DNA of 64,000 bases from Jiangella mangrovi (GTDB lineage Bacteria; Actinomycetota; Actinomycetes; Jiangellales; Jiangellaceae): contig NZ_JACHMM010000001.1 in the NCBI RefSeq assembly GCF_014204975.1, forward strand, positions 4,588,001 through 4,652,000. The letters are read 5' to 3'. Position numbers and translations under genes: made by a program. The notes beneath the pieces are model-generated. The model did not search any database. It had not been told where the DNA came from and saw only the letters and a list, made by a program, of their open reading frames with translations. Positions 1-64,000 of the stretch are shown here, piece after piece (position 1 is the first letter of the stretch; every line of letters begins with the position of its first letter).

Positions 1-51
1 TTGACGAGGGTACAACTTCATTGAGTACGACGGGAGTTCCGGATCGGGGTG

Positions 52-795
52 TCACGATGTCGTCACGGCCCCTTCGACGGTCGCGCGGAAGTCCGCGGCG
101 CTGAGGCCGGCCGGATTCTCCAGCGGCTCGCCGTTCAGCAGCACCGACGGGGTTGCCTCGAGGCCTTCGTCGCGGAAGGCGTCGAGGACGTGCCGGCCCC
201 AGTCGGAGTAGGTGCCGTCGCGGACGCACGACTCGAAGACGGCGTCGTCGAGCCCCACCGCTTGGCCGGCCGCGAGCAGGTCGTCGGTGGTGTAGCCGCC
301 GGTGCGTTCGGGCGGCTGGTTCGCGAACAGCTCCGTGAGGTACTCGACCGGCCGGCCGGCGTCGACGGCGCAGCCGAACGCGTTGCTGGCGCGGTCGGAC
401 TCCTCGCCGAGGAACGCCGCGGGGTGGTAGACCACGCGGGCCGTTCCGGCGGCGACCAGCTCCTCGAGCACGGGACCGTTCTCGGCCTCGAACTGGCCGC
501 AGAACGGGCACTGGAAGTCGAACCAGTAGTCGACGGTGACAGGCGCCGACTCGTCGCCGACGGCGACCCCGGTGCCGCCGTCGACGGTGCCCGAGGGGAT
601 GGCGCCGGTGCCCTCGGGACCGTCGGACGACCGGTTGACCAGCACGATCGCGATGACGGCGATGACGACCAGGATGCCGACGGAGATGCCGGCCCGCAGG
701 AACCGCTCGCGGCGGCGCTCGGCCAGGGCCTTGGCCTCGGCCTCCTTGCGCAGCGCCGCCGCGCGCTCCCGGGCGGCTTCCCGCTTGCTGGCCAT
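52..795 (-). CDS. DsbA-family thiol oxidoreductase, membrane-anchored
   Basis: A 247-residue protein with a charged cytoplasmic N-terminus (about residues 1-33, rich in Lys/Arg/Glu/Ala), one membrane segment (about 34-54) and an extracytoplasmic thioredoxin-fold domain. The active-site motif FQCPFC puts the two cysteines at residues 96 and 99, as in the DsbA-like family that forms or exchanges disulfides in exported proteins. It is last in the trpB-trpA run; its ATG overlaps the trpA stop (ATGA), so it is probably cotranscribed. The cis-Pro loop is plausibly the TPSV stretch near residue 215. The family is clear; its substrates are unknown. Nothing suggests a role in tryptophan synthesis. Confidence 0.9.
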   Translation of the reverse strand: MASKREAARERAAALRKEAEAKALAERRRERFLRAGISVGILVVIAVIAIVLVNRSSDGPEGTGAIPSGTVDGGTGVAVGDESAPVTVDYWFDFQCPFCGQFEAENGPVLEELVAAGTARVVYHPAAFLGEESDRASNAFGCAVDAGRPVEYLTELFANQPPERTGGYTTDDLLAAGQAVGLDDAVFESCVRDGTYSDWGRHVLDAFRDEGLEATPSVLLNGEPLENPAGLSAADFRATVEGAVTTS

Positions 796-1589
796 CAGCG
801 CGTCCGCACTCCCCCGGCGAGGTCGGCGGCCAGCTCGGCGACGGCGGCGACCCCGGCCGCGGGGTCGGCGGCGTCGAGCAGCCGGCGCACGAACGCGGAC
901 CCGGCGACGACGCCGTCGGCGTAGGCCGCGATCTCGGCGGCCTGAGCGGCCGTGGAGACCCCCAGCCCGACGGCGACCGGCAGCTCCGTGGTCGCCTTCG
1001 TCCGCTCGACCAGTCCGGCCGCGGCGTCGCCGACCTGCTCGCGGGTGCCCGTGACGCCCATGACGGAGGTCGCGTAGACGAAGCCGCGGCAGGCCGCCGT
1101 CGTCATGGCGATGCGCTCAGGGGTCGACGACGGCGCCACCAGGAAGACGGTGTCGAGACCGTGCTCGCGAGCCGCCGGGATCCAGGAGTCGTCGGCGTCG
1201 GGCGTGAGGTCGGGCGTGATGACGCCGGAGCCCCCGGCCGCGGCGAGGTCGCGCGCGAACGCGGCGGCGCCGTAGCGGTCGAGCGGGTTCCAGTACGACA
1301 TGACGACGGCCGGCGCGCCGGTGGCGGCGACCGCCTCGACCACGCGCAGGACGTCCTTCGTGGTGGTGCCGGCCCGCAGCGCGGCGTCGACGGCGGCCTG
1401 GATGACCGGACCGTCGATGAGCGGGTCGCTGTAGGGCAGTCCGACCTCGACGATGTCGACGCCGGCCTCGATCATGGCCGTCAGCGCCGCTATGGAGCCG
1501 TCGACGGACGGGTACCCGGCGGGCAGGTAGCCGACCAGCGCGGACCGGCCCTCAGCACGCGCCTTCTCGAACGCGACCGTCGTGCTCAC
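795..1589 (-). CDS. trpA: Tryptophan synthase alpha subunit
   Basis: Cleaves indole-3-glycerol phosphate to indole and glyceraldehyde-3-phosphate and channels indole to TrpB. The 264-residue TIM barrel begins [13 protein letters not shown] and carries [15 protein letters not shown], which holds the catalytic Glu and Asp of the family, and the phosphate-binding GLGVST. I chose the GTG at 1589 because its GTGA overlap with the trpB stop signals translational coupling; an earlier start adds an Arg-rich tail the family lacks. It overlaps the next gene by ATGA. Confidence 0.97.
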
Positions 1590-2836
1590 GGCGCGACCTC
1601 CCCGGACTCGTCCATGATGCCGAACCACTTGGCGGCGGTGTCGACGTCCTTGTCGCCGCGCCCGGACAGGTTCACCAGGATCGTGGCGTCGGGCCCGAGC
1701 CGCTCGCCCAGCCGCCGGGCGCCGGCCAGCGCGTGCGAGCTCTCGATGGCCGGGATGATGCCCTCAGTGCGGCAGAGCAGCCGGAACGCCTCCATGGCGT
1801 CGGCGTCGTCGACCGGCTCGTACGTCGCCCGCCCGATGTCCTTCAGCCACGAGTGCTCCGGGCCGACGCCGGGGTAGTCGAGGCCGGCGGAGATGGAGTG
1901 CGACTCGATGGTCTGGCCCATCTCGTCCTGCAGCAGGTACGACCGGGCGCCGTGCAGCACGCCCGGCGTGCCGGCCGTGATCGTCGCGGCGTGCCGGCCG
2001 GTGCTGACGCCGTCGCCGCCCGCCTCGAAGCCGTACAGCGCGACGTCGGCGTCGTCGATGAAGGCGTGGAAGATGCCGATGGCGTTGGAGCCGCCGCCCA
2101 CGCAGGCCGCGACCGCGTCGGGTAGCTTGCCGGTCAGCTCGAGCACCTGCTCGCGCGCCTCGACCCCGATGATGCGCTGCAGGTCGCGCACGAGCGTCGG
2201 GAACGGGTGCGGCCCGGCGACGGTGCCGAAGACGTAGTTGGTGGTGGCGACGTTGGTGACCCAGTCGCGCAGCGCCTCGTTGATGGCGTCCTTGAGCGTG
2301 CGCGAGCCGGTCTTCACCGGAACGACGGTGGCGCCGAGGAGCTCCATGCGGGCGACGTTGAGCGCCTGGCGGCGGGTGTCCTCCTCGCCCATGTAGATGA
2401 CGCAGTCGAGGCCCATGAGCGCGGCCGCGGTGGCCGTGGCGACGCCGTGCTGGCCGGCCCCGGTCTCGGCGATGACCCGCTGCTTGCCGATGCGCTTGGT
2501 GAGCAGCGCCTGGCCCAGCACGTTGTTGATCTTGTGCGAGCCGGTGTGGTTGAGGTCCTCGCGCTTGAGCAGGATGCGCGCGCCGTGGGCCGCCTGCTCG
2601 CCGAACCGGGCCGCCTCGGTGACGGGCGTCGGCCGGCCGGTGTACGTGGTGAGCAGGTGGGTGAGCTCGGCCTGGAACGCGGGGTCCTGGCGGGCCGCCG
2701 TGTACTCGCGGTCGAGCTCGTCGAGCGCCGCGATCAGCGCCTCCGGGACGTAGCGGCCGCCGTAGGGGCCGAACCGGCCGGGCCGGTCGTCGTGACCAGC
2801 GGCAAGGACGTGCCCGTGGTCGGGCATGGTGTCCAC
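1586..2836 (-). CDS. trpB: Tryptophan synthase beta subunit
   Basis: PLP enzyme that condenses indole with serine to give tryptophan. In 416 residues it shows the PLP-lysine motif [10 protein letters not shown], the GAGQHG loop and the phosphate-binding GGGSNAIG. The GTG at 2836 has an AGGAG eight bases upstream; an in-frame ATG three codons later is an alternative. It is the first gene of a trpB-trpA-DsbA unit that has been separated from trpC by about 3 kb of unrelated DNA, so it must have its own promoter within 2837-3031, a region shared with the divergent Tat-protein gene. I saw no Trp-codon leader peptide or T-box there. Confidence 0.97.
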
Positions 2837-3031
2837 CCGAGTAGCTCCTCGATGCGTTGCAGAGATGGCTGACAGTGACGAGAGCGCAGCCGTGCGCCGT
2901 CACCCCGTGACGGTATCGCAGGGGGTGGACACGTCCCCAATCGCGTCGGGATTTGCCGAACCGCTTGACGCTGGGTCAGCGCCGTCGTTACGTTCCAGCG
3001 CTCGTACTCGTGAGTAACAGAGAGGCACATC

Positions 3032-3928
3032 ATGGCCGTGCCCAGCCGCGACCTCGGCCGTCGCGCGTTCCTCGCCCGGATGGGGGTGCTCGGCGCGGCC
3101 GCAGCGGTTCCGGCCCTGGCGGCACCGCTCGCGGCGCCGTCGGCGGCCGCGTCCCCGAACCTGCTGCCACCGCTGGTGGGCCTGCTGCGCCCTGTCCTCG
3201 CCGAGCTCGCCCGCGACACCATCAGCGGGCTGGTCGTCATGGTCTGCCCCGGCCCGGACGCCTACTCGAAGGCGCAGGGCACGCCGCGGCCGGAGCCGGG
3301 CGCGCTGGAGGCCCGTGGCGCGGACTTCATGCTCGACGCGCTGGACCACTTCGTGCCGTTCCCGGACCAGCTCGCCACTCCCCTGGCGGCCGCGCTGACG
3401 ACCGCCGTCGACGACATCGGCCTGCCGCCGCCCGGGCTGCTCGGGCCGCTGTACCCGACCGTCTGGTCGCTGGACCGGGTGCTGCAGGAGCTGCTCGAGA
3501 ACGACGAGACCCTGCCGTTGTCGCTGGTGGTGGCGCTGCTGCTGAACGTCGTCGCGACCCAGGTGAACCCGCTGGCGCTGAACGGGCCCTTCCTGTCGCC
3601 GTTCGCCCGGCTCACGCTGGACGAGAAGTGCCGCGCGTTCGAGCTGCTCGAGGGGCCCGACGCCGACCTGGTGGCGCTGCTCGACTCCGGCCTGCCCGAG
3701 CCGCTGCGCTCGTCGATCAGCGGGCTGCTGAGGTTCCTGGCCGGGGCGCTGCTCGAGTTCTCCGCCTTCGGCTCCTACAACGAGTGGGGCGTGTACGACG
3801 GTGCGTCCCGGCGGCTGACGGAGCGGCCGGTGGGCTGGGAGCTGTCCGGCTACCAGCCCGACGGCGTCGTCGACGGCTGGGACGACTTCCTGGGCTACTA
3901 CGAGGGACGCACCGAGGTGGAGGCCTGA
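3032..3928 (+). CDS. Tat-exported small subunit partner of GMC dehydrogenase
   Basis: A 298-residue protein opening with a twin-arginine signal (LGRRAFLARMG, a hydrophobic Ala/Val core, cleavage probably near residues 40-43). The mature part is helical and Leu/Pro rich with no catalytic motif I recognise; the DFMLDALDHFVPFP segment recalls the gluconate-2-dehydrogenase subunit 3 type of accessory chain. Its TGA overlaps the ATG of the GMC oxidoreductase (TGATG), and that enzyme has no signal of its own. In known FAD-dependent sugar dehydrogenases the small Tat subunit carries the large one across the membrane; I infer the same here. The pair sits on the plus strand inside the otherwise minus-strand trp series. 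The name is by context and gross resemblance only. Confidence 0.6.
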   Translation: MAVPSRDLGRRAFLARMGVLGAAAAVPALAAPLAAPSAAASPNLLPPLVGLLRPVLAELARDTISGLVVMVCPGPDAYSKAQGTPRPEPGALEARGADFMLDALDHFVPFPDQLATPLAAALTTAVDDIGLPPPGLLGPLYPTVWSLDRVLQELLENDETLPLSLVVALLLNVVATQVNPLALNGPFLSPFARLTLDEKCRAFELLEGPDADLVALLDSGLPEPLRSSISGLLRFLAGALLEFSAFGSYNEWGVYDGASRRLTERPVGWELSGYQPDGVVDGWDDFLGYYEGRTEVEA

Positions 3929-5706
3929 TGCGCGACGTCATCGTCATCGGCGCGGGCGGCGGCGGCCCCGTCGTCGCGAAGGAGCTGGCCGCGCGCGGCC
4001 TTGACGTGCTGATCCTCGAGGCCGGGCCGCGCCACGCCGACCCCGACCGCGAGTGGACGCACTACGAGAACGACGCCAACAACCCGCTCACCGGGTTCCT
4101 GCGGTTCGGCCCGGCCGACCGCGAGGCGCCGGCGTGGTACCGCGAGACGCCGCAGAACTCGTTCATCTGGCAGCTGTCCGGCGTCGGCGGCACGACGCAG
4201 CACTACTTCGGCAACTGCCCGCGCGCCTACCCCGGCGTCTTCGCGGGATACGACGGCGCCGACCGCGACTTGTACGACACGTCGCACCCGTTCCCGTTCG
4301 CGTACGAGGAGCTGGTGCCGTACTTCGAGTGGGTCGAGGCGACGCTGCCCGTCCAGACCGCCGCCATGGGCACCAAGGAGCAGGTGTTCTTCCGCGGCTG
4401 CGAGGGCATCGGGCTGCAGGTGCAGACCACGAAGACGACGACGGAGGACTCGTTCCGGCCGCAGGAGAACGCGATCCTGCAGCCCGGCGGGTTCGCGGGC
4501 CGTGTGACGGGACGCGACGACCCCCGGCTGCGGTACCCGTCGGCGACGGGGTGCACCTTCTGCGGCTACTGCATGCAGGGCTGCAGCAAGCCGGCCGGCG
4601 CGCCGCGCAACCTGGCGGCGAAGCGGTCGACCGACAACAGCTACGTGCCCATGGCGTTGACGGCGACGTCGTGGGCGGCGGGCGGGCGGGCCGCGGAGCT
4701 GATCGCTGACGCCGTCGTGACCCGGATCCACAGTGAGGAGCGCGGCGGCGAAACCGTGGCGACCGGGGTGACCTGGAGGGACGGCGCGAGCGGCGAGACG
4801 CGCCGCGAGGACGCGCGGGTCGTCGTCCTGGCCGCCGGCTGCACCGAGAGCCCGCGACTGTGGCTGAACAGCCGGCTGCCGAACCCCAACGACTGGGTCG
4901 GCCGCGGCTACACCGACCACTTCTTCGACTGGGTCATCGGTCTGTTCGACGACGACACCGGCTCCAGCCGCGGCGCGGCGTCGGCGGCGCGGGCGGACTT
5001 CCCCGGCCGCGGCGGCATGGAGAACGTCGGCCTGCCGCCCGGGCTGCAGCAGTTCGCCGCCGTCTTCTCCGACAGCGGCATCCGCGGGCACTACTCGAAC
5101 GGTCGCGGACCGACGGGTCCGTGGGACGGCGCGGCCGGCCGGATGATCGGGCCGGAGCTCAAGGACGCCCTCATGAACGGCGTCGACCGGCTGCTGAACA
5201 TCCTGTGCATCACCGACGACGACGTCGAGGCACAGAACCGCGTCACGCTGTCCGCGCTGCCGGCCGACGAGCACGGCCCGGTGCCGAAGGTCTCGTTCCA
5301 CCAGCGCCAGCGGTCGGCGCGGACGCTGCGCAACCGCGAGTTCGTCGCCCGGCGCGCGGCGGAGACGCTGCGGGCGGCCGGCGCACGCAAGGTGGTGCGG
5401 GTCGACTGGCCGCCGCTGCTGCTGCACGTGCAGTCGTCGATGCGGATGGGTCTGTCCGAGGCGGACTCGGTGCTGGACGCTCACGCCGAGGCGCGTTGGG
5501 TCAAGCGGCTGTTCGTGGCCGACAACTCGGCGCTGGCCAACTCGCTGGGCGGCCCGAACCCGACCCTGACGGCGCAGGCGTTGGCCACCCGGACCGCGGA
5601 GAAGATCTTCTCGACCTACTTCGGCGGCGACCCCTGGGTCGGGTCGGAGTCGCCTGTCGTCTCGACCGACGCCCGCGTGACGGAGGCGCTGCTCACCCGA
5701 ACCTGA
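3928..5706 (+). CDS. GMC-family FAD oxidoreductase with four-Cys cluster motif
   Basis: A 592-residue flavoprotein. The N-terminus DVIVIGAGGGGPVVAKELA with LILEAG further on is the FAD-binding fold; the C-terminal half has HVQSSMRMG and NSLGGPNPTLTAQALA, the conserved GMC ending that includes the catalytic His region. Residues 209, 212, 215 and 219 form CX2CX2CX3C (CTFCGYCMQGC), a pattern that in the FAD-dependent glucose and fructose dehydrogenase branch goes with an iron-sulfur cluster passing electrons to a partner rather than to oxygen. It has no export signal and is translationally coupled to the preceding Tat protein. No cytochrome subunit lies beside it, and the substrate (sugar, polyol or sterol) cannot be read from the sequence. 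Confidence 0.9.
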   Translation: MRDVIVIGAGGGGPVVAKELAARGLDVLILEAGPRHADPDREWTHYENDANNPLTGFLRFGPADREAPAWYRETPQNSFIWQLSGVGGTTQHYFGNCPRAYPGVFAGYDGADRDLYDTSHPFPFAYEELVPYFEWVEATLPVQTAAMGTKEQVFFRGCEGIGLQVQTTKTTTEDSFRPQENAILQPGGFAGRVTGRDDPRLRYPSATGCTFCGYCMQGCSKPAGAPRNLAAKRSTDNSYVPMALTATSWAAGGRAAELIADAVVTRIHSEERGGETVATGVTWRDGASGETRREDARVVVLAAGCTESPRLWLNSRLPNPNDWVGRGYTDHFFDWVIGLFDDDTGSSRGAASAARADFPGRGGMENVGLPPGLQQFAAVFSDSGIRGHYSNGRGPTGPWDGAAGRMIGPELKDALMNGVDRLLNILCITDDDVEAQNRVTLSALPADEHGPVPKVSFHQRQRSARTLRNREFVARRAAETLRAAGARKVVRVDWPPLLLHVQSSMRMGLSEADSVLDAHAEARWVKRLFVADNSALANSLGGPNPTLTAQALATRTAEKIFSTYFGGDPWVGSESPVVSTDARVTEALLTRT

Positions 5707-5737
5707 CCGGGGCCCGCCCCGTCGCCCGCGCCGCCGA

Positions 5738-5800
5738 AGTTGATCATGGAGAAGGGCGGCTTCCGATCGCCTCGGAAGCCGCCCTTCTCCATGATCAACT
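5738..5800. repeat. Long perfect palindrome, copy A of dispersed repeat
   Basis: Arms 5738-5765 and 5773-5800 are perfect 28-base inverted repeats around a 7-base loop. The outer part reads AGTTGATCATGGAGAAGGGC. It lies between the converging ends of the GMC gene and trpC. A 32-base stretch at 5768-5799 recurs exactly at 15134-15165. It could terminate transcription in both directions, but its sequence conservation elsewhere in the window is more than a terminator needs. Confidence 0.9.
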
Positions 5801-5824
5801 CCACCAGGATTCGGTGGCGATTAG

Positions 5825-5848
5825 CCGCCGGCCGCGCGGCCGGCGGCG
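5825..5848. terminator. GC palindrome downstream of trpC
   Basis: A perfect 24-base palindrome (12-base arms GCCGCCGGCCGC) starts a few bases after the trpC stop codon. There is no T-run, which is usual for GC-rich actinobacteria. It is a probable terminator for the hisI-to-trpC unit. Confidence 0.55.
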
Positions 5849-5853
5849 GGCGG

Positions 5854-6669
5854 TCAGCCCTGGCGGCTGCCGCGGTTGAGGGCTGGGTGGGCGCCCGCGG
5901 CGACGAGGTCGGCGACGGCGGCTCGGGGGTCCTTGCCGGTCACCAGGGTCTCGCCGACCAGCACGGCGTCGGCGCCGGCCCGGGCGAGGTCGATGACGTC
6001 GCGCGGCGACTTCACGCCGGACTCGGCGATCTTGACGATGCCGTCGGGCACCGACGGCGCCAGCCGCTCGAACGTGGTGGTGTCGACCTCGAGGGTCTTG
6101 AGGTTGCGGGCGTTGATGCCGATGAGCTTCGCGCCGGCGTCGGCGGCCCGCTGGACCTCGTCGGCCGTGTGCGCCTCGACCAGGGGCGTGAGCCCGATGG
6201 ACTCGGCCCGCTCGATGAGGCTGACCAGCGCGATCTGCTCGAGCGCGGCGACGATGAGCAGCGCGAGGTCGGCGCCGTAGGCCCGTGCCTCCCACAGCTG
6301 GTAGCTGGTGACGATGAAGTCCTTGCGCAGCACGGGGGCGTCGACGGCGGCCCGGACGGTCTTGAGGTCCTCGAGGGTGCCGCCGAACCGGCGCTGCTCG
6401 GTGAGCACGCTGATGGCCGCGGCGCCGCCGGCCTCGTAGTCGACCGCGAGCGCGGCGGGGTCGGCGATCTCGGCGAGGGAACCGCGCGACGGGCTCGACC
6501 GTTTCACCTCTGCGATGACAGAGACACCCGGCGAACGGAGCAGGGGCAGCGGATCACGGGCCGGCGGCTGCTTGGCCGCCTTCTCCTTGAGCTGATCGAG
6601 AGGGCAACGGCTCTCTCGCTCGGCCAGGTCGGCGCGCACACCGTCGATGATCTCTTCGAGAACGCTCAT
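5854..6669 (-). CDS. trpC: Indole-3-glycerol phosphate synthase
   Basis: Ring-closing decarboxylation step before tryptophan synthase. The 271-residue barrel begins [18 protein letters not shown] and shows [13 protein letters not shown] (substrate-binding Lys), [15 protein letters not shown] and VLVGETLV, all standard for TrpC. The ATG at 6669 is preceded by a GAGAGGCGGAG Shine-Dalgarno; the longer frame upstream has no family similarity. It is the last gene of the hisI-trpE run but sits 118 bp after the winged-helix gene. trpF is absent as expected, since PriA does that step. Confidence 0.97.
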
Positions 6670-6787
6670 CTCCGCCTCTCGCCGGTGCCGCGGGCCCGGA
6701 TCGAACGACCCGGCTGGTCCAGAGTAACTGCGCGTGATGAGTGCTCTCGACATACCCCCGGTGAAGGGCGCCCGACGATCATGTGCT

Positions 6788-7138
6788 TCAGGTGTCCGCG
6801 AACGGCTCGAGGGCGTACCCGACCCCGCGGACCGAGCGGATGGTGAGCGCCCCGCCGAGCTTGCCCCGCAGGGTCGCGACGTGCACGTCCACCGTCCGGG
6901 TGCCTACCGGGACGGGGTAGCCCAGCGCCTGGCACATGAGCTCCTCGCGCGTGCAGACGCACCCGGCCCGGCTCATGAGATGGGCCAGCAGCGCGGCCTG
7001 CAACGGAGTGAGCGCGACCTCGCGCCCGCCGGGCGTCGCCATGGTGCGATGGTCGACGTCGAGCGTCACGCCACCGACAGAGACGACCGGCGGGCCCTCG
7101 GGGGCCCGGTCCGACGTCGTCCTGCCGGGGGGTGCCAT
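6788..7138 (-). CDS. Orphan OmpR/PhoB-type winged-helix protein
   Basis: A 116-residue protein that is just a C-terminal response-regulator type DNA-binding domain: [18 protein letters not shown] is the first helical part, [13 protein letters not shown] and [17 protein letters not shown] the recognition region, and [12 protein letters not shown] the C-terminal hairpin. About 20 disordered residues replace the receiver domain, so it cannot be phosphorylated in the usual way. It starts 3 bp after the HGxxPAAW gene, inside the trp operon and ahead of trpC. DNA binding is well supported; regulation of trp genes is inferred from position only. Confidence 0.85.
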
Positions 7139-7141
7139 GGC

Positions 7142-7393
7142 CTACCCGATGCGGTCCTCGCCCGTCGCGGCGGCGGGCTGGCGGGGGCCGGCCTGCGGGT
7201 CGCGCTGCCCGAGGCCCATCATCTGCATGATCTTGCCGACGATGCCGGCCACGACGATCAGGCCGACACCACCGATCCAGAACAGCGGCCAGTTCAGCAG
7301 GATGACGGCGATGCAGCCGACCACGAAACCGGCGAGGATCAGGATGACCGTGGTCCACGCAGCCGGGGTGTGGCCGTGCTCGTTGTGCGCCAT
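7142..7393 (-). CDS. HGxxPAAW small membrane protein
   Basis: An 83-residue protein starting MAHNEHGHTPAAWTT, the HGxxPAAW motif that names this actinobacterial family, followed by two membrane segments (about 15-35 and 38-60) and a hydrophilic tail. The ATG at 7393 is chosen because the motif lies directly after it and upstream codons are of low complexity. Members typically sit in trp operons between the Trp-associated membrane protein and trpC, as here. The function is unknown. Confidence 0.9.
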   Translation of the reverse strand: MAHNEHGHTPAAWTTVILILAGFVVGCIAVILLNWPLFWIGGVGLIVVAGIVGKIMQMMGLGQRDPQAGPRQPAAATGEDRIG

Positions 7394-7484
7394 CTGTGTC
7401 TCGTCTCCTGTCGTCCTGGCGTCGTTACCGCTCATTGTGCCGGATGACCGGGGTCGCCCGTCGGCCGACCTCCGTACCGGTGCG

Positions 7485-8069
7485 TCAGGTGGGGTCGTCG
7501 CCGCGGTCGAGGGCGTCCCAGGTGGCGCGGTTGCCCTCGGCGGGGCGCCGGGCCGGCGCACCCTCGCCGCCGGCAGGGCGCTCGTAGCGGGCGCCCATGC
7601 CCGGCCAGCCCGGGCCGCGGACGGCGACCAGCGTGCCGGCGGCCGCGACCAGCAGACCGGCGGCGACGACGGCGACCGCCCAGCCCGGCGAGGTGGTGAT
7701 CTCTTCGGCCGAGCCGAGGCCCTCGGGGCTGCTGTCGAGCCAGTCCTGGACCCGCCCGGCGAGGTCCGGCAGCGTCAGCCCCGCCAGGACGGCCTGCACG
7801 ACCCCCAGGACGACCAGGACGGCACCCACGATGCGCCGGCCCAGCCGCCGCACCGCCGGGATCGCCACGACGGCCGCGAGCGCCACGAGGGCGACGGCGG
7901 GGGCGAGCGGCACGAGGTCGGAGCCGGACACCGTCGTCGAGGTCACGGAGAGTGACGACTCCAGCCGCGCGCTCCCCCACGGCCGCGACGCCGCGACCAG
8001 CCCGAGCACTCCCCCGGCGGCCAGCAGGACCAGCGCGCCGAGGTACTCGCGGCGGGCGGACGGGCTCAT
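7485..8069 (-). CDS. Trp biosynthesis-associated membrane protein
   Basis: A 194-residue protein with four predicted membrane segments (roughly 9-28, 49-68, 76-98 and 127-148) and a polar C-terminus. The N-terminus [15 protein letters not shown] and the ASRPW motif after the first helix fit the family found beside trpE in actinobacteria. The ATG overlaps the trpE stop (ATGA). Its biochemical role is not known; Trp or anthranilate transport is sometimes supposed but not shown. Confidence 0.9.
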
Positions 8070-9598
8070 TCCACCGGCCGCATCGTCTCGGCGACGGCGA
8101 TGGCCCGCAGCGCCGAGGCGGCCTTGTTGCGCGACTCGGTCCACTCCGCCTCGGGGTCGGAGTCGGCGACGATGCCCGCGCCGGCCTGCACATAGCCGAC
8201 GCCGTCGCGGATGAGCGCCGTGCGGATGGCGATGGCGACGTCGAGGTCGCCGGCGAAGTCGAGGTAGCCGACGACGCCGCCGTACACGCCGCGGCGGACC
8301 GGCTCGAGGTCGTCGATGATCTCCATGGCCCGGACCTTCGGCGCGCCGGACAGCGTGCCGGCCGGGAAGCAGGCGGCCAGCACGTCGAGCGCCTCGTGGT
8401 CGTCGCGCAGCCGCCCCACGACCGTCGACTCGATGTGCATGACGTGGCTGTAGCGGCGCACCGTCATGAAGTCGACCACCTCGACGGTGCCGGGCGCGCA
8501 GACCCGGCCGAGGTCGTTGCGGGAGAGGTCGACGAGCATGAGGTGCTCGGCCCGCTCCTTGGGGTCGGCGAGCAGCTCGTCGGCCAGCGCGGCGTCGGCC
8601 TCGGGCGTCTCGCCGCGCCAGCGGGTGCCGGCGATGGGGTGCGTCATGACGCGGTCGCCGTTGACCTTGACCAGCGCCTCGGGGCTGGACCCGACGACGG
8701 AGTAGGCGCCGTCACCGTCGCCGTCGGGACCGGGCAGCCGGACGAGGTACATGTACGGGCTCGGGTTGTCGCGACGCAGCACGCGGTAGACATCGAGAGG
8801 ATCTGCGGGCGTCGCCGTTTCGAACCGCTGCGAGAGCACGATCTGGAACGCCTCGCCGGCCCGGATCTCCTCCTTGGCCCGCTCGACGGCGGCCAGGAAG
8901 TCGCCCTTCTCGGTGCGGCTGTCGTGCCGCGGTGGCGTGGAGGGGTCGTAGGACGCCACGGACGACGGTGTCGGCCGCGCCAGCTCGGTGGTCATGCGGT
9001 CGAGGCGGGCGACGGCGTCGGCCCATGCCTCGTCGACCCGCTCGTCGCTGTCGTCCCAGTTGACGGCGTTGGCGACCAGCAGGATGGTGCCGTCGTCGTG
9101 GTCGAGGACGGCGAGGTCGGTGGCCAGCAGGAACGACATGTCGGGCAGATGGAGATCGTCAGTGGTCGTCTCCGGTAGCCGCTCGAGCCGGCGGACGGCG
9201 TCGTAGGACACGAACCCGACCAGCCCGCCGGTCAGCGGCGGCAGTCCCGGGAGCCGCTGGCTGCGCAGTGCCTGCAGCGTGCCGCGCAGCGCCTCCCACG
9301 GGTCGCCGCCCGAGGGCAGGCCGACGGGCGGGTTGCCGTGCCAGACCGCCTCGCCGTCGCGCTCGCTGAGGACGGCCGCGGACTGGGCGCCGACGAAGGA
9401 GTAGCGCGACCACACGCCGCCGTGCTCGGCGGACTCGAGCAGGAACGTGCCCGGCCGCCCGCCGGCGAGCTTGTGGTAGACGCCGACCGGGGTCTCGCCG
9501 TCGGCCAGCAGGCGCCGCACGACGGGGATGACGCGGCGCTCCTTGGCGAGGACGCGGAAGTTCTCGAGGTCCGGCGTCACGGGCAGCGGCGCGCTCAT
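8066..9598 (-). CDS. trpE: Anthranilate synthase component I
   Basis: Makes anthranilate from chorismate using ammonia from a TrpG glutaminase, which is not in this window. The 510 residues include the N-terminal LLES motif (FLLESAE) that in the family forms the tryptophan feedback site, and the chorismate-binding C-terminal half: [47 protein letters not shown] and [15 protein letters not shown]. It overlaps hisI and the downstream membrane-protein gene by 4 bp each, so all three are translationally coupled. Confidence 0.97.
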
Positions 9599-9954
9599 GC
9601 CGCCGTCCCCTCGACGGAGTCGAGCAGGCCGTCGTCGAAGCAGGTGCGGGTGCCGGTGTGGCAGGCCGGGCCCTCTTGGTCGACCTTCAGCAGCAGGGTG
9701 TCGCCGTCGCAGTCGAGGCGCACCTCACGCACCCACTGCCGGTGGCCGGACGTCTCGCCCTTGACCCAGTAGTCGGCGCGGCTGCGGCTCCAGTACGTCG
9801 CCCGGCCGGTCGTGAGGGTGCGATGCAGCGCCTCGGCGTCCATCCAGGCGAGCATGAGCACCTCACCGGTGTCGTGCTGCTGGACGACGGCGGGCAGCAG
9901 ACCGTCGGGCGTCAGCTTCAGCCGGGCGGCTACGGAGGGGTCGAGACCGGGCAT
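9595..9954 (-). CDS. hisI: Phosphoribosyl-AMP cyclohydrolase
   Basis: Third step of histidine synthesis. A 119-residue single-domain HisI (no HisE fusion) with the family motifs [38 protein letters not shown] and the zinc-binding [10 protein letters not shown]. The ATG at 9954 gives the normal length. It heads the trp operon, as in other actinobacteria where hisF-hisI-trpE are adjacent, but hisF has been moved about 7 kb away by inserted genes. No leader peptide rich in Trp or His codons was seen upstream (9955-10095). Confidence 0.96.
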
Positions 9955-10095
9955 CTGCCCATTGTCCCCGACGGCGTCCGGGCGAAGGACACGCCTCCGG
10001 AGTTCCGGTATCGCATCGTGGACGAGACGATGACCTACTAGGGTGCGGTGGTTGGGTACGTCCCGGTAACCGGACCTTGACGAAGGAGCTTTCTC

Positions 10096-10584
10096 GTGGC
10101 AAGCACGTTCCGCGCCGCCGCGGCGGTGTCGGCCGTAGCCGCCGCGATCCTGGTGACCGGCTGTTCGGGCGACGACGGCGAGCCCAAGCGCGACGCGTCG
10201 GGCAACGTCACCGAGACCGCCGACGCCGCGGACGTCTTCGACGTGCGCGTGGGCGACTGCCTCGGCGACTTCGCCGACTCCGAGCAGGTCACCGACGTCG
10301 CCGTCGTCCCGTGCACGGACGAGCACGCGCAGGAGGTCTACGCGACGGCGCAGGTCCCCGACGGCGAGCTCCCCAGCGACGACGACCTCCAGACCCAGGC
10401 CGTCGAGACGTGCACGACGGAGTTCCAGACGTTCGTCGGCCTCGCCTACGAGGAGTCGGCGCTGGACTTCACCTGGCTGCAGCCCACGGCGGAGTCGTGG
10501 GACCAGGGCGACCGCGAGCTGGTCTGCCTGGTCTACGACCCCGCCGGCCCCGTGACCGGTTCGCTACGGGGCGCGAACCGCTGA
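10096..10584 (+). CDS. Septum-formation-domain lipoprotein 1
   Basis: A 162-residue exported lipoprotein: signal with lipobox VTGC (lipid-modified Cys near residue 22), a short acidic linker, then a domain starting [14 protein letters not shown] with the paired cysteines and [13 protein letters not shown] typical of the Septum_form family. A GAAGGAG site precedes the GTG start. It is followed by a paralogue with the same ending (GSLRGANR versus GTLEGANR). Family membership is good; the link to septation is only by family name. Confidence 0.85.
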
Positions 10585-10681
10585 CGTCGTGGGCACCCCC
10601 AATGGACTCCGCCGTCCGTCCGCGGACGGCGGCAGCACAACGCCGTCGATCGGCGTGTTCAACCTGAAGGAGACAAAGCTC

Positions 10682-11254
10682 GTGCGTATCACGATTCGAA
10701 CCGCTGTCACGGCCCTGGCCGCCGCCGCGGCGCTGAGCCTCAGCGCGTGTGGCGACGGTGCCTCTGACGCCGGCGACGGCGACGAGACCACCACCAGCGA
10801 GGAGACCGCGGCCGAGGGCGAAGAGACCCCCGCCGAGGAAGAGACCGAGCCGCCCGCCGAGGAGGAGTCCGAGGCTCCCGAGGGCGACACCCAGGACGTC
10901 TTCGACGTCGGCCTGGGCGACTGCATCAGCAACTTCAACGCCGAGGAGCAGGTCAGCGAGCTGACCGTCATCGCCTGCGAGGACGAGCACGACCAGGAGG
11001 TCTTCGCGGTCTTCGAGGTCCCCGAGGGCGACGGCAGCTTCCCGGGCGCCGAGGCGTTCCAGACGCAGGTCGAGAGCGACTGCATCAGCGAGTTCGCCAC
11101 GTTCGTCGGCATGGACTACAACGAGTCGGTCCTCGAGATCCGGTGGCTGGAGCCGACCGAGGAGTCGTGGGCCGAGGGCGACCGCGAGCTCGTCTGCACC
11201 GTGCTCGACCCGTCCGGTCCGGTGAGCGGCACCCTCGAGGGCGCCAACCGCTGA
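10682..11254 (+). CDS. Septum-formation-domain lipoprotein 2
   Basis: A 190-residue paralogue of the preceding gene. The GTG at 10682 follows GAAGGAGAC; an earlier in-frame start would bury the signal peptide. Lipobox LSAC is followed by an unusually long Glu/Thr/Ala/Pro linker (about residues 30-65), then DVFDVGLGDCISNF and ACEDEHDQEVFAVF. The globular domains are close enough to indicate tandem duplication, with divergence concentrated in the linker. Confidence 0.85.
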   Translation: MRITIRTAVTALAAAAALSLSACGDGASDAGDGDETTTSEETAAEGEETPAEEETEPPAEEESEAPEGDTQDVFDVGLGDCISNFNAEEQVSELTVIACEDEHDQEVFAVFEVPEGDGSFPGAEAFQTQVESDCISEFATFVGMDYNESVLEIRWLEPTEESWAEGDRELVCTVLDPSGPVSGTLEGANR

Positions 11255-11279
11255 CCGGGCTCGGCCCGGACCACGCACG

Positions 11280-11308
11280 CCTGGGTCAGCGCGACTGGCT
11301 GACCCAGG
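11280..11308. terminator. Convergent terminator hairpin
   Basis: Perfect 11-base arms CCTGGGTCAGC and GCTGACCCAGG with a 7-base loop, between the converging lipoprotein and ABC exporter genes. The stem overlaps the last codons of the ABC gene. Confidence 0.6.
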
Positions 11309-13073
11309 CGGCGTGCAGGGCGGCGTAGATGCCGCCCTTCTCGACCAGCTCGGCGTGCGGCCCGGCCTCGACGAGGCGGCCGCGGTCGAACACGAAGACC
11401 TCGTCGGCGGCCTCGGCGGTGGACAGCCGGTGCGCGATGGTCACCGACGTGCGGCCGCGGGAGATGCCCTCGAGCGCCCGGGCCAGCCGGACCTCCGTGG
11501 CGGGGTCGACGGCGCTGGTGGCCTCGTCGAGGACCAGCAGGTCGGGGTCGGCGAGGTAGGCACGGGCCAGCGCCACCAGCTGCCGCTCGCCCGCCGACAG
11601 CGACTCGCCGCGCTGCCCGACCGGTGTCTCGAGCCGGAACGGCAGGGAGTCGAGCCACTCCCCCAGGCCCAGTTCCGTGACGGCGATCAGCAGGTCGTCG
11701 TCGCTGGCGTCCGGCCGGCCGTAGCGCAGGTTCGCCGCCAGCGTGTCGTCGAAGAGGAAGCCCTCTTGCGGCACCATGACGACCCGCTCGCGCAGGGAGT
11801 CGAAGCGCACCTCGCGCAGGTCGATGCCGTCGACCAGCACCCGGCCGTCGACGGGGTCCATGAGCCGGGTGAGCAGCTTGGCGAACGTCGTCTTGCCCGA
11901 GCCGGTCTCGCCGACCACCGCCACCCGGGTGTGCCGGGCGATGGCCACGTCGACCTCGTGCAGCACCGTCGGGCCGCTGGGGTAGGCGTACGACACGTGC
12001 TCGAACCGGACGTCGATGGGCCCGCGCGGGAGGCTGACGCCGTCGTCGCCAGGATCGGCGACGTCGGCCGGGGTGTCGAGGATGCCCAGCACCCGCCGCC
12101 ACCCGGCGATGGCGTTCTGCGCCTCGCTGAGCACCTCGGTGCCCACCTGGACCGGCGCCACGAACAGCGTCACCAGGAACAGGAACGCCAGCATGCGCCC
12201 GAGCGAGATGTCGCCGGCCACGCCGAGCAGCACGCCGACCACGACGATGGCGGCGTTGGCCAGGCCGGCCACGACCTCGCCGGTGGAGAACGCCGTCGCC
12301 GCGAGCCGCTGCGCCCGGCTGGCCGCGACCCGGTGTGACTCGACGGCGTCGTCGATGCGCTGCTGGGTGCGGCCCTCGACGGCGTACGCCCGGACCGCCT
12401 GGGCGCCGACGACGGACTCGGAGATGGCGCCGAGCATGCCGCCGACCCGCTCGCGGACGATCATGTAAGCCGACGAGAGCATGCGCTGGAACGTGCGCAG
12501 CGCCAGGAACAACGGCAGGAAGCAGATCCAGACCAGCAGCGTCAGCTGCCAGCTGTAGATCGCCATGACGATGGTCGCGATGATCAGCTGGCCGATGCTG
12601 ACCAGCATGATCAGTCCGCCCCACTGGACGAACTGCGAGATGGTGTCGACGTCGCTGGTGACCCGCGAGACCAGCGAGCCGCGCCGCTCGGTGTCCTGGG
12701 TGAGCACGGACAGGTCGTGCACGTGCCGGAACGCCTTGGTCCGCAGCGTCGCGAGCCCGGCCTCGCTGGCCTTGAAGATGCGCCGGTTCATGAAGTAGGC
12801 GGCGACGACGGTGATGACGACGCCCACACCGGCCAGCGCGATCATCCAGCGGACGTAGCCGAGGTCGGGGCCGTCGCCGGCGTTCAGGCCGCCGTCGACG
12901 GTCTGCTGGACGGCGATGGGCACGACGACGCGCCCGGCCGTCGCGACCAGCGCGAGCAGCAGGGTCGCCGTCAGGCCGGTGGTGATCTCGGGCGAGAGCG
13001 CGAGCCCCCGGCGGAACGTCCGCCAGGCGCCGTCGTCGGTGCGGACCTCGCCCAGCTGCGAAGCGGTGCTCAT
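11286..13073 (-). CDS. ABC exporter half-transporter, catalytic subunit
   Basis: A 595-residue fused membrane/ATPase chain with six helices in the N-terminal 320 residues. The nucleotide-binding domain has a normal Walker A (GETGSGKTT), Walker B with catalytic Glu (LLVLDEATSA) and switch His (IAHRLST), but a degenerate signature LSAGERQ instead of LSGGQ. Its ATG overlaps the stop of the partner gene (ATGA). Together they look like an asymmetric heterodimeric multidrug or lipid exporter. The substrate is unknown. Confidence 0.93.
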   Translation of the reverse strand: MSTASQLGEVRTDDGAWRTFRRGLALSPEITTGLTATLLLALVATAGRVVVPIAVQQTVDGGLNAGDGPDLGYVRWMIALAGVGVVITVVAAYFMNRRIFKASEAGLATLRTKAFRHVHDLSVLTQDTERRGSLVSRVTSDVDTISQFVQWGGLIMLVSIGQLIIATIVMAIYSWQLTLLVWICFLPLFLALRTFQRMLSSAYMIVRERVGGMLGAISESVVGAQAVRAYAVEGRTQQRIDDAVESHRVAASRAQRLAATAFSTGEVVAGLANAAIVVVGVLLGVAGDISLGRMLAFLFLVTLFVAPVQVGTEVLSEAQNAIAGWRRVLGILDTPADVADPGDDGVSLPRGPIDVRFEHVSYAYPSGPTVLHEVDVAIARHTRVAVVGETGSGKTTFAKLLTRLMDPVDGRVLVDGIDLREVRFDSLRERVVMVPQEGFLFDDTLAANLRYGRPDASDDDLLIAVTELGLGEWLDSLPFRLETPVGQRGESLSAGERQLVALARAYLADPDLLVLDEATSAVDPATEVRLARALEGISRGRTSVTIAHRLSTAEAADEVFVFDRGRLVEAGPHAELVEKGGIYAALHAAWVSQSR

Positions 13074-14875
13074 GCGGGGTCCTTCGCGTCGGTGCCGGCC
13101 ATGGCCCGCTCGGCGGCGTCGCGCTCGTAGGCGGTGATGAGGTCGCGGTAGCCGGGCGAGGCCGTCAGCAGCTCGGTGTGGCTGCCGCGCGCGGACACCT
13201 TGCCGTCCTCGACGTAGACGACCTCGTCGGCCAGCGCGATGGTGGCCCGCCGGTACGCGACGACGACGACGGTGGACGGCAGCGCGGCGTCGCGCAGGCC
13301 GGCCAGGATGCGCCGCTCGACCTCGGGGTCGACGGCGCTGGTGGCGTCGTCGAGGACGAGCAGCCGTGGCTTGCGGACCAGGGCCCGGGCCAGCGCCAGC
13401 CGCTGGCGCTGCCCGCCGGACAGCGTGGTGCCGCGCTCGCCGATGCGGGCGTCGAGCTCGCCGGCGAGCTCGTGCACGAACCGGTCGCCCTGGGCGAGAC
13501 GCAGTGCGGCCCAGACGTCGGCGTCGGGCACGGCCAGGCCGAGGGTGACGTTGTCGCGGACGCTGTCCTCGAAGATGAACGGCTGCTGGAACACCAGCGA
13601 CACGGCTCCGGCGACCGCGCCGGGCTCGAGCTGGCGCAGGTCGGTGCCGTCGAGCAGCACCGCGCCGCTGCCCGGGTCGACCAGCCGGACCAGCAGGCTG
13701 GCCAGCGTCGACTTGCCCGACCCGGTGGACCCGACGACGGCGATGGTGCGGCCCGGCTCGACGTCGAGGTGGACGCCGTCGAGCACCGGCGTGCCCTCGA
13801 CGTAGGAGTAGCTGACGTCGCGGACGCCGAGGTGGGCGGGCTCGCCGTAGCCGTTGAGGCTGCTCGTCCCGTGCGGGAGCGCCCCCGTCGCGCCGAGCAC
13901 CGCCTGCACCCGCCGCCAGCCGACGGTGGCGCGCGGCAGCTCGCCGAGCACGAAGCCGATGGCGCGGATGGGGAACGCCGTGATGGTGAGCAGGTAGGCG
14001 ACCTGGACCAGCGTGCCGGCCGCCATCTGGCCCTCGGCGACCCGCGCCGAGCCGATGATCAGCACCGCGAGCACGCCGAGGTTGGGCAGCGCCTCCATCA
14101 TGGGGTCGAACGCGCCGCGCACCCGGCCGACGGCGGAGTTGGCGTCGCGCAGCTGGCCGGCGACCTTGGCGAACCGGGCGGTCTCGTCGGCCTCGCGGCC
14201 CATGGCCTTGACGACCATGGCGCCGTCGAAGGACTCGTGCGCGACGCCCGACAGCTCGGCCCGCAGCGCCTGCGCCCGCGTGGCCAGCGGCGACAGCCGG
14301 CGCTGGTAGAAGAAGTTCAGCACCAGGATGGCCGGGAACACCAGCACGCCGACCAGCGCCAGCAGCGGATCGGCCAGGAACATCGACACCAGCGCGAAGA
14401 TCAGCATGACCACGACGCCGAGCGCGAACGGCAGCGGCGCGATGGGCCAGAACGACGACTCGACGTCGGCGTTCGCGTTGGACAGCAGCAGGCCGGTGGA
14501 ATGCTGGTGGTGCCAGGCCAGCGGCAGCCGAAGATACTGGCGGCTGACGCGACGCCGGTAGCGGGCGTTGAGGCGATACTGGCCGAGCCCGGCAAAGTAC
14601 CGGCGCACCACGATGCCGCCGGCCTTGACCAGCGCCGTCACCATGATGGCCAGCGCCGCCAGGGCAAGGGCGCCCGTGGTCGTCTCGCCGTCGCGGAACG
14701 CCGGCACCACCACGCGGTCGGTAACCCGCCCGATGACCTCGGCCGCCGCCACCGTCGCGAACCCGTACACCGCGCTGCCCGCGACCGCGATGCCGAGGAT
14801 GACCGGCTCGTCCCGCATGGCCCGGACGAGGATCCGGACCCCCTCGCGCAGGGTGGCCTGCCGCTCGTCCCTCAC
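13070..14875 (-). CDS. ABC exporter half-transporter, degenerate-site subunit
   Basis: About 600 residues with the same six-helix plus ATPase layout. Here the signature is canonical (LSGGQRQRLALARAL) but Walker B ends in Asp (LLVLDDATSA) and the switch His is lost (VAYRRAT). It therefore complements the next gene: the competent ATP site uses this chain's signature with the partner's Walker motifs. I take the GTG at 14875 as start; the open frame extends further, but that extension is Arg/Pro-rich and untypical. Start confidence is moderate. Confidence 0.9.
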   Translation of the reverse strand: MRDERQATLREGVRILVRAMRDEPVILGIAVAGSAVYGFATVAAAEVIGRVTDRVVVPAFRDGETTTGALALAALAIMVTALVKAGGIVVRRYFAGLGQYRLNARYRRRVSRQYLRLPLAWHHQHSTGLLLSNANADVESSFWPIAPLPFALGVVVMLIFALVSMFLADPLLALVGVLVFPAILVLNFFYQRRLSPLATRAQALRAELSGVAHESFDGAMVVKAMGREADETARFAKVAGQLRDANSAVGRVRGAFDPMMEALPNLGVLAVLIIGSARVAEGQMAAGTLVQVAYLLTITAFPIRAIGFVLGELPRATVGWRRVQAVLGATGALPHGTSSLNGYGEPAHLGVRDVSYSYVEGTPVLDGVHLDVEPGRTIAVVGSTGSGKSTLASLLVRLVDPGSGAVLLDGTDLRQLEPGAVAGAVSLVFQQPFIFEDSVRDNVTLGLAVPDADVWAALRLAQGDRFVHELAGELDARIGERGTTLSGGQRQRLALARALVRKPRLLVLDDATSAVDPEVERRILAGLRDAALPSTVVVVAYRRATIALADEVVYVEDGKVSARGSHTELLTASPGYRDLITAYERDAAERAMAGTDAKDPA

Positions 14876-15061
14876 GTCACTCGCTCTCTGCGCTCCACGC
14901 TGCGGCCACGGACGGAGCGCAGGCGTGGTCGACCGCTCGCTCGAATTCCGTGGGGTGCCCGGCTTTGTACGGTACCAACAGCCACCGACACACCTGTAAT
15001 CGGTTTCCGCGCCCGCCGGCCCCGACATGACTCGGCAATCGCGGTGACCGGCGGCCGCACC

Positions 15062-15113
15062 ATGATCATCAAGGATTCACCACACCATGCTGTGGTCGAT
15101 CCTTGATGATCAT
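15062..15113. repeat. Palindrome B1 with TGATGATCAT ends
   Basis: 15-base arms ATGATCATCAAGGAT (15062-15076) and its complement (15099-15113), with an inner CCACA/TGTGG stem. The ends match those of the palindrome at 40281-40332. It overlaps the next palindrome by the shared GATCAT. Confidence 0.85.
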
Positions 15114-15165
15114 GGAGAAGGTCGGCTCAACAGCGCCTCGGAAGCCGCCCTTCTCCATGATCAAC
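15108..15165. repeat. Palindrome B2, copy of repeat A
   Basis: 20-base arms 15108-15127 and 15143-15162 with one mismatch. The right half, 15134-15165, is identical over 32 bases to 5768-5799, whereas the left half has diverged (AAGGTCGGCTC). Such half-conservation suggests either gene conversion or decay of a mobile palindrome. Confidence 0.85.
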
Positions 15166-15422
15166 AGTGAGCGGCCGGCGGAACTGGACCACAGCGAGAC
15201 CCATCGCCGAACACCACAGCGCAACCGCCAGCGGCCAGCGCAACCCAAGACACAGCGCCACTAAGGGCCGGGTCCATTCCGGGGAGGGGGCCCTGGTGCT
15301 GTTGAAGGCGCCCTCGACAATGAAAGACAGCAGGGGCCCGACCCACGTCAGCACCCCCAACGCCGAACTGCCCGCCTCACCCACAAGGGGCGAGACGGGC
15401 AGCGACGGGTGGAACGACGGCG
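15166..15422. other. Gene-free stretch with an imperfect hairpin
   Basis: No convincing gene. An 85-codon minus-strand frame across it has hydrophobic segments but no start signal and no similarity I recognise. At 15270-15344 an imperfect nested inverted repeat pairs GGGTC/GACCC, GGGCCC/GGGCCC and TGCTGT/ACAGCA around a central GGCGCC. With the two palindromes just upstream it makes the whole 15.06-15.42 kb interval a cluster of foldable repeats downstream of the surface-protein gene. Confidence 0.5.
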
Positions 15423-16695
15423 TCAGGCGGCGCTCCGGCGCGACCGGAGCACGAACGCCAGCCCGACGATGCCGAACAGGACGGCGGCAGCCAGCGGCAG
15501 CCCGAGGCCGGCGCCGGTGTCGGGCAGCGGCTCGCCCGTCTCGGACGGCGACGGGGTGGGCGTGGGCGTGGCGGTCGGCTTCTCCGCGACCGTGATCGAC
15601 ACGGTCGCCGGCTCGGACGTCGCCGAGCCGTCGGACACGGTGAAGGTGAAGGCGTCGTCGCCGGCGTAGCCCTCGGCCGGCGTGTAGGTGAGGTCGGCGC
15701 CGTCGCCGCTCAGCGTGCCGTGCTCCGGCTCGGACGCCAGCGCGTAGGTGAGCTCGTCGCCGTCCTCGTCGGTGCCGGTCAGCGTGATGTCGACCGGGGT
15801 GTCGACGGTGGTCTCGACGGTCTGGTCGACGGCGACGGGCGCGTGGTTGGCCTCGAAGGTCCCCGCCGCGATGAGGACGGTGGAGTCGAAGGCGTAGTCC
15901 GACGCGTCGGAGATGGCCAGCTTGATGTGGTTGGTCTCGCCGGCCTGGACCTCGGCGGCGCAGGTGAGCACCGTCGTGAAGCCGTCGAGCTCGGTGGCCA
16001 CCGATGCGTCCTCGTTGTCGGTGAAGAGGTCGGCGTGCGCCCCGGCGTTGATGGTGTTGATCGAGACCGGCTGGGCGTCGTCGCCGACGACGGCGCAGTT
16101 CTCACCGTTGACGTAGAAGCCGAAGACGTCGTTGTACTCCGAGCCGACCCACTCGTTGTACTCCTCGGAGCCGAAGATGTAGTCGAAGCGGATCTGGCCG
16201 GTCTCGGGGACGAAGTCGAACTCGAGCACCGCGGCGTCGTTGGTCGCGAAGCTCGGACAGCTCGGACAGGTCGGTGTCGCCGGGCGTGGCGACCTCGGTG
16301 GTCATGTCGTCGGCGACGTTGGGGCCGAGGACGCTGCTGCGCTCGCCCCCCACGGCGCCGGACGACAGCAGGACGCCGCCCGCGACGCCGAAGACGTCGT
16401 CGAACCCGCCGGCCAGGCCGGCCGAGACCGGGCTGCCGGTGTACGCGACATTGTCGACGGTGACGCCGTCGCCGACGAGGGTCTGGACGATCTCCTCGAC
16501 GGTCAGGTCGCCGGTGTCGAGGTCGACGACGGTCTGGTCGCCGACGCCCTCGCCCTTGGGGGCGAGGGACTGGGTGAAGGTGCGCTCGGCCGGCTCGTCG
16601 GCGGCCAGGGCCGCCGGCGCACCGGCCGTCGCGAGGATCAGGAGGCCGCCCGCGACCAGCGCGGACGTCCTGTGGACAGACGACAGAGACCTCAC
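15423..16695 (-). pseudogene. LPDTG-anchored choice-of-anchor L surface protein, frameshifted
   Basis: Two frames together make one cell-surface protein. Frame one starts at GTG 16695 (GAGGGGGG eight bases upstream) with a signal peptide and the first part of a choice-of-anchor L domain, ending SPVSAGL...GDTDLSELSEL. Frame two resumes with FATNDAAVLEFDFVPETG, EEYNEWVGSEYNDVF, an Ig/cadherin-like module (NHAPVAVDQ to VSITV), a Pro/Thr spacer and a C-terminal LPDTG sortase signal, membrane segment and Arg tail. The break is at about 16245-16255, beside a tandem CTCGGACAG duplication (16252-16269), and one extra base explains it. It is either a true pseudogene or a sequencing error. Confidence 0.75.
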
Positions 16696-16862
16696 TGTGG
16701 GTGCCCCCCTCAAGGCACGGCGGGCCTACGGCGCCGCCGTCACACAAGCAAAAGAAGAAAAGTGTCGTGTCAGGGTCCGCCCACGCACGCGGCGGACCGC
16801 GTCAGCATAGCCGCAAACACCCCATTTGAGGGGACTCGACCCGCTAGATCATCGAACGATGT

Positions 16863-17624
16863 TCAACGGACGGTATGCCCGGATTCGGCCAGCACCGACT
16901 TGACCTCGCCGATGTGCAGATCGCCGAAGTGGAAGACGCTCGCGGCCAGGACGGCGTCGGCTCCGGCGTCGACGGCGGGCGCGAAGTCCGCGAGCGCTCC
17001 GGCGCCGCCGCTGGCGATCACCGGCACGTCGACGACGGCGCGTACCGCGGTCAGCATGGCGAGGTCGTAGCCGTCCTTGGTGCCGTCGGCGTCCATTGAG
17101 TTCAGCAGGATCTCCCCCGCCCCCAGCTCCGCGGCCCGGGCCGCCCAGCCGACGGCGTCGATGCCGGTGCCGCGGCGCCCGCCGTGCGTGGTGACCTCGA
17201 AACCGGACTCGGTGTCGCCGCCGCGCCGCGCGTCGACCGACAGCACGAGCACCTGGTTGCCGAACCGGCCGGCGATCTCGGCGACGAGCTCGGGCCTGGC
17301 GACGGCGGCGGTGTTGACGCCGATCTTGTCCGCGCCCGCGCGCAGCAGCCGGTCGACGTCGTCGACGGAGCGGACGCCGCCGCCGACGGTCAGCGGGATG
17401 AACACCTGCTCGGCCGTGCGCGAGACGACGTCGTACATGGTCGAGCGGTCGTCCGACGACGCGGTGATGTCGAGGAACACCAGCTCGTCGGCGCCCTCGG
17501 CCCCGTAGGCGGCGGCCAGCTCGACGGGGTCGCCGGCGTCGCGCAGGTTGGTGAAGTTCACGCCCTTCACCACGCGGCCGGCGTCGACGTCGAGGCAGGG
17601 GATGACCCGGACGGCCACACTCAC
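16863..17624 (-). CDS. hisF: Imidazole glycerol phosphate synthase cyclase subunit
   Basis: Partner of HisH; makes IGP and AICAR. A 253-residue barrel beginning [19 protein letters not shown] (catalytic Asp) with [38 protein letters not shown] and VIASGGAG. The GTG start overlaps the priA stop (GTGA), which fixes it. Downstream, where hisI would normally follow, lies a frameshifted surface-protein gene. Confidence 0.97.
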
Positions 17625-18346
17625 GAGATGGCCACCTTCAAGGCCTCTTCCAGCGTGAACTGGCCCGCGTACAGCGCCTTGCCGATGATCGCGCCCTCGA
17701 CGCCGATCGGCACCAGCGACCGCAGCGCCGCGACGTCGTCGAGGCTCGACACCCCGCCCGACGCGACCACCGGCCGGGACGTCCGCGCGCAGACCTCGCG
17801 CAGCAGGTCGAGGTTCGGTCCGCGCAGCGTGCCGTCCTTGGTGACGTCGGTGACGACGTAGCGGGCGCAGCCGTCGCGGTCGAGCCGCTCGAGCACCTCC
17901 CACAGGTCGCCGCCCTCGCGGGTCCAGCCGCGGGCGGCCAGCGTGGTGCCGCGCACGTCCAGCCCGACGGCGACGCGGTCGCCGAAGCGGGCGATGGCCG
18001 ACGCCGTCCACTCCGGGTCCTCCAGCGCGGCGGTGCCGAGGTTGACCCGGCGGCACCCCGTCGCCAGCGCGGCCTCCAGCGACGCGTCGTCGCGGATGCC
18101 GCCGGACAGCTCGACGTCGACGTCCAGGCGCCCGACCACCGCGGCCAGCAACTCGCGGTTCGACCCGCGGCCGAACGCGGCATCGAGGTCGACCAGGTGC
18201 ACCCAGGGCGCGCCGGCGCTCTGCCAGGCCAGCGCGGCCTCGAGCGGGTCGCCGTAGGACGTCTCGGATCCGGCCTCGCCCTGGACCAGGCGCACGGCCT
18301 GCCCGTCGGCGACGTCGACGGCCGGCAGCAGCTCGAGCACCGTCAT
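17621..18346 (-). CDS. priA: Bifunctional HisA/TrpF isomerase
   Basis: A 241-residue barrel that in actinobacteria isomerises both ProFAR (histidine) and phosphoribosyl anthranilate (tryptophan). Motifs: [18 protein letters not shown] (catalytic Asp and conserved Arg), [36 protein letters not shown] (second Asp) and VASGGV. No trpF is present in the window, which supports the dual role. It overlaps hisF by GTGA and the upstream methyltransferase by TGATG. Confidence 0.95.
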
Positions 18347-19092
18347 CAGAGCTTCACCGCCCGGAACCGGAGCCGGCGGTAGTCGGCCCACCAGGCGTCG
18401 TCGCGCCAGAGCGCCGGGCGGGCCAGCTCCTCGGCCCGCGCCAGCACCTCGGCGGGCAACCCCTCGACCTGCGACGACGCGAACATCTCCAGCCACTTCG
18501 TCATGCCGTCGGGGCCGGTGAGCTTGGTCGGCCGGTCGTAGAAGTCGAGCTGGCGGATCTCGAGCCCGGCGTCCTCGAGCATGGCGGCGTACTCGGCCGG
18601 CGAGTTGAAGAACCACGGCCAGGTGCGGTCGGGCAGCCCGGCCTCGCGGCAGGCGCGGTCGACGGCGGTGGTGATGGCGGCGACGTTGCCGGTGGCGCCC
18701 ATCTCGGCGACGAACCGGCCGCCCTCGCGCAGCGCGTCGGACACGCAGCCGAGCACCTCGACCTGCGACGTCATCCAGTGCAGCGCGGCATTGGAGATGA
18801 CGGCGTCGACCGGCTCGTCGACGGTGAAGTCGTGCGCGTCGGCGACCCGCAGTTCGGCGGCGTCGCCCAGCCGCTCGCGGGCGGCGTCGATCATGGCCGG
18901 GTCGGAGTCGAGCCCGATGACCCGCGCGCCGGCGTCGATGAGGCGGGCGGTCAGCTCGCCCGTGCCACAGCCGAGGTCGAGGATGGACTCGTCCGGCTGC
19001 GGCTTCAGCCAGTCGAGCAGCTCCGCACCGTAGGCCGCGACGAACGCGAAGTCGCGATTGTAGGCCCGTGCGTCCCAGTTGGTCACGGTCAC
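18346..19092 (-). CDS. Class I SAM methyltransferase, trans-aconitate methyltransferase-like
   Basis: A 248-residue enzyme with motif [16 protein letters not shown], the acidic loop [22 protein letters not shown] and SNAALHWM, resembling trans-aconitate 2-methyltransferase. The GTG start overlaps the hisH stop and the stop overlaps priA, so it is embedded in the his operon with translational coupling on both sides. It has no known role in histidine synthesis; the substrate assignment is only by resemblance. Confidence 0.85.
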
Positions 19093-19736
19093 AGACTCCT
19101 CACCCAGTTCTCGAGCAACTGCAGACCAGCATCACCGGACTTCTCCGGGTGGAACTGCGTCGCGCTCAGCGGTCCGTTCTCGACGGCGGCGACGAAGGTG
19201 TCGCCGTCGTGCTCGGACGTCGTCACCAGCGGCGGGCGCAACCGTTCCGGTGGCGGCATCACCCAGTCGCGCACACCATACGAGTGCACGAAGTAGAAGC
19301 GTTCCTTCTCCACGCCGCCGAACAGCACCGAACCGGCCGGCGCCTCGACGGTGTTCCAGCCCATGTGCGGCAGCGGGTGCGCCTGCAGCTGCTCGACGGT
19401 GCCGGGCCATTCGCCCATGCCCTCGGCCTCGACGCCGTGCTCGACGCCGCGCTCGAACAGGATCTGCATGCCCACGCAGATGCCCAGCACCGGCCGGCCG
19501 CCCGCAAGCCGCCGGCCGACCACCTCGTGGCCGCGGACGGCGCGCAGGCCGGCCATGCACGCGGCGAACGCGCCGACACCGGGGACCACGAGCCCGTCGG
19601 CCTCGGCCGCCGCCGCGCGGTCCGCGGTCAGCGTGACGTTCGCGCCGACCTTCTCCAGGGCGCGCGTCGCGGACCGGACGTTGCCGGATCCGTAGTCGAG
19701 GACGACCACATCTCGTTTGGCGTGCACGTCACTCAT
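19089..19736 (-). CDS. hisH: Imidazole glycerol phosphate synthase glutaminase subunit
   Basis: Class I glutamine amidotransferase that feeds ammonia to HisF. In 215 residues it shows [20 protein letters not shown], the nucleophile motif [13 protein letters not shown], and the His-Glu pair in [12 protein letters not shown]. It is first in the second his segment, so a promoter is expected in the 29 bp before it or within the divergent hydrolase gene. Confidence 0.97.
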
Positions 19737-19765
19737 CGTCCACCTCGGCGTGTCAGACTGCGAAG

Positions 19766-20959
19766 GTGACCCTCGACGATGCCGGTGCGCTTGCCGGTGC
19801 CGGACGGCGCTGGCCCCTGCGGGTGGCCGTGGGCTCCGCGGCGGTCGCCGTGGCGGGCCTGGCCACCACCGGTGCGGGCGGCTGGTACTACGCCGACGAG
19901 CTGTTGCAGGTGCGCCCCGAGCCGCCGGACTACCCGGTCGAGGTCGTCGCCGTCGTCGGCAGCACCGTCACGCTGAGCGGCGCGGGCGCCCAGGAGCCCG
20001 GCGTCGTGGGCCTCGAGTGGCCGGGCGGGTTCGCCCGGGTCGGGCCGGACATCGACGTGGCCGGTGAGTACGTCCTGCGCAGCATCAGCCCCTACCCGCA
20101 GCTGCCCGCCGTCGGCACGAAGGTCCGCGTGGCCTACTACGCCGCGCCCGCCGACCTCTACGACCTGTCGCGGGTCGCCGGGCTGGACGCCCAGGTCATC
20201 GAGTTCGACGGCCCGCTGGGCCGCTACCCCGCTACGTACGTCCCGGCCGACGGCGACCGCTGGCTCATCCACGTGCACGGCCGCGGCGCCACGCGGGGCC
20301 AGGCGTACCGGCTGGTCCCGGCAGTGCACCGGCTCGGCCTGCCGCAGCTGTCCATCGCCTACCGCAACGACGACGGCGCGCCCGAGGGCCCGCACCGCGA
20401 GTACGGCCTGGGCTGGACGGAGTCCGAGGACCTCGCCGCGGCCATCGACTGGGCCAGGTCGCAGGGGGCTCGCGACGTCGTGCTGACCGGCTACTCCATG
20501 GGCGGCGCGATCGTCGGCAACCACCTGCGCGTCGCCGGATCGGACGGCGTCGCCGGGGTGGTCTACGACTCCCCCGTGCTGTCCTGGCCGGACATCCTGG
20601 TCTACCAGGCGCGGCTGCGCGGAGTGCCGGCGTTCGGCGCCACCGTCGCGGCCTCGGTCGTGCGGGCCCGCACCGGCATCAACGTCTGGGCCATGGACCA
20701 GGTCGCGCACGCCGACCGCCTCGACCTGCCGGTGCTGCTGGTGCACGGCTCGGCCGACACCACCGTCCCGGTGACGTCGTCGGAGCGGTTCGCCGAGGCC
20801 AGGCCCGACCTGGTGACCTTCCTGCGCACCGAGGCCGAGCACGTCCGCAGCTGGAACCTGGACCCGTCGGCCTACGAGGACGCGGTCGAGCGCTTCCTGA
20901 CCGGGCTGCCGTCGGGGACGCGGGGCGACGACGGCGCCCGCGTCGGCACTGAGGGCTAG
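19766..20959 (+). CDS. Alpha/beta hydrolase, membrane-anchored or secreted
   Basis: A 397-residue protein with an N-terminal hydrophobic segment (about 19-40) and an alpha/beta-hydrolase domain: [10 protein letters not shown] (oxyanion region), nucleophile elbow GYSMGG, acid in [10 protein letters not shown] and His in EAEHVRSW. It lies on the plus strand between hisB and hisH, with only 2 bp between its stop and that of hisB. A CAGACT -10-like element seven bases before the GTG suggests a leaderless transcript. The substrate is unknown. Confidence 0.85.
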
Positions 20960-20961
20960 CG

Positions 20962-21561
20962 TCACAACGCGCCCTTGGTCGACGGCACGCCGCGCTCGCG
21001 CGGGTCGATGGCGACGGCGGCGCGCAGCGCCCGGGCGACGGCCTTGAACTGCGCCTCGGCGATGTGGTGCGGGTCGCGGCCGCCGAGCACGCGCACGTGC
21101 ATGGTCAGACCGCCGTGGTGGGCCAGGCTCTCGAGCACGTGCGCCGTCAGCGACCCGGTGAAGTGGCCGCCGATCAGCACGAACTCCTGCCCGGCCGGCT
21201 CGCCGGAGTGCACGAAGTACGGTCGCCCGGACACGTCGACGACGGCGTGCGCGAGGGCCTCGTCGAGCGGGACGGTCGCCTCGCCGTAGCGGACGATGCC
21301 GAGCTTGTCGCCGAGCGCCTCGCGCAGCGCCTGGCCGATGACGATGGCGGTGTCCTCGACGGTGTGGTGGACGTCGATGTGGGTGTCGCCCTCGGAGCGT
21401 ACGGTGAGGTCGATGAGCGAGTGCCGCGCGAGCGCCGTCAGCATGTGGTCGTAGAACGGCACCGTGGTGGCGATGTCGTGGCGGCCCTCGCCGTCGAGGT
21501 CCAGCTCGACGCTGACCTTGCTCTCGCTGGTCGCGCGCTCGACCTTGGCGGTGCGGCTCAT
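20962..21561 (-). CDS. hisB: Imidazoleglycerol-phosphate dehydratase
   Basis: Monofunctional 199-residue HisB with the two metal-binding repeats HHTVEDTAI and [10 protein letters not shown] and the FYDHML motif. The ATG overlaps the hisC stop. It ends the hisD-hisC-hisB unit, against the convergent hydrolase gene. Confidence 0.97.
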
Positions 21562-22649
21562 GACAGCTCCTTCAGTACGTCGATCAGGGCGACCTTGAAC
21601 GCCGTCGTCTCCTCGGGCGTCCCCACGGAGACCCGCAGCCAGCCGTCCGGGCCGGTCTCGCGGATCAGGACCCCGTGGTCCAGCAGACCCTGCCAGACGG
21701 CGCGCCGGTCGGCGAACCGGCCGAAGAGCACGAAGTTCGCGTCGGAGTCGGCGACCTCGAGGCCCTGCTCGCGCAGCCAGACGGCCAGGGCATCGCGCTC
21801 GTCGCGCAGCTGGGCGACACGGGCCTGCAGCTCCGTGGCGTGCTCGAGGGCGACGACGGCGACCGCTTGCGTGACCGCGGAGAGGTGGTACGGCAGCCGG
21901 ACGATCCGCAGGACGTCGACGATCTGCGTGCTGGCGGCCGCGTAGCCGACCCGGGCGCCGGCGAACGCGAACGCCTTGCTCATGGTGCGCGTGACGATGA
22001 GCCGCGGGTGGGTCGCGAGCAGCGTGAGGGCGCTCGGGACGCCGTCGCGGCGGAACTCCGCGTACGCCTCGTCGACGACGACGATGCCGTCGGTGGCCTC
22101 GTGCAGGGCCGTGACCAGGCCGAGCGGGACCGCCGTCCCCGTGGGGTTGTTCGGCGACGCGATGAAGACGACGGTGGGCTGGTGCTCGGCGACGGCCTTG
22201 AGGGCGTCGTCGTGGTCGATGGCGAAGGTGTGCTCGTCGCGCGGCGCCGTGACCCAGGCCGTCGAGGTGTCGCGGGCGTACTCCGGGTACATCGAGTACG
22301 TCGGGGCGAAGCTGAGCGCCGTCCGGCCCGGACCGCCGAAGGCCTGCAGGATCTGCAGCATGACCTCGTTGGAGCCGTTGGCCGCCCACACCTGGCCGGT
22401 GTCGAGGGCGACGCCGGCCTCGCCGTGGAGGTAGGTCGCGAGCCGCTCGCGCAGCGTCGTCGCCTCGCGGTCGGGGTAGCGGTTGAGATCGCGGACGGCG
22501 TGCGCGACCGCCCGCGCGGCGTCGGCGACCAGCTGCTCCGACGGCGCGAACGGGTTCTCGTTGACGTTCAGGCAGACCGGCACGTCGAGCTGCGGCGCGC
22601 CGTAGGGCTCGAAGCCGCGCAGCTCGTCGCGGATGGGGAGCTCACTCAT
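21558..22649 (-). CDS. hisC: Histidinol-phosphate aminotransferase
   Basis: A 363-residue PLP enzyme of fold type [11 protein letters not shown] at the N-terminus, [24 protein letters not shown] and the PLP-lysine motif [17 protein letters not shown]. It overlaps hisD by 8 bp and hisB by 4 bp. Confidence 0.96.
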
Positions 22650-23961
22650 CGGTGAACCTCGCCGTGATCGCCTCGCCGTGGGCGGGCAGGTCCTCCGCGT
22701 TGGCCAGGGCTCGGACGTCGTCGGCGACGTTCCTCAGGGCGGCCTCGTCGTACTCGACGACGTGGACGCCGCGCAGGAACGTCTGCACCGACAGGCCGGA
22801 CGAGTGCCGTGCGCTGCCGCCGGTGGGCAGGACGTGGTTGGAACCGGCCGCGTAGTCGCCCAGGCTGACCGGCGACCACGGGCCGACGAAGACCGCGCCC
22901 GCGTTCCGGACCCTGCTCGCGACCGTCGGCGCGTCGCGGGTCTGGATCTCGAGGTGCTCCGCCGCGTAGGCGTCGACCACGGCGAGGCCCTGGTCGAGGT
23001 CGTCGACGAGCACGATGCCGGACTGCTCGCCGCCGAGGGCCGTGCGGACGCGCTCGTCGTGCTTGGTGCTCTTGGTGCGCAGGTCGAGCTCCGCGGTGAC
23101 GGCGTCGGCGAGGGCGTCGCTGTCCGTGACGAGAACGGAGGCGGCCAGCGGGTCGTGCTCGGCCTGGCTGATGAGGTCGGCCGCGACGTGGGTGGCGTTC
23201 GCGGTCTCGTCCGCGAGCACCGCGATCTCCGTCGGCCCCGCCTCGGCGTCGATGCCCACGACGCCGCGCAGCAGCCGCTTCGCCGCCGCGACATAGACGT
23301 TGCCGGGCCCGGTGACGAGGTCGACGGGCGTGACGCCGACACCGTCGCTGATGCCGTAGGCGAACATGGCGAGCGCCTGCGCGCCGCCGACGGCATAGAC
23401 CTCGGTGACGCCGAGCAGTGCGCACGCGGCGAGGATGGTGGGGTGCGGCAGGCCGTCGAAGTCTCGCTGCGGCGGGCTGGCGACCGCGAGGCTGCCCACG
23501 CCCGCGGCCTGCGCCGGGACGACGTTCATGACGACACTGCTCGGGTAGACCGCCAGCCCGCCGGGGACGTAGAGGCCGACCCGCTCGACCGGGATCCACC
23601 GCTCGGTGACGGTGCCGCCCGGGACGACCGCGGTGGTGACATCCTGGCGGCGCTGGTCACCATGGACCAGCCGGGCACGGCGGATGGACTCCTCGAGGGC
23701 GGCCCGGACGCGCGGGTCGAGGCCGGCGAGCGCCGTGTCGATGGCCCGCTGCGGCACCCGCACGTCCGCCAGTTCGACGCCGTCGAACCGTAGAGTCAGC
23801 TCCTGGATCGCCGCCAGGCCCCGATGCCGCACGTCGGCGCAGATCGGCCGGACGGCGTCGAGCGCGGCCTCGACGTCGACCGGGGCGCGTGGGACGAGCG
23901 TGCGGTAGTCGAGGGTCTCGCCGGCGGCGAGCCTCCCCCGCAGGTCGATGCGGCGTATCAC
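22642..23961 (-). CDS. hisD: Histidinol dehydrogenase
   Basis: Zinc enzyme catalysing the last two oxidations to histidine. The 439 residues include [39 protein letters not shown] and [12 protein letters not shown]. It is the first gene of the his series. The upstream region holds a 13-base direct repeat, listed separately. Confidence 0.97.
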
Positions 23962-23999
23962 TCACCCGAGTCTATGTGCGCCGTTCACCCCTCGGACGC

Positions 24000-24048
24000 A
24001 TTGCCCGCATCGCAAGATGCGGTGTCCACAGCGCGATTGCTCGCATCG
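24000..24048. promoter_or_regulatory. Direct repeats upstream of hisD
   Basis: Two near-identical 13-base copies, ATTGCCCGCATCG (24000-24012) and ATTGCTCGCATCG (24036-24048), 36 bases apart start to start, with a small palindrome GCATCGCAAGATGC overlapping the first. They lie 40-90 bases before hisD. A regulator site is possible, but no protein is known for it. Confidence 0.4.
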
Positions 24049-24060
24049 GCGGCGACGAGA

Positions 24061-24136
24061 TATCCTGACGGTGGCCGAGGGCACTAGCCCGAGGAAGTGA
24101 GCCCCGCAGCCTTCCGGACGGTGGGTGGGCGGGGCT
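24061..24136 (+). ncRNA. Possible short transcript with terminal hairpin
   Basis: A -10-like TATCCT (24061-24066) with TTGCTC 18 bases upstream precedes a GGGC/GCCC hairpin and then an AGCCCCGC/GCGGGGCT stem (24100-24107, 24129-24136). No coding frame fits. Equally, the last stem may only be the terminator of the minus-strand gene ending at 24146. Low confidence. Confidence 0.25.
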
Positions 24137-24145
24137 TCGCGCTGT

Positions 24146-24655
24146 CTAGAGCGCGATCTCGGTGGTGTAGGCGGCCACCCGCTCCCGCCATCCGCCGCCG
24201 CGCGACCAGCACCACGCGATCGCGTCCGGCAGGCACAGCAGCAGGTCTTCCTTGGCGCGCAGGTGCACGTATTCGAGGCCCGGCCTGTCGTCTCTGGTCA
24301 GCTGGTACAACAATCGCCGCTCAGCCAGTACCAGCGACTCGTCCCGCTCGATCACCAACCGCCGCACATCGGCAGCGACCAGATCGGGAATCATCCGTTC
24401 GAGGCACGCATCACGAGCGTGTTTGCGCTTCTTCGTCAGGTAGACGCGGAACTCGGGCCCCAGCTCCTCAATGCCTTTGAGGATCTTGGATCGGCGACGG
24501 TCGCTCTCTTGGTAGAAGTGCATGCGCTTCTGGCCACCGGTCAGCAGCCCACGCATCAGCCGCCGGCCGGCGGCGACCTCACTCGCGCGGACGAGGGCGA
24601 CCGCGACGATGTAGGCGCCGGCGACCGACTCGTCGACGAAGGCATGCAGGGACAC
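24146..24655 (-). CDS. DUF3800-like hypothetical protein
   Basis: About 169 residues beginning SLHAFVDES, the FxDES opening of the DUF3800 (RNase H-like) families, followed by a basic central part (RMHFYQESDRRRSK, LTKKRKHARDA) and LVIERDESL. I prefer GTG 24655; a TTG three codons earlier is possible, and neither has a clear Shine-Dalgarno. The function is unknown; the family fold suggests a nuclease or nucleic-acid role. A related C-terminal remnant appears at 29.7-29.9 kb. Confidence 0.65.
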   Translation of the reverse strand: MSLHAFVDESVAGAYIVAVALVRASEVAAGRRLMRGLLTGGQKRMHFYQESDRRRSKILKGIEELGPEFRVYLTKKRKHARDACLERMIPDLVAADVRRLVIERDESLVLAERRLLYQLTRDDRPGLEYVHLRAKEDLLLCLPDAIAWCWSRGGGWRERVAAYTTEIAL

Positions 24656-24717
24656 AGCGCCCAAGTGTGCCGCCCCGGACGGCCCGAATCTCGGTTGTCC
24701 ACAGCTCTGGATTTTTC

Positions 24718-24731
24718 CTGACTGCAGTCAG
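24718..24731. promoter_or_regulatory. Palindromic operator candidate
   Basis: A perfect 14-base palindrome CTGACTGCAGTCAG between the divergent DUF3800-like and GNAT genes, nested inside a wider TCCACAG (24698) / CTGTGGA (24741) inverted repeat that reaches the GNAT start. Confidence 0.4.
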
Positions 24732-24742
24732 AGAATCCTCCT

Positions 24743-25189
24743 GTGGATATCCGCGCCATCGACCCCGAGTCGCCACTCGCGCGTCGGTGCCTCACGGCCT
24801 ACGCGGCCGAGTTGCGGACCCGCTTCCCCGAGGGATTCGACGACGGCGACCTGGTGGCGGCGAGCGAGCTGACCCCGCCCGCGGGCGTCCTGCTCGTCGC
24901 CGGCGACGGGATGGGCTGCGCCGCCGTACGCACCATCGCGCCGCAGACGGGCGAGGTGCGGCACATGTGGGTGCACCCGAACGCCCGCGGCCAGGGCCTC
25001 GGCCGCCGCCTCCTCACCGAGCTCGAACACCACGCCCACGACGACCTGGGGCTCACCACCCTGCGCCTCGGCACCCACGAGGTCCTCACCGAGGCCGCCG
25101 CCCTCTACCGATCGGCCGGCTACGACGCCGTCGACCCATACGGCGACACCGCCCACGTTCACCACTGGTTCGCGAAGTCGCTCCGCTAG
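24743..25189 (+). CDS. GNAT-family N-acetyltransferase
   Basis: A 148-residue acetyltransferase with the acetyl-CoA signature VRHMWVHPNARGQGLGRRLL and the C-terminal ALYRSAGYDAVDPYG. The GTG has no Shine-Dalgarno, and GAGAAT lies seven bases before it, so a leaderless mRNA is plausible. It converges on the YdcF-like gene with a 4-bp overlap. The substrate is unknown. Confidence 0.88.
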   Translation: MDIRAIDPESPLARRCLTAYAAELRTRFPEGFDDGDLVAASELTPPAGVLLVAGDGMGCAAVRTIAPQTGEVRHMWVHPNARGQGLGRRLLTELEHHAHDDLGLTTLRLGTHEVLTEAAALYRSAGYDAVDPYGDTAHVHHWFAKSLR

Positions 25190-25779
25190 CCGAACAGAGC
25201 CCGCACCATCGCCGGCACCGAGGCGGCCACCTCGCGCAGGTAGCCCTGCCGCGTCCCCGGCGGGTTGGAGTCCTTCGAGTCATGCGCCACACCGACGGCG
25301 TCGATGCCGACCGAGCGGCACAGCGCGACCGTCCGCGGCAGGTGGAACCGCTGGCTCACCACGAGCAGCTGCGACAGCCCGAACTCGTCGCGGGCCCGCA
25401 CGCACGACGACCAGCTGTCGACCCCGCCGGGATCCTCCACGATCGCCTCATCCGGCACCCCCGCCCCGACGAGATACCGCCGCATCGCCGCCGGCTCGTC
25501 GTAGCCGCCGGGCGCGGTACCGCCGCTGACCAGCAGCGTCCGCGTCCGCCCGAGGTGGTACAGCGCCGCCGCGACGTCGAGCCGCCCAGCCAGCAGCCGT
25601 GACGGCCGTCCGTCGGCGCGCACGCCGGCGCCCATCACCATGGTGACGTCGGTCGACGGCGCGTCGGCCGGCGAGGACAGGATCCGGCCCGCGCTCGCGG
25701 TGTACGCCCAGATCGACGGCACGGCCAGGGCGACGACGGCGGCAGCCGCGGCCACGACGATCCAGCGCCGGCGCGTCAT
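25186..25779 (-). CDS. YdcF/SanA-like DUF218 protein
   Basis: A 197-residue protein with an N-terminal membrane segment (about 6-26) and a DUF218 domain: VTMVMGAGVRADGRPS, TLLVSGGTAP, VDSWSSCVRARDEF and VVSQRFHLPRT. Related proteins act in envelope or vancomycin-tolerance functions (SanA). The stop of the upstream TetR gene overlaps its start (ATGA), so the two are likely cotranscribed. Confidence 0.88.
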   Translation of the reverse strand: MTRRRWIVVAAAAAVVALAVPSIWAYTASAGRILSSPADAPSTDVTMVMGAGVRADGRPSRLLAGRLDVAAALYHLGRTRTLLVSGGTAPGGYDEPAAMRRYLVGAGVPDEAIVEDPGGVDSWSSCVRARDEFGLSQLLVVSQRFHLPRTVALCRSVGIDAVGVAHDSKDSNPPGTRQGYLREVAASVPAMVRALFG

Positions 25780-26372
25780 CGCAGCACCGGCTCGAGGTAG
25801 CCGTGCAGGACGGCGCGCAGCTCCCCCACCAGGGCGTCGCGATGAGCACCGTCGGCCGCCGCGATCAGCGGCATCATCGCCCGCACCAGCTGGATCGCCA
25901 CTGTCGCCGTGCGCTCGACGTCAGCCTCCGGGCGACCCGGTGAACGCGCCGCCAGCAGCGCCGTCACCCGCCCGAGCAGTGCGGCGTGCAGGGGCGCGAC
26001 GGCGGCGGTGAGCGACGGCGGCAGGTCCGGCCGGGCGAACAGGGCCTTGAAGCCGCGGTGGTCCAGGTTGAACTCGACCAGCGGCCCGGTGATGACGGCG
26101 ATCAGCTCGTCCAACGGCACGGCGGCGAGGTCGGCGCCGTCGAACGCGGCGCCGTGCGCCTCGCTGAGCGCCCGCGCGTACCGCTCGGCCAGCGCGTGCG
26201 CGATGTCGTCCTTGTTGGCGAAGAACTGGTAGAGCGAGCCGGGCGAGATGCCGGCCCGCGCCGCGATGGCGTTGGTGCTGACCGCCTCATAGCCGGACTC
26301 CGCGAAGGCCTCGGCCGCCGCCGTCAGGATCTGGTCCATCCGCGCCTGCCCGCGCGCCTGCCGTCCGGTCAC
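25776..26372 (-). CDS. TetR-family transcriptional regulator
   Basis: About 198 residues. The helix-turn-helix is FAESGYEAVSTNAIAARAG followed by GSLYQFFANKDD, classic TetR. The open frame runs upstream into the divergent VOC gene, so I use GTG 26372, which has GAGG six bases before it; GTG 26387 is an alternative. It probably represses itself and the YdcF-like gene, and perhaps the divergent VOC gene. The ligand is unknown. Confidence 0.9.
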   Translation of the reverse strand: MTGRQARGQARMDQILTAAAEAFAESGYEAVSTNAIAARAGISPGSLYQFFANKDDIAHALAERYARALSEAHGAAFDGADLAAVPLDELIAVITGPLVEFNLDHRGFKALFARPDLPPSLTAAVAPLHAALLGRVTALLAARSPGRPEADVERTATVAIQLVRAMMPLIAAADGAHRDALVGELRAVLHGYLEPVLR

Positions 26373-26460
26373 GGCCCTCCTCGCCACAGAAACACGAGCA
26401 CTCGCTCGCCTTTCCTCGACGCTACCACGAGCACGCAGGCCGGCCGTGGTGCAATGAGGC

Positions 26461-27195
26461 ATGCCGACCCGGACGATCCCGCTGCTCCCCTGCGCCTCCA
26501 TCGACGAGATCCGCGACTTCTACCTGCCGCTCGGCTTCGAGGTCGCCTACTACCAGCAGCGCCCGAACCCGGTCGTGGCGCTGCGCCGCGGCGACCTCGA
26601 CCTGCAGTACTTCGGCATGGACGGCTTCAAGCCCGAGGAGTCCTACAGCTCCTGCCTCGTCCTGGTCGACGACACCGAGCCGCTCTTCGAGGCGTTCGCC
26701 GCGGGGCTGCGGTCCAGCTTCGGCAAGCTCCCCATGAGCGGCTTCCCCCGCATCACCCGGCCGCGGCGGCGCAAGAACGCCGGCAACCTCAGCGGCTTCA
26801 GCCTCATCGACCCCAGCGGCAACTGGATCCGGGTCATGCGCGACAGCCCGGCGGGCGCGGCCGTCGCACCCGTCACGACGATCGACGACGGCGACAAGCT
26901 CACCCAGGCGGTGGCCAACGCCGTCGTGCTGGCCGACTCGCACGGCGACGTCGCCCAGGCGGCGAAGATCCTCGCGGGCGCGCTCGGCCGCGCACCCGCC
27001 GAGGCCGAGGTCGACGCCACCCACCGGGTCGAGGCACTGGCCTTCCTGGCCGAGCTGCGGCTGCGCCTCGACGACCCCGCGGCGGCTCGGACGGCGGTCG
27101 CCGAGGCTCGTGCCGTCGAGCTCACCACTGACGAGCGTGATCAGCTCGCACCGACGTTCGCGCAGCTGTGCGAGCTGGACGACGCCCTGGCCTAG
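26461..27195 (+). CDS. VOC/glyoxalase-bleomycin resistance protein with helical tail
   Basis: A 244-residue protein. The first 130 residues are a vicinal-oxygen-chelate domain (IPLLPCASIDEIRDFYLPLGFEV, LDLQYFGMDGF, FSLIDPSGNWIRVM) like bleomycin-binding proteins. The remaining 110 residues are helical and Ala-rich (AKILAGALGRAP, ALAFLAELRLRL) and look like a TPR-like pair of repeats. It is divergent from the TetR gene. Drug binding versus an enzymatic role cannot be told. Confidence 0.82.
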   Translation: MPTRTIPLLPCASIDEIRDFYLPLGFEVAYYQQRPNPVVALRRGDLDLQYFGMDGFKPEESYSSCLVLVDDTEPLFEAFAAGLRSSFGKLPMSGFPRITRPRRRKNAGNLSGFSLIDPSGNWIRVMRDSPAGAAVAPVTTIDDGDKLTQAVANAVVLADSHGDVAQAAKILAGALGRAPAEAEVDATHRVEALAFLAELRLRLDDPAAARTAVAEARAVELTTDERDQLAPTFAQLCELDDALA

Positions 27196-28142
27196 CGGTG
27201 CACCGCCTCGGTGGCCTGCAGGGCCGGCAGGTCGGCGCGGGTCGGCAGGCCCTCCCAGTCGCCGAGGGCGGTGCAGGCGAACGCGCCCGCAGCGACCGCC
27301 GTCGCCAGTCTCCGGTCGGCCCCGGCGCCCTCCATCAGCTCGGTGAGGTAACCGGCCACGAACGCGTCGCCGGCGCCGACGGTGTCGACCACCTGCACCG
27401 GGATGGCGGGCGTGCGCCGCAGCTCGCCGTCGATCAGCGAGACGGCGCCGTCGGCGCCCATCTTGATGACGACCTGCTGCGGCCCGAGCTCGGCCAGCCG
27501 GTACGCCATGTCCTCCGGGTCCGCCTCGGGCACGATCAGCGACGCCTCCTCGGGCCCGGCGAACAGCACGTCGGCCTGCTTCACCAGCGGCGTCAGCGAC
27601 TCGCCCGCGTCGGACCGGCTCCACAGCGCCGAGCGGTAGTTGACGTCCAGCGACACCGTCACGCCCGCCGCCCGTGCGGTGTCGACGGCGAGCTGCACGG
27701 CCGACGCGGGGCCGGGGCCGAGCGCGGGCGTGATGCCGGTGACGTGCAGGACGGCGGCCCGCTGGATCCGCTCGAGCGGGAGGTCGAACGCCGTCAGCGC
27801 CGATGCCGCACTGCCGGCCCGGTAGTACCGGACCCGCGTGTGCAGGCTGTTCGGCCGCTCCTTGACCATGAGCCCCGTGGGACGGGTGTCGTCGACGGCG
27901 GCGACGGCGTCGACGCCCTCGGCGCGCAGCTCGCGCAGCATCAGTTCGCCGAATCCGTCGGCCCCGACCCGGCTGATCCAGGTCGCCGGCCGGCCCAGCC
28001 GCCGCACCCCGACGGCGACGTTCAGCTCGGCGCCGGCGACGGACAGCTCGAGGTCGCGGTGGTGCGCCCACCCGCCGGTCTGCGCGGCCGCGACCAGCGC
28101 CATCGCCTCGCCGATGGTGACGAGCCCGCTGGCCGCGCTCAT
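27192..28142 (-). CDS. kdgK: 2-keto-3-deoxygluconate kinase, PfkB family
   Basis: A 316-residue ribokinase-family sugar kinase: GAELNVAVGVRRLG and WISRVGADGFGE near the N-terminus, and the C-terminal signature DTVGAGDAFVAGYL with the catalytic Asp. The KDG assignment rests on coupling to the downstream-acting Eda: the eda stop overlaps its start (ATGA). Its product would be KDPG. Confidence 0.88.
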   Translation of the reverse strand: MSAASGLVTIGEAMALVAAAQTGGWAHHRDLELSVAGAELNVAVGVRRLGRPATWISRVGADGFGELMLRELRAEGVDAVAAVDDTRPTGLMVKERPNSLHTRVRYYRAGSAASALTAFDLPLERIQRAAVLHVTGITPALGPGPASAVQLAVDTARAAGVTVSLDVNYRSALWSRSDAGESLTPLVKQADVLFAGPEEASLIVPEADPEDMAYRLAELGPQQVVIKMGADGAVSLIDGELRRTPAIPVQVVDTVGAGDAFVAGYLTELMEGAGADRRLATAVAAGAFACTALGDWEGLPTRADLPALQATEAVHR

Positions 28143-28804
28143 GCGGCGCCACCCGCCGCGCCGGCCCGCGCTTCCCGGACCGCGGCGAGCGCCGTCGCCG
28201 CCCGCTCCGCCAGCGCGCCGAGGTCGCCGCCGTCGGCGGCGTCGCCCAGCAACGGCCCGCCCAGCCCGACGCCCGCCGCGCCGGCCCGGATCCAGTCGCC
28301 GATGTTCGCGAGGCTGACCCCGCCGGTCGGCATGATCGCGATGTCGGGGAACGGGCCGCGCAGCGCGGTGATGTACGACGGTCCCACCGCCGAGCCCGGG
28401 AAGAGCTTGACCACGGCCGCGCCGGCACGCCAGGCCGCCAGCACCTCCGTCGGCGTGAAGACGCCCGGGTACGCCGGGATGCCGGCCTCGCGGGCGGCGG
28501 CGACGACCTCCGGCTCGAACGACGGCGACACGACGAACCCGGCCCCGGCCTCGACGACGGCGTGCACCTGGTCCGCGTCGATGACGGTCCCCGCCCCGAC
28601 GTCGACGGTGTCCGGCAGCACCTGGCGAATGGTGCGGATCGCTCCGACAGCGCCCGGCGAGGTCAGCGTGATCTCCAGGCAGGTGATGCCGGCGTCGACG
28701 AGGGTGCGGCTGACCTCGCCGAACCGGTCGGCCGAGCGGGCCCGCAGGATCGCCATGACCCCGGTCTCGCGCAGCTGCGCGCTCGGGGGGATGCGGTCGG
28801 TCAT
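28139..28804 (-). CDS. eda: KDPG/KHG aldolase
   Basis: A 221-residue class I aldolase: VMAILRARS, CLEITLTSPGA (catalytic Glu), VGAGTVIDADQV, FVVSPSFEPEV and the Schiff-base lysine in AAVVKLFPGSA, then MPTGGVS. It splits KDPG into pyruvate and glyceraldehyde-3-phosphate. With KdgK and the IclR regulator it forms a complete small module for deoxygluconate from uronate or gluconate breakdown. Confidence 0.93.
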   Translation of the reverse strand: MTDRIPPSAQLRETGVMAILRARSADRFGEVSRTLVDAGITCLEITLTSPGAVGAIRTIRQVLPDTVDVGAGTVIDADQVHAVVEAGAGFVVSPSFEPEVVAAAREAGIPAYPGVFTPTEVLAAWRAGAAVVKLFPGSAVGPSYITALRGPFPDIAIMPTGGVSLANIGDWIRAGAAGVGLGGPLLGDAADGGDLGALAERAATALAAVREARAGAAGGAA

Positions 28805-29589
28805 CGTGGTTCCTCTCGTGGGGGTGCGCTGTCGGGTGCGCCGAGCTGTTCGGAGATCGCCCGGCCCGCGGCGACGACGAGCTCGCCCAGCCGGTCGAAG
28901 CGGTCGGGGGTGACGCGCGTGGCCAGGCCGGCGACCGAGACGGCGGCCGCGACGGCGCCGTCGTGGTCGAACACCGGCGCGGCGACGCAGCGGATGTCGA
29001 GCTCGTTCTCGATGTCGTCGACGGCGTACCCGCACGTGCGGACGACGGCGAGCCCGGCCCGGAACGCTGCCGGGTCGGTCACCGTCCGGTCGGTCCGCGG
29101 GGTGAGCCCGTGCGCGACGACGGCGTCGACGGCGGCCGCGTCGGCGAACGCGAGGTAGGCCCGCCCGACCCCGGTCGAGTGCGCCGGCTGCCGCGATCCG
29201 ACGTAGGAGTTCATCCGCACCCGCCCTGGCCCGTCGATCTTGTCGATGTAGACCATGTCCGGCAGGTCGGGCAGCACGAGGTGCACCGACTCCCCCGACT
29301 CCTCGACCAGGCGGCGCAGCGCCGGCTGCGCCAGCGCCCGAAGATCGACGGAGTCGAGGTACACGCGGCCGAGCTGGGCGGTCCGCGGGCCGAGCAGGTA
29401 CCTGCCCTGCTCGACCCGGACCAGCCCCGACTCGGCCATGGGCGCCAGCAGGCGCAGCGCCGAGCTCTTGTGCACGCCGACGGCGGCGGCGAGCTCGGTC
29501 AGCGTCGCGCCGCCCGCCCCCGTGACCGCGGACACCGCGTCGAGCAGCGCGAGCCCGCGCCGCAGCGACGACGACGTGTTCCGCTCCAC
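28801..29589 (-). CDS. IclR-family regulator of the kdg operon
   Basis: A 262-residue regulator: a winged helix (LTELAAAVGVHKSSALRLLAPMAESGL) and the effector domain with the motifs SVHLVLPD and STGVGRAYLAF. I move the start to GTG 29589, which has GGAGGG seven bases upstream; the 17 extra codons in the longer frame contain the operator-like palindrome. It is coupled to eda by ATGA. In the KdgR branch of this family KDG or KDPG is the inducer; I infer the same. Confidence 0.9.
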   Translation of the reverse strand: MERNTSSSLRRGLALLDAVSAVTGAGGATLTELAAAVGVHKSSALRLLAPMAESGLVRVEQGRYLLGPRTAQLGRVYLDSVDLRALAQPALRRLVEESGESVHLVLPDLPDMVYIDKIDGPGRVRMNSYVGSRQPAHSTGVGRAYLAFADAAAVDAVVAHGLTPRTDRTVTDPAAFRAGLAVVRTCGYAVDDIENELDIRCVAAPVFDHDGAVAAAVSVAGLATRVTPDRFDRLGELVVAAGRAISEQLGAPDSAPPREEPR

Positions 29590-29602
29590 CGGCTCACCCT
29601 CC

Positions 29603-29644
29603 GTTGCACTCTGCACAACCACGTTGCGTAGATGAGCCATCCTA
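29603..29644 (-). promoter_or_regulatory. Promoter and operator of the IclR-eda-kdgK operon
   Basis: A -10-like TAGGAT (29644-29639, minus strand) is followed by GTTGCACTCTGCACAAC (29603-29619), an imperfect palindrome resembling IclR boxes, just before the Shine-Dalgarno of the IclR gene; a third GTTGC lies at 29623. This fits autorepression. Confidence 0.45.
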
Positions 29645-29687
29645 TCGGATCGGGCGTCAGTGCCGATCGGCAGACTGTGGCGTCACT

Positions 29688-29930
29688 CGAGTCATCGCCG
29701 AGGCACGCGAGGCCAAGCAGAATCAGCGGGATCGGCAACTCCTGGACGGACTGCGCGCACAAGGTCTGGTGCCGGCTGCACTTCGGCTGGAGCACGAGCC
29801 CGGCCCCGCCGAACCGGCGCTCGCGATAGCGGACATCGTGGCAGGTGCCGTATTGGCCGACTGTTCGGGCGATGGCCGGTATCGGAAGGTTCTGGCGCAC
29901 AAGCTCACCGAGCTGGTGATCGTCCCCTGA
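29688..29930 (+). pseudogene. C-terminal remnant of a DUF3800-type gene
   Basis: The frame ending at 29930 encodes AKQNQRDRQLLDGLRAQG, LRLEHEPGPAEPALAIADI and VAGAVLADCSG, the C-terminal pattern of DUF3800-type proteins (a metal-site Asp in the AxADI motif). The N-terminal half with the FxDES start is missing, and upstream codons belong to the IclR promoter. It is taken as a decayed fragment. The rest of 29931-30104 holds nothing I can assign. Confidence 0.55.
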
Positions 29931-30104
29931 CATGCCGCGAGCCCGGGACCCCGGCCAGCGGGACCTTCCCAGGCTCACTACCGGTTCCCACCTCGATGGG
30001 CCGGTGCACCCCAGTTTAGACAAGGCAGCCGTCGAAGGCCAGCGGTGCCCGTCCAGGGCCGGCCGGCCGCGAGGCCTGACCGGTCCCCGATGCGAAGCGG
30101 ACCG

Positions 30105-31079
30105 TCAGGCGCCCTTGGCGATGTCGCGCAGCCAGTGCAGCTGCTCGCGGGTCTGGAAGGTCTGCCCGCCCTCGTGCTTGTTGTAGGGCCAGACCCGGAT
30201 CTCCTTCGGGCCCGCGTAGTGGTTGAACGAGCCGAACACCGTCGACGGCGGGCAGGTGGTGTCCATGAGGGCGACGCTGTAGAGGGCCGGCGCCGTCGCC
30301 CGCGCGGCGAAGTTCATGCCGTCGAAGTAGGACAGGGTGCGGAACACCCGGTCCTCGTAGCCGCGGTGGATGGAGAGGTAGCGCGCGATCTCGTAGTACG
30401 GCTGGGTCTCGACGATCTCGGTGGCGCGCCGGTAGCCGGTCAGGAAGGGCACGTCGATCATGGCGCCCGCCAGCCCGGGTCGCAGTCCGGCCACCGCGGT
30501 CGCGATGCCGCCGCCCTGGCTGCCGCCGCCGATGACGAGCCGCGACGGGTCGACGAGGGGGTGGGTGAGGGCCGCGTCGACCGCGCGGACGCCGTCGGTG
30601 AAGACGCGGCGGTAGTAGTAGTCGGCGGGGTCGAGGATGCCGCGGGTCATGAACCCCGGGGTCTGCGCGTTCTGGCCGCCGACGGGGTCCGGGGTGTCAC
30701 CGGGCGTGCCGTTGGAGCCCTGGCCGCGAGTGTCCATGACGAAGGTCGCGAACCCGGCGACCGCGGTGGCCAGCCAGTCGTGCGGGAAGCCGCGGCCGCC
30801 GCCGTAGCCGATGTAGTGGACGACGGTCGGCAGTGGCGCCGTGGCCCCGGCCGGGGCGAGGAACCAGCCGGCGATCCGGTGCCCGCCCCAGCCGGAGAAC
30901 CGCACGTCGTACACGTCGACGAGGCTGAGGGCGGCGTCGTAGGGGGTGAACTCGGGGTCGAGCGGGAACTCGGCGGCCTCGGCGAGCGTGCGGGACCAGA
31001 AGTCGTCGAAGTCGGGCTGCTCGTCGCGCTCGGGGCGGTACTCACGCAGTTCCGGGAGCGGCTTGTCGAACAACGGCAT
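30105..31079 (-). CDS. Acetylxylan esterase / cephalosporin-C deacetylase (CE7)
   Basis: A 324-residue cytoplasmic esterase with no signal peptide. Features: [26 protein letters not shown] (the RGQ motif of CE7), the nucleophile elbow GGGSQGGG, Asp in [10 protein letters not shown] and His in YNKHEGG. CE7 enzymes remove acetyl groups from xylo-oligosaccharides after uptake. It is divergent from the GH95 gene, suggesting joint use on plant polysaccharide. Confidence 0.92.
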
Positions 31080-31279
31080 GGCGGGCGTCCTCCGCGGGCG
31101 TCGTTGAGGGTCGGATGCTGTGGTCTGACCAGTTGAGCGCACTCTAGCCGACCCCCAGAGATCCGATCAGAAGACCCGCATTCACCCCGTGATCACCCCT
31201 ATTGCCCGCAGCGATCACTCACCGTATCCTCCGACACATCCGATGTATTCCCCCCAACGGCGTGTGTGGAGGCCCGGCA

Positions 31280-34200
31280 ATGAGCCGACGGAGACGAGCA
31301 GGGCTGGCACTCGGAGGCATGGCGACGGCGGTGACGACGGTGGCGGCCCTGACGGCGGGCACGTCGACGGCCGAACCGCTCGCCCCACCTGAATCCCCGC
31401 AGAGCGCACAGACATCCGACCTCGTCCTCTGGTACGACGAGCCGGCGACCTCGTGGGAGAGCCACGGCCTGCCGATCGGCAACGGCGCGCTGGGCGGCGT
31501 CGTCTTCGGCCAGGTCGGCACCGAGCGCATCCAGTTCAACGAGAAGACCCTATGGATCGGGGGCCCGGCGCCCGGCCGGCAGTACACCGGCGGCAACTGG
31601 ACGGCGCCGCGGCCGACCGCGCTGCAGGACGCCCGCGACCTCATCGACGAGCAGACCCAGGTGACGCCCGAGGTCATCACCCAGCTGCTCGGTCAGGGCC
31701 GCGACGACTTCGGCTCGTACACGACGTTCGGCGAGCTCCGGCTCGACTTCGGCACCGGCGCGGGCGACGGCGTCAGCGGCTACCGGCGCGACCTCGACCT
31801 CGGCGACGGCACAGCCTCCGTCACCTACGAACGAGCGGGCGTCACCTACACCCGCGAGTACTTCGCCAGCTATCCCGACGGCGTCCTCGTCACCCGCCTG
31901 ACGGCGGACCAGCCGGGCGCGATCGACGTCGGCGTCTCGCAGACCATCCCCAGCGGCCGCAGCAACACGCAGGTCACGCGCGACGGCGGCCGGCTCACCG
32001 TCGCGGGCAACCTCAACGACAACCAGATGCGGTTCGAGTCGCAGCTGCAGGTGATCCCCGACGGCGGCAGCCTCGGCGGGACGGCGAACGCGGTCCAGGT
32101 GACCGATGCCGACGCCGTCACCATCGTGCTGAGCGCCGGCACGAACTACAGCGACGTCTACCCCGCCTACCGCGGCGACGACCCGCACGCGAAGGTCACA
32201 GCCACCGTCGACGCCGCCGCGTCCAAGGGCTACGACGACCTGCGCGCGGCCCATGTCGCCGACTACACCGAGTTGTTCGACCGGTTCACGCTGGACCTCG
32301 GCCAGCAGGCGCCGGCCGGAACGACGACCGACGACCTGCGCACCCGCTACGCCGCCGGCACGCTGCCGCCCGAGCACGCCCGCTACCTCGAGGTCCTCTA
32401 CGCCCAGTACGGCCGCTACCTGCTGATCGGGTCGTCGCGGCCCGGGTCGCTGCCGGCGAATCTGCAGGGCGTCTGGGCCGAGGGCACGTCGAACCCCTGG
32501 GGCGCGGACTACCACGTCAACATCAACCTGCAGATGAACTACTGGCCGGCCGAGGTCACCAACCTCTCGGAGACGACGGCGCCGCTGTTCGACTACATCG
32601 ACTCGCTGCGGGCGCCGGGCCGGGTCAGCGCGCAGGAGATGTTCGGCGCCGACGGCTGGGTGGTGCAGAACGAGACGACCCCGTTCGGCTACACCGGCGT
32701 GCACGACTGGCCGACGTCGTTCTGGTTCCCGGAGTCCAACGGCTGGCTGGCCCGGCACCTGTGGGAGCACTGGCTGTTCACGCAGGACGAGGAGTTCCTG
32801 GCCGACACGGCGTACCCGATCATGCGCGAGGCCACTGAGTTCTGGCTGGACTTCCTGGTCGAGGACCCCCGCGACGGCACGCTGGTCGTCTCGCCGAGCT
32901 TCTCCCCCGAGCACGGCCCGTACTCCGCGGGCGCCGCGATGTCTCAGCAGATCATCTGGGACCTGCTGACGAACACCATCGCAGCGTCGGAGCAGCTGGG
33001 CGTCGACGCCGAGCACCGCGCGGTCCTGCAGGACACCCTGGCGCGGCTCGACCCCGGCCTGAGGGTCGGCGAGTGGGGCCAGCTGCAGGAGTGGAAGATC
33101 GACATCGACGACCCGAACAACGACCACCGGCACGTCTCGCACCTCTACGCGCTGCACCCCGGTGCGCAGATCGCCCCGCTCACCGAGCCCGAGCTGACCG
33201 AGGCGGCGCGGGTGTCGCTGGAGGCTCGCGGCGACGGCGGCACCGGCTGGAGCAAGGCGTGGAAGGTCAACTTCTGGGCCCGGCTGCTCGACGGCGACCA
33301 CGCCCACCTCATGCTCCGCGAGCTGCTCTCCAGCTCCACGCTGCCGAACCTGTGGGACACCCACCCGCCGTTCCAGATCGACGGCAACTTCGGCGGCACG
33401 GCGGGTGTTGCGGAGATGCTGCTGCAGAGCCACACCGGCACCATCGACGTGCTCCCGGCGCTCCCGTCGGCCTGGCACACCGGCAGCCTCGACGGCCTGC
33501 GCGCCCGCGGGGCGTACACCGTCGGCGTCGACTGGGCGGCCGGGCTGCCCACCGAGATCCGCCTCGACGCCGACCGCGGCGGCGAGACGGTGCTGCGCAA
33601 CGCCGCCTTCGCCGGCCCGGTGCGGGTGTACGACGGCGACGGCACGGTGGTCCCGTCCAGCGCCGACGGCGACCGGCTGCGGTTCAGCACCGAGGCCGGC
33701 GAGTCGTACCGGATCGTGCCGCAGGTCCGGGTCGGCGCGACGGTGTCCACCGGGACCCAGCGTCCGGGCACGACGATCCCGGTGACCGTGAGCCTGGCGC
33801 CGGCCGAGCAGCGGGCGATCCCGACGACGCGGATCCGGCTCGAGGCCCCCGAGGGCTGGACCGTGACGCCGTCGACGGTCCGGATGGCGCCCGTGACCAG
33901 GGGAAACACCCGCACCGCCGAGCTCGCCCTCACCATCCCCGAGGGCACGCCGGACGGCGCCTACCAGTTCACCGCGACCGTCGCGTCGGACGACTGGACC
34001 ATCCCGGTGCGCCTCGGCGTCCAGGTGCTGCGGCCGAACCTCGCCCGCGGCAGGACCGCCACGCAGTCGACCATGGAGGCCGGCGGCGTGCCGTCGCGGG
34101 CGGTCGACGGCAACACCAGCGGCAACTGGGGCGGCGGGTCGGTCACGCACACGCAGTTCCAGCCGGAGTCGTGGTGGCAGGTCGACCTCGGCGCCGTCGA

Positions 34201-34465
34201 GGACATCGACGAGATCGCGGTCTGGAACCGCACGGACTGCTGCTCGGACCGGCTGACGAACTTCTACGTGCTCGTCTCCGACACGCCGTTCACGTCGGGC
34301 TCGTTGAGCCAGACGCTGGCCCAGCCGGGCGTCTTCGCCTACCACCACACCGGGCAGGGCGGCACTCCGTCGCTCGTCGACGTTGGGCGCACGGGACGCT
34401 ACGTCCGAGTACAACTCGTGGGTAACAATGCGCTGTCCCTGGCGGAGGTGCAGGTCTACGGGTGA
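31280..34465 (+). CDS. GH95 glycosidase with NEW3-like and discoidin domains
   Basis: A 1061-residue exported enzyme. ATG 31280 has GGAGG eight bases upstream and begins a signal peptide (SRRRRAGLALGG...). The GH95 catalytic region spans about 50-790: INLQMNYWPAEVTNL (near 415), SPSFSPEHGP (near 538, candidate catalytic Glu) and FQIDGNFGGTAG (near 697, Asp). It is followed by an NEW3-like beta domain (about 820-920) and a C-terminal discoidin/F5-8C domain (NRTDCCSDRLTNFYVLVSD) for sugar binding. Family members are alpha-1,2-fucosidases or alpha-galactosidases; which one this is cannot be told here. Confidence 0.93.
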   Translation: MSRRRRAGLALGGMATAVTTVAALTAGTSTAEPLAPPESPQSAQTSDLVLWYDEPATSWESHGLPIGNGALGGVVFGQVGTERIQFNEKTLWIGGPAPGRQYTGGNWTAPRPTALQDARDLIDEQTQVTPEVITQLLGQGRDDFGSYTTFGELRLDFGTGAGDGVSGYRRDLDLGDGTASVTYERAGVTYTREYFASYPDGVLVTRLTADQPGAIDVGVSQTIPSGRSNTQVTRDGGRLTVAGNLNDNQMRFESQLQVIPDGGSLGGTANAVQVTDADAVTIVLSAGTNYSDVYPAYRGDDPHAKVTATVDAAASKGYDDLRAAHVADYTELFDRFTLDLGQQAPAGTTTDDLRTRYAAGTLPPEHARYLEVLYAQYGRYLLIGSSRPGSLPANLQGVWAEGTSNPWGADYHVNINLQMNYWPAEVTNLSETTAPLFDYIDSLRAPGRVSAQEMFGADGWVVQNETTPFGYTGVHDWPTSFWFPESNGWLARHLWEHWLFTQDEEFLADTAYPIMREATEFWLDFLVEDPRDGTLVVSPSFSPEHGPYSAGAAMSQQIIWDLLTNTIAASEQLGVDAEHRAVLQDTLARLDPGLRVGEWGQLQEWKIDIDDPNNDHRHVSHLYALHPGAQIAPLTEPELTEAARVSLEARGDGGTGWSKAWKVNFWARLLDGDHAHLMLRELLSSSTLPNLWDTHPPFQIDGNFGGTAGVAEMLLQSHTGTIDVLPALPSAWHTGSLDGLRARGAYTVGVDWAAGLPTEIRLDADRGGETVLRNAAFAGPVRVYDGDGTVVPSSADGDRLRFSTEAGESYRIVPQVRVGATVSTGTQRPGTTIPVTVSLAPAEQRAIPTTRIRLEAPEGWTVTPSTVRMAPVTRGNTRTAELALTIPEGTPDGAYQFTATVASDDWTIPVRLGVQVLRPNLARGRTATQSTMEAGGVPSRAVDGNTSGNWGGGSVTHTQFQPESWWQVDLGAVEDIDEIAVWNRTDCCSDRLTNFYVLVSDTPFTSGSLSQTLAQPGVFAYHHTGQGGTPSLVDVGRTGRYVRVQLVGNNALSLAEVQVYG

Positions 34466-34493
34466 GATCGAAACGCGGCGCGTGCGATGACGA

Positions 34494-34516
34494 ATCACTA
34501 GTGATGGGTCTAGATT
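34494..34516 (+). promoter_or_regulatory. Leaderless ybaK promoter with palindromic spacer
   Basis: A TAGATT -10 (34511-34516) ends seven bases before the ATG at 34523, so transcription would start at the A of the start codon. The spacer carries a perfect palindrome ATCACTAGTGAT (34494-34505), well placed for a repressor. Confidence 0.5.
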
Positions 34517-34522
34517 GCCCTA

Positions 34523-35020
34523 ATGGGGACAACAACACGCCAGCGAACAGGAACACCGGCCACGCTGGTGCTGGAGCGAGCCGGGGTGCCGTTCACGATG
34601 CACCCGTACCACCATGACTCCTCCGCGCCGTCGTTCGGCCTGGAGGCCGCCCGCGCACTCGGTGTCGTGCCGACGCGCGTCTTCAAGACCCTCCTCGCCG
34701 AGGTCGACGACGAGCTCGTGGTCGCCGTGGTCCCGGTGTCCGGGTCGCTGGATCTCAAGTCGCTGGCCCGGGCCGCCGCCGGCAAGCGGGCGGTCATGGC
34801 CGCCACGTCGCAGGCGGAGCGGGCCACGGGCTACGTGGTCGGGGGAATCAGTCCGTTCGGGCAGCGGCGCCGGCTGCCCACCATCGTCGACGAGTCGGCC
34901 TTCGGCTTCCCGACGGTGTTCGTCTCGGCCGGGCGGCGTGGTCTCGACGTCGAGATCACGCCGGCCGACCTCATCAGGCTGACGGGGGCCAAGACGGCGA
35001 CCATCGGCCGCACCAGCTGA
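34523..35020 (+). CDS. ybaK: Cys-tRNA(Pro)/tRNA deacylase, YbaK/EbsC type
   Basis: A 165-residue editing enzyme that hydrolyses mischarged Cys-tRNA(Pro). Motifs: RVFKTLLAEVDDELVVAVVP (conserved Lys in VFKTL), LKSLARAAAGKRA, YVVGGISPFGQRRRLPT and VFVSAGRRGLDVEI. There is no Shine-Dalgarno; it appears leaderless. It converges on the membrane-protein gene next to dnaE. Confidence 0.95.
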   Translation: MGTTTRQRTGTPATLVLERAGVPFTMHPYHHDSSAPSFGLEAARALGVVPTRVFKTLLAEVDDELVVAVVPVSGSLDLKSLARAAAGKRAVMAATSQAERATGYVVGGISPFGQRRRLPTIVDESAFGFPTVFVSAGRRGLDVEITPADLIRLTGAKTATIGRTS

Positions 35021-35029
35021 CGCGAGCAC

Positions 35030-35065
35030 CGCACCGGTCGTTCCCCCCAAAGCGGCCGGTGCGGG
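35030..35065. terminator. Convergent terminator after ybaK
   Basis: CCGCACCGG (35030-35038) pairs with CCGGTGCGG (35057-35065) between the converging ybaK and membrane-protein genes. No T-run. Confidence 0.5.
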
Positions 35066-35071
35066 GCCGGG

Positions 35072-35605
35072 TCAGCGTTCGGCAGGGCCGGGCACGCTCC
35101 ACGGCGTCTGGTCCTCGCGGAACAGCGCGATGATCGCCGCGACGACGACCGCGACCATGGACCACACCAGCAGCGCGGCGTCGGCGTCGAGCAGCAGCGG
35201 GTAGAGGCGGTCGGTGCCGTCGGCGAGCCCGGCGACGTCGTCGCTGGGCCCGAGCAGCCCGCCGGCGAACCGCGCGATCAGCGAGCCGGCCACCCCGAAC
35301 ACGGCCAGCGCCACGAGGGTCGTCACCGGGTGGCGTCGGTGCCAGACCGCGAACGCCGCGCCGAACACCAGGCCGAAGCCGGCGCCGAGCAGCGTGAACA
35401 CCGCGTCGCGCTCGAAGATCACCCGGCTCTCGCAGGAGCTCGGGGACAGCTGCCCGTCCACCACCACGCAGCGCACGTCGGGCGAGAGCAGCCACCAGAG
35501 CACGCCCATGACGATGCCGGCGACGACGGAGGCGACCACGATCTGCGCGACGACGCGGACCGGGCCCGGACCCGTGTGGCCCAGCCGCTCGGCGCGGGTC
35601 GTCAC
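35072..35605 (-). CDS. Four-helix membrane protein of unknown function
   Basis: A 177-residue protein with four hydrophobic segments (VVAQIVVASVVAGIVMGVLW, FTLLGAGFGLVFGAAFAVW, LVALAVFGVAGSLIARFAGG, LLVWSMVAVVVAAIIALF) and a Cys-containing loop after the first (DVRCVVVDGQLSPSSCES). Its GTG overlaps the dnaE stop (GTGA), so it is translated with dnaE. No known family is recognised. Confidence 0.8.
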   Translation of the reverse strand: MTTRAERLGHTGPGPVRVVAQIVVASVVAGIVMGVLWWLLSPDVRCVVVDGQLSPSSCESRVIFERDAVFTLLGAGFGLVFGAAFAVWHRRHPVTTLVALAVFGVAGSLIARFAGGLLGPSDDVAGLADGTDRLYPLLLDADAALLVWSMVAVVVAAIIALFREDQTPWSVPGPAER

Positions 35606-38600
35606 GACGCCAGACACGTGGGGCCCAGGAGCTGCTTGAGATCGCCCATGAGCGCCGTCGACGGGGTGACCCGCAGGCGGTCGTCGAGCTTCATGACCGT
35701 CGTGCGGCCGGTGCCGGTGAGCTTCAGGTGCACCGGGGTGACGCCCGGGTGCGTGGTCAGCACGTCCTTGAGCCGCTCGACCACCGGCGGCGTGCACCGG
35801 GTCATGGGCATGGTGACCACGACCGGGCCGGACGGGCCGTCGGAGAGGTCGGGCAGGCTCAGCTCGGCCGCGATGAGCTGCGGCGCCTCTTCGCGGCGGT
35901 CGAGCCGGCCCTTGACGACGACGATCTCGTCCTCGGCCAGCTGCAGCGCGTAGAGCTGGTAGGTGGCCGGGAAGAACATCGCCTCGATGGACCCCTCGAG
36001 GTCCTCGATGGTGACGATGGCCCAGGTGTCGCCGCGCTTGCTGACCTTGCGCTGCATGGACGTGATGAGCCCGCCGATGCTCAGCGTGGTGCCGTTGGCC
36101 ACCTCGTTCTCGTCGGCGAGCGCGGAGATGGGCCGGTCGGAGGCGTTGGCGATGACGTGCTCGAGCCCGAGCAGCGGGTGGTCGGAGACGTAGAGCCCCA
36201 GCATCTCGCGCTCGAACGCCAGCTTCTGCTTCTTGTCCCACTCGGTGAGCTCGGGCACCTGGACCTCGAAGCCGCCGCCGGCGTCGTCGCCCGCGCCGCC
36301 GAACAGGTCGAACTGGCCGACCGCCTCGTTGCGCTTGAGCGAGATGACGGTGTCGACGGCGTCGTCGACGACGGCGGCCAGCGCGCGGCGGGCGTAGCCG
36401 AGGGAGTCGAAGGCGCCGGCCCGGACCAGCGACTCGACCACGCGCTTGTTGCAGACGTGGACCGGGACCTTGTCCATGAAGTCGGGGAAGGTCTCGAACC
36501 GGCCCTTCTCCTGCCGGGCCGCGACGATGCCGTCGACGACGTTGGCGCCGACGTTGCGGATGGCGGTGAGGCCGAAGCGGACGTCGGTGCCGACCGGGGT
36601 GAAGTCGCCGGCGGACTCGTTGACGTCGGGCGGCAGCACCTTGATGCCCATGCGGCGGCACTCGGACAGGTACAGCGCCGTCTTGTCCTTGTCGTCGCGG
36701 ACGGAGGTGAGCACGGCGGCCATGTACTCGGCCGGGTAGTGCGCCTTGAGGTAGGCGGTCCAGTACGCGATGACGCCGTAGGCCGCGGAGTGCGCCTTGT
36801 TGAACGCGTAGTCGGAGAACGGGACCAGGATGTCCCAGAGCGTCTTGATGGCGGCGTCGCCGAAGCCGTTGGCCTTCATGCCGTCGGAGAACGGCACGTA
36901 CTCGGCGTCGAGGACCTCGCGCTTCTTCTTGCCCATGGCCCGGCGGAGCAGGTCGGCCTTGCCGAGCGAGTAGCCACCGAGGTGCTGGGCGATGGCCATG
37001 ACCTGCTCTTGGTAGATGATCAGGCCGTACGTGCCGCCGAGGATGGGTTCGAGCGCCTCGGCCAGCTCCGGGTGGATGGGCGTGATGGGCTGCTGGTTGT
37101 TCTTGCGCAGCGCGTAGTTGATGTGGCTGTTGGCACCCATGGGGCCGGGGCGGTACAGCGCGATGAGGGCCGAGATGTCCTCGAAGTTGTCGGGCTTCAT
37201 CTGCCGCAGCAGCGAGCGCATGGGCCCGCCGTCGAGCTGGAACACGCCCAGGGAGTCGCCGCGGCCGAGCAGCTCGTAGGTGCCGCGGTCGTCGAGCGGC
37301 AGCTCCTCGAGGACGATGGCGTCCTTGCCGTTGCGGACGATGTTCTTCAGCGCGTCGTCGAGGATGGTGAGGTTGCGCAGGCCCAGGAAGTCCATCTTGA
37401 CCAGCCCGAGCTCTTCGCAGGTCGGGTAGTCGAACTGGGTGATGATGGCGCCGTCCTGCTCGCGCTTCATGACGGGGATGGTGTCGAGCAGCGGCGCCGA
37501 CGACATGATGACGCCGGCCGCGTGCACCCCCCACTGGCGCTTCAGGTTCTCGAGGCCCTTGGCGGTGTCGACGACCCGGCGCACCTCGGCATCGGACTCG
37601 TACAGCGACCGGAACTCGCCCGCCTCGGCATAGCGCTTGTGCTCGGGGTCGAAGATGCCGCCGAGCGGGATGTCCTTGCCCATGACGGCCGGCGGCATGG
37701 CCTTGGTGATGCGCTCGCCGACGGCGAACGGGTTGCCCAGCACCCGGGAGGCGTCCTTGATGGCCTGCTTGGCCTTGATGGTGCCGTAGGTGACGATCTG
37801 GGCGACGTGGTCGGTGCCGTACTTCTCGGTGACGTAGCGGATGACCTCGCCCCGCCGGCGCTCGTCGAAGTCGATGTCGAAGTCGGGCATCGACTTGCGC
37901 TCGGGGTTGAGGAACCGCTCGAAGATCAGGCCGTGCGGGATGGGGTCGAGGTCGGTGATGCCCATGGCGTACGCCGCGATGGACCCCGCGCCGGAGCCAC
38001 GGCCGGGGCCGACCCGGATGCCGTTGTCCTTGGCCCAGTTGATGAAGTCGGCGACGACCAGGTAGTAGCCGGCGTACCCCTTGGTGGTGACGACCTCGGT
38101 CTCGTAGTTGGCCCGGGCCCGGACCTCGTCGCTGATGCCGCCCGGGAAGCGGCGGTGCAGGCCGGCCTCGACCTCCTTGACGAACCAGGAGACCTCGTCC
38201 TCGCCCGGAGGGACGGGGTAGCGCGGCATGTACTTGCCGGCCTCTTCGACGAACTTGACGTCGCAGCGCTCGGCGATGAGCAGGGTGTTGTCGCAGGCCT
38301 CGGGGTAGTCGGCCCACTTCTCGCGCATCTCTGCGGCGGTCTTGAGATAGAAGTCCTCGGCGTCGAACTTGAACCGCTTGGGGTCGGCCAGTGTGGAACC
38401 GGACTGCACGCACAGCAGGACGGCGTGCGCCTCGTGGTCGGACTTGTGGGTGTAGTGGAGGTCGTTGGTGGCCAGCAGCGGGAGGCCGAGGTCCTTGCCG
38501 AGGCGCAGGAGGTCTTCGCGGATGCGGGTCTCGATGTCGAGCCCGTGGTCCATGAGCTCGAGGAAGAAGTTGTCCTTGCCGAAGATGTCGCGGAACTCCG

Positions 38601-39114
38601 ACGCGGCCTTGATGGCCTCGTCGTACTTGCCCAGCCGCAGGAACGTCTGGACCTCGCCGCTGGGGCAGCCCGTGGTCGCGATGATGCCGGCGGAGTACTT
38701 CTGCAGCAGCTCGCGGTCCATGCGCGGTTTGAAGTAGAAGCCCTCGATGGAGGCGAGCGAGGACAGCCGGAAGAGGTTGTGCATGCCGCCGGTGTTCTCG
38801 GCGAACATCGTCATGTGCGTGTAGGCGCCGCTGCCGGAGACGTCGTCGCCGCCGCCGTCGCCCCACCGCACGCGGGTCTTGTCGAACCGGCTGGTGCGCG
38901 GCGTCAGGTACGCCTCGGTGCCGATGATGGGCTTGATGCCGTGCTTCTTGGCCTTGTTGTAGAAGTCGTAGGCGCCGAACACGTTGCCGTGGTCGGTGGT
39001 CGCCAGTGCCGGCATGCCCTGTTTGGCGGCCTCGGTGAAGAGGTCGTCGAGGCGTGCGGCGCCGTCGAGCATGGAGTATTCGGTATGCACGTGCAGGTGC
39101 ACGAAGCTCGACAC
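35602..39114 (-). CDS. dnaE: DNA polymerase III alpha subunit
   Basis: The replicative polymerase, 1170 residues. The N-terminal PHP domain has HLHVHTEYSMLDGA and TTDHGN with metal ligands intact; the palm has PDFDIDFDERRRGEVIRYV (catalytic Asp 413 and 415); the C-terminal region has an OB fold (TLSIGGLITSMQRKVSKRG). GTG 39114 follows GAGGAGG at five bases, so it is preferred over the longer frame. Length and PHP domain fit actinobacterial DnaE1 rather than the error-prone DnaE2/ImuC. Confidence 0.97.
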   Translation of the reverse strand: MSSFVHLHVHTEYSMLDGAARLDDLFTEAAKQGMPALATTDHGNVFGAYDFYNKAKKHGIKPIIGTEAYLTPRTSRFDKTRVRWGDGGGDDVSGSGAYTHMTMFAENTGGMHNLFRLSSLASIEGFYFKPRMDRELLQKYSAGIIATTGCPSGEVQTFLRLGKYDEAIKAASEFRDIFGKDNFFLELMDHGLDIETRIREDLLRLGKDLGLPLLATNDLHYTHKSDHEAHAVLLCVQSGSTLADPKRFKFDAEDFYLKTAAEMREKWADYPEACDNTLLIAERCDVKFVEEAGKYMPRYPVPPGEDEVSWFVKEVEAGLHRRFPGGISDEVRARANYETEVVTTKGYAGYYLVVADFINWAKDNGIRVGPGRGSGAGSIAAYAMGITDLDPIPHGLIFERFLNPERKSMPDFDIDFDERRRGEVIRYVTEKYGTDHVAQIVTYGTIKAKQAIKDASRVLGNPFAVGERITKAMPPAVMGKDIPLGGIFDPEHKRYAEAGEFRSLYESDAEVRRVVDTAKGLENLKRQWGVHAAGVIMSSAPLLDTIPVMKREQDGAIITQFDYPTCEELGLVKMDFLGLRNLTILDDALKNIVRNGKDAIVLEELPLDDRGTYELLGRGDSLGVFQLDGGPMRSLLRQMKPDNFEDISALIALYRPGPMGANSHINYALRKNNQQPITPIHPELAEALEPILGGTYGLIIYQEQVMAIAQHLGGYSLGKADLLRRAMGKKKREVLDAEYVPFSDGMKANGFGDAAIKTLWDILVPFSDYAFNKAHSAAYGVIAYWTAYLKAHYPAEYMAAVLTSVRDDKDKTALYLSECRRMGIKVLPPDVNESAGDFTPVGTDVRFGLTAIRNVGANVVDGIVAARQEKGRFETFPDFMDKVPVHVCNKRVVESLVRAGAFDSLGYARRALAAVVDDAVDTVISLKRNEAVGQFDLFGGAGDDAGGGFEVQVPELTEWDKKQKLAFEREMLGLYVSDHPLLGLEHVIANASDRPISALADENEVANGTTLSIGGLITSMQRKVSKRGDTWAIVTIEDLEGSIEAMFFPATYQLYALQLAEDEIVVVKGRLDRREEAPQLIAAELSLPDLSDGPSGPVVVTMPMTRCTPPVVERLKDVLTTHPGVTPVHLKLTGTGRTTVMKLDDRLRVTPSTALMGDLKQLLGPTCLAS

Positions 39115-39226
39115 TGACGCCTCCTCAGGTGACACTCCACCGGCGGAAGCCGCTCGCGCCGGGGACTAGAGACACCCTATGCCGCGGTTCTGACAGCCTC
39201 GCGGTGCCACTCCGAGGAGAGCCGGC

Positions 39227-39886
39227 TCACAGCCGCCAGACGGGCGGTTCGCCCGACATGTCCGCCTCGGCGACGTCCAGTCCGGCCTCGATGATGGCGG
39301 TCACGATGCGGGCCAGCTGCTCCGGCGGGAGCGACGGCGCCCGCTCGGCCATGGCGGCCACGATGGCGGCCTCGCGCCGCGGGTCGCGCCCCGCGTGCCC
39401 GCCCACGGGCTTGAGATGCTGCACCCGTCCGGCCAGCGCCACCCGGTGCTCCAGCAGCGTCGCCAGCAGGGCGTCGACGGCGTCGATGGCGGCCCGGCAG
39501 CCGTCCAGGGTGTCCGGGACCGAGGGCCGGACCAGGGGCGCCAGCCGGGCGGCGGCCTCGCGGGCCTGCCCTGCGGCCGCGGCGCTCGGGGTGTCGAGCC
39601 ACAACCCGTCGGCACCGGCGGCGACGGCGGCAGCGGCCAGCTCGGGCCGCTCCCCCAGGTTCACGACGACGGGCAGCCCGCGCGCCCGCGCGGCGGCGAT
39701 CGCCGCCGGGTCGGTGCTGGCCACGACCGTGACGGAGCCGGCGGGGACGTCGTGGTGGCAGAGGTCGCCACCGGCCCCCTCGGGCGCGATGACGAGCGGC
39801 CGCGGCCCGCCGAACGCCGGCGAGGCGCTGGCCGGTTCGGTGGCCGTTCGGCCGGTCGCGGCCGGGGGCTGGGTGGGTGCGGTCAC
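39227..39886 (-). CDS. Chorismate mutase with N-terminal barrel-fragment-like domain
   Basis: A 219-residue protein. The last 90 residues are an AroQ-type chorismate mutase: TLDGCRAAIDAVDALLATLLEHRVALAGRV, LKPVGG and RDPRREAAIV supply the Arg, Arg, Lys, Asp, Arg and Glu positions of the family. The first 125 residues (RPLVIAPEGAGG, VVVNLGERPELAAAAVAAG, LWLDTPSA) look like part of a beta/alpha barrel, perhaps a DAHP-synthase-like remnant. GTG 39886 follows CAGGAG by seven bases. It directs chorismate to prephenate, competing with TrpE. Confidence 0.8.
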   Translation of the reverse strand: MTAPTQPPAATGRTATEPASASPAFGGPRPLVIAPEGAGGDLCHHDVPAGSVTVVASTDPAAIAAARARGLPVVVNLGERPELAAAAVAAGADGLWLDTPSAAAAGQAREAAARLAPLVRPSVPDTLDGCRAAIDAVDALLATLLEHRVALAGRVQHLKPVGGHAGRDPRREAAIVAAMAERAPSLPPEQLARIVTAIIEAGLDVAEADMSGEPPVWRL

Positions 39887-40182
39887 GCGGATGCTCCTGA
39901 GTGTCCGTGAGGGCCGGATGACGAGAGGAGCCGACTCGGATGAAGGCCGCGCTACGCCTCGACGCGGCCGGCCACCCGGGCCGGCCCGATAAAGGCGAGA
40001 GACGTGCGCATGACGGCGACGGTACCGGCGCACCCGGCCGCCTGTCCACGGTCTGGACCGGTTGTTCACATGACGAGACGAGGTCGCCGGGAGCATGCCC
40101 CGCCCGGCTGGGAGGGAGCCCACCCTACGGGCGGGCACCGACAACGCGCGGGCGTTCCAGCCCGGCCTCGCTCGCGCGGGCG

Positions 40183-40255
40183 GCACCTCACCCGCCCGGG
40201 AGCCGGATGAGCCCGTGGCCACCGCCCGCATCCGGCGTTCCGGCGGGTGAGGTGC
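40183..40255. repeat. Long two-stem palindrome downstream of the SARP gene
   Basis: Outer arms GCACCTCACCCGCC (40183-40196) and GGCGGGTGAGGTGC (40242-40255) are perfect; an inner CCGGATG/CATCCGG stem (40203-40209, 40229-40235) extends it. The region 39887-40362 holds no gene. Confidence 0.75.
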
Positions 40256-40280
40256 GCCCCCGGCTCGATCGTCCCTCTCC

Positions 40281-40332
40281 ATGATCATCAACCTTTTGTG
40301 CTGTCAGGACGACACAGAAGGTTGATGATCAT
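40281..40332. repeat. Palindrome C, TGATGATCAT family
   Basis: 20-base arms 40281-40300 and 40313-40332 with one mismatch that would be a G-U pair in RNA; the left arm begins ATGATCATCAACCTT and is preceded by TCTCC, as in copies A and B2. It is 30 bases past the stop of the SARP gene and may end its transcript. Confidence 0.85.
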
Positions 40333-40362
40333 CGTCCGACGCGGGCCGGGCCCAGCGCGGGG

Positions 40363-43300
40363 TCAGCGGGCTCGCAGCGCCTCGCGGCAGACCGCCGCGA
40401 CGTCGCGGGCCGCCTCGAGCGGGGCGGTCCAGCCGGTCCGCTCGGCCGCCGACGCCAGCGGTGCGAGCACCTCGGCCGCCGCGCCGGGGTCGCCGTGGCG
40501 GAGCCAGGCGCGGGCGACCGCGACGTAGGTGTCGGCGCCGTACAGCCAGGCCGACCCGGGCGGCGTGCTGACGGCGCGCACCATGGCGTCGGCCTCGTCG
40601 AGCAGCTCGCGCGAGCCGGTCGCCCAGGCCAGCGCCGCCAGGCAGGGCAGCCGGTAGGCCTCGGTACGGTGCCGGCCGGCCACCGCCAGTCCGCGTTCCA
40701 GGAGGGCGACGGCCTCGGCGGTCTCGTCGCGCCCGTCCAGCTCGAGAAGCGTCGTGGCGTAGGTGGCCAGGCTCGCCGCGCTGAACCAGGCGTGCGCCTG
40801 CAGCGTCAGCGACCGGCGGCCGAGCCGGACGGCGTCGTCGTACCGGCCCCGCAGCCGGGCGATCCAGCCGAGGTTGGACACGTACCAGGACTCGTAGCCG
40901 CTGTACCCGCTGCGGCGGTTGACCGCCAGCGCCTCCTCGACGCGGGCCGTGGCGGCGTCCCAGTCGCCGCGGGCGATCGAGGGGAAGGCGGACTCGAACA
41001 GGCACCACTGCAGCAGCCAGAGGTCGCCCGAGCGCCGGCACAGAGGCTCGAGCTCGTCCAGCACCTCCTGCAGCTCACGCACCTCGCCCAGGTAGGCGTG
41101 GGCGGTCTTCGCCCCGTCGAGGGCCACGGCCAGGGCGTCGTCGTCGCCGATGTCGCGGGCCAGCGCCAGGGCCCGCCGTCCGTACGCCAGCGCGTCGCCG
41201 AACCGCAGCCGGTTGGCCGACAGCACCGAGAGCCAGGCCAGCAGCTCGGACTCGGCCGGGCGGTCGCCCAGCAGCTGCGCCAGCCGCAGGCTCTCCTCGA
41301 GGTGGGCCGTCCCCTCGGCGATGGGCCGCCCGCCGCCGGCCCAGGCCGGGCCGCCCAGCTGGCGCAGGGCGCGCATCTCGAGGAGCCGGTCGCCGCCGGC
41401 GCGCGCCGCCCGCAGCGCCTCGGCGTGGTCGGCGACGGCGTCGTCGTACCGGTACATCGCCTCGCGCGCACGGCCCCGGGCCAGGTGAGACCGGCCCTCG
41501 AGCGCGACGTCCCCACCACGGCGGGCCGCGTCGATGGCCTGGCCCAGCAGCGCCTCGGCGTCGCCGACGGCGTAGCGGCGAAGTGCCTGCTCCCCCGCGG
41601 CCAGCCAGCCCGGCGCGGCGCGGGCCCAGTCGCCGGCCGCGCCGGCATGCCAGCCGACCGCCTCCGGGTTGCCGGCCTGCACGTCCGCCGCGCGCAGGTG
41701 GTACGCCACCCGGGTCGGCTGCGGCGTCGCGGCGTAGAGGGTCTCCTGGACGAGGTCGTTCTCGAACTCGTAGGCGCGGCCGGCCACCACGAGCAGCCGG
41801 GTGGGCAGGATCCGGTGGCAGCGCCGCGCGGCCTCCTGGGCGCTGACGTCGAGCAGCCCGGCCAGCGTCATGGGCGTGAACGACGAGCCCAGCACGGCCG
41901 CGGCGTGCAGCAGCTCCTCGGCCTGGGCTCCGGCCCGGCGCACCCGGCCCATCACGCTGGCCCTCAGCGAGTCCGGGATCCCCTCCTCGCCGGCCGCCAG
42001 GGCGCGCAGCGTCTCGACCACGAACAGCGTGTGCCCGCGTGTGCGCCGGGCGATCTCGGCGCCGTGCGCCTCCTGGCCGGCCTCGGCGGCGAGCCGCTCG
42101 ATCGCCGCGTCGTCGAGCGGGCCGACGTCGACGCGCTCGGACACGTCGGCCAGGGCGGCCAGGACCCGCTCGCCCTCGTCCGCCCGCACCGTCGCCACCA
42201 CCAGCAGGCGGCCGCCGGCCGTGTTCCGGCCGAGGTAGTGCAGCAGCTCGACGGTGGCCACCCCGGCGTTGTGCAGGTCGTCGACGACGAGCAGCAGCGG
42301 CTGGCGGGCGGCCAGCCGGCGCAGGAACACGACCACCGCGTCGTAGACCCGGCGGCGCTCGGCCGCCGCGCTGCGCCGCTCCGGCACCGGCGCGCCCAGC
42401 AGCTCGGCCACCTCGGGCACCAGCGTCGCGAGGGCGTCGGCCCGGTCCGCGGCGGCCTGGCGCAGCACCGGCACCGGCAGCCGGGTGACCAGGCGGCCGA
42501 GCGCCTCGGCGACCGGCTGCAGGAACAGCGAGCGCTCGACGTCGTAGCAGCGAGCCTCGAGCGTCCGGCCGCCGGTCAGCCGGGCCAGCCGCGCGGTCTC
42601 GTCGGCCAGCGCGGTCTTGCCGATGCCGGCCGCGCCCGCGAGCAGCACCAGCGCGCCGTCACCCGCGACAGCGCGCTCCCAGCGACGGGTGAGGCCCGCC
42701 AGCTCCGCGTCCCGCCCGGCGAGCCGCTCCGACGCCGGCCCGGGTCCGGCCTCCGGCCGCGCCCCCGCCGGCGCCACCTGCTGGCGCAGGATCGCGACGT
42801 GCAACTCCCGGGTCGACGGCGCCGGGTCGATGCCAAGCTCGGTCGCGAGCCCGGCGCGCAGCCGCTCGAACACCGCCAGGGCGCGGGCCGGCTCGCCGGC
42901 GGCGTCGTAGGCGCGCATCAGGGCCCGGGCCGGCCGCTCGTCCAGGGGCTCGGCCTCGGCCGCCGCCTCCGCCGCGGCCAGCGCCGCCGCGACGTCCCCC
43001 GTCCGCAGGCCCGCCTCGGCGGCGACCGCGCGGGCCCGCCCGGCCACGTCCGCCTGGAGCCGCCGGCCCTCGCCGGCCCAGGACGCGTCCGTCTCGTCGG
43101 CGAGCAGCGGCGCCGCCCCGACGAGGTCGAGCGCGGCCTGGGCGGCGGCCAGGGCGAACGCCGGCTCCGCGTTCCCGAGCCGGATCTCGGCCTCGGCGAC
43201 GAGGTCGGCCGCCCGGTGCAGGTCGACCTGCGTGCCGTCGCCGAGGCGGTAGCCGGAGCGGCCGCCGGCCACCACGTCCGGGCCGAGAGCGGCGCGCAGC

Positions 43301-43536
43301 CGGCTCACCAGGGTCGCCACGCTCGCCGCGGGCCGCTGCGGGCCCTGCTCGCCCCACAGCGCCTCGACGATCCGGTCCACCGGGACCAGCCGGCCGCCCG
43401 CGACCGCCAGCAGCGCGAGCAGGGTGCGGCCCTTGCGGTCGCCCACCTCGCCGGCGGGCAGCGCCCGGCCCACCCGCACCACGGTCAGCTCGCCGACCAG
43501 GCACACCTGCAGCTCGACACCGTCCGCGGCGTCCAC
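40363..43536 (-). CDS. SARP-AAA-TPR transcriptional activator (AfsR-like)
   Basis: A 1057-residue regulator. Residues 1-100 are an OmpR-type winged helix (LLALLAVAGGRLVPVDRIVEALWG, ASVATLVSRLRAALG), about 105-255 the bacterial transcriptional activation domain (PLDERPARALMRAYDAAG, ELGIDPAPSTRELH), about 275-600 an AAA/STAND ATPase with Walker A GAAGIGKTA and Walker B LLLVVDDLHN, and the rest TPR-like helical repeats. This is the AfsR layout, normally activating secondary metabolism or adjacent genes. It is divergent from a FAD oxidoreductase, with a SARP-style repeat array between. Confidence 0.92.
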   Translation of the reverse strand: MDAADGVELQVCLVGELTVVRVGRALPAGEVGDRKGRTLLALLAVAGGRLVPVDRIVEALWGEQGPQRPAASVATLVSRLRAALGPDVVAGGRSGYRLGDGTQVDLHRAADLVAEAEIRLGNAEPAFALAAAQAALDLVGAAPLLADETDASWAGEGRRLQADVAGRARAVAAEAGLRTGDVAAALAAAEAAAEAEPLDERPARALMRAYDAAGEPARALAVFERLRAGLATELGIDPAPSTRELHVAILRQQVAPAGARPEAGPGPASERLAGRDAELAGLTRRWERAVAGDGALVLLAGAAGIGKTALADETARLARLTGGRTLEARCYDVERSLFLQPVAEALGRLVTRLPVPVLRQAAADRADALATLVPEVAELLGAPVPERRSAAAERRRVYDAVVVFLRRLAARQPLLLVVDDLHNAGVATVELLHYLGRNTAGGRLLVVATVRADEGERVLAALADVSERVDVGPLDDAAIERLAAEAGQEAHGAEIARRTRGHTLFVVETLRALAAGEEGIPDSLRASVMGRVRRAGAQAEELLHAAAVLGSSFTPMTLAGLLDVSAQEAARRCHRILPTRLLVVAGRAYEFENDLVQETLYAATPQPTRVAYHLRAADVQAGNPEAVGWHAGAAGDWARAAPGWLAAGEQALRRYAVGDAEALLGQAIDAARRGGDVALEGRSHLARGRAREAMYRYDDAVADHAEALRAARAGGDRLLEMRALRQLGGPAWAGGGRPIAEGTAHLEESLRLAQLLGDRPAESELLAWLSVLSANRLRFGDALAYGRRALALARDIGDDDALAVALDGAKTAHAYLGEVRELQEVLDELEPLCRRSGDLWLLQWCLFESAFPSIARGDWDAATARVEEALAVNRRSGYSGYESWYVSNLGWIARLRGRYDDAVRLGRRSLTLQAHAWFSAASLATYATTLLELDGRDETAEAVALLERGLAVAGRHRTEAYRLPCLAALAWATGSRELLDEADAMVRAVSTPPGSAWLYGADTYVAVARAWLRHGDPGAAAEVLAPLASAAERTGWTAPLEAARDVAAVCREALRAR

Positions 43537-43593
43537 CCCCCTGCCACCCGGTGGTACTACGCCGGTCCGCGCAGGTCAAGAGGCTGGCACGAC

Positions 43594-43637
43594 GCGGGCG
43601 CAGCGCGGGCGCGGCGCGGCCGCAACGCCACCGCAAC
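43594..43637. promoter_or_regulatory. Four tandem 11-bp repeats, probable SARP binding site
   Basis: Units GCGGGCGCAGC, GCGGGCGCGGC, GCGGCCGCAAC and GCCACCGCAAC follow each other with exact 11-base period. SARP proteins are known to bind heptamer direct repeats spaced one helical turn (11 bp). The array lies 51 bp before the oxidoreductase start and 57 bp before the regulator start. Confidence 0.6.
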
Positions 43638-43688
43638 GCGACCTGGCACCGTCGCCGGCGTCCGAACGAACCACCCACGGGGGGAACC

Positions 43689-45083
43689 ATGAGCACCGAC
43701 ATCGAGACCGGGCGCCTCGCGCGCCGCGAGCTGAGCGGCGTCCGCGGCCGGCTGACCGGGCCGGAGGACGCCGGCTACGACGAGGCCCGCAAGGTCTACA
43801 ACGCCATGATCGACCGGCGCCCGGCGCTGATCGCCCGGTGTGCCGACGCCGACGACGTCGCCCTGGTCGTCGGGTTCGCGCGCGAGCACGGCCTGCCGCT
43901 CGCCGTGCGCGGCGGCGGCCACAACGGGGGCGGCCTGGGCGTCGTCGACGACGGCGTGGTCATCGACCTCGGCGACCTGCGCGAGGTCACCGTCGACCCC
44001 GAGGCGCGGACGGTGCGCGTCGGGGGCGGCTGCACGTGGGGCGAGGTCGACCGGGCGACCAACGCGTTCGGCCTGGCCACGCCCAGCGGGATCATCTCGA
44101 CGACGGGGGTCGGCGGGCTCACGCTGGGCGGCGGCCTCGGGCACCTGACCAGGGCGTTCGGCCTGGCCATCGACAACCTGCTCGAGGTCGAGATGGTGCT
44201 GGCCGACGGCGAGCGCGTCTCGGCCAGCGCGGCGGAGCACCCGGACCTGTTCTGGGCGGTCCGTGGTGGCGGCGGCAACTTCGGGGTGGTGACGTCGTTC
44301 CTGTTCCGGCTGCACGAGCTCGACACCGTCGTCGCCGGCCCGACGTTCTGGGCGATCGAGCAGACGGCCGAGGTGCTCGCGGCCTACCGCGACTTCCTGC
44401 CGGCCGCGCCGCGCGAGCTCAACGGGTTCTTCCTGGTGGGCGCCGTGCCGCCGGCGCCGCCGTTCCCCGAGGAGCTGCACCTGCGCACCGTCTGCGGCGT
44501 CGTCTGGTGCCACGTCGGCTCCGCCGAGCAGGCCGCCGCGGACATGGCGCCGCTGCTGGACGCGCTGCCCGAGCCGCTGCTGCACGCGCCGTCGCCGATG
44601 CCGCACCCGGCGCTGCAGAGCGCCTTCGACGGCCTCTACCCGCCGGGCGACCAGTGGCACTGGCGGGCGGACTTCGTGACGGAGATCCCGGACGAGGCGG
44701 TCGCGATCCACGCCGACTTCGGCGCCCGGCTGCCCACGTGGAAGTCGACGATGCACCTGTACCCGATCGACGGCGCGGCGCACGACCACGGCTCCGCCGA
44801 CACCGCGTGGAGCTACCGGGACGCGCGCTGGGGATCGGTCTTCGCCGGCGTGGACGCCGACCCGGCCAACGTCGGCCTCATCAGCGCGTGGTCGGTGGAC
44901 TACTTCGAGGCGCTGCACCCGTACTCGGCCGGCGGGGCGTACGTGAACATGATGATGGACGAGGGCCAGGACCGGGTCCGCGCCAGCTACCGCGGCAACT
45001 ACGAGCGGCTCGCGCAGGTCAAGGCGCAGTACGACCCGGAGAACCTGTTCCGCGTCAACCAGAACATCCGGCCGGCTACGTAG
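43689..45083 (+). CDS. BBE-type FAD-linked oxidoreductase
   Basis: A 464-residue berberine-bridge-enzyme-like flavoprotein: [13 protein letters not shown] puts the flavin-linking His at residue 78, [24 protein letters not shown] is the second FAD loop, and the C-terminal BBE tail reads [13 protein letters not shown]. The Cys that gives a second covalent bond in bicovalent members is replaced (STTGVGG), so attachment is likely through His alone. No export signal. The ATG follows a GGGG-rich site. It is a probable target of the divergent SARP regulator; the substrate is unknown. Its stop overlaps rluD by 8 bp. Confidence 0.9.
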
Positions 45084-46002
45084 GCCGGATGAGGTCCAGG
45101 GCGTGCTGGAGGTCGTCGGGGTAGGCCGAGGTGAACTCGGCCCACTCCCCCGTCCCCGGGTGCTCGAAGCCCAGCCGCTTGGCGTGCAGCCACTGCCGGG
45201 TCAGCCCGAGCCGGGCGGCCAGTGTGGGGTCGGCGCCGTAGGTGAGGTCGCCGACGCAGGGGTGGCGCAGCGCGCTGAGGTGCACCCGGATCTGGTGCGT
45301 CCGGCCGGTCTCGAGGTGGATCTCGAGCAGGCTGGCCGCCGGGAACGCCTCGAGCGTCTCGTAGTGGGTGACGCTCGGCTTGCCGCCCGCCACCACGGCC
45401 CACTTGTAGTCGTGGTGCGGGTGGCGGTCGATGGGTGCGTCGACGGTGCCTCGGGACGGGTCGGGGTGGCCCTGGACCAGCGCGTGGTAGACCTTGTCGA
45501 CCGTGCGCTCCTTGAACTGGCGCTTCAGCGACGTGTAGGCGCGCTCGGACTTGGCCACGACCATGAGCCCGCTGGTGCCGACGTCGAGCCGGTGCACGAC
45601 GCCCTGCCGCTCGGCCGCGCCGCTGGTGGAGATGCGGAACCCGGTGCCCGCCAGGCCGCCGACCACCGTCGGGCCGGTCCAGCCGGGGCTCGGGTGCGCC
45701 GCGACGCCGACGGGCTTGTCGACCACGACGACGTCGGGGTCGTCGTGGACGATGCGCATGCCCTCGACGTGCTCGGGGACGATCTGGACGGGCGCCGGCG
45801 GCGCCGGGATCTCGACCTCGAGCCAGGAGCCGCCGCGCACGCGGGCCGACTTCAGGGCGACGTCGCCGTCGACGACGACGTGGCCGTCCTCGACCAGCGC
45901 GGCGGCCTTGCTGCGGGAGAACCCGAACAGCCGGGCCAGGGCGGCGTCGAGGCGCTCGCCCTCGAGCCCGTCGGGGACGGGGAGGCTGCGGTGCTCGCTC
46001 AT
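45076..46002 (-). CDS. Ribosomal large subunit pseudouridine synthase, RluD family
   Basis: A 308-residue enzyme with an N-terminal S4 RNA-binding domain ([25 protein letters not shown]) and the catalytic domain with Asp in [19 protein letters not shown], then [12 protein letters not shown]. It likely modifies 23S rRNA uridines. The ATG overlaps the lspA stop (ATGA), the usual actinobacterial pairing. Confidence 0.95.
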
Positions 46003-46541
46003 GTGGGGACCACCTCGCGACGGCGGGCGCCGTCGTGCGGGATGCCGCGCACGCTGAGCACCGCGACCACCACCGCACCGGCGACGATGGCGGAGTCGGC
46101 GACGTTGAAGACCGGCCAGTTCGGCAGCTCGACGAAGTCGACGACGTGGCCGCGGAACGGCCCGGGCATGCGGAACATGCGGTCGGTGAGCGTGCCGAGC
46201 GCGCCGCCCAGCACGGCGCCGAGCGCCACCGCCCACGGGGTGTTCGCCACCCGGCGCGACACCGCGAGGATGGCCAGCACGACGACCAGCGCCACCACCG
46301 TCAGCACCGGCGTCAGGTTGGTGGCCAGGCTGAACGCGGCGCCGGGGTTGCGGATGAGCCGCAGCTGCACCAGTTCGCCGATGACCGGGACCGCGCGCCC
46401 GGGGTCGAGCAGCGCCACCGCCAGGATCTTCGTCAGCTGGTCGGCTGCGAGGACGGCGGCGGCCACGGCCAGGAGGACGCCGGCACGACGGCGCCCTCCG
46501 TCCGTCAGCGGCGCTCCTGCCGCTGCTTGCACGTCATGCAC
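45999..46541 (-). CDS. lspA: Prolipoprotein signal peptidase
   Basis: A 180-residue membrane aspartyl protease that cleaves lipoprotein signals. Four membrane segments; RNPGAAFSL, the first catalytic Asp in [10 protein letters not shown] (Asp 120) and the second in FNVADSAI. The conserved Asn of GNLxDR is Thr here (codon 46193-46191, ACG), unusual for the family. The GTG start lies inside the upstream DksA-like gene by 37 bp; a GTG three codons later is possible. The two lipoproteins at 10-11 kb would be substrates. Confidence 0.93.
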
Positions 46542-46960
46542 AGAGTGGCCCGCGGGAACGCCTGCAACCGGGCCTTGCCGATGGGATTGCCGCAGCTCTC
46601 GCAGATGCCGTACGTGCCGTTCTCGATGCGGCCCAGCGCACGCTCGGTCTGGATGAGCATGTCGCGGTGACTCGCCGCCAGCGACATCTCGTGCTCGCGC
46701 TCGAACGTCTTCGTGCCGGTGTCGGCCTGGTCCTCGCCGCCGCTGTCGCCGCTGCGCAGGAGGTCGGCGATGTCGGCCTCGGCGTCGGCGATCTCTTGGC
46801 GCAGCCGTGTCGCGTCGGAGTTCAGCTGCTCGCGCACCTCGGTGAGCTCGTCCTCACTCCACGGGTCCTCGTCCTCGCGGACCACCAGAACGGCCGCCTC
46901 AGCGGCCTCGACCTTGCTGTTTCCGGCCACGGTGTCCACCTTCGCCTTCGCACCAGCCAT
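46505..46960 (-). CDS. TraR/DksA zinc-finger protein
   Basis: A 151-residue protein with an acidic N-terminal coiled coil ([28 protein letters not shown] split by an Asp-rich turn) and a C-terminal four-Cys finger CESCGNPI...LCMTC. DksA-like proteins bind RNA polymerase through the secondary channel; actinobacterial members (e.g. RbpA-independent TraR group) are less studied. It is upstream of lspA, as commonly found. Confidence 0.9.
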
Positions 46961-47051
46961 CTGCCTCGCCACCCTTCCGTTCCCCCGTGTACCCCGCCCA
47001 CCCCTGAGCAAGAGCCAGGTGCCGCGAGGATAGATCGAGAATCGCCCAGCA

Positions 47052-47315
47052 TCAATGCGCCTCGCGCATGAGTTCTGCCAGCCGCGACGCCGCAGCGTCC
47101 GGGACCTCGACAGTCTTCGTCCTGCTGGTCGTGCCGGTGAGCAACGTCACCTCCCGCTTCCGTATTCCCAGGGCCGCGGCGACGGCGTCCAGGGCGGCCG
47201 TGGTGGCGGCGCCGTCCACGGCCCGTTCCTGGACGGCAACGACCAGGGCGTCGCCGTACGTTCCGCCCACCGCCGTCCGGGAGGCGCCCGGCCGGACCCG
47301 GATCGTCACACGCAC
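47052..47315 (-). CDS. DUF167 (YggU-like) protein
   Basis: An 87-residue protein with the DUF167 pattern VTIRVRPGASRTAVGG, DGAATTAALDAVAAALGIRKREVTLLTG and SRTKTVEV. The GTG at 47315 gives the usual length. It is divergent from the ileS leader. Function unknown. Confidence 0.9.
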   Translation of the reverse strand: MRVTIRVRPGASRTAVGGTYGDALVVAVQERAVDGAATTAALDAVAAALGIRKREVTLLTGTTSRTKTVEVPDAAASRLAELMREAH

Positions 47316-47364
47316 GCCGCCCAGAATAGGTCGTCGCAGCGTGGTCGCGGCGTACACTGGCACC

Positions 47365-47533
47365 GTCGCGAGCAGGCGTTGACGGGGCCATCACCTCCGA
47401 GCCGCCGGAAGAACGGCACCCTGGTGCTCACTAGACCCGGCCGCGGCGAACGAAGCGGACCAGCGTCGCTGGTCAAGGAGGGTGGTACCGCGGGGCGCGC
47501 CTCGTCCCTCCGTCGGAGCAGAGTCGACGGAGG
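47365..47533 (+). ncRNA. T-box leader of ileS
   Basis: The T-box core GGAGGGTGGTACCGCG lies at 47477-47492, with the UGGN bulge that pairs with the uncharged tRNA end. Upstream, CCATCACCTCC places an Ile ATC specifier at 47390-47392. After the core, CCTCCGTCG (47507-47515) pairs perfectly with CGACGGAGG (47525-47533), burying the GGAGG near the ileS start. There is no T-run, so control of translation (as in mycobacterial ileS) is more likely than termination. A TACACT -10-like element is at 47353. Confidence 0.88.
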
Positions 47534-47547
47534 ATTCGAGAGAAGAG

Positions 47548-50500
47548 ATGACCGACCCCACCGGCTACCGCGAGGTGCCCGCCCAGGTCGACCTTCCGGC
47601 GCTGGAGCACGACGTCCTCGCGTTCTGGCGCGACAACGACGTGTTCGCGCAGACGGTGAAGGCCAGCGAGGGCCGCCCTCAGTGGAACTTCTACGAGGGG
47701 CCGCCCACCGCCAACGGGATGCCCGGCACCCACCACATCGAGGCGCGCGTCTTCAAGGACGTCTTCCCGCGCTACCGCACGATGAAGGGCTACCACGTCC
47801 CGCGCCAGGCCGGCTGGGACTGCCACGGCCTGCCCGTCGAGATCGCGGTCGAGAAGGAGCTGGGCTTCGAGGCCAAGAGCGACATCGAGGCCTACGGCGT
47901 CGCCGAGTTCAACGCGAAGTGCCGCGAGTCGGTCCTGCGCCACGTCGACGCGTTCGAGCAGCTCACCGAGCGCATGGGCTACTGGGTCGACCTCTCGCAG
48001 GCGTACCGCACCATGGACGCGTCGTACATCCAGAGCGTCTGGTGGTCGCTCAAGCAGATCTTCGACAAGGGCCTGCTGGTCGAGGACTACCGGGTGTCGC
48101 CGTACTGTCCCCGCGACGAGACGGCGCTGTCCTCGCACGAGCTGGCGCAGGGCTACGAGACCGTCGTCGACCCGTCGGTGTACGTGCGCTTCCCGCTGAC
48201 GTCGGGTCCGCTCGCGGGCGAGGCATCGCTGCTGGTCTGGACCACGACCCCGTGGACGCTGGTCTCGAACACCGCCGTCGCCGCCCACCCGGACGTCACG
48301 TACGTGGCGGCGCGGGCGGCCGGCTCGTCCGAGCTGCTCGTCGTCGCCGAGCCGCTCCTCGACTCCGTCCTGGGCGAGGGCGCCGAGGTCGTCGGCACGT
48401 TCACCGGCGCCGAGATGGAGCGCTGGACCTACCAGCGCCCGTTCGAGCTGGTCGACATCCCCGACGCCCACTACCTCGTCGTCGACGGGTACGTCACCAC
48501 CGAGGACGGCACCGGGCTGGTGCACCAGTCCCCCGCGTTCGGCGCCGACGACCTGCGGGTCTGCCGCCGCTACGGCCTGCCCGTGGTCAACCCGGTCCGC
48601 TCCAACGGCACGTTCGCCGAGGACGTCCCGCTGGTCGGCGGGCAGTTCTTCAAGCGCGCCGACGCCGACCTGGTCGCCGACCTCGAGCACCGCGGCGTGC
48701 TGTTCAAGCACGTCCCGTACGAGCACGAGTACCCGCACTGCTGGCGCTGCCACACGCCCCTCATCTACTACGCGCAGCCGTCCTGGTACATCCGCACGAC
48801 GCAGATCAAGGACGCGCTGCTGCGCGAGAACGAGAAGACCACCTGGTACCCCGAGACGATCAAGTGGGGCCGCTACGGCGAGTGGCTGCGCGGCAACGTC
48901 GACTGGGCGCTGTCGCGGAACCGGTACTGGGGCACGCCGCTGCCCATCTGGCGCAACGACGAGGACCCGTCACGCATGGTGTGCGTGGGGTCGCTGGCGG
49001 AGCTGTCGGAGCTGTCCGGTCAGGACCTCTCCGAGCTGGACCCGCACCGGCCCTACGTCGACGACGTCACGTTCACGGTCGACGGCGTGCCCGGCACGTT
49101 CCGCCGCGAGCCGTACGTCATCGACGTCTGGTACGACTCCGGCTCGATGCCGTTCGCGCAGGCCGGGTACCCGTACGCCCCCGGCAGCGCCGAGGCGTTC
49201 CAGAAGTCCTACCCGGCGCAGTACATCTGCGAGGCGCTGGACCAGACCCGCGGCTGGTTCTACACGCTCATGGCCATCGGCACGCTGGTGTTCGACCGGT
49301 CGTCGTACGAGAACGTCGTCTGCCTGGGCCTGATCCTCGCCGAGGACGGCCGGCGCATGAGCAAGCACCTGGGCAACATCCTCGAGCCGATGCCGCTCAT
49401 GGACGAGCACGGCGCCGACGCCGTCCGCTGGTTCATGCTGGCCAGCGGCTCGCCGTGGCTGCCGCGCCGGGTCGGACACGCCAGCCTGCAAGAGATCGTC
49501 CGCAAGGTGCTGCTGACCTACTGGAACACCGCGTCGTTCCTGTCGCTGTACGGGCGGACGGCGGGGTGGACGCCCGGTTCCGCCGACGTGCCGCCCGTGG
49601 CCGACCGGCCGGTCCTCGACCGGTGGGCGCTGTCGGAGCTGCACCGGCTGGTCCGCGAGGTCGACGCCGCGCTCGACGGCTTCGACACGCAGGCTGCGGG
49701 CGCGAAGCTGACGGCGTTCGTCGACGACCTCTCGAACTGGTACGTGCGCCGGTCGCGGCGGCGGTTCTGGGACGGCGACCCGGCGGCGCTGGCGACGCTG
49801 CACGAGTGCGTCGAGACGCTGTCGCGGCTGATGGCGCCCATGGTCCCGTTCGTCACCGAGCGGGTCTGGCAGGACCTCGTCGTGCCGGCCGACCCGGACG
49901 CGGCGCCGTCGGTGCACGCGGCGTCGTGGCCGTCGTCGGACGATTCGCTGATCGACGACGCCCTGCGCGCCGAGGTGTCGCTGACGCGGCGCCTGGTCGA
50001 GCTGGGCCGGGCGGCCCGGGCGGAGTCGAAGGTCCGGACGCGCCAGCCGCTGGCCCGGGCGCTGGTCGGCGCGCGCGGCTGGGAGACGCTGCGGCCGGAG
50101 CTGCGGGCCGAGATCGCCGACGAGCTCAACGTCGTGTCGGTGCTGTCGCTGTCCGAGGCCGGCGCGGGCGAGGACCTGGTCGACGTGTCTGCCAAGGCGA
50201 ACTTCCGGTCGCTGGGCAAGCGGTTCGCGAAGGACACGCCTCGAGTCGCCGCGGCCGTGGCGGCGGCCGACGCGGGCGCGCTCGCGTCGACGTTGAAGAC
50301 CTCCGGCCGGGCGACGGTCGAGGTCGACGGCCTCGGGCCGGTCGACGTCACGCCCGACGACGTCATCGTCACCGAGACGCCGCGCGAGGGCTGGGCGGTC
50401 GCCCGCGAGGGCGAGACCGTCGCGCTCGACCTCACCCTGACCGACGCGCTGGTGCGGGCCGGTCTGGTCCGCGAGGCGGTGCGGCTGGTCCAGGAGGCGC

Positions 50501-50715
50501 GCAAGTCGGCCGGCTTCGAGGTGTCCGACCGCATCGAGCTGGCGTGGTCGGCGTCCGAGGCCATGGCCGAGGCGCTGCGCGAGCACGGCGCCCTGCTGGC
50601 CGACGAGGTGCTGGCGGCCGCGGTGCACGACGACCTGGCCGCGCTGGACGGCGCGCCGGAGCGGACGGACGAGGAGCTCGGCCTGACGTTCCGCCTGCGC
50701 CGGCTGCAGGGCTGA
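47548..50715 (+). CDS. ileS: Isoleucyl-tRNA synthetase
   Basis: A 1055-residue class I synthetase of the long, eukaryote-like type. The HIGH element reads GTHH in PPTANGMPGTHHIEA, the editing domain has WTTTPWTLVSN, and KMSKS reads RMSKH in DGRRMSKHLGNIL. ATG 47548 follows GAGAAGAG and the T-box leader; the longer frame starts inside the leader and is rejected. Long-type IleS proteins are often less sensitive to mupirocin; that is family knowledge only. Confidence 0.97.
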   Translation: MTDPTGYREVPAQVDLPALEHDVLAFWRDNDVFAQTVKASEGRPQWNFYEGPPTANGMPGTHHIEARVFKDVFPRYRTMKGYHVPRQAGWDCHGLPVEIAVEKELGFEAKSDIEAYGVAEFNAKCRESVLRHVDAFEQLTERMGYWVDLSQAYRTMDASYIQSVWWSLKQIFDKGLLVEDYRVSPYCPRDETALSSHELAQGYETVVDPSVYVRFPLTSGPLAGEASLLVWTTTPWTLVSNTAVAAHPDVTYVAARAAGSSELLVVAEPLLDSVLGEGAEVVGTFTGAEMERWTYQRPFELVDIPDAHYLVVDGYVTTEDGTGLVHQSPAFGADDLRVCRRYGLPVVNPVRSNGTFAEDVPLVGGQFFKRADADLVADLEHRGVLFKHVPYEHEYPHCWRCHTPLIYYAQPSWYIRTTQIKDALLRENEKTTWYPETIKWGRYGEWLRGNVDWALSRNRYWGTPLPIWRNDEDPSRMVCVGSLAELSELSGQDLSELDPHRPYVDDVTFTVDGVPGTFRREPYVIDVWYDSGSMPFAQAGYPYAPGSAEAFQKSYPAQYICEALDQTRGWFYTLMAIGTLVFDRSSYENVVCLGLILAEDGRRMSKHLGNILEPMPLMDEHGADAVRWFMLASGSPWLPRRVGHASLQEIVRKVLLTYWNTASFLSLYGRTAGWTPGSADVPPVADRPVLDRWALSELHRLVREVDAALDGFDTQAAGAKLTAFVDDLSNWYVRRSRRRFWDGDPAALATLHECVETLSRLMAPMVPFVTERVWQDLVVPADPDAAPSVHAASWPSSDDSLIDDALRAEVSLTRRLVELGRAARAESKVRTRQPLARALVGARGWETLRPELRAEIADELNVVSVLSLSEAGAGEDLVDVSAKANFRSLGKRFAKDTPRVAAAVAAADAGALASTLKTSGRATVEVDGLGPVDVTPDDVIVTETPREGWAVAREGETVALDLTLTDALVRAGLVREAVRLVQEARKSAGFEVSDRIELAWSASEAMAEALREHGALLADEVLAAAVHDDLAALDGAPERTDEELGLTFRLRRLQG

Positions 50716-50722
50716 CAAAGCG

Positions 50723-50753
50723 AGGGGCCCGACACCGCCGGTGTCGGGCCCCT
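50723..50753. terminator. Bidirectional terminator between ileS and divIVA
   Basis: Perfect 14-base arms AGGGGCCCGACACC and GGTGTCGGGCCCCT around a 3-base loop, followed by TTCAGT, between converging genes. Confidence 0.85.
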
Positions 50754-50772
50754 TCAGTCGCTGGTTGCGGCG

Positions 50773-51573
50773 TCAGCGCTGCTCGTCGTCGAGGAGGCTG
50801 GCGACCGAGCGGAGCGAACCGCCGGACGGCGCGGTCTGAGCGTTGTTGCCGCTCGGACCGGACTGCTGCGGCGCACCGCCGCCACCCGCTGCCGCCGCGG
50901 GGACCTGCCCCACGCCGGTGTCGGCCTCGTCGACGCCGCCGGTCTCGAGCTTGCGGAGCTCGCGCTCGAGGTAGGACTTGAGCCGGCTGCGGTACTCGCG
51001 CTCGAAGGCGCGCAGGGTCTCGAGCTCGCGCTCGAGGTCGGCGCGGTCGGTCTCGAGCTTGCCGAAGACCTGGGAGCGGCGCTTCTGCACTTCCTGCTCG
51101 ATCGCGTCGGCCCGCTGCCGGGCGTCCTGCTCGATCTTCGCGGACTTGGCCTTCGTCTCGGAGTCGAGCTTCTCGGCACGGGTGCGCGCGTCGTTCATGA
51201 GGCGGTCGGCCTCGGCCTTGGAGTCGGCGACGAGCTCGTCGGCCGTCTTCTGGGCCAGGGCGAGCACCTTGGCCGCGGCGTCGCTGGGCTGCACCCCCAC
51301 GGGCACGGCAGCGGCGGCCGACGGCGGAGCCTCGGGCGCCTTGGGCGCTTCGGGCTGGCGCGGAGCCTGGATGGGCTCGGCCGACGCGGCGAGTCCGCCG
51401 CCACGGGTCACGGCGGAGAGCTTGTCGCGCAGCTCGTCGTTCTCCCGCTGCATGCGCGCGAGCTCGGCCTCGACCTCGTCCAGGAACTCGTCGACCTCCT
51501 GCATGTCGTAACCCTCGCGCAGGCGGACCGTCGTGAACTCTTTGTTCTGGACGTCCTCGGGCGTCAGTGGCAT
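50773..51573 (-). CDS. divIVA: Wag31/DivIVA polar growth protein
   Basis: A 266-residue coiled-coil scaffold. The membrane-binding N-terminus (LTPEDVQNKEFTTVRLREGYDMQEVDEFLDEVE split here as the DivIVA domain, about 1-45) is followed by an Ala/Pro-rich linker (about 70-100), a long Lys/Glu/Ala coiled coil (about 105-215) and a Gly/Gln-rich tail. In actinobacteria it marks poles and directs apical wall growth and is essential. It is the last gene of the ftsZ-side cluster. Confidence 0.96.
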   Translation of the reverse strand: MPLTPEDVQNKEFTTVRLREGYDMQEVDEFLDEVEAELARMQRENDELRDKLSAVTRGGGLAASAEPIQAPRQPEAPKAPEAPPSAAAAVPVGVQPSDAAAKVLALAQKTADELVADSKAEADRLMNDARTRAEKLDSETKAKSAKIEQDARQRADAIEQEVQKRRSQVFGKLETDRADLERELETLRAFEREYRSRLKSYLERELRKLETGGVDEADTGVGQVPAAAAGGGGAPQQSGPSGNNAQTAPSGGSLRSVASLLDDEQR

Positions 51574-51619
51574 AGCGTCACCTCGGATGTGGGCATAGGC
51601 AGAATGTCACCGTACCGCG

Positions 51620-51907
51620 TCATCCTAGGGATCCGACAACTACAAGCAGAATCTGGACCAGGATGATCAGCACGATGAACGCCAGGTCGAGGGCGACCGA
51701 GCCGATCCGCAGTGGCGGAAGGACCCGACGGATCGCCCGCAATGGCGGATCGGTCACTGTGTAAATGGCCTCCAGCACCACGAGCACCAGCCCCTTGGGC
51801 TGCCACTCGCGCGCGAAGACCTGAATCCAGTCGACCACGAGCCGGATCAGCAGAGCGATGAAGAACAGCCACAACACCGCGGAGAGAATCTGACTCACAG
51901 CCGACAC
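51620..51907 (-). CDS. YggT-family membrane protein
   Basis: A 95-residue protein with two hydrophobic regions (QILSAVLWLFFIALLIRLVVD and LDLAFIVLIILVQILLVVVG) around the conserved YTVTDPPLRAIRRVLPP. Found between sepF and divIVA in most actinobacteria; implicated in membrane or osmotic functions. Confidence 0.93.
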   Translation of the reverse strand: MSAVSQILSAVLWLFFIALLIRLVVDWIQVFAREWQPKGLVLVVLEAIYTVTDPPLRAIRRVLPPLRIGSVALDLAFIVLIILVQILLVVVGSLG

Positions 51908-51963
51908 AACACCTGAACTTACCGGACGTCGGCCGGGTTCGATGACATGGACACCCGCGAGCC

Positions 51964-51997
51964 GGGCGCGAGTTCTCTGAGAATCTCACTCGCGCCC
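51964..51997 (-). terminator. Hairpin between sepF and yggT
   Basis: Perfect 10-base arms GGGCGCGAGT and ACTCGCGCCC just after the sepF stop, loop of 14 bases. It may attenuate read-through from sepF into yggT-divIVA. Confidence 0.55.
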
Positions 51998-52005
51998 CAC
52001 CCGGA

Positions 52006-52533
52006 TCAGCTCTGGTTGAAGAACCCGCCGCTGACCATGCGTGCCTTGTCCTCGGCGGTCACCGAGACGTCGGCGGGTGTGAGCAGGAACACCTTCGCCG
52101 TCACCCGGTCGATGCTGCCGCGCAGGCCGAAGATCAGGCCCGCCGCGAAGTCGACCAGCCGCTTGGCGTCGGCCTCGTCCATCTCGGTGAGGTTCATGAT
52201 CACCGGCGTGCCGTCGCGGAAGTGCTCGCCGAGCGTGCGGGCCTCGTTGTAGGTCCGCGGGTGCAGCGTCGTGATGCGCGCCTCACGCATGGCTGGTGCC
52301 TTTCGTACGGCCGCGACGGGCCGGCGGTCGGCGAGCGAGGCCACCGTCGCCGTGTGCTCGCGCTCGGGCGCTCGCTCCCGCTCGCGACGCGGCTCCTCGG
52401 CGGGCTCCTCGTACTCCTCGACGGCGTCGTCGTACTCGTCCGCGTACGCGTCCTCGTCGTACTCGTCGTCGTAGCGGTCTCGGTCCTCCACGAGGCCGAG
52501 GTAGACCGCAACCTTGCGCATTGCGCCGGCCAT
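52006..52533 (-). CDS. sepF: SepF cell-division protein
   Basis: A 175-residue FtsZ anchor. The N-terminal amphipathic helix ([15 protein letters not shown]) is followed by an acidic disordered stretch rich in Asp, Glu and Tyr (about 20-60) and the SepF core ([40 protein letters not shown]). In actinobacteria SepF replaces FtsA. There is only 118 bp between it and pgeF, where yggS is usually found. Confidence 0.95.
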
Positions 52534-52651
52534 TCAAGTCCTCCGCACTAATGGTGGACGGTCCCCTGTGATCAGCAACGCTAGCCCCAGGGGTCAGCAG
52601 AACCGGGGATTGCGAGCGCGACACGCCCGCGAGTCGCAGTAGTCACACCAA

Positions 52652-53374
52652 TCACGCCTGACTCATCCACGCCACCCCGGCGAACCGGCCGGTGACGCCG
52701 TCGCGGCGGTAGGAGTAGCTGTGCGGGTCCTCGATGGTGCAGGTCGCGGAGGCCTCGACGGCAGCGCCCGCGGTACGGAGCTGCGCGACGACGCCGGCGG
52801 GGACGTCGAGGGCCGGCGTGCCCTGCCGGGTGACCGCCCACGACTCCGGGACGACGGCGGCGACCTCGGCCCGCATCGCCTCGGGGACCTCGTAGCAGCG
52901 GCCGCACACGGCCGGGCCCACGCGGGCGACCAGCTTGCGGGCGCCGAGGTCGCGCATGGCCGAGATGACCGCAGGGACCACGCCGGCCGCGAGCCCGGGC
53001 CGGCCCGCATGGGCGACAGCGACGACTCCCGCCTCCGGGTCGGCGAGCAGGACGGGGACGCAGTCGGCGACGAGGACGGCGAGTGCCCGGCCGGGCTGGG
53101 TCGTGACGAGCGCGTCAACCTCGGGCGCGGGGCCGGTCCAGGGCCCGTCGACGACGGCGACCGCGTTGCCGTGCACCTGGTTCATGTAGTTCACGGCGTC
53201 GCGGGGCAGGCCGATCGCCGTCGCCAGCAGCTCACGGTTCCGCTCGACGGCGGCGGGGTCGTCGCCGACGTGGCCGCCGAGGTTGAGCGCGTCGTACGGC
53301 GCCGAGCTGACCCCGTCGTGCCGATCGGTGAAGGCGAACCGGACCGAACCGGCCGCACTGGTGTCGCGGAGCAT
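52652..53374 (-). CDS. pgeF: Laccase-domain peptidoglycan editing factor, PgeF/YlmD
   Basis: A 240-residue protein of the YfiH/YlmD family: YMNQVHGNAV (His ligand), VADCVPVLLAD (Cys), AVAHAGRPGL (His) and VGPAVCGRCYEVP. E. coli members remove muropeptides with wrong L-Ser. Coded 17 bp after ftsZ, as typical. Confidence 0.94.
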   Translation of the reverse strand: MLRDTSAAGSVRFAFTDRHDGVSSAPYDALNLGGHVGDDPAAVERNRELLATAIGLPRDAVNYMNQVHGNAVAVVDGPWTGPAPEVDALVTTQPGRALAVLVADCVPVLLADPEAGVVAVAHAGRPGLAAGVVPAVISAMRDLGARKLVARVGPAVCGRCYEVPEAMRAEVAAVVPESWAVTRQGTPALDVPAGVVAQLRTAGAAVEASATCTIEDPHSYSYRRDGVTGRFAGVAWMSQA

Positions 53375-53391
53375 GCCTACTTCAGCCTGTG

Positions 53392-54570
53392 CTACTTCAA
53401 GAAATCGGGCACGTCCAGGTCGTCACTGGGCGTGGCCGGGACGATCCGACGCTGTTCACGGGGTGGGGCGGGCGGCGCGGCGGGTGCGCCGTCACCGTCG
53501 TCGCCGCCCGTGTCCCCCTGGTCGCCCGGCTTCGCGGCGGCCGCCGGAGTGGCCGTCGCGACCGAGCCGATGGCAGCCGCCGCCTCGGCCTTCTTGACCG
53601 TGCCGAGCTCGCGGCGGACCGGCGCGCCCCCGTCGAACCCGGCCGCGATGACGGTGACCCGGACCTCGTCGCCGAGCGCGTCGTCGATGACCGCACCGAA
53701 GATGATGTTGGCGTCGTCGTGCGCCGCCTGCGCGACCAGGTTGGCCGCCTCGTTGATCTCGAAGAGCCCGAGGTCGGAGCCGCCGGACACCGACAGCAGC
53801 ACGCCGTGCGCGCCGTCGATGGAGGCCTCGAGCAGCGGGCTCGATATCGCCATCTCGGCCGCCGCGACCGCGCGGTCCTCGCCGCGCGCGGACCCTATCC
53901 CCATGAGCGCCGAGCCGGCGTTGCTCATGACCGACTTCACGTCGGCGAAGTCGAGGTTGATCAGGCCGGGCGTGGTGATGAGGTCGGTGATGCCCTGGAC
54001 ACCGGACAGCAGCACCTGGTCGGCGCTCTTGAACGCGTCGAGCACGCTGACCTGGCGGTCGCTGATGGACAGCAGCCGGTCGTTCGGGATGACGATGAGG
54101 GTGTCGACCTCTTCGCGCAGCGCCTCGATGCCCGCCTCGGCCTGCATGGCCCGCCGCCGGCCCTCGAACATGAACGGGCGCGTCACGACACCGATGGTCA
54201 GGGCGCCCAGCGACCGGGCGATGCGCGCGACGACGGGCGCGCCGCCGGTGCCGGTGCCGCCGCCCTCGCCCGCCGTGACGAAGACCATGTCGGCGCCCTT
54301 GAGCACCTCTTCGATCTCTTCGGCGTGGTCCTCGGCGGCCTTGCGGCCGACGTCGGGGTTGGCGCCGGCACCCAGGCCCCGGGTCGCCTCGCGGCCGACG
54401 TCGAGCTTCACGTCGGCGTCGCTCATGAGCAGCGCCTGCGCGTCGGTGTTGATCGCGATGAACTCGACGCCCTTGAGGCCGACTTCGATCATGCGGTTGA
54501 CCGCGTTGACTCCGCCGCCGCCGATGCCGACGACTTTGATCACCGCGAGGTAGTTCTGCGGAGCAGTCAC
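53392..54570 (-). CDS. ftsZ: Cell-division GTPase FtsZ
   Basis: A 392-residue tubulin homologue. The N-terminal GTP-binding part has [16 protein letters not shown] and the tubulin signature [13 protein letters not shown]; the T7 loop reads [11 protein letters not shown]. After the core comes a Gly/Asp/Ala/Pro linker and the C-terminal peptide [10 protein letters not shown] for SepF binding. The GTG at 54570 follows AAAGGCG. Upstream there is no ftsQ; instead a divergent non-division gene. Confidence 0.97.
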
Positions 54571-54604
54571 TGGACATCGCCTTTCGTCGAGTTCAAACCC
54601 TCAC

Positions 54605-54633
54605 CCTCAAGTTGAGGTTTATAGTTATGTCAA
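54605..54633 (-). promoter_or_regulatory. Candidate ftsZ promoter region with palindrome
   Basis: The AT-rich patch upstream of ftsZ has TTGACA (54633-54628, minus strand), TATAAA a few bases on, and the palindrome CCTCAAGTTGAGG (54605-54617). Spacings do not fit one simple -35/-10 pair, so overlapping promoters or an operator are possible. Confidence 0.4.
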
Positions 54634-54771
54634 CCTGAGGATGATGAAACGCTAAGCGCGAACCCGGTCCGGCGTCCGTAGACACGCCGAGACCGGGCCG
54701 ATTGCGTTTCTCGTTGTCTTTCCCCGCCGCCCGTCGCCGCGCTCGTCCGTCCGGCGTCTACTCTGGTCCGC

Positions 54772-55188
54772 ATGATGCGGTGGCTCTGCGGCGTGGCCGG
54801 TGGTGTCGCCGTCCTGCTCGCCGGCCTCCTCACCATGCCGCTCGGGTCGGCCCCCGGCGTGGTCGCCCTGCTCGCCGTCCTCGTCATGGCGCTGGCCATG
54901 GCCGCGACGTCGCGCGCGCGGGTCCCCGCCGCCCAGCTCGGCGCCGGCACCGCCATGCGCCGCGTCGCCACCGCTCCCCCGGTCGCCACCTCGCAGACCG
55001 ACCCCGACGCCGCCGCCCGCCCGCGGCCGAGAGCTCCGTCCGGACACCTGGTCCCCCTCAGCTGTCCGCATTCGTGCTCTCGTTCCGAAGGGTCGTCCCA
55101 CCGTGCTCTCTCTGCTCGACGCGCCTGCCCTGGCCGTCTCCGATCTGGTCCTCGCCCTCTCCTCCGCTGCGGAGCCGCTCGCCGGTGA
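54772..55188 (+). CDS. DUF6412-like small membrane protein
   Basis: The first 85 residues (WLCGVAGGVAVLLAGLL, VVALLAVLVMALAMAAT, then [14 protein letters not shown]) match the pattern of small two-helix proteins found before YidC-like genes. The last 45 or so codons are Arg/Ser-rich, unlike the family, and overlap the YidC-like gene by 86 bp, so the C-terminus may be altered by a frameshift. Function unknown. Confidence 0.6.
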   Translation: MMRWLCGVAGGVAVLLAGLLTMPLGSAPGVVALLAVLVMALAMAATSRARVPAAQLGAGTAMRRVATAPPVATSQTDPDAAARPRPRAPSGHLVPLSCPHSCSRSEGSSHRALSARRACPGRLRSGPRPLLRCGAARR

Positions 55189-55825
55189 CGCCTCGACGGC
55201 AGTCGCCGTCCTGCTCGTCGTCGTCCTCGTGCGGTTGCTGCTGTTGCCGCTGAGCCTGCGCGCCGCCCGCGCCGGCCGGACGCGGCTGGCCCTGCGGCCC
55301 GCCGAACTGCGGCTGCGCGAACGCTTCCGCCGCGATCCCGTCCGGCTGCGCCGCGAACTGGCCGCCTTGCACCACTCGCACGGCACGTCGCCGTTCGCCG
55401 GCCTGGGCGCGTCGCTGACCCAGGTGCCGTTCTTCATGGTCCTGTACCGCTTGTTCTCCGCTCCGACGCTGCACGGCAGCGCGAACGCCCTGTTCACGCA
55501 CACCCTGTTCGGGGTGCCGCTCAGCGACAGCTGGGTCGCGGCGCTCGGTGCCGGCGTGGTTCCGGCCTCGCTGATCGTCTTCGGCACGGTGCTGATGCTG
55601 CTGGTCGTGGTCGCGTGGTGCTCGTCGCGCCTGGCCCGGCAGCAGGCGACGACCGAGGTCGAGGTCATGATGGCCCGGACGATGCGCGTCCTCCCCTACG
55701 GCACCGTCCTGGTCGCCGCGTTCGTGCCGCTCGCCGCCGCCCTCTACCTGCTGTTCTCGGGCGCCTGGACCACGACCGAGCGCTGGCTGCTCAGCCGTAA
55801 CGGTCCTCTGCCCGCGACCGCCTGA
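55103..55825 (+). CDS. YidC/Oxa1-type membrane insertase, short form
   Basis: A 240-residue paralogue of the insertase family with five hydrophobic segments. Characteristic parts: RLLLLPLSLRAARAGRTRLA (conserved Arg in the groove region), RELAALHHSHGTSPFAG, QVPFFMVLYRLF and YGTVLVAAFVPLAAALYLL. GTG 55103 follows GAAGGG. It is not the main yidC beside rpmH/rnpA; here it stands between ftsQ and ftsZ with a DUF6412-like gene. Confidence 0.82.
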   Translation: MLSLLDAPALAVSDLVLALSSAAEPLAGDASTAVAVLLVVVLVRLLLLPLSLRAARAGRTRLALRPAELRLRERFRRDPVRLRRELAALHHSHGTSPFAGLGASLTQVPFFMVLYRLFSAPTLHGSANALFTHTLFGVPLSDSWVAALGAGVVPASLIVFGTVLMLLVVVAWCSSRLARQQATTEVEVMMARTMRVLPYGTVLVAAFVPLAAALYLLFSGAWTTTERWLLSRNGPLPATA

Positions 55826-55848
55826 CCGCGGCTGCGCGCCGCGGCTGC

Positions 55849-57474
55849 TCACCTGGGCGGGCCGGCTCCGCTGACGGGGCCGATCCGCTCGAGTGGTCGG
55901 GTGAAGGTGTGCCCGGTGGGGCTGGTCCATCGAGTGGTTCCGTCAGGTAGCCGGGTCACTCGCCAGCGCCCGCGGTGTTTGAGCAGGTGATGCGTCTCGC
56001 ACAGTGTGTGGCAGTTCGCGGCGCAGGTGGTCCCGCCGGCGGCGAACTCCTTGATGTGGTCGATGTCGCAGCCGCGGGCGGGACGGTGGCAGCCGGGCAT
56101 CCGGCAGGTCCGGTCGCGGGCGGTGATGAAGTCCGCGAGCGCCTTGGACGGCCGGTACCGGGTGCGGCCCATGTCGAGCAGGTGCCCGGTGCCCGGGTCG
56201 GTCTTCAACCACGTCCACACCCCTTCTTCGGCCAGGGTGCGCGCCACTTGGGCGGTGATGTGCCCGTACCCCTCGAGCTCACCCGGCTCATCACTCAACC
56301 CGACGAGGGACCCGAACGGGATGGTGACCTGCACGCTCACCGGCCGCGCCCGCCGCTTCGGTGCCCGGGTGCCCGTTGCACCGGTCGAGCCGGTGGTCGA
56401 GCCGGCAGACGTGGCACGGCCAGTGCCGGAGCCGGACGCAGCGGCCGTGGTCGAGCCGGCAGCCGCGGACTGACCAGCCGTGCCGGCGTGGTCGGGCGTG
56501 GTGGCGGCGGAATGGCCGAACATCGCGTGGCCGGTGGCGCCGTCGGCGCACGCCGTCAGGGCGGCCCAGCCGATCTCGGCGAGCGCGTCGGCGCGGCGCT
56601 GGTCCTTCGATCTGACCGGCCCGCCCGCCGCGATGTCGGCGCGCTTCAAGTCCGCGGCGGCGGCGTTCAGGGCGGTGTTCAGGGCGGCGGCGTCCTCGGC
56701 TGGCAACCGCGCCTCCAGGTGAGCCATCCCATCCGACGCCGGGGTCACCATGACATAGCGGGAGTCGCGGGCGACCTGATGGCGCTGCGCCGCCGACACC
56801 GGCGCGAGCTCGTGCAGCAACTGCCGGATCAGCTTCCGCAGCGCGACGGAGTCCAGCTGCGGCGCCCGCGGCAGTACGGCCGCCTCGACCCGCCGCCGCA
56901 CGTCCGGGTCCTGCCCGCCGAGCTCGTCCAGGATGGCGCGGACCCGCCGCCAGTCGATCAACCCGGCCCACCACGCCGCCCACGTGTCCGGGAAGTCACG
57001 CAGGAGTTGCACCGCGGGTCCGACCAGGCCCTCGGCCTGCTTGGCCGTCAGCTGACACCGCCCCGCCACCACCACCGCCGTGTTGGTGATGGGGTTGACC
57101 GACCGGTAGCCCGTCTCGGCCGGGCGCAGCTCGACCCGCGCCGCCAGCTCGGCCAACGCCTTCGCCCGACCGGCCTCGGCCCAGGCGACCTGCCGCTCCC
57201 ATGCGGCGACCTCCTCGACCACGTCGTACACATCCACCGTTGCCGACGATCGGCGTCGTTCCGGCAGACCGGCGAGCACACCAGCCAACTCCGCGCCCGG
57301 CGGCAGGTCCTCGACCCCGAACGGCAGCACTCCCGCCGCGGGCGCGGCCGCGTACGAGGCAGCCAACTCGTCCAGCAGGACGCGCGTGGCGTCGTCGCAC
57401 GGCTCCGCCCAGCAGTCAGCATCCGCAGGACCGAAGTCGGGCGGAGCCTCAGGCGGAGCGGCGAATTCGAACAT
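55849..57474 (-). CDS. DUF222-HNH endonuclease (13E12 type)
   Basis: A 541-residue protein. The DUF222 domain (about 60-330) ends in MAHLEARLPAEDAAALNTAL; a low-complexity Thr/Gly/Ala/Ser linker (about 350-385) follows; the C-terminal HNH domain is CRMPGCH...CDIDHIKEF...CHTLCETHHLLKH. These proteins are multicopy in actinobacteria (the M. tuberculosis 13E12 group) and spread horizontally. ATG 57474 is chosen over a frame start ten codons earlier. Inserted between ftsQ and ftsZ. Confidence 0.9.
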   Translation of the reverse strand: MFEFAAPPEAPPDFGPADADCWAEPCDDATRVLLDELAASYAAAPAAGVLPFGVEDLPPGAELAGVLAGLPERRRSSATVDVYDVVEEVAAWERQVAWAEAGRAKALAELAARVELRPAETGYRSVNPITNTAVVVAGRCQLTAKQAEGLVGPAVQLLRDFPDTWAAWWAGLIDWRRVRAILDELGGQDPDVRRRVEAAVLPRAPQLDSVALRKLIRQLLHELAPVSAAQRHQVARDSRYVMVTPASDGMAHLEARLPAEDAAALNTALNAAAADLKRADIAAGGPVRSKDQRRADALAEIGWAALTACADGATGHAMFGHSAATTPDHAGTAGQSAAAGSTTAAASGSGTGRATSAGSTTGSTGATGTRAPKRRARPVSVQVTIPFGSLVGLSDEPGELEGYGHITAQVARTLAEEGVWTWLKTDPGTGHLLDMGRTRYRPSKALADFITARDRTCRMPGCHRPARGCDIDHIKEFAAGGTTCAANCHTLCETHHLLKHRGRWRVTRLPDGTTRWTSPTGHTFTRPLERIGPVSGAGPPR

Positions 57475-57620
57475 GTACGTGAACTTATCCGCACCCACCG
57501 ACAAGGTCGGTTCGACGCCGAGGACGGGCGGTCATCCACAGGAAGAATTGGTGGGCGCGGTTGTCCACATTTCCGGATTTCGCGGTGGCGCGGCGCTCGC
57601 CGATCTGGCGAGATGGAGGC

Positions 57621-57941
57621 ATGACGAACCTTCAGATCACCCCCACCGAGGCGCCGGCTCGCGGCGCCTTCAACGACGAGATCGCGCGGCTCATCCGCGA
57701 GCGGGTCCTGTCCGACCTCGCGAAGCGCCACGCCCGGCGGCTGCGCAACCGTGAGGTCCGCGACGACCGCGCCCGGCGGCGCGGGCACGCGAAGGCGGCA
57801 CTACACGCCGAGAAGCTCGCCGCGCGCGCCCAGCAGACCTGCCGATGCGCACAGCCGCGACCACCGGCCCTGCTCGCGCGAGATCCCGGCGGCGGAACCG
57901 GCGTCCTCACCCTCTGCCCCGTGTGCGGCCGCGGGACGTAG
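57621..57941 (+). CDS. Small basic hypothetical protein with C-terminal Cys pairs
   Basis: A 106-residue protein: ATG 57621 follows GGAG. Helical and Arg-rich (IARLIRERVLSDLAKRHARRLRNRE), then CRC and, 20-odd residues on, CPVC, which could form a small zinc ribbon. It is divergent from the HNH gene, a common companion pattern, and convergent with ftsQ. No family recognised. Confidence 0.65.
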   Translation: MTNLQITPTEAPARGAFNDEIARLIRERVLSDLAKRHARRLRNREVRDDRARRRGHAKAALHAEKLAARAQQTCRCAQPRPPALLARDPGGGTGVLTLCPVCGRGT

Positions 57942-57981
57942 GGCGCCACAGGGCGACGCCCACGGGCGCGCCGCCTGGCGG

Positions 57982-58734
57982 TTACGGGTCGACGGCCGGG
58001 TGGTCGGGCGCCGTGACGTCGTAAGCGGACGGCGGCTCGTCCTGGGCGGCGATCAGCGCGAGCAGGACCTCGGCCTTGCGATCGAGGTCGTCGGCGGTGC
58101 CCCAGCGGACGGTGGCGCCGTCAGCGAGGCCGAGCCTGACGTCGGCCTCGGAGCGCGCCTCGACGGTCTCGACCAGCTCGTACAGCGACGACGGCAGCCC
58201 GGTCAGGACGGTGACGCCGGCGGCGCGGACAGCCTCGTCGACCTCGGAGGAGTCGTCGCCTCCGGGTGCGGTGAGCACGGGCAGCCCGTCCGGGCGGGCG
58301 TCCGCGGCGCCGAACAGGGCGCCGGTCTCGTCGACGTTCCACCACGACCCGTCGGCCGATACGGCGGCCACCGGCTCGCGCGGCGTGACCTCGATGGTCA
58401 GCGTCGTCGGCCAGGAGCGGGTGACGTCGACGGCGGCCGCCTCGGGCAGCTCGGCGACCCGATCGCGGATGGCGTCGGTGTCGACCCGCGCCAGCGGCGT
58501 GCCCATGGGCACCTCGGCCAGCGACAGCACCTCGTCCGACTGCGACGACGGCACGCCCTCGACCGACACGGACTTCACGGAGAGCACACTCGACCAGCCC
58601 ACCAGCCACGCCAGCGCGGACACCGCACCCACGCCGACCAGCACGAGCAGCACGCCGAGCAGGCGCCGCAGCCGCTGCCGCCGCGCCCTGGCCGCGAAGA
58701 GCTGGGCGCTGGGCGACCGCGACGCGACGCTCAT
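57982..58734 (-). CDS. ftsQ: Cell-division protein FtsQ
   Basis: A 250-residue bitopic protein: basic cytoplasmic N-terminus, one membrane helix (about 27-47), then a POTRA domain (SVKSVSVEGVPSSQSDEVLSLAEVPMG) and the beta domain with WPTTLTIEVTPREPVAAV. Its ATG overlaps the murC stop (ATGA). It closes the murD-side cluster. Confidence 0.95.
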   Translation of the reverse strand: MSVASRSPSAQLFAARARRQRLRRLLGVLLVLVGVGAVSALAWLVGWSSVLSVKSVSVEGVPSSQSDEVLSLAEVPMGTPLARVDTDAIRDRVAELPEAAAVDVTRSWPTTLTIEVTPREPVAAVSADGSWWNVDETGALFGAADARPDGLPVLTAPGGDDSSEVDEAVRAAGVTVLTGLPSSLYELVETVEARSEADVRLGLADGATVRWGTADDLDRKAEVLLALIAAQDEPPSAYDVTAPDHPAVDP

Positions 58735-60143
58735 CGCGACCTGGCCGCCAGCACGTCCAGCACCTCGGGACCGATGAGCGTGACGTCGCCGGCGCCGACG
58801 GTCAGCAGGATGTCGCCGGGCTCGGCACGCGACGCCGCCAACTCCGGCACGGCCGACCACGACTGCTCGAACACCACCTGCGACGGCGGCAGCGGCACGT
58901 TCGCGGCCACCAGCGCGCCGGTGACACCGGGCTCGGGGTCCTCGCGGGCGGCGTAGACGTCCATGACGATGACCTCGTCGGCCGCGCCCAGGGCGACGCC
59001 GAACTCCTCGGCGAAGATGCGGGTGCGGCTGAACAGGTGCGGCTGGAACACGACGATCACGCGGCCGGGTCCGGCGACCCCGCGGGCGGCGGCCAGGGCG
59101 GCGGCGACCTCGGTGGGGTGGTGCGAGTACTCGTCGTACACGCGGACGCCGCCGGCCACGCCCTTGAGCTCGAACCGGCGCCGGGTGCCGGTGTAGCCCG
59201 CCAGGCCATCGAGCACGTCGCCGGCCGCGAAGCCCATGCCGAGCGCGGCGGTGAAGGCGCCGGCGGCGTTGAGCGCGTTGTGCCGGCCGGGCAACTGAAG
59301 CTGGATCCGCTCCTGCCGGCGGCCGCGCGCGACCAGCTCGAACGAGGCGCCCGGGCCGGCGATGTCGAGCGCGGTCACGCGGACGTCGGAGCCGCGCGAC
59401 TCGCCGAACGTGTGCACCACGACCCCGCGCGCGGCCGCCCGCTCCCCCAGCGCACGCGAGCCGGGGTCGTCGGCGCAGACGACGAGGAAGCCGGTGACGC
59501 AGTCGACGAACGCGTCGAAGGCGGCGACGTAGGCCTCGGCGGTGCCGTAGAAGTCGAGGTGGTCGGCCTCGACGTTGGTGACGATGGCGACCTCGGGGTC
59601 GTAGGCGAGGAACGACGCGTCGCTCTCGTCGGCCTCGGCGACGAAGATGTCGCCGCTGCCGTCGTGGGCGTTGGCGCCGGACTCGTTGAGGTTGCCGCCG
59701 ATGGCGAACGACGGGTCGGCGCCGCAGTGCTGCAGGGCGACGGTGGTCATCGACGTCGTGGTGGTCTTGCCGTGGGTGCCGGCGACGGCGATCGCGCGCC
59801 GCCCGGCCATGACGGAGGCCAGCGCGGCGGCCCGGGGCAGGATCTGCACCCCACGCGCACGCGCCTCGACGACCTCGGGGTTGTTCTCCCGGATCGCGGT
59901 CGAGACGACGACGGTCTCGGCCAGTCCGACGTTCGCGGCGTCGTGGCCGACGTGCACCTCGGCTCCGAGCGCGCGCAGGCCGGCGAGGCCGCCGGAGTCC
60001 TTGGCGTCGCTGCCGGACACCGGGACGCCGCGGGCGAGCAGGATGCGGGCGATGCCGCTCATGCCGGCACCGCCGATGCCGACGAAGTGGACCCGGCCCA
60101 GCTTCTCCGCGGGCACGGTCCGCTCCGGTGGCGAGACGATCAC
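58731..60143 (-). CDS. murC: UDP-N-acetylmuramate--L-alanine ligase
   Basis: Adds the first amino acid to the peptidoglycan stem. 470 residues: HFVGIGGAGMSGIARIL, the ATP loop VAGTHGKTTTTSM, FLAYDPEVAIVTNVEADHLDFYG and DEYSHHPTEV. GTG 60143 follows GGAGGTTG by seven bases and starts 4 bp after murG. Confidence 0.97.
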   Translation of the reverse strand: MIVSPPERTVPAEKLGRVHFVGIGGAGMSGIARILLARGVPVSGSDAKDSGGLAGLRALGAEVHVGHDAANVGLAETVVVSTAIRENNPEVVEARARGVQILPRAAALASVMAGRRAIAVAGTHGKTTTTSMTTVALQHCGADPSFAIGGNLNESGANAHDGSGDIFVAEADESDASFLAYDPEVAIVTNVEADHLDFYGTAEAYVAAFDAFVDCVTGFLVVCADDPGSRALGERAAARGVVVHTFGESRGSDVRVTALDIAGPGASFELVARGRRQERIQLQLPGRHNALNAAGAFTAALGMGFAAGDVLDGLAGYTGTRRRFELKGVAGGVRVYDEYSHHPTEVAAALAAARGVAGPGRVIVVFQPHLFSRTRIFAEEFGVALGAADEVIVMDVYAAREDPEPGVTGALVAANVPLPPSQVVFEQSWSAVPELAASRAEPGDILLTVGAGDVTLIGPEVLDVLAARSR

Positions 60144-60147
60144 GTGG

Positions 60148-61239
60148 TCAACCTCCGACGCTCTTCTGTGCGGCCGCGCGCCGGACCATGTCCACCAGAC
60201 GATCGTCGGCGTCGCGACGACCGAGAGTAACCGCTGCGGCACCCATCGCGTCCAATCGAGCCTGGTCACCCAGGAGCGGAGCCGCCTCGGCGATGAGCCG
60301 CAACGGCGTCAGCTCGCCGTCCGCGACCAGCACCCCGCCGCCCGCGGTGACGGTCGGCAGGGCGTTGAAGCGCTGCTCACCGTTGCCGTGCGGAAGGGGG
60401 ACGTAGACGGCGGGCAGCCCGACGGCGGACAGCTCGGCGCAGGTGATGGCTCCGGCCCGGCAGACGGCGAGGTCGGCGGCGGCGTAGGCGAGGTCCATGC
60501 GGTCGACGTAGGGCACGGGGACGTACCCGGGGCGGGTCGCGGCCGCCGCGGCCTCGGCGTTCGCCGGCCCGACGGCGTGCAGCACCTGGAAGTCGGCCTC
60601 GAGCAGCTGGTCCAGCGACCCGGCGACCGCGTCGTTGATGCGCCGCGCACCCTGGCTGCCGCCGAAGACGAGCAGCGTGGGCAAGTCGGGGTCGAGGCCG
60701 AAGAAGGCACGGGCCTCGGCCCGCGACGCGGCACGGTCCAGCAGGGCGATCGAGCGGCGCAGCGGGATGCCGACGTGCTGGGCGTGCGGCAGCTCGATGG
60801 CCGGTGTCGCGACGCCGACGAACGTCGTGAAGCGGGCGCCGACGCGGTTGGCCAGGCCCGGCTTGGCGTTCGCCTCGTGCACGACGATCGGCACGCCGGC
60901 CCGGCGCGCGGCCAGGTACGCCGGCAGCGCGACGTAGCCGCCGAAGCCGACCAGCACCTCGGCCTGCTTCGCGCGGAGCAGGTCGGTGGTCTGGCGGACG
61001 GCGGTGCGCACCCGCATCGGCAGCCGGAGCAGGTCCGGCGAGGGCCGGCGCGGCAGCGGGACGGGCGGGATCAGCGCCAGCTCGTAGCCGCGCTCCGGGA
61101 CCAGGCGGGTCTCGAGCCCGCGCTCGGTGCCGAGCAGCGTGACCTGCGCGCCGGGGTCGGCGCGGAGCACGGCATCGGCGGTCGCGAGGGCAGGCTCGAT
61201 GTGCCCGGCGGTCCCGCCGCCGGCCAGGACGACCTTCAC
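60148..61239 (-). CDS. murG: Lipid II synthase MurG
   Basis: Transfers GlcNAc to lipid I. 363 residues: [44 protein letters not shown] and [16 protein letters not shown] 61239 has GGGGAGG eight bases upstream. Confidence 0.97.
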
Positions 61240-61294
61240 GCGACGATCCTCCCCGGGCACGGCGCGTCCGACACGCTCGGACGCATGAGAGTGC

Positions 61295-62545
61295 TCACCC
61301 GCGGATCCTCCTCGACTGGCGACGCTCGCGTCGCGCCTGCTTGCGGGCCGCCAGCGCCTCGCGGGCGCCCGGCTCCTCCTTGGCCAGTGCCATCAGGATG
61401 CCGACGGCGACGATGGCGACGACCATGGAAGCGCCACCGTACGACACCAGCGGCAGCGGCACGCCGATGACCGGGAACACGACCAGGACACTGCCCAGAT
61501 TGATGATCGCCTGGACGATCAGCCAGCCCGTGATGCCGGCCGCCGCCAGCCGGGTGAAGGTGTCGGTGGTGCGCATGGCGATGCGGATGCCGGCGAACCC
61601 GAGCAGGAAGAACAGCCCGAGCACCATGAGGGCGCCGGGCAGCCCCAGCTCCTCGCCGAGGATGGAGAAGATGAAGTCGGTGTGGGCCTCGGGCAGCTGG
61701 CCCCACTTGAGCCGGCTCGCCCCCAGCCCGCTCCCCCACCAGCCGCCGGTCGCGAACGCGTAGATCGAGTTGGCCGCCTGGTACCCGGTGCCGGAGAAGT
61801 CGGAGAACGGGTCGAGGAAGCTGACGACGCGCGACATGCGGTTCTCCGACGCCGTCACGAAGTACGCGCCCACCACACCCACCACACCGAGCGCCAGCCC
61901 GAACAGCCACGTCGGCACGCCCACGACCCACAGCAGCGTCAGCACGATCGCCATGAGCACGAGCGCCGTGCCGAGGTCGTGCTGGCCGATCGTCAGCGCG
62001 ACCACGGCGCCCGACACCGGTACGAACGGGATCATCAGGTGCTTCCACTGCGTCAGCAGCCGGCCCTTCATGGCGAAGACGCCGGCGCCCCAGATGATCA
62101 GCGCCAGCTTGGCCGGCTCGGACGGCTGGATGAGGAACGGCCCGCCGAAGTCCAGCCAGTTCGTGTTGCCACCGCGGGTGACGCCGAGCCCGGGCACGAA
62201 CGTCAGCGCCAGCAGCATGGCCGCCACCACGAGCATGGGCAGCCCGAAGCGCCGGAGCAGCCGGGCCGGCATCCGCGACGCCACCCAGGCCAGCGGCAGC
62301 GCGACCACGACCCAGGCGACCTGCCGGGCGAAGAAGTAGTACGGGTAGCCGAACTGCAGCCGCGACGTCACGCTGGACGCCGAGAACACCATGATCAGGC
62401 CGAGGACCAGCAGCAACCCGGCCGAGCCGAGCACGAGGTAGTACGACGCCAGCGGCCGCTGCAGCAGCCGGCGCAGCGACTCGGACGCCGCTGTCCGCAT
62501 CGGCCGCTCGGAAGCGGCCGGCGCCTCCTGATCAACCGTGCTCAC
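61295..62545 (-). CDS. ftsW: Septal peptidoglycan glycosyltransferase FtsW
   Basis: A 416-residue SEDS protein with about ten membrane helices. Motifs: [49 protein letters not shown] and [15 protein letters not shown] (SEDS Asp). The GTG overlaps murD by 14 bp. Confidence 0.95.
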
Positions 62546-63995
62546 GGCGCCGCACGGCAGCGGCGAACGCGTCGCCACGGGCCGCGTAGTTGGCGAACAT
62601 GTCCATGGACGCGCACGCCGGCGCCAGCAGCACGGTGTCGCCCGGGCGGGCGAGCCCGGCGGCGGCGGCCACGATGCGGTCCATGGCCTCATTGTCGGTG
62701 TCCGGAACCTCGACAACCGGTACATCCGGTGCGTGTCGTGCGAGCGCTTCGGCGATGACGGCACGGTCGGCGCCCACTAGCACGACCCCCCGCAGCCGCT
62801 CCCGCACCCCCTCGACCAGCTCGGAGAACGACGCCCCCTTCGCCAGCCCGCCCGCGATCCAGACCACCGAGTCGAACGCCGCGAGCGACGCCGCCGCCGC
62901 GTGCGGGTTGGTCGCCTTGGAGTCGTCGACGTACGTGACATCGTCGACGGTCGCCACAGTCGCGATCCGGTGCGCGTCCGGCACGAACCCGCGCAGCCCG
63001 TCGCGCACGGCCACGGCCGGCACCCCGATGGACCGGGCCAGCGCCGCGGCGGCCAGGGCGTTCGCGATGTTGTGCGGCGCCGCCGGCTCGACGTCGCCGA
63101 CCGCGGCCAGCTCCGCCGCCGACGTCTGCCGCTCGGCGATGAACGCCCGGTCGACCAGGTACTCGTCGACCACGCCGACCATGCCGACCGCCGGGATGCC
63201 CAGCGTGAACCCGATGGCCCGGGCGCCCTCGCGGACGTCCGCGTCGCGCACCATCTGCTCGGTGACGGGGTCGGCGACGTTGTAGACGCACGCGGTCTCG
63301 ACGCCGGCGTAGATGCGCGCCTTGTCGGCGGCGTAGGCGTCCATGGAGCCGTGCCAGTCGACGTGGTCGGGCGCGACGTTCAGCACCGCCGCCGACCGCG
63401 CGGCCATCGAGTACGTCCAGTGCAGCTGGTAGCTCGACAGCTCGACGGCGATGACGTCGTGGCCGCCGGGGTCCATGACGGCGGACACGATCGGGTCGCC
63501 GACGTTCCCGGCCGCGACGGCGCGCAGCCCGGAGGCGCGCAGCATCGACGTCAGCATCCGCACCGTCGTCGTCTTGCCGTTCGTGCCGGTGAGGACCAGC
63601 CAGGGCGTTGCGGGGTCGCGGATGCGCCAGGCCAGCTCGACCTCGCCCCAGATCGGGATCCCGGCGGCGGCCGCCTGCGCCAGCAGCGGCGACGACGGCT
63701 TCCACCCCGGCGACGTCACGACCAGCTGCGTCCCCGCCGGCAGGACAGCCGTCGACCCGGGACCGAGTTCCACGCGAGCCTCGAGGATGCGCAGGATCGT
63801 CGCCCGCTCCTGCTCGGCCGGACCGTCGCGGTCCTCCAGCACCGTCACCCGCGCGCCCAGCTGGATCAGCGTGTCGGCGGCCGCGTACCCGGACACGCCG
63901 AACCCGGCGACCGTGACCTGCAGCGCCGACCACGGACTGTCGCGGCGAGCATCAGCCAGCCACGAGACCGCACCGCTCACGCCGTCGCCACCCAT
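62532..63995 (-). CDS. murD: UDP-N-acetylmuramoylalanine--D-glutamate ligase
   Basis: Adds D-Glu to the stem peptide. About 487 residues: VTVAGFGVSGYAAADTLIQLG, the ATP loop LTGTNGKTTTVRML, NVAPDHVDWHGSMDAYAADK and YVDDSKATNPHAA. The start is uncertain because the window ends 5 bases upstream; ATG 63995 and GTG 63980 are both possible, and mraY/murF would be expected beyond. Confidence 0.94.
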   Translation of the reverse strand: MGGDGVSGAVSWLADARRDSPWSALQVTVAGFGVSGYAAADTLIQLGARVTVLEDRDGPAEQERATILRILEARVELGPGSTAVLPAGTQLVVTSPGWKPSSPLLAQAAAAGIPIWGEVELAWRIRDPATPWLVLTGTNGKTTTVRMLTSMLRASGLRAVAAGNVGDPIVSAVMDPGGHDVIAVELSSYQLHWTYSMAARSAAVLNVAPDHVDWHGSMDAYAADKARIYAGVETACVYNVADPVTEQMVRDADVREGARAIGFTLGIPAVGMVGVVDEYLVDRAFIAERQTSAAELAAVGDVEPAAPHNIANALAAAALARSIGVPAVAVRDGLRGFVPDAHRIATVATVDDVTYVDDSKATNPHAAAASLAAFDSVVWIAGGLAKGASFSELVEGVRERLRGVVLVGADRAVIAEALARHAPDVPVVEVPDTDNEAMDRIVAAAAGLARPGDTVLLAPACASMDMFANYAARGDAFAAAVRRREHG

Positions 63996-64000
63996 TCCGC

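Follow-up and report, generated by a model that had tools for sequence, protein, structure and literature searches.

What is the role of the 11-bp periodic array that separates a large regulatory gene from a divergent oxidase gene in Jiangella mangrovi, and which of the two genes does it serve? In the 64,000-nucleotide stretch of DNA analysed here (the window), the array is held by a 152-bp gap between the GTG start of the regulator P0001 (1057 aa, 40363..43536, minus strand; start at 43536) and the ATG of the oxidase P0002 (464 aa, 43689..45083, plus strand; start at 43689). Pfam assigns to P0001 an N-terminal Trans_reg_C domain (26.5 bits, cut-off 26.2) followed by BTAD (70.3 bits), and an ATPase half with AAA_16 (80.5 bits) and TPR_12; no LuxR-type HTH is found among the Pfam hits. 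The combination of a Trans_reg_C-type domain and BTAD with a large ATPase half lacking the C-terminal LuxR HTH places the protein among the SARP-LAL regulators, for which such a layout has been described (PMC10972967). In a PDB search, its first 262 residues match the SARP domain of AfsR (8hvr, E=6e-18) and EmbR. The initial annotation, made from the sequence of the window, had named an AfsR-like SARP and a divergent BBE-type oxidase; this holds, and P0002 carries FAD_binding_4 and BBE domains.

The periodicity of the gap is real. In the 55-bp segment 43588-43642, 34 of 44 positions equal the base at offset 11, a self-match that is unique within the window and constitutes its strongest 11-bp periodicity; when the intergenic region was dinucleotide-shuffled 2000 times, no shuffle attained it (periods 5 to 30 were tried), and period 11 was also called by Tandem Repeats Finder. 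Four 11-bp direct repeats had been annotated at 43594-43637, a span that covers the first four of what are in fact five degenerate units (43584-43638), read on the minus strand, that is, the strand of the SARP gene. Units 1 (CGTTGCGGTGG, 43628-43638) and 2 (CGTTGCGGCCG, 43617-43627) are proximal to the oxidase and conserved in orthologs, whereas units 3 (CGCCGCGCCCG, 43606-43616), 4 (CGCTGCGCCCG, 43595-43605) and 5 (CGTCGTGCCAG, 43584-43594) are degenerate and private to the J. mangrovi genome, the whole stretch 43584..43616 being missing from the intergenic regions of the other eight Jiangella. The array has the format of SARP operators, namely heptameric direct repeats with 4-bp spacers, as the annotated match of its period to SARP heptamer spacing had implied. 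Inspection by eye, with no statistic applied, of the sequences upstream of the 15 BTAD genes in the genome showed clear 11-bp repeats only at two SARP/oxidase pairs.

Comparison across the genus shows which part of the array is kept. The candidate operator core, formed by units 1 and 2 (43617..43638, minus strand; hereafter the box), contains a sequence, CGTTGCGGTGnCGTTGCGG, found in all nine Jiangella genomes with the SARP, J. mangrovi included. In the alignment of the nine species, 18 of 19 core columns are invariant, compared with 14 of 39 ungapped oxidase-side columns (Fisher p=1.3e-5) and 34 of 75 columns of the whole background (p=5e-5), columns being taken as independent in both tests. 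Each of the nine genomes has exactly one copy of the perfect motif, invariably at the SARP–oxidase locus, and a genome-wide search found none in the three Jiangella genomes that lack the SARP. Orthologs of the SARP are 83-89% identical among the Jiangella relatives and 63% identical in a metagenome-assembled genome of the same family (MAG G016), which carries a variant box, GTTGCGGTCTGGTTGCGC. Oxidase orthologs (90-92% identity in the pair-bearing Jiangella, 77% in the MAG) occur in the same ten genomes, and both genes are missing from the three box-less Jiangella, in which the best oxidase matches are paralogs at 51-54%. Box, SARP and oxidase are thus co-inherited in Jiangella; because they are adjacent, this counts as one locus and not as three independent events. 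The conservation of the repeats wherever the gene pair occurs, which the initial annotation had proposed to check, is therefore seen for two units, and the sequence comparison supports the operator interpretation in this narrower form, the remaining units of the four-repeat operator being private to J. mangrovi.

The protein side of the putative contact points in the same direction. In AfsR, the direct repeat is contacted at its bases by R92 and T88 and at its backbone by S91, R94, R87 and K95 (PMC10936776). The predicted recognition helix ATLVSRLR, present in P0001 and its orthologs of Jiangella, the MAG, Planobispora and Nonomuraea, keeps T88, S91, R92 and R94 of AfsR, and the Jiangella box shares its CGTT start with the AfsR box, CGTT(T/C)ATCGNN. 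A second divergent pair of a large SARP and a BBE oxidase is found in the same genome (L078:1489-6229; G000:C1:5725988-5730728). Its SARP has the helix QAYVSHLRR (A88, H92), and ACTTGAG-type 11-bp repeats, ACTTGAGGCCG and ACTTGAGGTGG, lie between the genes. Two Geodermatophilus pairs (L053, L054) share this helix type, CTTG repeats at 11-bp spacing and the divergent arrangement. As read from these sequences, a changed helix is accompanied by a changed repeat, a correlation that involves two helix types. A search of the genus for close orthologs of the second pair found none outside the J. mangrovi genome.

Outside Jiangella, the box follows the regulator in some lineages. Upstream of three Planobispora SARP orthologs (58-60% identity), at about 50 bp from the matched SARP start, lies CGTTGCAGGAACGTTGCAG; the copy in Nonomuraea soli, TGTTGCAAGAACGTTGCAG, is weaker and scores under the 7-of-8 threshold of the upstream box scan. 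The divergent gene in these genera differs from the oxidase and, going by its sequence, looks like that of a methyltransferase; no oxidase relative was found in the 13-15-kb loci. Since the box is kept before the SARP despite another divergent gene, it appears to be tied to the regulator. The 300 bp scanned upstream of the SARP contain no box in two Asanoa orthologs, where the first helix type is present, nor in the 47-51% identical orthologs of five further genomes (G047, G053, G077, G096 and G105). These cases are points against a model in which the box is an operator for the oxidase. A class-wide search of 98 genomes added three distant full-length SARP orthologs, all without the box.

The position of the box relative to the two predicted promoters bears on the question of its target. 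The SARP promoter, predicted from sequence, consists of a -35 element TTGACC (43574..43579, minus strand), invariant in nine Jiangella, and, after 17 bp, a -10 element TACCAC (43551..43556, minus strand; TACGAC in most relatives), with five of six columns invariant. The box sits upstream of this -35 without overlapping it. The SARP start codon is only 14 nt from the -10 (window positions 43534-43556; 13-15 nt in Jiangella), which suggests that the SARP mRNA has a very short leader or is leaderless. On the other side, a putative oxidase-promoter region, TGGCACCGTC ... CCGAACGA (43644..43669, plus strand), is partly conserved in the aligned leaders. The region contains no clear sigma-70 -35/-10 hexamers, which is a point against oxidase activation. 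Judged by eye, 24-25 bp separate the box from the CCGAACGA-like element across leaders, the element being degenerate in some species; CCGAACGACC, which resembles it, precedes the oxidase of the second pair. The MAG oxidase leader (L010) is alone in having a long GC-rich inverted repeat, CGCGGCCCCTTGGGCCGCG, between box and oxidase.

The distance from the box to the SARP -35 varies in a regular way. It is 40 bp in J. mangrovi, 29 in G006, 18 in G007, 7 in G008 and G011, 6 in the clade of G003, G004, G009 and G010, and 41 in the MAG. The Jiangella gaps thus equal 7+11n with one 1-bp exception, the clade of four, and the five gaps outside that clade are all 7 modulo 11. With three free lengths, the chance of such a pattern is about 0.0008 if exact and 0.02 within one base, or 0.005 within one base when the MAG is added; the pattern was spotted before it was tested, and the number of independent changes is uncertain because the tree resolves only G000 (J. 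mangrovi) with G006 (94/99) and the clade of four. The G011 oxidase was left out of this DNA tree, which leaves the box and gap length of G011 unaffected. The pattern could result from gain and loss of whole units, from selection for helical phase, or from both. The extra sequence between box and -35 is plainly repeat-like in the J. mangrovi genome only. It is a speculative idea, and on balance a doubtful one, that operator and SARP promoter separate by whole 11-bp units with the SARP acting on its own promoter in a phase-dependent manner from several helical turns away. If true, a row of SARP protomers would possibly spread over the degenerate units; such a mode of action is not described for SARPs in the literature cited here.

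SARP operators usually overlap the -35 of the target promoter, PimR being an exception. This SARP-LAL of Streptomyces natalensis has a single site in the divergent pimR-pimM intergenic region, clear of the -35; without PimR the expression of pimM is about 90-fold lower, and PimR is not autoregulated (PMC3367932). At least two repeats are needed for its binding (PMC5930380). The Jiangella locus resembles the PimR operator in the divergent regulator/target pair, the 11-bp units (heptamer + 4), the large SARP with an ATPase half and an apparently single site, which in Jiangella is clear of the SARP -35. GCAA is read on the strand of the target gene in both, CGGCAAG at PimR (PMC3367932) and CCGCAAC in Jiangella. 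The differences lie in the heptamer sequence, in the number of units (two conserved in Jiangella, three at PimR), in the candidate target, which is an EncM-like oxidase and not a PAS-LuxR regulator, in the lack of a known gene cluster around the Jiangella pair, and in a spacing to the SARP promoter that varies in 11-bp steps. Compared with the AfsR box at afsS of Streptomyces coelicolor, the two 11-bp direct repeats starting with CGTT are alike; however, the afs box overlaps the -35, its centre being at -29.5 (PMC10936776), whereas the Jiangella box lies upstream of the SARP -35 and its possible target is divergent.

On this basis, we consider it probable that the repeats are a dedicated operator of the adjacent SARP-LAL, which would activate the EncM-like oxidase on the PimR plan. 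We infer that neighbouring SARP monomers each occupy one 11-bp unit, in which the helix ATLVSRLR reads the CGTT, and that from the box the SARP most likely turns on the divergent oxidase, whose own promoter is poor, as PimR does for pimM. Feedback on the SARP gene via the box would also be possible, since the near-consensus SARP promoter is downstream of the box and in register with it. A possible but rather unlikely alternative is that the box is a SARP operator that mainly controls the SARP gene itself, by autoactivation or autorepression, and the oxidase is a passenger or is controlled separately. The 7+11n gaps to the SARP -35 agree with it, and the orientation of the box on the SARP strand, the same as that of the AfsR box on afsS, together with the Planobispora box just upstream of the SARP start and opposite an unrelated gene, favours autoregulation at least in Planobispora. 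In Jiangella, however, the SARP promoter already has good hexamers, the box lies upstream of the -35 (the afsS box covers this element), the oxidase-side spacing hardly varies, box and both genes are co-inherited, and PimR, the closest parallel, does not regulate itself.

It is much less probable that the repeats serve another protein that binds 11-bp direct repeats, namely a response regulator of the OmpR type, for instance PhoP. A PHO box does comprise a pair of 11-nt direct repeat units in which seven bases are conserved, reading GTTCACC in S. coelicolor (PMC4415409), so that the format and the leading GTT are shared, and PhoP overlaps the AfsR box at afsS (PMC10972967). Yet the invariant Jiangella units read GTTGCGG, on which ground identity with a PHO box was rejected; a lone perfect site in each genome, linked to a SARP gene, is ill-suited to a global regulator, and the box is missing from the three SARP-less Jiangella but retained before SARP orthologs in another family. 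That the array as a whole is functionless, slipped GC-rich simple sequence we regard as highly improbable, given that units 1 and 2 do not vary among nine species and reappear in another family; for units 3-5 alone, which are GC-rich, degenerate and private to the J. mangrovi genome, this reading may well be right. Preferring the operator for the oxidase, we note that sequence comparison alone yields a core of 19 bp, what is likely a single target gene and a second pair with another helix and other repeats, and that the Jiangella species offer a natural spacing series (7, 18, 29 and 40 bp). Together these make it possible to test directly the rules of SARP recognition and the distance from a promoter at which a SARP can act, and the conserved repeat pair, most likely the docking site of the regulator, makes an uncharacterised switch directly testable.

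The nearest solved relative of P0002 is EncM (E=5.6e-102), and both the FAD-anchoring His78 (RGGGH) and the oxygen-pocket Thr139 (STTG) of that enzyme (roles in PMC7662398) align in it; judged by these residues, P0002 is an EncM-like flavoenzyme. Its suggested part in tailoring a metabolite found no local support, as the recognisable neighbours, a chorismate mutase, a pseudouridine synthase with an S4 domain and a DksA-type zinc finger protein, do not suggest a biosynthetic cluster. Judged by titles and abstracts, the literature searched contained no relevant work on divergent SARP/BBE pairs or on Jiangella SARPs. At L030:3250-4911 in G027, the gene of an EncM-like oxidase with 46% identity to P0002 is divergent from that of an ATPase/TPR regulator which, judged by the intergenic space, apparently lacks a SARP domain. 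Paralogous oxidase matches (50-51% identical) contain one TAG in three genomes (G000:C1:2546047-2547384, G009:C7:125000-126337 and G007:C17:8155-9492) and a TGA instead in G005 and G002; the stop codon may merely be the gene end falling inside the alignment.
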